From contig JACDEB010000009.1 of assembly GCA_013816595.1 (NCBI GenBank), positions 1-41,816 on the forward strand: a stretch of DNA of 41,816 nt, written 5' to 3'. The notes under the pieces were generated by a model, which did no database searches, had not been told where the DNA came from, and saw only the letters and a program-made list of their open reading frames with translations. Positions 1-41,816 of this stretch are shown here, piece after piece. Within the stretch, counting starts at the first letter, position 1. The number at the start of each line of letters is the position of its first letter. The translations under genes were made by a program, and so were the position numbers. Source of the stretch: Sphingomonas sp. (GTDB lineage: Bacteria > Pseudomonadota > Alphaproteobacteria > Sphingomonadales > Sphingomonadaceae).

Positions 1-65
1 GCCTGGAGCCGCGCCGCCTGGGTGCCCTTGCCCGCGCCCGGCGGACCCAAGAGGATGATGTTCAT
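1..65 (-). CDS. adk: adenylate kinase, N-terminal fragment (runs off window)
   Basis: Reverse complement from 65 reads MNIILLGPPGAGKGTQAARLQ, the adenylate kinase P-loop; located downstream of secY. Confidence 0.93.
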   Translation of the reverse strand, partial: MNIILLGPPGAGKGTQAARLQ

Positions 66-95
66 CGCCTGCTTACCCCCCAATCGGCCCACGAC

Positions 96-1460
96 TCAGC
101 GCCGGCGGGCGGTCTTGAGCTTCGCCTTCTTGATAAGATCGCCATATTGGTGGGCGATCAAGTGGCTTTGAATCTGACTGACTGTGTCCATCGTCACATT
201 GACGACGATCAGCAGGCTGGTTCCGCCGAGCGTGAAATTGAGTCCCGCCGAAGACGCCAGGATTTCCGGAATGATGCAGATGATGACCAGATAGGCCGCT
301 CCGATCACCGTGATCCGGTTGAGCAGATAATCGAAATAATGTTCGGTTGCCTTGCCCGGACGAATGCCGGGAATGAAGCCGCCGTGGCGCTTCAGATTTT
401 CCGACGTTTCCTCGCTGTTGAACTGCACCGCGGTGTAGAAGAAGCAGAAGAAGGCGATGCCGAGCCCGTAGATCAGCAGATAGACCGGCGAACCATGCTG
501 CAAATAAGTGCTAACCGTGATCAACCAGTCGCTCGACGTGCTGTCGGGATTGGCGCCGCGTCCGGCCCATTGCAGCACCGTCAGCGGCATCAGCAGCAAG
601 GATGAGGCGAAGATTGGCGGGATCACACCCGCGGTGTTGAGCTTGATCGGCAGATGGCTGCGCTCCTGCTGCATTCCGCGCGCGGTCTGACGCTTGGGAT
701 ATTGAATCAGCACCCGGCGCTGGGCCCGCTCCATGAAGCAGATGCCGAGGATGAGTGCGATGGCGAGGACGAAGATTCCGACCACCAAAAGCCCGTTCAT
801 CGATCCGGTACGAGTCCCCTCGAGCAGCTGGGCGATTGCCTGCGGCAGGCGCGCGACGATGCCGGCCATGATGATCAGCGACACGCCATTGCCGATCCCG
901 CGGCTGGTGATCTGTTCGCCGATCCACATCAGGAACATGGTGCCGCCGACCAAACTCATCGTGCCGGCGACTTCAAACAGGAAACCGGGCGCAACGACCG
1001 CGCCGATGCCTTGGCGGACCGACTGCGATTCGAGCCCGCGAATGGCCAGATAGCCCTGCACGAGTGTGATCATGACCGTCAGATAGCGGGTATATTGATT
1101 GAGCCTCTTGCGGCCCGTCTCGCCCTCTTTCTTGAGCGCCTTCCACGGTTCGTAAAGCGTTCCGCCGAGCTGAACCACGATCGAGGCGGTGATATAGGGC
1201 ATGACACCCAGCGCGACGATCGAGAATCGCGCCAGCGCGCCCCCGGAAAAGGTGTTGAAGACGTCGAGAATGCCGCCGGCCTGGGTCGCATAAAGGTCGC
1301 TCATCGCCACCGGGTCGATGCCCGGAACGGGAACGAACGACAGCAGCCGGAACAGGATCAGCGCGCCGATCGTGAACCACAGGCGCTTCTTGAGCTCGGT
1401 CGCCTTGGCGAAGTTCGCCAGGCTGATGCTTGAAGCCATTTGTTCGGCTGCGGATGCCAT
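96..1460 (-). CDS. secY: preprotein translocase subunit SecY
   Basis: 454 aa multi-pass protein with SecY motifs (FIPGIRPGKAT, GNGVSLIIMAGI); spc operon position. Confidence 0.98.
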   Translation of the reverse strand: MASAAEQMASSISLANFAKATELKKRLWFTIGALILFRLLSFVPVPGIDPVAMSDLYATQAGGILDVFNTFSGGALARFSIVALGVMPYITASIVVQLGGTLYEPWKALKKEGETGRKRLNQYTRYLTVMITLVQGYLAIRGLESQSVRQGIGAVVAPGFLFEVAGTMSLVGGTMFLMWIGEQITSRGIGNGVSLIIMAGIVARLPQAIAQLLEGTRTGSMNGLLVVGIFVLAIALILGICFMERAQRRVLIQYPKRQTARGMQQERSHLPIKLNTAGVIPPIFASSLLLMPLTVLQWAGRGANPDSTSSDWLITVSTYLQHGSPVYLLIYGLGIAFFCFFYTAVQFNSEETSENLKRHGGFIPGIRPGKATEHYFDYLLNRITVIGAAYLVIICIIPEILASSAGLNFTLGGTSLLIVVNVTMDTVSQIQSHLIAHQYGDLIKKAKLKTARRR

Positions 1461-1479
1461 TTACAAAAATCTCCGGAAA

Positions 1480-1518
1480 AACAAACGGCGGCGACAGGCT
1501 GTTCGCCCCCCGCCGCCG
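1480..1518 (-). terminator. terminator/attenuator-like hairpin between rplO and secY
   Basis: Minus strand CGGCGGCG-(17 nt)-CGCCGCCG, perfect 8-bp stem, followed by TTTGTTTTT. Confidence 0.55.
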
Positions 1519-1559
1519 ATATAGTGGCTGATTGCCGCTTGTCGAAGACCCTGGGCCGA

Positions 1560-2117
1560 TTAAGCCTTAGCGGTCTTGCCTTCGCGGGCCTTGAGGCGTG
1601 CTTCGCGAACCTTGCCCTTTTTGGCGGCGGCCAGTTCCGAAGCGACCTTGGCGATGATCAGTTCGACCGAACCGCCCGCTTTTTCAACGGCTTCGATGGC
1701 GCCCTTCGAGGCACCCGCAACCTTGAACGCAAGCTTGGTCTTGAGCTCACCCTTGCCGAGGAGGCGGACGCCGTCCTTGCCGCCGCGGGCGAGGCCAGCG
1801 GCCTTGAGCGCTGCGTGGTCGACCGTGCCCTTGATATCGAGCCTCTTGGAATCGATCATCTTCTGGATCGCGCCCAGGTTCACCTCGGCAAAATCCTTGG
1901 CGAAGATGTTGTTGAAGCCGCGCTTCGGAAGCCGCATGTGGAGCGGCATCTGGCCGCCTTCGAAGCCATTGACCGAGACGCCCGAGCGGCTCTTCTGTCC
2001 CTTTTGGCCGCGGCCGGCGGTCTTGCCCTTGCCCGATCCGATGCCGCGGCCGACGCGCATTCGGCCCTTGCGGGCGCCGTCATTGTCGCGGAGTTCGTTG
2101 AGTTTCATGTCGTGCAC
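1560..2117 (-). CDS. rplO: 50S ribosomal protein L15
   Basis: [44 protein letters not shown] signature; start may be the ATG 3 codons in (2108). Confidence 0.97.
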
Positions 2118-2164
2118 TCGCTTTCGCTTTTGTCGCGCAGGCCGTTGCCGGCCCTAGTCTGGGT

Positions 2165-2347
2165 TTAACGTTCGACGTTCAGCAGATGCTGGACCTTGCG
2201 GATCTGTCCGGCGACCTCGGGGGTCTCCTCGACTTCGATCGTCCGGTGCATCTTGTTGAGCCCGAGACCGACCAGCGTCGCACGCTGGGTCTTGTCACGG
2301 CGGATCGGCGATCCGGTCTGGGTGATCTTGATTGTCTTGGCTGCCAT
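2165..2347 (-). CDS. rpmD: 50S ribosomal protein L30
   Basis: 60 aa, [37 protein letters not shown]. Confidence 0.97.
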
Positions 2348-2352
2348 GTCGA

Positions 2353-3315
2353 TTACTCCACGATCGCTTCAGCGGTCGCTTCGGCCTCGGCCTTGTCCAT
2401 TCCGCCACGGCCAAGAAGGTCGGAAACCTTCTTGCCGCGACGCTGGGCGACGCTGCGCGGGCTGGTCTGTTCCTTTAACGCTTCGAACGTCGCCCGGATC
2501 ATGTTGTACGGGTTTGACGTGCCGACCGATTTGGTCACGACGTCGGCAACGCCAAGGCTTTCGAACACTGCGCGCATCGGACCGCCGGCGATGATTCCGG
2601 TTCCCGACGGTGCCGAACGAACAGTCACCTTGCCGGCGCCGAAATGGCCTTTGCCGTCATGGTGAAGCGTCCGCCCGTCGCGCAGTGGGACGCGGACCAT
2701 CGCCTTCTTTGCAGCGGCGGTCGCCTTGGAAATAGCCTCGGGCACTTCGCGCGCCTTGCCATGGCCGAAGCCGGCGCGGCCCTTGCCGTCACCAACCACC
2801 ACCAAAGCGGCGAAACCGAAGCGCTTGCCGCCTTTGACGGTCTTCGAAACGCGATTGATGTGGACGAGCTTTTCGATCAGCTCTTCGCCGCCATCATCGT
2901 CGCCGCCACGGCCGCCACGACGATTGTCGCGGCGATTGCCGTCGCGTCCACCGCGACCGCCACCGGGACCGCCACGGCCACCGCCACGACCGCGCGGCGC
3001 GCGATCACGGGGCGGGGCGTCTTGCGGCGGCGCTTCAGCAGGCGCCTCAGCGGCGACTACAGCAGCCGGCGCCTCAGCGGCAGCAGCTTGCGGAGCAGCG
3101 GCTTCGGCCGGAGCTTCAGCGGCGGGTTCAGCAGGCGTTTCAGCCACAGCATCAGCAGCGGCCTCGGCCGGAGCTTCAGCAGGCGTTTCAGCCGGAGCTT
3201 CCGTTGCAGCCGCATCGGCCTTGGCTTCAGCCGGGGCTTCAGCTTCGGGCGCTGCGGCAGCCGGGGTTTCCGGAGTCTCGCCATTGGGCTCGTTCGTGTT
3301 GTTTTCGTCGACCAT
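2353..3315 (-). CDS. rpsE: 30S ribosomal protein S5 with long N-terminal extension
   Basis: C-terminal part is canonical S5 ([48 protein letters not shown]...); preceded by about 140 aa of A/P/E repeats and an RGG-rich tract. Confidence 0.95.
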
Positions 3316-3669
3316 TTAGAACTCCAGTCCGCCGTCGCGGGCAGCGTCGGCGAGGGCCTTTACGCGGCCGTGGAAGAGAAACCCGCCGCGGTCGAAGACA
3401 ACCTTCGACACGCCGGCCTTCTTGGCTCGCTCGGCGAGCGCCCTGCCGACCGCTGCGGCACCGTCACGAGTAGCGCCGGTCTTGCCCTTGAAATCCTTGT
3501 CGAGGGTCGAGGCCGAAGCCAATGTCTTGCCGGCATTGTCGTCGATGACCTGGGCATAGATGTGCTTGCCCGAACGATGCACCGACAGGCGCGGCTTGCC
3601 CGACGCATGCGACCGCAATGCGGTACGGACACGACGGCGGCGACGATCGAAGAGAGAGAGAATGGCCAT
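3316..3669 (-). CDS. rplR: 50S ribosomal protein L18
   Basis: [35 protein letters not shown]; spc order. Confidence 0.97.
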
Positions 3670-3672
3670 GGC

Positions 3673-4209
3673 TTACTTCTTCTTGCCTTCTTTGCGGTAG
3701 ACGAATTCACCGCGATATTTGATGCCCTTGCCCTTGTACGGCTCGGGCTTGCGCCAGCGGCGGATTTCGGCCGCGACCTGACCCACCTTCTGCTTGTCGA
3801 TGCCGCTGATCTCGACCGTATTCTGGTCGGGAGTTTTGACATCGACGCCTTCCGGCACCGCGAAATTGACGTCGTGGCTATAGCCCAGCTGAAGGCGCAG
3901 ATTGCGGCCCTGAGCCTGGGCGCGATAACCGACGCCGGAGATTTCCAGGACCTTGGTGAAGCCGTCGGTCACACCGGTAACGAGGTTCTGCACCAGCGTC
4001 CGCTGCATTCCCCACGCGGCGCGCGAACGCTGCGTTTCGGTTAGCGGCTGGACCCGGATTTCCCCTTCGGCCAGATCATATTTCACAAGGTCGTCGAGCA
4101 TCTGCAGCGCAAGCGTCCCCTTGGGACCCTTGACCGTCAGCAGACCGCTTTCCAGCGACGCTGTAACGCCGCTCGGAAGAGCGACTGGTTTCTTGCCAAT
4201 GCGAGACAT
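3673..4209 (-). CDS. rplF: 50S ribosomal protein L6
   Basis: [15 protein letters not shown] ... [14 protein letters not shown]. Confidence 0.98.
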
Positions 4210-4604
4210 TAGAATACCTCCGCCAGCACTTCGCCGCCGACATTCTGGTCGCGGGCCTCGGCGTCGCTGAGCACGCCGCGCGGGGTCGACACGATAATCG
4301 TGCCAAGTCCGTTGCGGATGTGCGGCAGCTCGCTCGATCCCGAATAGACCCGGCGACCCGGCTTCGACACGCGAGCCAGATGCTGGATGGCCGGCTGGCC
4401 TTCGAAATATTTGAGCTCGATTCGAAGGCCCTTTTGGCCCGCAACCTGCTCTTCGGAATAGCCGCGGATATAGCCTTCGCGCTGAAGGACATCGAGGACG
4501 TGCGTGCGCAGCTTGGACGCCGGCGTCAGGATACTATCCTTGCGCGCCTGCTGGCCATTGCGGATGCGGGTGAGCATATCACCCAAAGGATCGGTCATCG
4601 GCAT
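4209..4604 (-). CDS. rpsH: 30S ribosomal protein S8
   Basis: [20 protein letters not shown] ... [13 protein letters not shown]. Confidence 0.98.
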
Positions 4605-4614
4605 ACGCTAGCCC

Positions 4615-4920
4615 TTACCAGCTCGACTTGGTGACACCGGGAATAAGGCCCTTATTGGCCAGATCCCGAAGCATGATCCGCGACAAGCGGAACTTGCGAT
4701 AATAAGCGCGACTGCGGCCGGTCAGCTCGCAGCGATTGCGAATCCGGGTCGGATTCCCATTGCGCGGCAACTCGGCCATTTTCAGGCGCGCGATCAAGCG
4801 CTCGGTCTCGTCCTTCGACTTGTCGTTCGCGATGCCCTTGAGCTTCGCGTACTTCGCCGCAGTCTTGAGGACGAGCTTCTTGCGCCGCTCATTCTTGTTG
4901 ATCGAACTCAGTTTCGCCAT
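4615..4920 (-). CDS. rpsN: 30S ribosomal protein S14
   Basis: [39 protein letters not shown]. Confidence 0.98.
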
Positions 4921-4922
4921 GG

Positions 4923-5507
4923 TTATGCCGCCTGCTTTTCTTCGTCTTCCACCGCCGGGAAGGGAAAGTTGAACATACGCAGCAATTCGCGCGCTTCTTC
5001 ATCCGTCTTCGCGGTGGTGGTGATGATGACGTCCATTCCCCGGACCGTATCGATCTGGTCGTAGTTGATTTCCGGGAAAACGATCTGCTCTTTCAGGCCC
5101 ATGGCGTAATTGCCACGGCCGTCGAATGACTTTTCATTGAGGCCGCGGAAATCGCGCACTCGCGGCAAAGCCACGGTGACCAGACGGTCGATGAATTCGT
5201 ACATCCGCTCGCGCCGCAAGGTGACCTTGCAACCGATCGGCATGCCTTCGCGCAGCTTGAACTGGGCGATCGACTTCTTGGCCTTGGTGATAACCGGCTT
5301 CTGGCCAGCGATCCTTTCCATTTCCGAAGCCGCGGTCTCGACCTTCTTCTTGTCCTGGGTCGCCTCGCCGACGCCCATGTTGATCACGACCTTGTCGAGC
5401 CGGGGAATTTCAAGCTTGTTCTTGTAGCCGAACTTGTCCGTCATCGCTTTCGCAATGCGGTCCTCATAATCCTTCTTGAGGCGCGGCGTATATTCTTGCT
5501 TAGCCAT
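4923..5507 (-). CDS. rplE: 50S ribosomal protein L5
   Basis: [15 protein letters not shown] ... [30 protein letters not shown]. Confidence 0.98.
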
Positions 5508-5823
5508 TGATCAGCTCTCCGGACTTGGCGGCGATGCGGACCTTTTTGCCGTCCTTGTTGGTGTCGAACCGGACGCGGGTCGGCTTGCCGGTCTTGGGGT
5601 CGGCGATCGCGACATTGGAAACGTGCATCGGCGCTTCCTTGCGCTCGATCCCGCCCTGGGGGTTGGTCTGGCTCGCCTTGCGGTGGCGCGCGTGGACGTT
5701 CACGCCCGACACGACGACCTTCATGTCCTTGGGAATCGAGCGCACGACTTCGCCGGTCTTGCCCTTGTCCTTGCCGGACAGGACGACAACCGTGTCGCCC
5801 TTGCGGATTTTCGCAGCCGACAT
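5500..5823 (-). CDS. rplX: 50S ribosomal protein L24
   Basis: [21 protein letters not shown] (KOW motif). Confidence 0.97.
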
Positions 5824-5825
5824 GG

Positions 5826-6194
5826 TTACAGCACCTCCGGCGCGAGGCTGATGATCTTCATGTGCTTGCGCGCACGAAGTTCGCGAACCACCGGGCCGAA
5901 AATACGGGTTCCGATCGGCTCCTCGTTCTTGTTGACCAGGACGGCGGCGTTGGAATCGAACCGGATCACCGAACCGTCGGGGCGGCGGATGTCCTTGGCC
6001 GTGCGAACGATCACCGCGCGGTGAACGTCACCCTTTTTCACCCGGCCGCGCGGGGCGGCTTCCTTGACTGAAACGACGATGATGTCGCCGACGCCGGCGA
6101 CGCGCCGCTTCGATCCGCCCAGCACCTTAATGCACTGGACGCGCTTGGCACCGCTATTGTCGGCAACCTCGAGGTTGGACTGCATCTGGATCAT
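5826..6194 (-). CDS. rplN: 50S ribosomal protein L14
   Basis: [27 protein letters not shown]. Confidence 0.98.
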
Positions 6195-6225
6195 TGTTCG
6201 ACCCTTACCTTCTCAAATACTGCGT

Positions 6226-6585
6226 TCAGGCTTCGGCGTCAGCGGTGTCTTCGGCTTTCGCCTTGGACTTGGTCGCTTTGCCCTTGGCGGCGCCCTGCTC
6301 AGGGTTGGCAGCCTGCGGATCTTCGATTTCGACCGCGACTGCCTTGGCAGCGCTGATACGGTCGAGAACCGTCCATGTCTTGAGCTTCGAAATCGGCGCA
6401 CATTCCTCGATGCGAACCTGCTCACCTGCCTTGAAGGCATTGCCCTCGTCATGCGCATGATATTTTTTCGAAAGCTTGATGATCTTGCCGTACAACGAGT
6501 GCTTCACCCGCCGTTCGACTCGGACCACCACGGTCTTTTCACCCTTGTCGGACACCACGGTGCCGGTGAGGACGCGCTTCGGCAT
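6226..6585 (-). CDS. rpsQ: 30S ribosomal protein S17 with C-terminal extension
   Basis: [34 protein letters not shown]...; tail of about 30-40 aa rich in A/K/E. Confidence 0.97.
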
Positions 6586-6596
6586 CTATTCTCTCC

Positions 6597-6803
6597 TTAC
6601 GCCTTCGACTCAGCGCGGGCGCGCTGGGTCTGGAGCGTTTTGATCCGGGCGATGGTGCGGCGCACCTCGCGAACACGGCTCGGCTTTTCGAGCTGGTTGG
6701 TGGCCGACTGGAAGCGCAGGTTGAACTGCTCGCGCTTTAGCTCGCCAAGCTGCGATTGAAGTTGGTCGTCGGACTTCTGCTTCATGTCGTCGATCGCGGC
6801 CAT
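6597..6803 (-). CDS. rpmC: 50S ribosomal protein L29
   Basis: [52 protein letters not shown]; second Met taken as the ATG start. Confidence 0.95.
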
Positions 6804-7237
6804 CACTTGTCCTCCTCGACCAGCGTCTCACCCAGCCGGGCGACAACCTTCACCTTGATCGGCAGCTTTTCGGCGGCGCGCTCGAACGCCGTCTTGGCGA
6901 GCGGTCCGGGGACACCGTCGAGTTCGAACAGGATCCGGCCAGGCTTGACCCGGGCGACCCAGAATTCGGGGCTGCCCTTGCCCGAGCCCATGCGCACTTC
7001 GGCGGGCTTGGAGCTGACCGGGACGTCCGGGAAAATGCGGATCCACAACCGGCCGCTACGCTTGATATGACGAGTGATCGCGCGGCGGGCCGCTTCGATC
7101 TGGCGCGCGGTGATCCGCTCGGGCTCCATCGCCTTCAGGCCATAGGCGCCGAAGTTCAATTCGGTCCCGCCCTTGGCGTGGCCATGGATACGGCCCTTGA
7201 AAGCCTTGCGGAATTTGGTGCGCTTGGGTTGCAACAT
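6803..7237 (-). CDS. rplP: 50S ribosomal protein L16
   Basis: [30 protein letters not shown]. Confidence 0.98.
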
Positions 7238-7256
7238 GATCTTTTATCCTTCGCGC

Positions 7257-7970
7257 TTACCGGTTGCCGCGCTCTTCGCGCGCCGGACGAACGCCAGAAG
7301 TCTGGGCTTCCATCATCAAGCGATCCTGAGCGAGCGGGTCATGACCAAGGATTTCGCCCTTGAAGACCCACACCTTGACGCCGCAGACACCGTAAGCGGT
7401 ATGCGCGGTCGCTTCGGCATAATCGACGTTGCCGCGCAGCGTGTGTAGCGGCACCCGGCCCTCGCGGTACCATTCGGTGCGAGCGATTTCAGCGCCACCA
7501 AGACGGCCGGCGCAGGTGATCCGAATGCCTTCCGCGCCGAGACGCAGAGCGGACTGGACCGCGCGTTTCATGGCGCGGCGAAACGCGATCCGGCGTTCGA
7601 GCTGGTCGGCGACCCCCTGAGCAACCAGCCGGGCATCGATTTCCGGCTTGCGGATTTCAACGATGTTGAGGCTGACTTCAGAGCCGGTCATCTTCTGCAG
7701 CTGGGACTTCAGCTTCTCGATATCCGCGCCCTTCTTGCCGATGATGACACCGGGGCGGGCAGCGTAGATCGAAATCCGGCAGGTCTTGGCCGGACGCTCG
7801 ATCACGACCTTGGAAATCGCCGCCTGGGGCAGCTTGTCGACGATATACTTGCGGATCTTGAGATCCTCGAGCAGCAGCCGCCCGTAATCCTGGCCTTCCG
7901 CGAACCAGCGGCTATCCCAGGTGCGGTTGATCTGCAGGCGCAGACCGACAGGAGAGGATTTCTGACCCAT
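7257..7970 (-). CDS. rpsC: 30S ribosomal protein S3
   Basis: [26 protein letters not shown] domain [14 protein letters not shown]. Confidence 0.98.
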
Positions 7971-8347
7971 TACGCTTCTTCCTGCTCGCGAACGACGACC
8001 CGAAGGCGGCTGAACGGCTTGATGATTCGGCTCGACCGTCCGCGGGCGCGGGTGGTGAAGCGCTTCAACGAGATCGACTTGCCGACACTCGCCTCGGCAA
8101 CGACGAGTGCGTCGACGTCGAGGTTGTGGTTGTTTTCCGCATTGGCGACCGCCGAAGCGAGCACCTTGTAGACGTCCTCGGCCATGCCCTTGGGGCTGAA
8201 CTTGAGGATATTGAGCGCGTCACCGACCTTGCGGCCACGGATCAGTTGAGCGACCAGGTTGAGCTTCTGCGCCGACCCACGAATGGTGTTGCCGACGGCC
8301 AGCGCTTCCTTGTCGCCGACCCGGCGCGGTGCTGATTGCTTGGACAT
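7970..8347 (-). CDS. rplV: 50S ribosomal protein L22
   Basis: [34 protein letters not shown]. Confidence 0.97.
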
Positions 8348-8622
8348 TAGCGCTTGCCCTTCTTGTCGGAGGCATGGCCCGGGAACGTGCGCGTCGGCGA
8401 AAATTCACCAAGCTTCATTCCGACCATGTCTTCACTAACCGACACCGGCACGAACTTGCGACCGTTGTAGACGTTGAACGTCAGGCCGACGAACTGCGGC
8501 AGGATCGTCGAGCGGCGCGACCAGGTCTTGATCGGCGCACGGCCACCCTTGTCCTGAGCCGATTCCGCTTTCCTCAACAGCGACAGCTCGACGAACGGGC
8601 CTTTCCAGATGGAGCGAGCCAT
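8347..8622 (-). CDS. rpsS: 30S ribosomal protein S19
   Basis: Start at [16 protein letters not shown] (CAT at 8620-8622); the longer ORF to 8895 overlaps rplB out of frame. Confidence 0.97.
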
Positions 8623-9455
8623 TACTTCTTCCTCGCGTGGCGCGACCGGATGATCAATTTGTCGGTCGACTTGTTGTGACGGGTACGGGCACCCTTGGTC
8701 GGCTTGCCCCACGGGGTCACCGGATGACGGCCGCCCGATGTGCGGCCTTCGCCGCCGCCATGGGGGTGATCGACCGGGTTCTTGGCGACGCCGCGGGTGA
8801 GCGGGCGACGGCCCATCCAGCGGGTGCGGCCGGCCTTGGCCAGCGTCTGGTTGCCGTTGTCGGGGTTCGACACCGCTCCGACCGTGGCCATGCAATCCGA
8901 GCGAATATAGCGCTGCTCGCCCGAGTTGAGGCGGACGATGACCATTCCGCGGTCACGACCGACGACCTGGACATAGGTGCCGGCGGCGCGTGCGATCTGG
9001 CCGCCCTTGCCCGGCTTCAATTCGACATTGTGGACGATGGTGCCAACCGGCATCTGGCCGATTTCCATCGCATTGCCTGGCTTCACGTCGACCTTCTTGC
9101 CAGCGATGACCTTGTCGCCCGGGGCGAGACGCTGAGGAGCAATGATGTAGACCTGCTCGCCGCCCTCATAGGAGATGAGCGCGATGAAAGCCGAGCGATT
9201 GGGATCATATTCCAGACGCTCGACGGTTCCGACCATGTCCCAGGTGCGACGCTTGAAGTCGATGATCCGGTACTTCTGCTTGTGGCCGCCGGCGATCCCG
9301 CGCGACGTCACATGGCCCTGGTTGTTGCGGCCGCCGGTCTTGCGCTTGCCTTCGGTCAGCGCCTTGACGGGCTTGCCCTTCCACAGCGACGACTTGTCGA
9401 CCAGGATCAGGCCGCGGCGGGCGGGCGAAGTCGGCTTATATGCTTTGAGTGCCAT
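8622..9455 (-). CDS. rplB: 50S ribosomal protein L2
   Basis: [16 protein letters not shown] ... [27 protein letters not shown]. Confidence 0.99.
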
Positions 9456-9775
9456 TACGCCCTCACCCCTTCGGTGATGTCGATCGACTGGCCTTCAGCC
9501 AGCGTGACGATCGCTTTCTTGACGTCCGAACGCTTGTAGGGTTGCCCCTTCCACTTCTTGGTCTTGCCCTTGGTGACGATCGTGTTGACGTTCTTGACCG
9601 TGACTCCGAACAGCGCTTCCACGGCTGCCTTGATCTCAGGCTTGGACGCACCGCCCGCGACCCTGAACACGACCGCATTATGTTCCGCCATCATGGTCGA
9701 TTTTTCGGTGATGTGCGGCGCGAGCACGACATCGTAATGACGGATGTCGGTCGCCTTATCCTGCTTCTTAGCCAT
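9455..9775 (-). CDS. rplW: 50S ribosomal protein L23
   Basis: [29 protein letters not shown]; start refined to 9775. Confidence 0.96.
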
Positions 9776-10403
9776 TGAACCGGGCCTCCAGCTTTTCAAG
9801 CCCGGCGCGGGTCAGAACCAACGTCTCGTGGCGCATGATGTCGTACACATTGGCGCCCATCGCCGGCATCAGATTGACTTCGCCGAGGTTCGAACTGGCG
9901 CGGGCGAACCCGACGTTCAGCGCGTCGCCGTCGATCACCAGCGCGGTCTTGCCGAAGCCGCGTTTGCCAAGCTGATCCTTGAGCACCTTGGTCTTGCCGT
10001 CCTTGACGTCGAGATTTTCGACCACGACCAGCTGGCCGTTCATCGCCTTCGACGACAAGGCCATCCTGAGGCCGAGCACCCGAACCTTCTTGTTGAGGCT
10101 CGAGGTGAAAATGCGGGCACGCGGGCCGTGGGCTTTACCTCCACCGATGAAGATCGGGGCGCGGCGATCGCCGTGACGAGCGGTACCGCCGCCCTTCTGC
10201 TTGCCGAACTTCTTGCCGGTGCGATTGACTTCGCTGCGCTCGCGGGCGGCGCGGGCCGGGCCGCGGCGGTTGATCAGCTGCCAGGTGACGACACGGTGAA
10301 GGATGTCGGCGCGCGGCTCGACCCCGAAAATGTCGTCCTGAAGCTCGATGTCACCGCTTTTGCCGGTGGCGCCGGAACCGAGGGTCTGAACCTTGACCTT
10401 CAT
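9768..10403 (-). CDS. rplD: 50S ribosomal protein L4
   Basis: [24 protein letters not shown]... [32 protein letters not shown]; start refined to 10403. Confidence 0.97.
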
Positions 10404-10404
10404 C

Positions 10405-11322
10405 TTAGCTATCCTTGCTTTCGCCGGCCGAACCGGAGTCGTCGGACTTGGCCGCATCAGCGGCACCGTCCGCTCCAGCGTCCGTGGCATTGGCTTCGGC
10501 GTCAGCGGCTGCCGCAGCAGCTTCAGCGCCGGCTTCCTGCTCGGCGGCAATGGCGGCGACTTCTTCATCGCTCGGCAATGCCGGAATTTCATGAACCGCG
10601 GCGTCATCCACGAGGCCCGCGGGCGCTTCCTCCGCGACCTTGGCCTTAGGATCGAACAGACCCGCCGGATATGGCACATCGTCGTGGCGCGGCAGCTTGA
10701 TCGCGTCCTCGACGGTCAGCCAGGAACCCTTGGGACCGGGGACCGAACCCTTGACGAACAGCAGACCGCGCGCCGCATCGGTGCGGACGATTTCGAGGTT
10801 CTGCTGAGTACGATTGCGCGCGCCCATGTGGCCGGCCATCTTTTTGTTCTTGAACACCTTGCCCGGATCCTGGCGCTGGCCGGTCGAGCCGTGCGAGCGG
10901 TGCGAGACCGAGACGCCGTGGGTTGCGCGGAGGCCCTTGAAGCCCCAGCGCTTCATCGCTCCGGCAAAGCCCTTGCCCTGGGTCACGCCCGACACGTCGA
11001 CCATCTGGCCGGCGACGAAGTGATCCGCGCTGATGATCGCGCCGACATCGAGGAGTGCATCTTCGGCGACACGGAATTCGACGACTTTCGCCTTGGGTTT
11101 GACTTCGGCCTTGGCGAAGGCACCGCGCTGCGGCTTGTTGACGTTTTTGGCCTTGGCCTTGCCCGCTCCAAGCGCAACGGCGGCATAACCGTCCCTGTCC
11201 ATTTCACGACGGCCGACGACCTGCAGCTCGTCTAGCAGCAGAACGGTTACGGGCACATGCCGTCCGTCCGCCTGGAACAAGCGGGTCATTCCGACCTTTT
11301 TCGCGATCACGCCGGTGCGCAT
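10405..11322 (-). CDS. rplC: 50S ribosomal protein L3 with acidic Ala-rich C-terminal extension
   Basis: [28 protein letters not shown] ... [24 protein letters not shown]; start refined to 11322. Confidence 0.97.
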
Positions 11323-11496
11323 GACCAAACTCCTCAACAGAGGCCAATGGCGAAATGCCACCGGCTTGCAGCCCAAATTATGTGCGTGCCCCGCCTGGGC
11401 TAGTGCTCCCGGAAACCGGGAACGGCGGGGACGCTGCCCGGAGCTAATCTCCGGCGGTATCACCCAGTCCCCAGCCGGAGCCGGGGGCTAACTCGC
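11323..11496 (-). promoter_or_regulatory. structured rpsJ-rplC intergenic region (candidate cis-regulatory RNA)
   Basis: Hairpins: tcccggaaaccggga (11407-11421) nested in gcgtgccccgcc/ggcggggacgc (11384-11395/11424-11434); ccggagctaatctccgg (11438-11454); tggcgaaatgcca (11348-11360). Confidence 0.5.
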
Positions 11497-11808
11497 TTAA
11501 GCGAGCTTGATTTCCACATCGACACCCGCGGCCAGATCGAGCTTCATCAAAGCATCGACCGTCTGCGGGGTGGGCTGAACGATATCGAGCAGCCGCTTGT
11601 AAGTCCGGACCTCGAACTGTTCGCGCGACTTCTTGTCGACGTGCGGCGAACGGTTGACGGTGAACTTCTCGATGCGCGTCGGCAAAGGGATTGGTCCGCG
11701 AATAAGAGCACCCGTTCGACGAGCCGTATCGGCAATGTCGCCGGTAGCCTGGTCGAGCACTCGATGATCGAACGCCTTCAGGCGAATCCGGATGTTCTGC
11801 GTTTCCAT
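11497..11808 (-). CDS. rpsJ: 30S ribosomal protein S10
   Basis: [34 protein letters not shown]. Confidence 0.98.
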
Positions 11809-11886
11809 GTCCCTACCGATGCGAAAGAGCCAACGAACCGTAGCGCAAGGCCACGATCCGCCTAATAAACCAGTGTCAAAAGCGAA

Positions 11887-11914
11887 CCGCGCGACCCTTC
11901 ACAGAATCGCGCGG
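11887..11914 (-). terminator. hairpin between tuf and rpsJ (possible partial terminator/processing site)
   Basis: ccgcgcga-(12 nt)-tcgcgcgg, 8-bp perfect stem; no clear U-tract. Confidence 0.35.
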
Positions 11915-11927
11915 CTGCCGCCCTATA

Positions 11928-13118
11928 TTACTTAGAGATGTTTCCGACAACCCCCGCGCCAACGGTTCGGCCGCCTTCGCGAATGGCGAAGCGCAGACCC
12001 TGGTCCATGGCGATCGGAGCGATCAGCTTCACACCCAGCGAAACATTGTCGCCCGGCATGACCATCTCGGTACCTTCCGGAAGAACCACTTCGCCCGTCA
12101 CGTCGGTTGTGCGGAAGTAGAATTGCGGACGGTAATTGGCGAAGAACGGCGTATGACGGCCGCCTTCGTCCTTGCTCAGGACATAGACCTCGGCCTGGAA
12201 ATCGGTGTGCGGGGTGATCGAACCCGGCTTGCACAGCACTTGGCCGCGCTCGACTTCTTCACGGCCGACGCCGCGGATCAGCGCACCGATGTTGTCGCCG
12301 GCCTGGCCTTGATCAAGCAACTTGCGGAACATTTCGACGCCGGTCACGACGGTCTTCTGGGTGTCCTTGATGCCGACGATTTCGACTTCCTCGCCAACCT
12401 TGACGATACCCTGCTCGACGCGGCCGGTGACGACCGTCCCGCGACCCGAAATCGAGAACACGTCTTCGATCGGCATCAGGAACGGCTTGTCGAGCGGACG
12501 CTCGGGGGTCGGGATCCATTCGTCGACGACCTTCATCAGCTTGAGGATCGCTTCCTCGCCGATTTCCGGGTTCTTGTCTTCGAGAACGGCCAGCGCCGAG
12601 CCCGAGACGATCGGAATATTGTCACCGTCGTAGCCGCGCTTCGAAAGCTCTTCGCGGATTTCGAGTTCGACGAGTTCGAGCAGCTCGGGATCGTCGACCT
12701 GATCGACCTTGTTGAGGAACACCACCATGGTCGGAACGCCAACCTGACCGGCGAGCAGGATGTGCTCCTTGGTCTGCGGCATCGGGCCGTCGGCGGCCGA
12801 AACGACTAGGATCGCGCCGTCCATCTGGGCGGCACCGGTGATCATGTTCTTCACATAATCGGCGTGGCCCGGGCAATCGACGTGGGCATAGTGACGGGCG
12901 TCGGTTTCATATTCGACGTGGGCCGTCGAAATGGTGATCCCGCGCTCGCGCTCTTCCGGCGCCTTGTCGATGTTGGCGAAGTCGACGGCGACGCCGCCGC
13001 CATGCTTTGCAAGCACCTTGGTGATGGCCGCGGTCAGCGACGTCTTGCCGTGGTCGACGTGACCGATGGTGCCGATGTTCACGTGCGGCTTATTCCGCTC
13101 GAATTTAGCCTTAGCCAT
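11928..13118 (-). CDS. tuf: elongation factor Tu
   Basis: [33 protein letters not shown]; full-length 396 aa. Confidence 0.99.
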
Positions 13119-13195
13119 TTTTACGCCTCTTCTGTTTTAGATTTCCGGAACGATCCGCCGGGTAAGCGGTCGCGCCCATAGCCACAATTTTTCGG

Positions 13196-15289
13196 TTACG
13201 CCAGCTTCGCTTTCACTTCGTCGGCAACGTTCTGGGGCACTTCTTCATAGTGCGAGAACTGCATCGTATACTGTGCCCGGCCCTGAGTGAAGGACCGCAG
13301 CTGGTTGACGTAGCCGAACATGTTGGCGAGCGGCACGATTGCCTCGACCGCTTGCGCATTGCCGCGGCTGTCGGTGCCCTGGATCTGCCCGCGCCGGCTG
13401 TTGATGTCGCCAATGACGTCGCCGAGATAATCCTCGGGGGTCACGACCTCGACCTTCATGATTGGTTCGAGCAGCTTGATCCCCGCTTTGTGAGCGACTT
13501 CGCGCATCGCGCCGCGGGCGCAGATCTCGAACGCCAGCGCCGACGAATCGACGTCATGATATTTGCCGTCGATCAGCTGAACCTCAAAGTCGATGATCGG
13601 AAAGCCGATCAGGCTCCCGGTCTCGGCAGTCTCGCGCAGGCCCTTCTCGACCGACGGAATATATTCTTTGGGGACGTTGCCGCCCTTGATATTGTCGGAG
13701 AAAACGAAGCCCGAGCCGCGTTCGCCCGGCGTGACAATGATTTTGATCTCGGCGAACTGACCCGAGCCGCCCGACTGCTTCTTGTGGGTGTAAGTAAGCT
13801 CGACCGGCTTGGCGAGATATTCGCGATAGGCGACCTGCGGAGCGCCGACATTGGCTTCGACCTTGAACTCGCGCTTCATTCGGTCGACGAGGATTTCGAG
13901 GTGGAGCTCGCCCATCCCCTTGATGATCGTCTGACCCGATTCATGGTCAGTCGAGACGCGGAACGACGGATCTTCGCGCGCCAGGCGATTGAGCGCGACG
14001 CCCATCTTTTCCTGGTCGGCCTTGGTCTTGGGCTCAACCGACAGCTCGATCACCGGATCCGGGAATTCCATCCTCTCGAGGACGATTGGCGCGTTCATGG
14101 CGCACAAAGTATCCCCGGTGGTGGTGTCCTTAAGACCCGCCAGTGCGACAATGTCGCCGGCATAGGCGATCTGGATGTCTTCGCGGTCGTTGGCATGCAT
14201 CAGCAGCATGCGGCCCACTTTTTCCTTTTTGTCCTTGACGCTGTTCGTGACCTGCGACGAGGTCTCGAGGCTACCCGAATAGATGCGGGCGAAGGTCAGC
14301 GTGCCGACGAACGGATCGTTCATGATCTTGAACGCCAGCGCCGAGAAAGGCGCGGCGTCGCTCGAAGCGCGCGTATCCTCGTCGCCATTGGGCAAGATGC
14401 CCTTGATGGCGGGAACGTCGAGCGGGCTCGGCAGATAGTCGACCACGGCGTCGAGCAACGGCTGGACGCCCTTGTTCTTGAACGCCGAGCCGCACACCAC
14501 CGGGACGAACGCCATCGCCAGCGTGCCCTTGCGGATCAGCCTCTTGAGCATCGCCGTGTCCGGCTCGGTACCCTCGAGATAAGCCTCCATGGCATCATCG
14601 TCTTGGTCGATGACCAGCTCGATCAGGTCCATGCGCGCCTGGGCGGCCTTGTCCTTCAGGTCATCGGGGATGTCCTGATATTCGAACTTAGCCCCGAGGC
14701 TTTCGTCAAGCCAGATGATGGCGCGATTCTCAACCAGGTCGACGAGGCCCTTGAAACCGCCTTCGAGGCCGATCGGGAGATAGAGGACGGCCGGCTTGGC
14801 GCCGAGGCGGTCGATGATCGACTGCACGCAATATTCGAAATTGGCGCCGGTGCGGTCGAGCTTGTTGATGAAGCACATCCGCGGAACGCCATATTTGTCG
14901 GCCTGGCGCCACACGGTTTCCGACTGCGGCTCGACGCCGGCAACGCCGTCGAAGCAGGCGACCGCGCCGTCGAGGACGCGCAGCGAACGCTCGACTTCGA
15001 TGGTGAAGTCGACGTGGCCCGGTGTGTCGATGATGTTGATGCGATGCTCTTCGCCCTTGCCCTCGTCGGCGCGCCAAACGCAGGTCGTCGCGGCGGACGT
15101 GATGGTGATACCGCGCTCTTGCTCCTGCTCCATCCAGTCCATCGTCGCGGTGCCTTCATGCACTTCGCCGATCTTGTACGATTTGCCGGTATAAAAGAGG
15201 ATGCGCTCGGTGGTCGTCGTCTTACCGGCGTCAATGTGCGCCATGATGCCGATATTGCGATAACGGTCGAGCGGATGGCTGCGGGCCAT
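13196..15289 (-). CDS. fusA: elongation factor G
   Basis: [35 protein letters not shown]; start refined to 15289. Confidence 0.99.
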
Positions 15290-15315
15290 GATATCTAACC
15301 TTCCAAAATTCAAAA

Positions 15316-15403
15316 GCCGTTCGGGCTGAGCTTTTCGAAGCCCTGCCCTTGAGATTGCGTCGCTGAGGAAAAACAGCCCTTCGACAAGCTCAGGGCGAAC
15401 GGG
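15316..15403. repeat. pair of inverted palindromic repeats in the rpsG-fusA intergenic region
   Basis: gccgttcgggctgagcttttcgaagccctg and, inverted, cagcccttcgacaagctcagggcgaacggg. Confidence 0.85.
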
Positions 15404-15427
15404 GAAAATAAGAACCCCCGACCGTTT

Positions 15428-15898
15428 TTACCAGCGGTAGTGGCTGAAAGCGCGGTTGGCTTCGGCCATGCGATGGGTGTCTTCGCGCTTCTTGACGGCA
15501 TTGCCGCGGTTCTGGGCAGCGTCCATCAATTCGCCCGAAAGGCGCCCCGACATGGTCTTTTCGCTGCGCGCGCGGGCGGCGGTGATGAGCCAGCGAATGG
15601 CCAGCGCCTGGGCGCGGACATCGCGGACTTCGACCGGCACCTGATAAGTCGCGCCGCCGACCCGGCGGCTGCGCACTTCGATGCCCGGCTTGATGTTGGT
15701 CAGCGCTTCATGGAAGACCGCGATGGGGTCCTTCTTGAGGCGCGCCTCGACGGTCTCCAGCGCCGAATAGACGATGCTCTCGGCGACCGACTTCTTGCCA
15801 TCGAACATCACACTGTTCATGAATTTCGACAGGATCAAATCCCCGAACTTGGGATCGGGAAGGATGACGCGCGTTTCTGGGCGACGACGACGGGACAT
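15428..15898 (-). CDS. rpsG: 30S ribosomal protein S7
   Basis: [40 protein letters not shown]. Confidence 0.98.
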
Positions 15899-15958
15899 AG
15901 GATATTCCTTTCTATTCAGCCGGTTCCGAAACAGGTTCGGGGCTTACTCGCTTGCTTC

Positions 15959-16010
15959 GTCATCCCCGCGAAAGTGGGGATCCATCTGGACCCCGGCCTG
16001 CGCCGGGGTA
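15959..16010. repeat. double-hairpin intergenic repeat between rpsL and rpsG
   Basis: cgtcatccccgcgaaagtggggatccatctggaccccggcctgcgccggggt; two adjacent GC stems. Confidence 0.8.
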
Positions 16011-16028
16011 GCTCTCCGCTTCGCTCGG

Positions 16029-16400
16029 CTATTTGGGACGCTTGGCGCCGTATTTGGAGCGGCTCTGGCGGCGGTCTTTCACGCCTTGCGTATCGAGCAC
16101 GCCGCGAAGCACGTGGTAGCGCACACCGGGAAGGTCGCGCACACGGCCGCCGCGGATCAGAACGACGCTGTGCTCCTGCAGGTTGTGGCCCTCACCCGGA
16201 ATGTACGAAATGACTTCGCGCTGGTTGGTCAGCCGGACCTTTGCAACCTTGCGCAATGCCGAGTTCGGCTTCTTCGGGGTGGTGGTGTAAACACGGGTGC
16301 AGACGCCGCGCTTTTGCGGGTTCTGGTCCAGTGCAGGGACCTTGGACTTGGCCTTCTGCGGGTCGCGGCCCTTGCGGACCAGCTGGTTAATCGTCGGCAT
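16029..16400 (-). CDS. rpsL: 30S ribosomal protein S12
   Basis: [57 protein letters not shown]. Confidence 0.99.
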
Positions 16401-16632
16401 GAAGCCTTCACCTTATCTGTGCCGGAAATCCGGCGGTTACTTTGCCAACGCAAAAGCGCGGATCGCCGGAGACATGGCGCCACCGGAAAACCGCTTTGCG
16501 TCGAGCAATGTTCAGCTCTGCCCGGCGAGGAACGAAGAATCGAAGCCGTCGCGGACAGCGGGGCCATTAGGGGGAATGGCGATTGAGGTCAACGGGGTGA
16601 TGCGCATTGCGCGAACCACCCCGCCGCCGTTT

Positions 16633-17397
16633 TCAGGTCGTTCGGCGCTTACCGATTTCCTGGATGAACTTGAAGGCTTCGGCGTTGAACGGCGCGCCTG
16701 GCATGTCGCCCTGCCACTCACCCATTTTCTCGTAGAAATTGGTAACACCCTTCATCATCGCCGGGCTCGCGACCTGGGTAAAGGGCTTCAGCAATTCCTG
16801 CCATTCATCGAACAGCGCGCGCGCTTCGGGGCTGGTCGGCCCAAGCGGGATTGCGGCTGCAACACGCCGGCCAAGATCAGCCCATTGAGCATTATATTTG
16901 TCCTGGTCGAAGCCCGGCGGCACATCCTTCATCCGTTCCGTAAATTCGGCCTTTTGCTCGGGCGTGAAAAAGCGGTCGGTTACCTTGTCCCATTGATCCT
17001 TGGTCATCGTCAGATCCTCATTTTTGATCAGCGAGCAAAAGGTCGCTGCATTGACGGGCTCGCCGCGGTCGATGCGTGACTTTACGGTCAGGAGCAGCGC
17101 TCGCGCTTCCTCCAATTCTTCGTATTTGGCCTCCAGCGCGGCCAGTTGCGCATCGATCAACGCCGGCAAATCGAGCCGCCGTCCGAGGGTCAGCGCGGCG
17201 ATCTGGGCCAAAGTCAGACCAGCCCGCTTCAGCGCGACGATCTGGTTGATCCGCTCGAGCTCATTCGATCCGTAAAGCCGCCGCCCGCTATACGTGCGCA
17301 ACGGCTGTACCAGCCCCCGAGCTTCGTAAAAGCGAAGCGCTCGGCTGGTCAGGCCGGTCATTCGCACAACGTCGCGGATATCGAGCGGCTGATCCAT
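16633..17397 (-). CDS. MerR-family regulator with C-terminal TipAS-like domain
   Basis: MDQPLDIRDVVRMTGLTSRALRFYEARGLVQPLRTYSGRRLYGSNELERINQIVALKRAG (MerR HTH) plus TipAS-like C-terminus (FFTPEQKAEFTERM...). Confidence 0.9.
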   Translation of the reverse strand: MDQPLDIRDVVRMTGLTSRALRFYEARGLVQPLRTYSGRRLYGSNELERINQIVALKRAGLTLAQIAALTLGRRLDLPALIDAQLAALEAKYEELEEARALLLTVKSRIDRGEPVNAATFCSLIKNEDLTMTKDQWDKVTDRFFTPEQKAEFTERMKDVPPGFDQDKYNAQWADLGRRVAAAIPLGPTSPEARALFDEWQELLKPFTQVASPAMMKGVTNFYEKMGEWQGDMPGAPFNAEAFKFIQEIGKRRTT

Positions 17398-17404
17398 CGC
17401 CGCC

Positions 17405-17435
17405 GCTATACAGCTTGACCTTGGGTCAACTTCAA
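17405..17435 (-). promoter_or_regulatory. MerR-type promoter/operator of the MerR/TipAS gene
   Basis: Minus strand TTGAAG-19 bp-TATAGC with perfect dyad TTGACC-CAA-GGTCAA inside the spacer (17415-17429). Confidence 0.7.
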
Positions 17436-17501
17436 GGCGTTTTTGATATAAACCGCAGCCGGTTTCTGGCATTGTGAAATTGACGTTCAAGGAGACTCGA
17501 A

Positions 17502-17756
17502 ATGGCCTGGAGAGAACTTGCAATCGCCTTGATCATGGTCGCGGGCGCTGTGCCTGTATCGGCATCGCAGCCGCTCGAAAGTCCGCGGCAGGGCGCCCCG
17601 GAAGCGCCAGCCGACGCCCGATATTGCCTGAAGGTTGAAGCGGCGACCGGAACCCGGCTCGAAACCGTTCAGTGCTGGACCCGGGCCGAATGGGCCGAAA
17701 TGGAGATTGATGTCGACCAGGAGTGGGCCAAAGAAGGCGTTCGAGTCATTGCCTGA
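17502..17756 (+). CDS. small secreted hypothetical protein
   Basis: SD-like aaggag upstream; signal peptide (LAIALIMVAGAVPVSA) then a short conserved-looking domain YCLKVEAATGTRLETVQCWTRAEWAEM. Confidence 0.7.
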   Translation: MAWRELAIALIMVAGAVPVSASQPLESPRQGAPEAPADARYCLKVEAATGTRLETVQCWTRAEWAEMEIDVDQEWAKEGVRVIA

Positions 17757-18501
17757 TCGAGTCAGTTAGCCGGTGCCGGGTGATGCGATGGATCGCAAGC
17801 TGATCGTAAAACGGGCGGCAACGGTCGGCCAGGCGCCGAGCTTCGGCCGGTAGGTCAACGCGGCCGGAGTCCGGCGGACCAAAGCCAGTGCTTGCTTCGA
17901 CCGATTTGTACCAGTGCGGCGCCCACCCGCCGTCGGTGTCGCGGCGCCCTGCCGGCCAGTGAAGCATGGCCTCGTCCCACGCGAGGTCGAGCGCGGCGCA
18001 TAATCCAGCCAGAACGTCGCGGGGATCGGCAAGCACGTCAGTGGCGTCGACCACCGGTGGTGAATGGCCGAGACGGTCGCATTCGCGCTCGAAGAACTCC
18101 GCCTGTTGCTTAAGGCCGAGGTCTTCGATCCGCGCCTCCTGCCGCATCTTCAGATAGGAGGCGATCATCCGCTCGGGCTCGCGGATCAGGAAGGCGTGGG
18201 TGAAACCGGTGAAATCGTCGAACCCGATCGGGCCCGTCATCTCATGCCACATGTGCTTCTGATACCAGATCGGCGAGGCGTCGGGCGGGTCGCCGCTGAG
18301 CATTGCAATGACCGTGCGCCAGTCACAATCCATCGCCGCGACAACCTTCTCGCGCATCGGATGCTCGGCCCCCGTATCGCGGAGGAAGCAGCCGTAGAAC
18401 GGCTCGTCGGACACGAAGGTGTCGGAGCGATTGCCGAAGCTGCGCATCATCGCGGTCGACAGGTTGCGCGGGCCCGACCACATCGCAATGCGGCGGGTCA
18501 C
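17746..18501 (-). CDS. sulfotransferase-like P-loop protein
   Basis: RIAMWSGPRNLSTAMMRSFGNRSDTFVSDEPFYG; GTG start overlapping the upstream stop. Confidence 0.8.
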   Translation of the reverse strand: MTRRIAMWSGPRNLSTAMMRSFGNRSDTFVSDEPFYGCFLRDTGAEHPMREKVVAAMDCDWRTVIAMLSGDPPDASPIWYQKHMWHEMTGPIGFDDFTGFTHAFLIREPERMIASYLKMRQEARIEDLGLKQQAEFFERECDRLGHSPPVVDATDVLADPRDVLAGLCAALDLAWDEAMLHWPAGRRDTDGGWAPHWYKSVEASTGFGPPDSGRVDLPAEARRLADRCRPFYDQLAIHRITRHRLTDSIRQ

Positions 18502-19418
18502 GGGCGCTTCTGTTCCTTCAGGTCGCGCTCGACATGCTCAGCGTAGAGTTTCTGAAGCCGGACAACCATCGGGCCGGGAACATCGTCATATTTGCGCCCG
18601 TCGACTTCGCGGACCGGGGTGATTCCGGCGAAGGTGCCGGTGACGAACGCCTCGTCCGCGCCATAGACATCGGTCAGCGAGAAATCCTTTTCAACGACCG
18701 TGAGGCCGGTGGCGCGGGCCATGTCGATGACCACCGCGCGAGTGATCCCGCCAAGGCAATATTTGCCGCTCGAGGTCCACAGCTCGCCCTTGCGGGCGAT
18801 GAAGAAATGGGTCGAGTTGCAGGTAGCAACGAAGCCGTGGGGGTCGAGCATCAATGCTTCGTCGGCGCCGGCCTCGATCGCCTGGACGCAGGCGAGAATG
18901 CAGTTGAGCTTGCTGTGCGAATTGATCTTCTGGTCCTGAACCGCGGGATCACCGCGGCGGACGTGGACAGTGAAGAGTTTCAGCCCCTTGGTGCCGGAGT
19001 CCTTCGGCGGCTGCTTATATTCGGCGACAATGACGATGGTCGCTCCGGAAACGATCGTTCGCGGATCCTGGTACGGGGTCGAACGAATGCCGCGCGTGAC
19101 CATCAGCCGGATATGGACGCCCTCGTCCATCTTGTTGGCATCGAGCGTGTCGTACAATCGCCTGGTGAGGTCGGAGCGGGTGAGCCCGATCTCGAGCGCG
19201 AGCGCCTTGGCGCCTTCGTAAAGCCGGTCGAGATGGCGATCGAGTAAGGAAATCTTGCCGGCGTGGACGCGCAGGCCTTCCCAAATGCCGTCGCCGAGCG
19301 TGAAGCCGCTGTCGAATACCGACACCACTGCCTCGGCGCGCGGCTTCAGATCGCCATTCACATTGATCAGGATATCCGCGTTGCGCGGATCGGATACGTC
19401 ATGGAGCGATTGGGCCAT
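18498..19418 (-). CDS. class IV aminotransferase (branched-chain/D-amino acid aminotransferase-like)
   Basis: VSVFDSGFTLGDGIWEGLRVHAGKI ... KINSHSKLNCILACVQAIEAGADEALMLDPHGFVATCNSTHFF; start refined to 19418. Confidence 0.88.
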   Translation of the reverse strand: MAQSLHDVSDPRNADILINVNGDLKPRAEAVVSVFDSGFTLGDGIWEGLRVHAGKISLLDRHLDRLYEGAKALALEIGLTRSDLTRRLYDTLDANKMDEGVHIRLMVTRGIRSTPYQDPRTIVSGATIVIVAEYKQPPKDSGTKGLKLFTVHVRRGDPAVQDQKINSHSKLNCILACVQAIEAGADEALMLDPHGFVATCNSTHFFIARKGELWTSSGKYCLGGITRAVVIDMARATGLTVVEKDFSLTDVYGADEAFVTGTFAGITPVREVDGRKYDDVPGPMVVRLQKLYAEHVERDLKEQKRP

Positions 19419-19456
19419 GGCGCTTGGATGCAGCGGCGACTGGCGCTTTGGCAACC

Positions 19457-19858
19457 CTACTCGCTGGTCTTGCCGTCCCACTCCTCATCGTGGTGAGGGG
19501 CGTGGGCATCTGCTTTGGTCGACTGAACGATGCCGTCCTTATGCTCGGGCGGGCCGTAAATGGTGTAGAGCTTGAGCGGATTGTCTCCGGTGTTGCGGAC
19601 ATTGTGGCGGGCACCGGCGGGGACGACGATCCCGCTACCATCGGCGACGTCGTAAATATTATCGTCGATGTCGACCTGTCCGGAGCCTTCTTCGATGCGG
19701 AAGAACTGGTCGCGGTCGTTGTGCACCTCAGCCCCGATGTCGCAACCTGGGGGCAGGGTCATCAGCACGAGCTGGAGGTTGTGCCCGGTGTAGAGCACGC
19801 GCCGGAAATCCCCATTACCGGTAGTCAGTTTTTCGATATCATCGTGAAAACCCCGCAT
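19457..19858 (-). CDS. cupin-domain protein
   Basis: LPPGCDIGAEVHNDRDQFFRIEEGSGQVDIDDN...VPAGARHNVRNTGDNPLKLYTIYGPPEH. Confidence 0.88.
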   Translation of the reverse strand: MRGFHDDIEKLTTGNGDFRRVLYTGHNLQLVLMTLPPGCDIGAEVHNDRDQFFRIEEGSGQVDIDDNIYDVADGSGIVVPAGARHNVRNTGDNPLKLYTIYGPPEHKDGIVQSTKADAHAPHHDEEWDGKTSE

Positions 19859-19881
19859 TTGTCCGTCCTCTCGCGTTTCTC

Positions 19882-20841
19882 TTACACCGGTGCCATTTCG
19901 GGCGTTTCGCCAAGTTTCTTCATTTCATCTCCGGCGCCCTGCATCGGGCGAATGAACAGCCGCCGGACATGGGGGAAACGCAGCGCGGTTTCGCTTTCGA
20001 GCTCGCTCACGATCCGCTCGACATCGGCGGCGCTGATGGTGTCGTTGAAATCGACGTTGATCATCGCGGTGATGATTTCAGGCGAGCTGTGGACGGTCAG
20101 CACATGGCCGACCCCGACCACGCCCTTTTTCGAGCATGCCAGATGGCGCAGCGCATCGACCAGATCGGGATCCGCAGCTTCGCCAATGAGAAGCCCCTTG
20201 GATTCGTAGGCGAGCAGCAGTGCAGTCAGTCCAAGAACGATCCCGATGACGATCGAAGCGGCGCCGTCGTACAACGGATTGTGAGTCCAGTGGGTCAGGA
20301 AAACGCCAACCGCGGCGACCACGATCCCGACCATTGCGGCACCATTTTCCAGAAGCACGATGAAGCTTGGCGGATCCTTCGACCGGCGGATCGCCTCGAT
20401 CCAGCCGAGCCGCCCCTTGGCCGCCTTGAATTCGTTGAACGCTTCGATGGTCGACCAGCCCTCAAGCAGGAAGGCAACGCCAAGAACGATGTAGGCGACA
20501 TTCGGCGAGACCGCCTTTTCGGGCCGCTGGATGTGCAAAATGCCTTCGTAGATCGACACCCCGGCGCCGAGCGCGAACACCAATACGGCGACGACGAAGC
20601 TCCAGAAATACAGCTCGCGCCCATAGCCCATAGGATGGCGCTTGTCGGGCGGCTTGCGCGACTGGCGGCGACCCCACATCAACAGCAGCTGGTTGGTCGA
20701 ATCGACGACGCTGTGAATGCCTTCGGTAAGCATCGCCGACGAGCCAGTGATCCCCGCGGCAATGAATTTGGCAATCGCGATTCCGAGATTCGCCAGGAAA
20801 GCGATGATCAGCGTTCGATTGCTTGCCATCGGTGAGCTCAT
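19882..20841 (-). CDS. cation diffusion facilitator family transporter
   Basis: LGIAIAKFIAAGITGSSAMLTEGIHSVVDSTNQLLLMWG...KRHPMGYGRELYFWSF. Confidence 0.92.
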   Translation of the reverse strand: MSSPMASNRTLIIAFLANLGIAIAKFIAAGITGSSAMLTEGIHSVVDSTNQLLLMWGRRQSRKPPDKRHPMGYGRELYFWSFVVAVLVFALGAGVSIYEGILHIQRPEKAVSPNVAYIVLGVAFLLEGWSTIEAFNEFKAAKGRLGWIEAIRRSKDPPSFIVLLENGAAMVGIVVAAVGVFLTHWTHNPLYDGAASIVIGIVLGLTALLLAYESKGLLIGEAADPDLVDALRHLACSKKGVVGVGHVLTVHSSPEIITAMINVDFNDTISAADVERIVSELESETALRFPHVRRLFIRPMQGAGDEMKKLGETPEMAPV

Positions 20842-22127
20842 TGCGCGCTTCCCGGACCCTTCACCTGCTTGCCGCTTTTGATCACTGCGTCGACATGCTC
20901 AAGCACCGAGACATTGGCGAGCGGGTCGCCCTTGACCGCGATGATGTCGCCGAAAGCGCCCACTCGAAGCGTTCCGATGTCGCCGCGCTGATAGGCGATC
21001 GACGGATTGAGCGTGGCCGCCTGGATCGCCTGCAGCGGGGTCATTCCCCATTGCACCATCTTGGCGAATTGCTTGCCATTGTCGCCGTGCGGATAGACCC
21101 CTGCATCGGTTCCGAACAGCATCCGGACGCCGCCCCGAACCGCGCGCTGGAAGGTCTGGCGCTGTTTGAGGCCGATTTCCTTTTCCTTGTCGAGGCTCTG
21201 CTGTTCGGTGCCGTTCGAAGTGCCTGTGGCGAGGATATAATCGTCGTTGTAGATATCCATGTCGAACCAGGTGCCGCGCGCCTTGGCCAGCGCGATGGTC
21301 GAATCGCTGGCAAGGCTGGCGTGCTCGATGGTGTCGACCCCGGCAAGGATCGCGTCGCGGATGCCGTCATCGCCATGGGCATGGGCGGCGACCTTCATTC
21401 CGGTCATATGGGCTTCCTCGACGATCGCCTTCATCTCGGCGAGCGTGAGCTGCTGTGCGCCGACGCTGTCGGCCAGGCTGAACACCCCACCGGTGGCGCA
21501 AATCTTGATCGATTGGGCGCCATATTTGTGCATGAAGCGGACCCGTTGGCGGCCGGCCTCGGGGCTATCGACGATTGCCGGCGACTGCTTTTCCATCGAA
21601 GGCGGAAGTCCGGCATTGTCGTCGCAATGGCCGCCGGTGGCGCCGATCGCATAGCCCGACGGGATGATCCGCGGGCCAACGCCCCAGCCGCCATCGATCG
21701 CCTGCTTGAGCCCGACATCGTCGAAATTGCCGGCCCCGACGTTGCGCACGGTGGTGAAGCCGGCGTCGATGGTTTTGCGCGCATTGGCCATCCCGACCGC
21801 GGGCCAGAAACTGTCGGTGTAGCGCAGGCCCTGATAGCCGCCGACCTCGGCCAGGCTGGTCAAATGGACGTGCATGTCGATCAGGCCCGGAAGAAGGGTC
21901 GCGCCCGGCAGATCGATTTGCTTGACGTTGGCGCCCCAGCGGACGGTTCGAGCGTCGGCGATCGCGGTAATATGCCCGCTATCGTCGATGAAGATGGCGG
22001 GGTGCTCGACATAGCGCCCGGTGGTGACGTCGAGCATTCGATCGGCGGTGACAACGGTAGCCGCGGCGGCCGGGGCGGCGGCGATCGACAGCAGTGCCGC
22101 GCCCGCCAGCAAGAAGATCTTGGTCAT
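20838..22127 (-). CDS. secreted amidohydrolase (imidazolonepropionase/Xaa-Pro dipeptidase-like)
   Basis: Signal peptide; LLPGLIDMHVHLTSLAEVGG; GTDAGVYPHGDNGKQF. Stop/start ATGA overlap with the downstream CDF gene. Confidence 0.9.
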   Translation of the reverse strand: MTKIFLLAGAALLSIAAAPAAAATVVTADRMLDVTTGRYVEHPAIFIDDSGHITAIADARTVRWGANVKQIDLPGATLLPGLIDMHVHLTSLAEVGGYQGLRYTDSFWPAVGMANARKTIDAGFTTVRNVGAGNFDDVGLKQAIDGGWGVGPRIIPSGYAIGATGGHCDDNAGLPPSMEKQSPAIVDSPEAGRQRVRFMHKYGAQSIKICATGGVFSLADSVGAQQLTLAEMKAIVEEAHMTGMKVAAHAHGDDGIRDAILAGVDTIEHASLASDSTIALAKARGTWFDMDIYNDDYILATGTSNGTEQQSLDKEKEIGLKQRQTFQRAVRGGVRMLFGTDAGVYPHGDNGKQFAKMVQWGMTPLQAIQAATLNPSIAYQRGDIGTLRVGAFGDIIAVKGDPLANVSVLEHVDAVIKSGKQVKGPGSAQ

Positions 22128-22138
22128 GCGGATTGCTC

Positions 22139-23554
22139 CTAAATGTGGATCACACGCCCGAATGCGGACAGCACGCTTTCGTGCATCATCTCGCTTAACG
22201 TCGGGTGGGGGAAGACGCTATTGAGGAAATCCTGTTCGACCAGTTCGGCGGTCTTGCCGATGGTATAGCCCTGGATCAGCTCGGTGACTTCGGCGCCGAT
22301 CATGTGGGCACCGAGCAGCTCGCCAGTCTTGGCGTCGAACACGGTTTTGACGAAGCCTTCGACCTCCCCCAGCGCGATTGCCTTGCCGTTCCCGATCGCC
22401 GGGAATTTGCCGACTCGGACCTCGAAGCCGGCCTCTTTCGCTTTGGCCTCGGTCAGTCCGACGCTTGCGATTTGGGGCCGGCAATAGGTGCAGCCGGGGA
22501 TGTTCTTGGGGTCGGCGGCGTGGGGGTGCGCGTCCTTGTTGCCGAGCGCGAGCGCGATCGCTTCGGCTGCGGTGACGCCCTCATGGCTGGCCTTGTGCGC
22601 AAGCCACGGCGGCGCGGTGACATCGCCGATCGCCCAGATGCCAGGCACATTGGTGTGGCCCATCGGACCGGTGTCGATATGACCCTTGGTGGTTTTCACG
22701 CCGAGCGCTTCGAGGCCGATATTTTCGGTATTGGGCGCGATCCCGACCGCGACGATGCAGTGGGAGAATTTGTGATCGGCGGTCTTGCCGTCTTTGGTCT
22801 TGATCTTGGCGATGACGCCGTTCGCCGAGGTGGAAAGGCTTTCGACACCCGCGCCGGTGAGAATGGTCATGCCCTGTTTGGCGAGCGATTTTTCGAGCGC
22901 GGCGGAGACTTCCTCGTCCTCGACCGGAACCACCCGGTCGAGCATTTCGACCACCGTCACCTTGGCGCCAAGATCGTTGTAGAAAGACGCGAATTCGATC
23001 CCGATCGCGCCCGATCCGATGACCAGCAGCTCGCTCGGCATTTCGGCCGGGGTCATGCCGTGGCGATAGGTCCAGATGCGCTTGCCGTCGGCCTTGGCGA
23101 AGGGCAGGTCGCGGGCCCGGGCGCCAGTGGCGACGATGATGTGCCTGGCCGCAAGCTCGGTCGCCGTGCCGTCCGCGCCGGTGACCGACAGCTTGCCCGC
23201 GGCGGTCAGCTTGCCCTCGCCCATGACGACCGCGATCTTGTTCTTCTTCATCAAATGGGTGACGCCCTGGTTGAGCTGTTTCGCCACCCCCCGGCTACGC
23301 GCGACGACCGCCGCCAAATCGGCGCTGACCCCGCTGGCCACGAGCCCATAGGCCTTGGCATTCTGCATTTGATGAAACACCTCAGCCGAGCGCAGCAGCG
23401 CCTTGGTCGGGATGCACCCCCAGTTGAGGCAAATCCCACCCAGCAGCTCACGCTCGACGATCGCCACCTTGAGCCCAAGCTGACTCGCCCGGATCGCCGC
23501 GACATAGCCGCCGGGGCCGGAGCCGAGGACGATAAGGTCGTAAGTGTCAGCCAT
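22139..23554 (-). CDS. lpdA: dihydrolipoyl dehydrogenase (E3)
   Basis: MADTYDLIVLGSGPGGYVAAIRASQLGLKVAIVERELLGGICLNWGCIPTKALL; start refined. Confidence 0.97.
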   Translation of the reverse strand: MADTYDLIVLGSGPGGYVAAIRASQLGLKVAIVERELLGGICLNWGCIPTKALLRSAEVFHQMQNAKAYGLVASGVSADLAAVVARSRGVAKQLNQGVTHLMKKNKIAVVMGEGKLTAAGKLSVTGADGTATELAARHIIVATGARARDLPFAKADGKRIWTYRHGMTPAEMPSELLVIGSGAIGIEFASFYNDLGAKVTVVEMLDRVVPVEDEEVSAALEKSLAKQGMTILTGAGVESLSTSANGVIAKIKTKDGKTADHKFSHCIVAVGIAPNTENIGLEALGVKTTKGHIDTGPMGHTNVPGIWAIGDVTAPPWLAHKASHEGVTAAEAIALALGNKDAHPHAADPKNIPGCTYCRPQIASVGLTEAKAKEAGFEVRVGKFPAIGNGKAIALGEVEGFVKTVFDAKTGELLGAHMIGAEVTELIQGYTIGKTAELVEQDFLNSVFPHPTLSEMMHESVLSAFGRVIHI

Positions 23555-23555
23555 T

Positions 23556-23930
23556 TTAATTCTCCGCCGCGATTGGCCGCGGCTTGTCGTTTGTATCCAG
23601 CGCGACAAAGGTGAAGCGCCCGCTCGCTACCGCAAATTCTTCCTCGCCATCGCGCATCCGGGCGACGGCTTCGACGGCGATGGTCATGCTGCTTCGGCCC
23701 TGCTCGACCAGATCGGCATAGACCGAAATTTCATCGCCCACTGACGGCGCTCCGGGGAAGGTCAGTTCGTCAGCCGCGACCACTACGCATTTGCCCTTCG
23801 CGGTGCGCGAGGCGAGGCTCCCCGCAGCAAGCGCCATCTGGCTCATTAGCCACCCGCCGAACACCCCGCCATAAGGATTGGTATCGGCCGGCATCGCGGT
23901 CACCCGGATGAGAGGGGTGCGGCTCGTCAT
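23556..23930 (-). CDS. acyl-CoA thioesterase (hotdog fold)
   Basis: MTSRTPLIRVTAMPADTNPYGGVFGGWLMSQMALAAGSLASRTAKGKCVVVAADELTFPGAPSVGDEI. Confidence 0.9.
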   Translation of the reverse strand: MTSRTPLIRVTAMPADTNPYGGVFGGWLMSQMALAAGSLASRTAKGKCVVVAADELTFPGAPSVGDEISVYADLVEQGRSSMTIAVEAVARMRDGEEEFAVASGRFTFVALDTNDKPRPIAAEN

Positions 23931-24103
23931 GGCGCGTCGCAGTGCAAGACGTGACGGTCCAACAATGCCTCCTGCGCCGCTAGCCCGATTAGGCAAAGGA
24001 TTCCGACGGCTACCGCCAGTATCCGAACCTGCGACCAGAACAAGGCGACAAAGAGCAGCGGTACGGCGAAAATTACGTTATCCCTTGAGGGATTGTGAAC
24101 CAC
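23927..24103 (-). CDS. small membrane protein (58 aa, GTG start), not in the supplied ORF track
   Basis: [64 protein letters not shown] upstream; ATGA overlap with the thioesterase start. Confidence 0.55.
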   Translation of the reverse strand: MVHNPSRDNVIFAVPLLFVALFWSQVRILAVAVGILCLIGLAAQEALLDRHVLHCDAP

Positions 24104-24222
24104 TCAAGCGTTCCTCTCGGCGCCAAGCAAAAGATCGCCGCGCCATGAGCCGCCAAGGAGCATCCAGCTAGGTTGGCGACCAGCAGGACAATGACGGCGA
24201 TCTGTGATCGCCTAACGTTCAA
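24073..24222 (-). CDS. candidate small lipoprotein-like ORF (49 aa, TTG start), not in the supplied ORF track
   Basis: [53 protein letters not shown] overlap with the aceF stop; LAGC lipobox-like. Confidence 0.3.
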
Positions 24223-25613
24223 GCCAGCATCCCCAGCGGATGCTCGATCAGGTGCTTGAACGCTTTCATCAATTTGGCGCCGTCCGCACCGTCGATCGCG
24301 CGGTGGTCGAAGCTGCCGGTGGCAGACATCACCGTCGCCGTTTGCAGGCTGTCATTGACGACATAGGGCCGCTTTTCACCCGCGCCGATGGCCATGATCA
24401 TGGCCTGCGGCGGGTTGATCACGGCTTCGAACTGCTTGATCCCGTACATGCCCATGTTGCTGAGGCTCGCGGTGCCGCCCTGATATTCGTTCGGCTGCAA
24501 TTTGCCGTCCTTGGCGCGGCTCGCGAGGTCGTGCATCTCGGTCGAAATCCTGCTCAACGTCTTGTCATTGGCATCCGCGACGATCGGGGTGATGAGACCG
24601 CCGGGGATGCTGACCGCGACCGAAATGTCGGCGCGGCTATATTTGATGAGCGTGTCGCCGGCGAAGCTGACATTGCATTCGGGGACTTCGATCAGCGCCG
24701 CGGCGAGGGCCTTGATCAGCATGTCGTTGACGCTCAATTTGACCCCGCGCCTTTCGAGGCCCGCGTTCAATTCGCCGCGCAGCTTGAGCAGGGCATCGAG
24801 GTTGATGTCGACGGTCAAATAGATGTGCGGGACCTGCTGTTTGGATTCGGTCAGCCGACGCGCGATGGTCTTGCGCATGTTGCTGAGCTTGATGACTTCA
24901 TGCGGGATATCGCCCGGTTCGACCGGCGCGGGCGCTCTCGTTTCGACAGGCTCAACGGGAGCGCTTCCACCAACGCGCTCACCCTGAGCTTGTCGAAGGG
25001 CCCCGCCAGCGCCCTCACCCAGATCGGCGCGGACGATGCGGCCGCCGGGGCCGCTCCCGGTCAGTGATTTGAGGTCGATGCCCTGCGCCTCGGCAAGCCG
25101 CCGGGCGAGCGGGCTGGCCTTGATCCGCTCGCCATCGCCGCTGTGATCCACTGCTGGTGCGGCCGGAGCAGGCGGGGTTTCAACGGCCACCTTTTCAGGC
25201 GGCGGAGGCTTGGCTCCTGCTCCCGGTGAGGGAGAAGGCCGGGATGAGGGGGCATCGGCGTTTCCTTTTGAAGCGCTGGGACCCTCACCTCCCGCTGCTT
25301 GCGCCGCTCCTTCCTTTCCCGACTGGGAAGAGGGTTTTTCAGCCGCCTTGGCCGTTGGCGAAACTTCTTCCCCTTCCTCCGCGAGGATCGCGATGGGAGC
25401 GCCGACCTTGACCCCGTCGCTGCCCTCCGGAACCAGGATTTTCGCGATCGTGCCCTCGTCGACTGCTTCGAATTCCATCGTCGCTTTGTCGGTTTCGATC
25501 TCGGCCAGGATATCGCCCGAGACGACCTTGTCGCCTTCCTTGACCAGCCACTTGGCCAATGTGCCCTCCTCCATGGTCGGGGACAAAGCAGGCATTTTGA
25601 GTTCGATCGACAT
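24219..25613 (-). CDS. aceF: pyruvate dehydrogenase E2, dihydrolipoamide acetyltransferase
   Basis: [30 protein letters not shown] (lipoyl), [29 protein letters not shown] (E3-binding), catalytic [14 protein letters not shown]; start refined. Confidence 0.95.
24935..25003. repeat. palindromic repeat embedded in aceF coding sequence
   Basis: tttcgacaggctcaacgg ... accctgagcttgtcgaaggg; the second arm matches the repeat at 15375-15397 (inverted). Confidence 0.75.
25213..25334. repeat. second repeat element embedded in aceF linker
   Basis: ctcctgctcccggtgagggagaaggccgggatgaggg ... cctttcccgactgggaagaggg, resembling intergenic repeats known from related genomes. Confidence 0.5.
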
Positions 25614-25740
25614 CGGCGCGAGTCCACTCCTCAAGGGCTGTCAGGTCCAAAGCCCAATGCGGCGGTCGGGGTCAAGTCTCGGACGAACAGGAACGACGGC
25701 CCTTGCACGGCCGCGCACTTTCCCGCAGCACTTGGCAATC

Positions 25741-26214
25741 ATGGGGGCAAGCATCGCGAAGCGCACCTATCTGGTGGTCGTTGACGACAGCGATGAATCG
25801 CGCGTCGCGCTGCGGTTCGCCGCCCGCCGCGCTGTCAAAACCAAGGGCCGGATCGAGATCATCGGCCTCGTCGAGCCGCAGGATTTCGTCCAGTGGGGCG
25901 GAGTCCAGAGCGCGATCGAGGAAGAACAGCGTCTGCGCATTGCCGGCGTGGTCAGCGCCGCGGTCGGCGAAATCCTCGATGTGGCGGGGTTTGACGTCAA
26001 CATCATCACTCAGCAGGGCGACGCGGCGAAAAACCTGCGCGACTATATCGGCGCCCGCGAAGACGTGTCGGCATTGGTGCTTGGCGCTGCGCCAAGCGGC
26101 AATCCGGGGCCGCTGGTGGCCAGTTTTTGCGGCAATGATTCGGGGACCTTGCCGTGTCCGGTGATGGTCATCCCCGGCTCGCTCAGCGACGAGCGCCTCG
26201 AGCAGCTGAGTTAA
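25741..26214 (+). CDS. universal stress protein family
   Basis: MGASIAKRTYLVVVDDSDESRVALRFAARRA...LVLGAAPSGNPGPLVASF. Confidence 0.85.
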   Translation: MGASIAKRTYLVVVDDSDESRVALRFAARRAVKTKGRIEIIGLVEPQDFVQWGGVQSAIEEEQRLRIAGVVSAAVGEILDVAGFDVNIITQQGDAAKNLRDYIGAREDVSALVLGAAPSGNPGPLVASFCGNDSGTLPCPVMVIPGSLSDERLEQLS

Positions 26215-26690
26215 AGAGCTTTCGCGAGAATCTCCGCCAGCCGAACGCAACCGGCTTCGTCGGCGGCCGTGAAACGCGCGTGATCGGGGCTGTCGAGGTC
26301 GAGCACGGCGAGCAATTGCCCGTCGCGGACGATCGGGACCACCAATTCGCTGGTCGATGCGCTGTCACAGGCGATGTGGCTGGGGAAGGCATGGACGTCA
26401 TCGACCCGTTGCACCTTAAGCGTTGCGGCAGCGACCCCGCATACGCCTTCGCCGAACTTGATCCGGATGCACGCCGGGCGACCCTGGAATGGGCCAAGCA
26501 CCAACTCGCCACCAACATTGCGGTAAAACCCGGCCCAGTTGATGCCGGGCAGCGTCTCCCACAGCAAGGCCGCGGCATTGGCCATGTTGGCGATCCCGTC
26601 GGGTTCGCCGGCAACCAGCCCCGACAGCGCACTGGCGAGATCGCGGTACATGACCTCGGTATCGCCAGCCTCGATCTTGAAATCGTACAT
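26211..26690 (-). CDS. msrC: GAF-domain free methionine-(R)-sulfoxide reductase
   Basis: GINWAGFYRN...LGPFQGRPACIRIKFGEGVCGVAAATLKVQRVDDVHAFPSHIACDSASTSELVVPI. Confidence 0.9.
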   Translation of the reverse strand: MYDFKIEAGDTEVMYRDLASALSGLVAGEPDGIANMANAAALLWETLPGINWAGFYRNVGGELVLGPFQGRPACIRIKFGEGVCGVAAATLKVQRVDDVHAFPSHIACDSASTSELVVPIVRDGQLLAVLDLDSPDHARFTAADEAGCVRLAEILAKAL

Positions 26691-27100
26691 CAATCCAGCC
26701 TTATTTTCCCGCGCCCCGACTTGATCGTGCTGCGCTGCTTTTTCGTATCGACTCGCTTGGCCTTGGCCGCTCGGCTTGGCCGGGTCGGCTTGCGCTTCTT
26801 GGGCACGATATGGGCCTTGGCGATCATCTCCGCCAGCCGCAGCCGGGCGTCGGCGCGATTGGCGTCCTGGGTTCGAAAGCGCCGCGCGGTAATCAGCAGT
26901 TCGCCGCCGCTGGTAAGCTTGCTTCCGGCAATCGTCCGGAGCCGCTCATAGGTGTCGGGGTGAAGCCCGAGCCGGAAGACGTCGAGGCGCAATTGCACCG
27001 CGGCCGCGACTTTGTTGACGTTTTGCCCGCCCGGGCCGGTAGCGGCGAGGAACGTCTCGCTCAGCGCATCCTCGGGCAGGTCGACCTCCTCAGCCTTCAC
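26690..27100 (-). CDS. arfB: ArfB-type alternative ribosome-rescue peptidyl-tRNA hydrolase
   Basis: FLAATGPGGQNVNKVAAAVQLRLDV (GGQ), basic C-terminal tail KKRKPTRPSRAAKAKRVDTKKQRSTIKSGRGKIRLD; GTG start inferred at 27100. Confidence 0.88.
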   Translation of the reverse strand: MKAEEVDLPEDALSETFLAATGPGGQNVNKVAAAVQLRLDVFRLGLHPDTYERLRTIAGSKLTSGGELLITARRFRTQDANRADARLRLAEMIAKAHIVPKKRKPTRPSRAAKAKRVDTKKQRSTIKSGRGKIRLD

Positions 27101-27758
27101 CGACCAGATCCAGGAACAGGCCGAAACTGTCGGGGATTGGCGCGGTGACGTCGATCGCCGGTTTGGTCCCGCGCGGCACCTTGAGCTTCCAGGCGTGGAG
27201 CAGCATCGGCTGTTGCGGGTCGTTGTCACGGTCGGAATAGACTGGATCGCCAATGATCGCGCAGCCCAGGCCGCGCGCCGCGTGGACCCTTATCTGGTGG
27301 GTGCGCCCGGTCTCGGGGATGAATTCGACCAGGCTGTTGCCGTCGATCTGGCCAAGTTTGCGCCAGTGAGTCCGAGCATTCTTGCCGCCTTCGTCCGGGA
27401 CCATCCGCCAGCCCGCCGCGGCGGTCGAGAATTTCGCCAGCGCAAGGTCGATCGTCCCCGAATCCTCCGCCGGAACGCCGTCGACCACCGCGAGGTAGGT
27501 CTTGCCGACCTGGCCAGCCTCGAACGCCGCCTGGAAGACTTTGCGCGCTTTGGGATTGCGCGCGAACAGCAGACAGCCGGTGGTGTCGGTATCGAGCCGG
27601 TGCATCGCCACCGGGGGCATTTTGAAGCCGAGCTTCAGTTCGTCGATAAAGCCATCGACCGACGGCCCGCCATTGCGCGGCGGATCGACCGGGAGGCCGC
27701 GCGGTTTGTCGATGACGATCGCCTCGGCATCGGTGAACAGGATCCGGTCGGACAGCAT
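27090..27758 (-). CDS. RluA-family pseudouridine synthase
   Basis: AIVIDKPRGLPVDPPRNG...MHRLDTDTTGCLLFARNPKA...VEFIPETGRTHQIRVHAARGLG. Confidence 0.92.
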   Translation of the reverse strand: MLSDRILFTDAEAIVIDKPRGLPVDPPRNGGPSVDGFIDELKLGFKMPPVAMHRLDTDTTGCLLFARNPKARKVFQAAFEAGQVGKTYLAVVDGVPAEDSGTIDLALAKFSTAAAGWRMVPDEGGKNARTHWRKLGQIDGNSLVEFIPETGRTHQIRVHAARGLGCAIIGDPVYSDRDNDPQQPMLLHAWKLKVPRGTKPAIDVTAPIPDSFGLFLDLVGEG

Positions 27759-27792
27759 GGCCCCTCTTAGCCGACTGATGCCCCCGCGCAAC

Positions 27793-27807
27793 GATTCCAC
27801 CGGAATC
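27793..27807. promoter_or_regulatory. two GANTC (CcrM methylation) sites upstream of ctrA
   Basis: GATTC at 27793-27797 and GAATC at 27803-27807, 10 bp apart. Confidence 0.55.
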
Positions 27808-27918
27808 CAGCCAGTTAGGATATATTAACCTTTTCTCTTCAGAACTCGAATGGTTAATGAAGGCTTCAAAGCTGTTAAGAGCGATTTACGCTTGGCAGCG
27901 GTGAACAGGGGACAAGTC

Positions 27919-28629
27919 ATGCGGGTGCTGCTGATCGAAGACGAGCCAACCACCGCCAAGAGCATCGAACTCATGCTCGGCAGCGAAGGCTTCAACGTCT
28001 ACACCACCGACCTTGGCGAAGAGGGCTTGGACCTCGGCAAGCTCTATGATTACGACATCATTTGCCTCGACCTCAACCTGCCCGACATGCACGGCTATGA
28101 CGTGCTCAAGAAATTGCGCACCGCAAAGGTGCAAACGCCGGTCCTGATCCTGTCGGGCATCGGCGAAATGGACAGCCAGGTCCGAGCACTGGGTTTCGGC
28201 GCCGACGATTATGTCACCAAGCCATTCCACCGCGACGAGCTGGTCGCGCGCATCCACGCCATCGTTCGCCGCTCGAAGGGCCATTCGCAATCGGTCATCC
28301 GCACCGGCAAACTGGCGGTCAATCTCGACGCCAAGACGGTCGAGGTCGACGGCAACCGCGTGCATCTGACCGGCAAGGAATATGCGATGCTGGAGCTGCT
28401 GTCGCTGCGCAAGGGGACCACGCTGACCAAGGAAATGTTCCTCAACCACCTTTATGGCGGGATGGACGAACCCGAACTCAAGATCATCGACGTGTTCATC
28501 TGCAAACTGCGCAAGAAATTGTCGCTGGCGTGCGGTGGGGACAATTATATCGAAACCGTGTGGGGCCGCGGCTATGTGCTGCGCGAAGTCGAAGGCGATA
28601 CCGCAACCCTGGAAACGGCGGTCGCCTGA
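27919..28629 (+). CDS. ctrA: cell-cycle response regulator CtrA
   Basis: [63 protein letters not shown]...[32 protein letters not shown]. Confidence 0.97.
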
Positions 28630-28655
28630 ACCAATTTAAGCGGGGGCTTGAACGA

Positions 28656-28684
28656 CGGCGGGGCGGAAACGCTCCGCCGTTTTT
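28656..28684 (+). terminator. intrinsic terminator downstream of ctrA
   Basis: cggcggggcg-gaaa-cgctccgccg followed by tttttc. Confidence 0.85.
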
Positions 28685-28744
28685 CGTTGGGCATGGGTCG
28701 CAACCGTTGCGGGTGGAGAAAACCTGTCCGCCATGGCAAGTCTC

Positions 28745-29572
28745 TTACCGTGGCGCGGCTTGGTCTTGCCCAGTGCCGTCCCGTCCGGTAATCCGCGGCC
28801 CGGCCGGCGGCGGCGGAAAGCGGAGCGGCGCGACGTTCGCTCCGGTGGAGCCGGCGGCGACCCGCTGGTATATCGCAGCGCCGAATGGGCTGTAGGCGAC
28901 GGCGTTGGTCACGAGCAGCGAGGCAATCATCGTCCCAATCCCCCATTTCCACGCCGGATGGACATGGCCGCTGCGCCTTTTATCCGCGATCACCCCGGCA
29001 ATCGGAAACAGCATCAACGCTGCGACGGTGGCTTCATAGGACCAGGGGGCAAGCAAAGGCAGCGGCAGAAGCCGCCCGAACGCCGGGCCAAGCAGCATCG
29101 AAGTGCCGCAGAAATGCAGCCGTTTGTGCCAGTCGGTCTGGCGCCGCCACACGATCGCCGCCGTGGATAGCCCGACAAAGGTCATCAGCGCCACGGGATC
29201 GAAAATGAGGAATTGCTGCGGCTGGAAGAAGAACGGCACCTGCCCGCGCCGGACCATTGCGACCGTGACATAAATTCCGAGCACGAGCATCGGCACCATC
29301 CATACCGCCGCGATCCAGCCGAGGCGGCAGTGAAGCGACAGATTGCCGCGCGCCGCGAGCACGTTCTGAATCAAATAGATCGTGATCCAGCCCATGAAGA
29401 AAATGGCGTGGAGATGGACCGGCAGCGGGGAGGAGAAACTCGACCGGCCCATCGCCAGCTGGACCGAGAAACCGGTCACGATCGTGACTGCGATCGCGAT
29501 TGCCCCGCGAAGGAAGAAATCGCGGTCGCTAGGCGCAGTCGGCGACGTCCGCGGTGTGGCGATTGTGGCCAT
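28745..29572 (-). CDS. hypothetical multi-pass membrane protein
   Basis: Seven or so hydrophobic segments (FFLRGAIAIAVTIVTGFSVQLAMG..., AIFFMGWITIYLIQNVLA...); start refined to 29572. Confidence 0.8.
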   Translation of the reverse strand: MATIATPRTSPTAPSDRDFFLRGAIAIAVTIVTGFSVQLAMGRSSFSSPLPVHLHAIFFMGWITIYLIQNVLAARGNLSLHCRLGWIAAVWMVPMLVLGIYVTVAMVRRGQVPFFFQPQQFLIFDPVALMTFVGLSTAAIVWRRQTDWHKRLHFCGTSMLLGPAFGRLLPLPLLAPWSYEATVAALMLFPIAGVIADKRRSGHVHPAWKWGIGTMIASLLVTNAVAYSPFGAAIYQRVAAGSTGANVAPLRFPPPPAGPRITGRDGTGQDQAAPR

Positions 29573-29681
29573 TTCAGTTGCCCCCCGAAACTCCGGAAGA
29601 AGGTTAGGATTTCGTTTCTTGGGCTGCAATCCGCTTGGCCGTCGGAGGGTCGCCGGCGAGCGGCGAACACTGCCTCGCCGA

Positions 29682-30485
29682 CTAGACGGTGACGGGCTTG
29701 CGGTCGCGCCGTTGGGGCAGGTTGAGCGCGACCATGCGTTCGTCGTCACCAGCTTCGTCGAGCCGCTTCCAGCCATCGCGGCCCAGGCGCTCCAGCGGCC
29801 GGAAGCCGGTCTTATACTTCATCCGTTCGGAGCCTTCGACCCAATAGCCGAGATAGACATAAGGCAGTCCGGCACGCGCGGCGCGGACGATATGATCGAG
29901 GATGATGTAGGTACCGAGGCCCTTGCGGGCGCCCTCCCCGACATCGAAAAAGCTGTAGATCATGCTCAGGCCATCGCCCTGCTGGTCACTGAGGCAGGCG
30001 CCGACGAGCTTGCCCGGGCGGCCATCGACGGACGGCTCGCGATATTCGATCAGGTAGGTTCGGACCGGCGATTGCTCGACCATGTCGGCGAAGTCGCTTT
30101 CGTCCATTTCCGCCATCCCGCCGCCGGGGTGACGCTCGGCGAGATATTTGCGCAGCAGCGCATATTGCTCGTCGGTGGTCCACGGCTTGCAGGCGCTGAC
30201 CTCGATGTTGGCGTGGCGCCGGGCGAGCTTGCGCTGGGTCGCGCTGGGCTCGAATTCGGCGGCTGCGACCCGAACCGACACGCACGCCGAACAATCGATG
30301 CAGCTGGGACGGTAAGCGACCGATTGCGAGCGCCTAAAACCGATTCGTCCAAGCGCTTCGTTGAGTTCGTTCGAATGACGCCCGCCAAGCTCCGTGAACA
30401 CCTTCCGCTCGACCTTGCCCGGAAGATAGGGACAGGGGCTCGGGTTAGTGACGAAGAATTTTGGAAAACGAAACGGTGCGCTCAA
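29682..30485 (-). CDS. bpt: aspartate/glutamate leucyltransferase (Bpt, N-degron pathway)
   Basis: [33 protein letters not shown]...[25 protein letters not shown] start at 30485 inferred. Confidence 0.92.
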
Positions 30486-30608
30486 CTCAGCAACCTCGCT
30501 GATGTGGTTACGACTCTCTTTATGCGACTGGTAAACGCCAATGGAAAGGCTTTCGCTGCGGCAAAAATGCGCTGCCGCCGCGACTGTCCCGCGAAGGGAC
30601 ATATGAGG

Positions 30609-31826
30609 TCAGTCGAGGCTTGCCCGTTCGACCTGGAAACCGGCCGCTTCGAGCCGTTTGACGACATCGTCGATGGCCGCCGCGTCGCGCGCTTCGCATT
30701 CGACCTCGATGACGGTGTCCTTGGCCGGAAGGCGGGTGAAGATACGGCTGTGGTTGATTTCGATGATGTTGACGCCGGCGTTGTGAAACTGCTCGGTGAT
30801 CAGTGCAAGCGCTCCCGGCCGGTCCTCGGCGGCGATCTTGAGCCGGGCGATTCGGCCCTGGCGGACGAGGTCGCGGACCAGGACGTTGGCGAGCAAATGC
30901 GTGTCGATATTCCCACCGCACAGGATGGTTGCGACCTTCTTCCCGGCAAAACGCTCCAGGTCGCTGATGATCGCTGCAAGGCCCGCGGCGCCGGCCCCTT
31001 CGACCACCGTCTTTTCAATCCCGGCCAGCATCGCGACGGCGCGTTCGAGGTCGCGTTCGGACACGAGTACGAAATCGTCGGCCAGTCGCTTGAGGATGGC
31101 CGAGGTCAGCCGGCCCGGTTCCTTGACCGCAATGCCTTCGGCCAAAGTATCGCCGCCGAGTGGCATGCGGCACCCTTCGACCGCGCATTTCATCGATGGA
31201 TAGAGTTCGGCTTCGACTCCGATCATCTGGATCGCGGGCTTCAGCGCCTTCACCGCGGTGGCGACCCCACTCATCAGCCCGCCGCCGCCGATCGGCACCA
31301 CGATCATGTCGAGGTCCGGCGCATCCTCGAGAATTTCCAGACCGAGCGTTCCGGCCCCGGCAATGACGTCGGGATCGTCGAACGGATGAACGAACACCAG
31401 CCCCTCCTCGAGCTCGAGCTCGCGCGCCTTTGAATATGCATCGTCGAACATCGCGCCGTGAAGGATGACCCGCGCACCATGCCCTTCGGTCTGGGTGACC
31501 TTGATCGTTGGGGTCGGCGACGGCATCACGATGGTCACCGGAATGCCGAGCCGTTTGCAGTGATAAGCGACGGCTTGGGCATGATTGCCGGCCGACGCCG
31601 CGATCACCCCGCGCGCCCGTTCCTCGGCGGTCAGCTGGAGCAATTTATTGAGCGCTCCGCGCTCTTTGTACGCGGCGGTGAACTGGAGGTTCTCGAACTT
31701 CAGCCACACTTCGGCGCCGACGATTTCGGACAGGGTCCGGCTAATCAACATCGGCGTTCGAACGACAGCGCCGCGGATGCGCTCGGCGGCGGCGCGAATA
31801 TCGTCGATCGTCGGTGCTTCAGCCAT
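30609..31826 (-). CDS. ilvA: threonine ammonia-lyase with ACT domain
   Basis: LKFENLQFTAAYKERGALNKLL (PLP Lys), SAGNHAQAVAYH, C-terminal ACT; start refined. Confidence 0.95.
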   Translation of the reverse strand: MAEAPTIDDIRAAAERIRGAVVRTPMLISRTLSEIVGAEVWLKFENLQFTAAYKERGALNKLLQLTAEERARGVIAASAGNHAQAVAYHCKRLGIPVTIVMPSPTPTIKVTQTEGHGARVILHGAMFDDAYSKARELELEEGLVFVHPFDDPDVIAGAGTLGLEILEDAPDLDMIVVPIGGGGLMSGVATAVKALKPAIQMIGVEAELYPSMKCAVEGCRMPLGGDTLAEGIAVKEPGRLTSAILKRLADDFVLVSERDLERAVAMLAGIEKTVVEGAGAAGLAAIISDLERFAGKKVATILCGGNIDTHLLANVLVRDLVRQGRIARLKIAAEDRPGALALITEQFHNAGVNIIEINHSRIFTRLPAKDTVIEVECEARDAAAIDDVVKRLEAAGFQVERASLD

Positions 31827-31878
31827 GGCGCCGTGGCCTAGCGCTTCACCGGCGCGCAAACAATGCTATGCCCGCTTC

Positions 31879-33527
31879 ATGCACAAACCCCTCATCGCGC
31901 TCACAGCAGCGCTGCTCGCCACCGCCGCCAATGCCGCGACGCTGATCGATAATGTAAATGGCGTCGGGGTCGATGATCAGGGCCGGATTTTCCGCTTCTC
32001 GGGGCTCGTGGTGGCAGACGTCGGCAAGGTCGAGCGGCTGTCCGGGCCGATGAGCCGAAACCGGCAGCCGCGCACACAATCGACGGCGGCGGGCGCACAT
32101 TACTACCGGGCCTGATCGATTCGCACGGCCATGTCGCCGGCCTCGGCCAGGCCGCGGCGACGCTCGATCTGGTCGGCACTTCCTCGCTTGGCGAATTGCA
32201 GCAGCGGCTGAAGGACTATGCCGCCGCGCATCCCGGCGACGGCTGGATCATCGGCCGCGGCTGGAACCAGGAATTGTGGCCGGTCAAAACCTTCCCTTAT
32301 GCCGCTGAACTCGACTCGATCGTCGCCAACCGGCCGGTCGTGCTCGAACGGGTCGATGGCCACGCTTTGGTCGCCAACAGCGCCGCACTGCGCGCCGCCG
32401 GGGTCACTGCAGCGACTCCAGCGCCGAGCGGGGGCCAGATCGATCGCGGACTGTTCGTCGATAATGCGATGGACCTGATCGGCGCCAAAATCCCCGACGC
32501 CACCCCGGCCGAGCGCGACCAGTGGCTCGCCGCGGCCCAGGCAATGCTGCTCGGCTATGGCATTACCGCGACCGCCGACATGGGCACCGATCCCGGCAGC
32601 TGGGCGGCGATGCGCCGCGCCGGCGAGGCGGGAATGCTCAAGGTTCGGATCATCAGTTACGGCTCGGGACTCGATGGCGCCAAGGCGATTTCGCCGACCG
32701 GCCCGACCAAATGGCTTTATGCCGAGCACCTCCGAATGAACGGCGTGAAACTGTACGGCGACGGAGCGCTCGGCTCGCGCGGTGCATGGCTCAAGGCCCC
32801 TTATGCCGACAAGGCGGGAAGCATCGGCCTGCGCTTTCACAGCGACTCCGAATATGATGCGCTGGTCGCCGACGCCGCCGCCCGCCATTATCAGATCGCG
32901 ACCCACGCCATCGGCGATGCCGCCAACGCCCAGGTCATCAACGCTTACATCAAATACGGCGCGGCGAGCGGCGACAAGCGCTGGCGCATCGAGCATGTTC
33001 AGATCGTTGATCCCAAGGATTTGCCAAAGATTGGCGCCAACAACATCATCGCCTCAATGCAGCCGACCCATCAGACCAGCGACCGGCTGATGGCCGAAGC
33101 GCGCATGGGGCCCAATCGGCTCGACGGTACTTATGCCTGGGCGTCGATGCTGCGCACTGGCGCGCGGCTTGCGTTCGGGTCCGATTTCCCGGTTGAAAGC
33201 CCCAACCCCTTCCCCGGCCTCGCCGCCGCGATCAGCCGCCTGGATATGAACGGGCAGCCGCCGGGGGGCTGGCGGCCGGAGGAGAAGGTCACCTTTGCCC
33301 AGGCGCTCGACGCCTTCACCCGCGGCGGCGCTTATGCCGGCTTCGCGGAACGCAAGTTCGGCGCGCTCGCCCCCGGCGAATGGGCCGATTTCATCATCGT
33401 CGACCGCGACCCGACGGCAATCGACGCGCAGGCGCTTGCGCGGACCAAAGTACTCGAAACCTGGATCGCGGGTCAGCGCGTATGGGCGGCGCCGGCTAAG
33501 GCCGCGGCTGGCGAGCGCGGGAAATAA
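31879..33527 (+). pseudogene. amidohydrolase (YtcJ-like) disrupted by an apparent 1-nt frameshift near 32037-32043
   Basis: 5' frame MHKPLIALTAALLATAANAATLIDNVNGVGVDD...KVERLSG; continues in another frame as ADEPKPAAAHTIDGGGRTLLPGLIDSHGHVAGLGQ...; total 1649 nt, 1 short of a multiple of 3. Confidence 0.8.
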
Positions 33528-35508
33528 GCATCGCCGGAGTGAGCAGCTGCGGCAGTTCCTCCGGCTCGGCCTGGCCCGGAGCGTACCACAGGTAAAGCGG
33601 CACCCCGGCGCGTCCGCGACTCTCAAGGAAACGGCCAATCGCGGGATCGCCGTTAGTCCAGTCACCGACGAGGATGATGACTCCGGCCTCGCGGAACGCC
33701 TTGATGGTTTCGCTGCGGTCGATTGCGGCGGCTTCATTGGCCTTGCACGTAAGGCACCAGTCGGCGGTGAAATAGACGAACACCGGCTTGTTCCGAACGC
33801 GCGCCTGGTCGAGCGCGGCCGCGCTCCATTTGCCGGCGCCAACTGGAACATGCGCAGCGCCACTGGGTGCTGCCGGAACCACCGCGATCGCCGCCCCGGC
33901 GATCAGGATCGTCCCGGCGATCGCCAGCGGCCAACCGGTCTTGCCACCGCGCTGGCGCATTCCAAGCAACGCCAGGACGAGTACGAGCAAGATCGTCGCG
34001 CCAATCCCGACCATCAACGCGTCCCACCCCGCCTGACGATAGAGCAGCCACAGCGCCCCGACCGCAGTCGCCGCCATCGGCAGCGCAAGGAAACGCTGCA
34101 GCCGCGCCATCCACGGACCCGGCTTGGGCAGCATCCGGCGAAGTCCTGGAACGAAGGCAACCACGACAAACGGCAGCGCAAGGCCAAGCCCGAGGGCTGC
34201 GAAGACCAGCACCGCGCCCCACAACGGCAATAAGAGCGCGGCGCCGAGCGCGACCCCCATGAACGGCCCGGCGCAGGGCGTCGCGACAAAGGCGGCAAGC
34301 GCACCGGTACCGAAACTTCCTGTCGGGGCGCTCTCACCGGCCAGGACCGGAAGCTCGAAGATACGAAGGAGGTTGAGCGTTATCGCAACCGCAAGCAGCA
34401 TCAGGACTAAGGTCGTTCGCGGATCCTGCAGCTGGAACGCCCAGCCGGCCGCGCTTCCGCCGGCCTTGAGCAGTAGCAGCGCTCCGCCCAGCGCCGCGGT
34501 TCCGGATATTGTTCCCGCGGAATACGCCAAGGCATCACGACGGGCGTCGCGCTCGCTGCCGCCGGCGCGGGCCAGATGGAGCGTCTTGATCGCCAGGATC
34601 GGAAACACGCATGGCATCAAATTGAGCAGCAGCCCGCCAAGCAGCGCACCGAGCAAGGCCGCGAGCAACCCGACATTCGCCTTCCCGCCAATTGCGGACC
34701 CACCGCTTGGGACCGCGCCCGGGATGGACGTGACTTCGAGCCCCTTCCCCGCGCCATAGGACAACACACCCGCAATCCGGTCGGCCGAAGACTCACCCGC
34801 CTTGAGCTCAGCGACCAGCACATCGCCGTCGCGGCTGAACCGTTGCGGCGCATCATAAGCGATCACGCCTTCGGTCTCGGCGAAGAAATAAGGGTCGGCA
34901 ATGGCGACGCTGGAGGGGATCGGGATGCCGATCCGAAGCGTGTCTCCGGAACGCTCGAAGTGGGCCGCGCTCGCAAGCGGCCGAGGAAGCGCCTGGCGCC
35001 ACGCGTTGAAGCGCGTATCGGGCATTGCCATGCCGCCGGTCGGGACGCTCAGTTCCACCTCGCCCTGTTCCGGAACGCAGATCTTTTCGGTGCAGGCGAG
35101 CCAGCGCATGGTCGCGCCGACCTTGTGGCTTCCGGTCGTGCCGAGCGGAACCTTGAGCCGGGTCAGGACCGCATAATCCTTTTCATAGACGTAATTCACG
35201 ATCCCCGAGACCAGCAGCTTGGTCGGGACCGGATAGCGCAATGGCCCGACCGACCAGCCGGCGGGCAAATGCCACTCGACACTCATCGGCAGGCCGGCGT
35301 CGCCCGGGTTGAGCCAGTAACCGTGCCAGCCGGGCTTGGTTTTCATCAGTATCGCGAAGTCGGCCTCGCCGCCGGGATTGCCACGCGCGTCGATCACCAA
35401 CTCGGGCTGGATCGCATTGCCGCGCGTCGGCGCCTCCCCGATGCGGTCGAATTGAGCGGCGGCTGGTGCCGCGATCAGCACCAGGAATAGGAACAGCAGG
35501 CGTTTCAT
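33496..35508 (-). CDS. DsbD/ScsB-like thiol:disulfide interchange protein
   Basis: Signal peptide, N-terminal domain, multi-TM LLNLMPCVFPILAIKTLHLAR, thioredoxin-like VYFTADWCLTCKANE. Confidence 0.93.
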   Translation of the reverse strand: MKRLLFLFLVLIAAPAAAQFDRIGEAPTRGNAIQPELVIDARGNPGGEADFAILMKTKPGWHGYWLNPGDAGLPMSVEWHLPAGWSVGPLRYPVPTKLLVSGIVNYVYEKDYAVLTRLKVPLGTTGSHKVGATMRWLACTEKICVPEQGEVELSVPTGGMAMPDTRFNAWRQALPRPLASAAHFERSGDTLRIGIPIPSSVAIADPYFFAETEGVIAYDAPQRFSRDGDVLVAELKAGESSADRIAGVLSYGAGKGLEVTSIPGAVPSGGSAIGGKANVGLLAALLGALLGGLLLNLMPCVFPILAIKTLHLARAGGSERDARRDALAYSAGTISGTAALGGALLLLKAGGSAAGWAFQLQDPRTTLVLMLLAVAITLNLLRIFELPVLAGESAPTGSFGTGALAAFVATPCAGPFMGVALGAALLLPLWGAVLVFAALGLGLALPFVVVAFVPGLRRMLPKPGPWMARLQRFLALPMAATAVGALWLLYRQAGWDALMVGIGATILLVLVLALLGMRQRGGKTGWPLAIAGTILIAGAAIAVVPAAPSGAAHVPVGAGKWSAAALDQARVRNKPVFVYFTADWCLTCKANEAAAIDRSETIKAFREAGVIILVGDWTNGDPAIGRFLESRGRAGVPLYLWYAPGQAEPEELPQLLTPAMLISRARQPRP

Positions 35509-35517
35509 CGTGCGACC

Positions 35518-35596
35518 GTCATTGCGGGGAGCGAAGCGACGAAGCAATCCACTTCTTCGCCGCAGCCACTGAATTGCTTCACTTCGCTCGCAATGA
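35518..35596. repeat. inverted palindromic intergenic repeat between dsbD-like gene and metH module
   Basis: cattgcggggagcgaagcgacgaagcaat ... attgcttcacttcgctcgcaatg. Confidence 0.8.
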
Positions 35597-35607
35597 GGAA
35601 ATTCATC

Positions 35608-38226
35608 CTAGTCGAGATTGGGGCGAAGCCAGCGTGTCGCCTGCTCGAGGCTAATTGCGCGCCGCTTGGCATAATCTTCGAGCTGGTCAGGGCCGATGCG
35701 AGCGACTCCGAAATACTGACTGTCGCGGTGGCCGAAATAGAAACCCGACACCGCCGACGTCGGCAGCATGGCGTAATTCTCGGTCAGGCTGACCCCGCCA
35801 GGGGCGCCGCCGAGCATCTCGAACAAGATCGGCTTGAGGCTGTGGTCGGGGCAAGCGGGATAGCCGGGCGCCGGGCGGATCCCCTGATAGGTCTCGCGGA
35901 TAAGGTCCTTGTTGGTGAGATGCTCGTCGGCATAGCCCCACAAGCGCTGGCGAACCTCGGCATGGAGCACTTCGGCGAAGCTTTCCGCTAGCCGGTCGGA
36001 CAAGGCCTTGAGGAGGATGTCCGAATAATCGTCATTTTCGGCCTTGAAGCGCGCCAGATGCGGCTCGATTCCGTGGATTCCGACCGCGAAGCCGCCGATC
36101 GTGTCCTCGCCATCGGGATCGATGAAATCAGCCAGGCACATATTGGCGCGCCCTTCGCGCTTCTTCACCTGCTGGCGGAGGAAGGGAATGCGAACCCAAT
36201 CGTTGCCAGCAAGGACGAGCACGTCATCGCCATCGCGCCGGCACCGCCACAGCCCGACCGTCCCTCTGGGCGTAAGCCAGCGCTCGGCCAGGATCCGGTC
36301 GAGCATTTCATTGGCGTCGGCGAACAGGCTTCGGGCACTCTCTCCGACCACCCGATCGTCGAGGATCGCGGGGTAATTGCCGGCCAGCTCCCAAGCGCGG
36401 AAGAAGGGCGTCCAGTCGATCGACGCCTTGAGATCACGCAGCGGCCATTCGCCGAACGAATGCAATCCGGGCAGCGCAGGCGGCGGCGCCTTGCCCGAGG
36501 GGTCATAAGCAAATGCATTGGCGCGGACGTCGATGAGGCTCGCCAATTCGCTGTGTCCGCTGCGTTTGCGGGCCTCGCGCAGCGCGTCATAATCGGCGGC
36601 GGTGGCTGCGACCAAAGGCGCGCGCTGGGTGTCCGACATCAAGCTCGAGGCGACCCCGACCGCGCGGCTGGCGTCGAGCACGTGGATCACCGGTCCAGTG
36701 TAAGCGGGGTCGATGCGCAGCGCGGTATGCGCCTTGCTCGTCGTGGCGCCGCCGATCAGCAGCGGCAGCGCCAGACCGGCGCGCTGCATCTCGCCCGCAA
36801 CGGTGACCATTTCGTCCAATGACGGCGTGATCAGCCCGCTCAGCCCAATCATGTCGGCGTCATTGTCGTTGGCGGACTGGAGGATGTCCTGCCACGGCAC
36901 CATCACGCCCAGATCAACGACCTCGAAGCCATTGCACTGAAGCACCACGCCGACGATGTTCTTGCCGATATCGTGGACATCGCCCTTGACCGTGGCCATG
37001 ACGATCCGGCCCTTGCCGCGGGTCGATCCGGTGCGTTCCTTTTCCGCTTCGATGAACGGAATGAGGTGGGCGACCGAGCGTTTCATCACGCGGGCCGATT
37101 TGACCACCTGTGGCAGGAACATCTTGCCCGATCCGAACAGGTCGCCGACGACGTTCATACCGTCCATCAACGGGCCTTCAATGACGTGGATCGGGCGCTC
37201 CGCAGACAGCCTGGCTTCCTCGGTATCCTCGACGATATGGGCGTCGATGCCTTTGACCAAAGCGTAACTGAGGCGCTCGGCGACCGGCAGCGAGCGCCAC
37301 TCTGCCGCCGCTTTTTCCTGCGCTTCGTCAGTGCCGCGAAAGCGTTCGGCGAGCGCCACCAGCCGCTCGGTCGAATCGCCGCCGTTTTTGGGCAGCCGGT
37401 CGAGCACGACATCCTCGCACGCCTCGCGCAGCTCGGGGTCGATCGCGTCATAAACATCAAGCTGGCCGGCGTTGACGATGCCCATGTCCATGCCCGCGGG
37501 GATGGCGTGGTAGAGGAATACGCTGTGCATCGCTCGGCGCACTGGCTCATTGCCACGGAACGAGAAACTGAGGTTCGAGAGCCCGCCCGAAATATGCGTC
37601 CCGGGACATAGACGGCGGATCTGGCCCGCCGCTTCGATGAACTCGAGGGCGTAGCGGCGATGCTCGTCGATCCCGGTCGCGACGGCGAAGACATTGGGGT
37701 CGAAGATGATGTCGGTCGGATCGGTGCCATAAGCGACCAGCAGGTCGTAAGCGCGCTTGCAGATTTCGACCTTGCGCGCGGCGCTGTCGGCCTGGCCGGT
37801 CTCGTCGAACGCCATGACCACCACTGCGGCGCCATAAGCGCGGCACTTGGCGGCAAGCTCGAGGAACGGTCCCTCGCCTTCCTTGAGCGAAATCGAATTG
37901 ACCACCGGCTTGCCCGACACGCATTTGAGCCCGGCCTCGATCACGCTCCATTTGGAACTGTCGATCATCACCGGAATGCGGGCGATATCGGGCTCGGCGG
38001 CGATGCGCTTCAAGAAGGTCGCCATCGCCGCTTCGCTGTCGAGCAAGGCTTCGTCCATGTTGACGTCGAGGATCTGGGCGCCGTTTTCGACCTGATCGCG
38101 GGCAACCTCGACCGCGGCTTCAAAATCGCCGGCCAGGATCAGCTTCTTGAACCGCGCCGAGCCGGTGACGTTGCAGCGCTCGCCAATGTTCACGAAGCGC
38201 GCGCCGGCGCCGACGTCCTTGGTCAC
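35608..38226 (-). CDS. metH: methionine synthase, pterin-binding/B12/activation modules (split MetH)
   Basis: [50 protein letters not shown] (cobalamin); C-terminal activation domain; GTG start at 38226. Confidence 0.94.
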
Positions 38227-39269
38227 GCGGCGATGACCATCGGTTCGAGCCCGGCGAGCACCGTCGCTTGGCGCGGTGCCGGGACGGCGCGCGGCGTGCA
38301 ATCGCGCGCCGCCCCGGAGATTGCGGCGATGTGCAGCGGGGTCGTCCCGCAGCAACCGCCGACAATATTGATCAGCCCATCGTCGATCCATTCGCGGACC
38401 TGGGCGGCGGTTTCGTCGGCCGCTTCGTCATAATCGCCGAGATCGTTGGGCAATCCGGCGTTGGGATAGGCCATGATCAGCGCATCGGCCGTCCCCGCCA
38501 ATGCCGCTAGATGGGGGCGCAGCTGGGCCGCTCCGAACGAGCAATTGAGGCCGATGGTCAGCGGCCGCGCATGGCGCACGCTGGCCCAGAACGCTTCGAC
38601 CGTATGGCCGCTCAAATTGCGCCCGCTGAGGTCGGTCAGGGTCATCGACACCATCAGCGGCAGCGGCCGGCCAAGCACGCCCTCGGCCTCGAGCGTGGCA
38701 GCGATCGCCGCCTTGGCGTTCAAGGTGTCGAACACGGTCTCGACCAAAATGAAGTCGACCCCGCCCTCGGCCAGCGCTTCGACCTGTTCGCGATAGACCG
38801 CCTTCATGGTGTCGAAATCGACCTCGCGATAGCCGGGGTCGTTGACGTTGGGCGACAGCGACAGAGTCTTGTTGGTTGGACCGAGCGCACCGGCGACCCA
38901 CACAATTCGGCCGTCGCGCGCGGCGATGTCGTCGGCGACTTGGCGGGTGATGCCGGCTGCGGCACGATTGATGTCGCCGACCAAATGCTCGGCGCCATAA
39001 TCGGCCTGGCTGATGCGGTTGGCGTTAAAGGTGTTGGTCGCAAGCACGTCCGCCCCGGCATCGGCGAAGGAGCGGCAGATGCGCGCGGTGAGCTCAGGCT
39101 GGGTGAGGTTGATGAGGTCGTTATTGCCCTTCTGGTCGCGAGCGAGGTCGAAAGTGCCGCGATAATCCTGCTCGACCAGCTTCTCGGCCTGGATAAGCGT
39201 GCCGTAGGCGCCGTCCTTGATCAGGATTCGCCTGGCGGCCTCCGCGCGGAAGGTGTCGGCGGCGGTCAT
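38223..39269 (-). CDS. methionine synthase, homocysteine-binding module (split MetH)
   Basis: [24 protein letters not shown] ... [17 protein letters not shown] (Zn site); start refined to 39269. Confidence 0.93.
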
Positions 39270-40168
39270 GCCTTGGCCCTGACGCCGAGCAAATGGCAGA
39301 TGGCGTAGCTGAGCTCGGCCCGGTTCAAGGTGTAGAAGTGGAGCTGGCGCACCCCGCCGGCGTAAAGCTGGCCGGCGAGCTCGGCGGCGACCGTCGCGGC
39401 GATCAGCTGACGCGCGTTGGGCAAAGCGTCGAGCCCTTCGAACAATTGATCGAGCCATGGCGGGATCGCCGTGCCGCAGGCGGCGGCGAAGCGCCGCGTT
39501 TGGGCGACGTTGGAGACCGGCAGGATTCCGGGCACCACCACGATATTCATGCCGGCTGCGGCGATCGCGTCCTGAAAGCGGAAGAAACAGTCGGCGGAAA
39601 AAAAGAATTGCGTGATCGCGCGATTGGCCCCGGCGTCGACCTTGCGCTTGAGATTGTCGAGGTCAGCGGCCTGATCGGGCGAGTCAGGGTGGCATTCGGG
39701 ATAGGCCGCGACCGAAATATCGAACGGCGCGATCGCCTTCAGCCCGGCGACCAATTCGGTGGCATTGGCATAGCCGTCGGGGTGCGGCGCATAGGCACTC
39801 CCGGGTTCGGCGGCATCGCCGCGCAGGGCGACGATATTGCGCACCCCCAATTGCCAATAATCGCGCGCTACCGAATCGACATCGGCCTTGCTCGCGCCGA
39901 CGCAGGTAAGGTGCGCTGCGGGCGTCAGGCTGGTCTCGGCGATAATCCGCTCGATCGTTTCGTGGGTGCGCTCGCGGGTCGATCCGCCGGCGCCATAAGT
40001 CACCGAAACGAACCGCGGATTGAGCGGCGCGAGGGTCTGGATCGACGACCACAGGGTCTCGACCATCTTGTCGCTGTTGGGGGGAAAGAATTCGAAGCTG
40101 ACCTCGATGTCGCCGCGGGCCTCGGCGAACAACGGCAAATGCTGGTTGAGGCGGTCGAGCGCGTTCAT
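39266..40168 (-). CDS. metF: methylenetetrahydrofolate reductase
   Basis: VSFEFFPPNSDKMVETLWSSIQTLAPLNPRFVSVTYGAGGSTRERTHETIERI; start refined. Confidence 0.96.
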   Translation of the reverse strand: MNALDRLNQHLPLFAEARGDIEVSFEFFPPNSDKMVETLWSSIQTLAPLNPRFVSVTYGAGGSTRERTHETIERIIAETSLTPAAHLTCVGASKADVDSVARDYWQLGVRNIVALRGDAAEPGSAYAPHPDGYANATELVAGLKAIAPFDISVAAYPECHPDSPDQAADLDNLKRKVDAGANRAITQFFFSADCFFRFQDAIAAAGMNIVVVPGILPVSNVAQTRRFAAACGTAIPPWLDQLFEGLDALPNARQLIAATVAAELAGQLYAGGVRQLHFYTLNRAELSYAICHLLGVRAKA

Positions 40169-41124
40169 GCGGCCTTCCGCACCCGCTCGGCGGGTTTCGA
40201 GCCGCGCCACAGGGTCACCGTCAGTTCGCCGCCTTCGAGGTGATCGACCTGCTCGACTTCAAGCCCCGCCGAAGCGAACCATCCGGCCATGACATCATCC
40301 TCGAAGCCAAGCCGGATATGAGCATCGGTAAGGCGCAATTCCTCGCGCGCATGGGCCGCGAAATCGATCACCAGCAGTGTCCCGCCGGGACTGAGCACGC
40401 GCGCCGCCTCGCCGATCGCAGCCGCTGGCGAATGGGCATAATGGAGCACCTGGTGGATGATGATATAGTCGGCGCTGCGATCGGCCAGCGGAAGCGCGTA
40501 CATGTCCCCCTGGCGCAGGCTCGAGACGATTCCCGCCGCTTCCAATTTGACCCGAGCCAGCCGCAGCATCTCCGACGAGCGGTCGATGCCGATCGCCTGA
40601 ACCGCGCGCGGGCCGAACAATTCGATCATCCGCCCGGTGCCGGTACCGATATCGACCAGCCGGCCGAGCGATTTCTTGCCAAGCACGCGGTCGATGGCGC
40701 GTTCGACCTCGCTTTCGGCGACGTGGAGCGAGCGGATCTGGTCCCAGACCTCGGCCTGGGCTGCGAAATATCGACCCGCGGCTTCGGCTCGTTCGGTGCG
40801 CACGGCGTCGGTGCGCAGGGCATCGGCGGCGAATAATGCGCGGGTTTCGGCATCCGACCAGCGATCGATGAGCTCGAACATGGGTTCGACGCGCTCGCTA
40901 GCGCCGAGCGTCAGAAACACCCAGCTGCCCTCCTTGCGCCGTTCAAGGACGAAGGCATCGGCGAGGATCTTGAGGTGGCGCGACACCCGCGGCTGGCTCT
41001 GGCCAAGGACCAAGGCAAGCTCGCCGACGGACAATTCCATCGCCCGCAGGAGGGCCAGGATACGCAACCTGGTGGGGTCCGCGAGCGCCTGAAAGCGATC
41101 GGCAAGGGACAAGTCGATGTTCAC
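40165..41124 (-). CDS. ArsR-family regulator fused to SAM-dependent methyltransferase
   Basis: RFQALADPTRLRILALLRAMELSVGELALVLGQSQPRVSRHLKIL plus VDIGTGTGRMIELFGPRAVQAIGIDRSSEMLRLAR; GTG start. Confidence 0.93.
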   Translation of the reverse strand: MNIDLSLADRFQALADPTRLRILALLRAMELSVGELALVLGQSQPRVSRHLKILADAFVLERRKEGSWVFLTLGASERVEPMFELIDRWSDAETRALFAADALRTDAVRTERAEAAGRYFAAQAEVWDQIRSLHVAESEVERAIDRVLGKKSLGRLVDIGTGTGRMIELFGPRAVQAIGIDRSSEMLRLARVKLEAAGIVSSLRQGDMYALPLADRSADYIIIHQVLHYAHSPAAAIGEAARVLSPGGTLLVIDFAAHAREELRLTDAHIRLGFEDDVMAGWFASAGLEVEQVDHLEGGELTVTLWRGSKPAERVRKAA

Positions 41125-41131
41125 GAAGTTA

Positions 41132-41160
41132 AGGATATAAAGATATCTTTATATAGTCAA
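41132..41160 (-). promoter_or_regulatory. promoter with 20-bp palindromic operator of ArsR/met operon
   Basis: Minus strand TTGACT-17 bp-TATCCT; palindrome ATATAAAGATATCTTTATAT at 41135-41154. Confidence 0.75.
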
Positions 41161-41290
41161 TTTTCAACTCGTCGCATAATGTCTTGTGTATTGGTAGGGA
41201 ATTCAGATATTCCAGTCGGCTGGCCTGAAACGGATTCGCACGACAGGCCGAGACCAATGCCACTTTGGCATTATTGGGAGTTGAACGATC

Positions 41291-41551
41291 ATGAAGAAAA
41301 TTGCTGTGACCGTTGCGGTTCTCGCGCTTGGCCTCGCCGCGTGCACCAAGAACGATGCCGACAACGCCGCCGTCAACGAGACCGCGGTTGAAAATGCTGC
41401 TGACGCTGACGTCAATGCCGCGACGACGAGTGCCGACAACGCGCTCGACGCCACCGGCAATGGCGTTGAAGCCACGGTCGATGCCACTGGCAACGCCGTT
41501 GGCAACGCTGCCGATGCGGTCGAAGATTCGGCTCGCAACGCGACCAACTAA
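41291..41551 (+). CDS. small Asn/Ala/Asp-rich lipoprotein
   Basis: MKKIAVTVAVLALGLAACTKND: lipobox LAAC; repetitive DATGNGVEATVDATGNAVGNAADAVED. Confidence 0.85.
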   Translation: MKKIAVTVAVLALGLAACTKNDADNAAVNETAVENAADADVNAATTSADNALDATGNGVEATVDATGNAVGNAADAVEDSARNATN

Positions 41552-41580
41552 GCTTGGTACGCTTCGGCGTGTCGATCGGA

Positions 41581-41614
41581 AAAGGGGCTGCCCGCGAGGG
41601 TGGCCCCTTTTTTT
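41581..41614 (+). terminator. intrinsic terminator
   Basis: aaaggggc-(tgcccgcgagggtg)-gccccttttttt. Confidence 0.85.
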
Positions 41615-41643
41615 ATCGCCGGGCAAAATGATAAAGTGGCGGA

Positions 41644-41816
41644 ATGAAGATATTTCTGATTCTCGCCGCGGCAGTCCTTGCGTCATGTGGCCGCGAGCAG
41701 CCAGCGGCACCGACAACCGAGCAGACCGGCCAGCTCAACGAAGCCGAAGACCTTCTCAACCAGCTCGACAAACAAGAAGGGGCGGCGCCATCCGGCACCG
41801 CCCCTCCCCAAAATAA
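41644..41816 (+). CDS. small lipoprotein, frame open to window end (partial)
   Basis: MKIFLILAAAVLASCGREQPAAPTTEQTGQLNEAEDLLNQLDKQEGAAPSGTAPPQN; lipobox LASC; no in-frame stop before the end. Confidence 0.65.
   Translation, partial: MKIFLILAAAVLASCGREQPAAPTTEQTGQLNEAEDLLNQLDKQEGAAPSGTAPPQN

Follow-up and report, generated by a model that had tools for sequence, protein, structure and literature searches.

The window, i.e. the whole analyzed stretch of 41,816 nucleotides of Sphingomonas DNA, carries on its minus strand the genes rpsJ and rplC, which encode ribosomal proteins S10 and L3, respectively, and are separated by a gap of 174 nt. The original prediction, made from the letters alone, had described several hairpins in this gap; the gap indeed measures exactly 174 nt, and every stem described is present. 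The folding energy of the gap amounts to -97.2 kcal/mol versus -80.7 kcal/mol (sd 4.35) for dinucleotide shuffles (z = -3.8), and none of 200 shuffles folded as well. The original prediction had missed a pseudoknot formed by AGCCCA and UGGGCU, the invariant sequence GAUACC and the invariant sequence GCCUCUG, which adjoins the ribosome-binding site of rplC. Moreover, its hairpin TGGC-ATTTC-GCCA represents the top of a longer stem (P4, 11365-11343). A covariance model of the element matches the window at 11322-11466 with 106.8 bits and E = 1.7e-29, whereby the E-values of these models rest on short calibrations and are rough. The features of the locus are as follows:

11497-11808, minus strand: rpsJ (S10), the gene 5' of the leader (NCBIfam NF001861, E 1.2e-49)
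11323-11496, minus strand: rpsJ-rplC leader, comprising the whole intergenic gap and bounded by both genes
11469-11486, minus strand: upstream hairpin CCCCGGC-TCCG-GCTGGGG, seen in the fold; differs among relatives and lies outside the conserved core
11455-11461, minus strand: invariant GAUACCG, without change in 51 genus rows; GATACC(G/T) is nearly invariant family-wide
11438-11454, minus strand: hairpin H1, CCGGAG-ATTAG-CTCCGG, with compensatory change in 8/9 modeled pairs
11424-11434, minus strand: 5' strand of stem P2, GCGTCCCCGCC, which is stem 1 of the pseudoknot (pair 80-180 of A3: CG 48, UA 42, AU 2)
11405-11423, minus strand: hairpin P3, GTTCCCGG-TTT-CCGGGAGC, located within P2, with covariation in 5/5 modeled pairs
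11396-11401, minus strand: pseudoknot strand AGCCCA, pairing with UGGGCU
11384-11395, minus strand: 3' strand of stem P2, GGCGGGGcACGC, with a bulged C (same pair of A3 as for the 5' strand)
11370-11375, minus strand: pseudoknot strand UGGGCU, pairing with AGCCCA
11343-11365, minus strand: hairpin P4, GCCGGTGGC-ATTTC-GCCATTGGC, with 5' flank CA(A/C/U); 7/9 pairs covary
11338-11344, minus strand: invariant GCCUCUG, exact in 217/222 unique family gaps and one base off in 5
11330-11342, minus strand: predicted hairpin P5, based on folding of the window segment and on in-silico replacement, in which CUCU would pair with GGAG in the ribosome-binding site of rplC
10405-11322, minus strand: rplC (L3), the first gene 3' of the leader, with its ATG at 11322 (NCBIfam TIGR03625, E 2e-80)

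From 5' to 3', the leader is thus composed of GAUACCG, H1, P2 enclosing P3 and AGCCC(A), an A/U-rich linker, (U)GGGCU, CAN, P4, GCCUCUG, the ribosome-binding site and the AUG. The consensus of P2 is GCGUCCCC(C)GNC paired with GNCGGGG-C-(G)ACGC. Some relatives carry additional structures. In six leaders (L014, L048, L058, L137, L144, L146) an extra hairpin is inserted between the 3' strand of the pseudoknot and P4. Others, including L107, L108, L110, L115 and L131, possess an extra H-type pseudoknot upstream of the core at the 5' side (GGUCC-[CUGGU]-GGACC-UUAAAC-ACCAG), which is absent from the window. Its loop and downstream strands seem by eye to co-vary in most of 18 sequences, e.g. CUGGU/ACCAG, CGGCC/GGCCG and CCUGC/GCAGG. 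As to the gene that follows the leader, L3 of the window extends for ~100 residues (205-305; 10405-10710, minus strand) past the conserved L3 domain, and this alanine-rich, acidic extension differs in length between relatives.

Compensatory base changes in stems and pseudoknot

The element contains 31-33 nested pairs, which display strong compensatory change. Among 26 members of the genus, aligned with MAFFT and not fitted to any structure, 92.2% of the cells can pair as compared to 81.6% in shuffled controls, and both sides have changed in 21 pairs. For 95 members of the family the values are even higher (94.6% of cells paired; 599 compensatory cells versus 203 in shuffles; covariation score 0.456 versus 0.151 when shuffled and at most 0.084 when slid), but this alignment was built on the first model and is by construction biased towards nested helices. 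The H-type pseudoknot is absent from that model and its result is therefore free of the alignment bias. Here, 98.3% of the cells are paired, AU, GC and GU pairs replace each other, and 29 compensatory cells were counted versus 8.9 in shuffles. When 5,604 pairs of variable columns were ranked by an APC-corrected G statistic, the top 13 places were all taken by modeled pairs, and the outer pair of the pseudoknot ranked 21. Covariation was also seen between position 12, the G or U following GAUACC, and column 66, suggesting a further closing pair. Hence, covariation in homologous gaps, proposed along with the original prediction as a way to check it, supports the nested pairs and the pseudoknot alike. 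A proposed distant partner of GAUACCG, namely CGGUA at the start of rpsJ, found no support, as the rpsJ variants CGTTA, CGTCA, CGATA and CGACA retain GAUACCG.

The 3' end of the leader is tied to the start of rplC. While the leaders range from 37 to 385 nt in length, the distance between GCCUCUG and the AUG is 13-18 nt in 212 of the 222 unique leaders. GGAG in the Shine-Dalgarno sequence of rplC is complementary to CUCU, and the window segment folds with this pairing stacked on P4. Since both strands of P5 are invariant, covariation cannot bear on this helix. In folding calculations, the mean unpaired probability of the rplC Shine-Dalgarno sequence was 0.39 and rose to 0.62 after in-silico replacement of CUCUG; for the rpsJ site in these genomes it was 0.48. 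These predictions lend modest support to the view that the rplC Shine-Dalgarno sequence may be partly occluded and freed by replacing CUCUG.

Distribution and minimal forms of the leader

The leader is restricted to one family, the Sphingomonadaceae. From 71 genomes of the same genus rplC was obtained in 60 cases, and all 60 loci with both genes readable, including the window, share the ordered motifs, with gaps of 169-336 nt. Throughout the order, the first covariance model detected the element in 278 of 401 genomes, with rare exceptions once per genome, and the matches listed were all full-length and all in the family of the window. Twenty family genomes were missed by this model. A broader model recovered 11 of them at a rough E < 1e-5; of the remaining nine, seven possess a shorter leader and two are unreadable, one locus lying at a contig end and the other genome yielding no rpsJ. 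No readable gap of the family (222 unique) lacks the final hairpin, GCCUCUG or the ribosome-binding site. In 21 genomes from other families of the order the rpsJ-rplC gap measures only 2-21 nt, and in 28 genomes from other families of the class it measures 4-75 nt and the motif is absent. A class-wide search returned family members only, plus one weak match outside the family (E 0.005, rough) with neither rpsJ nor rplC nearby. An independent pattern scan of named genomes placed the element between rpsJ and rplC as well, with matches in Novosphingobium, Sphingopyxis, Erythrobacter, Altererythrobacter, Croceicoccus, Qipengyuania, Sphingosinicella and others. Among the first 80 pattern matches in the GTDB genome collection, 73 fit the model, all of them in sphingomonad or unnamed MAG records. 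The other seven (actinobacteria, a Latescibacterota, a deltaproteobacterium MAG) were discarded, having neither gene near and no convincing model match. The element was always located between rpsJ and rplC in readable family loci, and with one copy per genome the possibility of a lineage-specific repeat insertion, considered in the original prediction, is ruled out.

The shorter leaders are informative about the origin of the element. L190, L192, L193, L195 and L197 have gaps of 37-97 nt that comprise P4, GCCUCUG and the ribosome-binding site only, with P4 being degenerate in L195. L189 and L191 carry two tandem P4-GCCUCUG modules (CAAGC-hairpin-GCCUCUG) and no pseudoknot domain. P4 is thus the sole structured part retained in the basal genera. 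A tree built from S10 plus the N-terminal portion of L3 shows a monophyletic family (support 100) with L195 as the first branch; the remaining minimal and tandem forms cluster (89), and all pseudoknot-bearing leaders fall into one clade (96). In our reading, the operator at the start of rplC came first, and the pseudoknot was gained later on one branch. Secondary loss in the basal lineages would be a less simple alternative.

A second conserved block was observed in the window at 11809-11834 (minus strand), within the tuf-rpsJ gap (11809-11927) and adjoining the start of rpsJ (GGCTCTTTCGCATCGGTAGGGAC). An exact copy of CTCTTTCnCATCGG occurs in 160 of 209 unique family upstream regions, and most others differ from it slightly, while it is missing from the genera with minimal and tandem leaders and from all outgroups checked. 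Several relatives carry a terminator-like hairpin with a T-run directly 5' of it. The block is possibly a separate regulatory site of rpsJ.

Possible mode of action and relation to known leaders

No terminator-like site was detected on the transcript strand inside the rpsJ-rplC gap, and a sigma-70 consensus scan, whose consensus may not fit this lineage, revealed no internal promoter. The position of GCCUCUG, its predicted pairing with the Shine-Dalgarno sequence and the lack of a terminator-like site make repression of rplC translation by a protein encoded downstream the best reading. We therefore consider it likely that the element is an autogenous mid-operon ribosomal-protein leader, i.e. 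a cis-acting RNA at the translation start of rplC that occludes its ribosome-binding site. According to this model, a large-subunit protein encoded downstream, most likely L4 and next L3, would bind the P4/CUCUG module when present in excess of free 23S rRNA. The neighboring H-type pseudoknot would brace this module in most genera. Binding would stabilize pairing of CUCU with the rplC Shine-Dalgarno sequence and thereby block initiation at rplC; through translational coupling the output of the genes after rplC would decrease, while the preceding str genes and rpsJ would be less affected. L4 is favored as the putative ligand: in other systems it is the one established for this gene set, and the gene next to a leader is of little help in identifying the ligand (PMC7247131).

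It is possible, but doubtful, that such a leader responds to L3, the product of the first downstream gene, and not to L4. The most conserved module adjoins the rplC start at fixed distance and is the only part present in the basal genera, and L3 joins the 50S subunit early, being listed among the proteins essential for the first step of assembly (PMC10931766). However, the points in favor of L4 speak against it. Mimicry of rRNA, a trait of some leaders only, was not found, which counts against either ligand: windows of 18 profile columns compared with E. coli 23S rRNA did not score above shuffles (78% of the shuffles were as good or better; family-wise 0.785), in a comparison addressing sequence and not 3D structure. 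Apparent rRNA matches of GAUACCG at ~2458, of CCUCUG in sphingomonad 23S rRNA and of CAUCACAUCCUGGG were treated as chance, the sphingomonad 23S rRNA being compared without domain I since the first 4 kb of the rRNA locus read N. A more far-reaching version, which we hold to be unlikely, combines L3, which is not listed as ligand of any bacterial leader in the literature cited here, with the idea that the emergence of a complex leader can still be followed within the family, from a single hairpin at the rplC start in basal genera via tandem copies in two to a pseudoknot on one branch and a further 5' pseudoknot in some genera.

Readings that dispense with a ribosomal protein appear weaker. The mid-operon position, the very stable GC-rich pseudoknot and the lack of a promoter-like site in the gap would also fit an mRNA processing or stability element, in which an RNase cut in the gap splits the str/rpsJ part from the part starting with rplC and the pseudoknot shields the new 5' end; its comparative trace would look much like that of a leader. 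Yet conservation is deepest at the translation start (GCCUCUG and Shine-Dalgarno sequence) rather than at a candidate cleavage site, and the pseudoknot is missing in the basal forms, making this explanation improbable. A transcription attenuator or riboswitch-like element sensing a small molecule or ribosome traffic from rpsJ is very improbable: although the large pseudoknotted domain, the A/U-rich loop and the invariant GAUACC resemble ligand-binding RNAs, the transcript strand of the gap has no terminator-like site, the element occurs before rplC only, and in its simplest form it consists of just one hairpin at the start codon. The compact and stable fold might finally belong to a conserved small RNA that is encoded in the gap and acts in trans, but the fixed distance to the rplC AUG, the inclusion of the rplC Shine-Dalgarno sequence and the absence of separate copies and of a promoter-like site in the gap leave this hardly any probability.

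A probable ribosomal-protein leader at rplC invites comparison with known systems. L4 represses the S10 operon (PMC2704228), and the E. coli S10 leader bound by uL4 is likewise a structured RNA of the same operon controlling rplC-rplD and the following genes; autogenous control is likely here as well. In contrast to the sphingomonad leader between rpsJ and rplC, it is located upstream of rpsJ, acts by attenuation and translation, and has a different fold. The model of the new RNA, used in an unfiltered search of the E. coli gspB-rpsJ-rplC region, gave at best 6.4 bits on the wrong strand. In Rfam 15, no family matched the window or 8 relatives above the gathering threshold (best sub-threshold scores rydB, 16.1 bits, and SAM_alpha, 12.5 bits; at chance level), and a tRNA search of the window had no match. 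What holds of the original interpretation is a conserved, structured RNA that acts in cis and is linked to the start of rplC; its control by L3 or L4 is plausible. The identity as a relocated S10-operon leader is not supported: neither the E. coli leader nor any Rfam family matches, and the basal genera have the element in its simplest form, with a lone hairpin where rplC begins, which points to an independent origin.

In its position the site resembles the operators of uS8 and uS7, which belong to an established kind of mid-operon operator and likewise sit where an internal cistron begins. Repression of the spc operon by uS8 takes place at the third cistron (PMC10931766), and in the str operon the site of S7 action is found between the genes for S12 and S7 (PMC2704228). 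The sphingomonad site likewise overlaps an internal ribosome-binding site, but operon, proteins and RNA structure differ and a large pseudoknot domain is added. The Archaeoglobi L4 leader precedes rplC-rplD-rplW-rplB and its ligand was inferred to be L4, but it is archaeal, and the structural comparison was limited to Rfam, which gave no match (Eckert and Weinberg 2020, PMC7247131). That study reports 20 leaders, including candidates for L2 and L17 from the same class of bacteria; these lie before rplB and rplQ, however, and none is listed between rpsJ and rplC (PMC7247131). The rpsJ motif RLC-47-1 is a predicted leader in the S10 operon as well, but of Peptostreptococcaceae and in the 5' UTR of rpsJ (PMC11109978). 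An rplC leader is not mentioned in the main texts of papers on Zymomonas 5' UTRs and of large RNA-discovery screens (26 and 50 genomes), and their supplements might hold an unnamed listing. The leader thus appears to be undescribed, and is best read as a new ribosomal-protein leader, absent from Rfam 15 and of a kind known elsewhere, with putative binding of a protein, the functional trait that defines this kind.

The leader covers a whole, heavily sequenced family, including Sphingomonas, Novosphingobium, Sphingopyxis and Erythrobacter. Its mid-operon site would uncouple L3, L4, L23 and L2 from the str genes and rpsJ. With living intermediates leading from one hairpin to a multi-pseudoknot leader, the growth of such regulators becomes testable, as does the question whether L3 can be a ligand.
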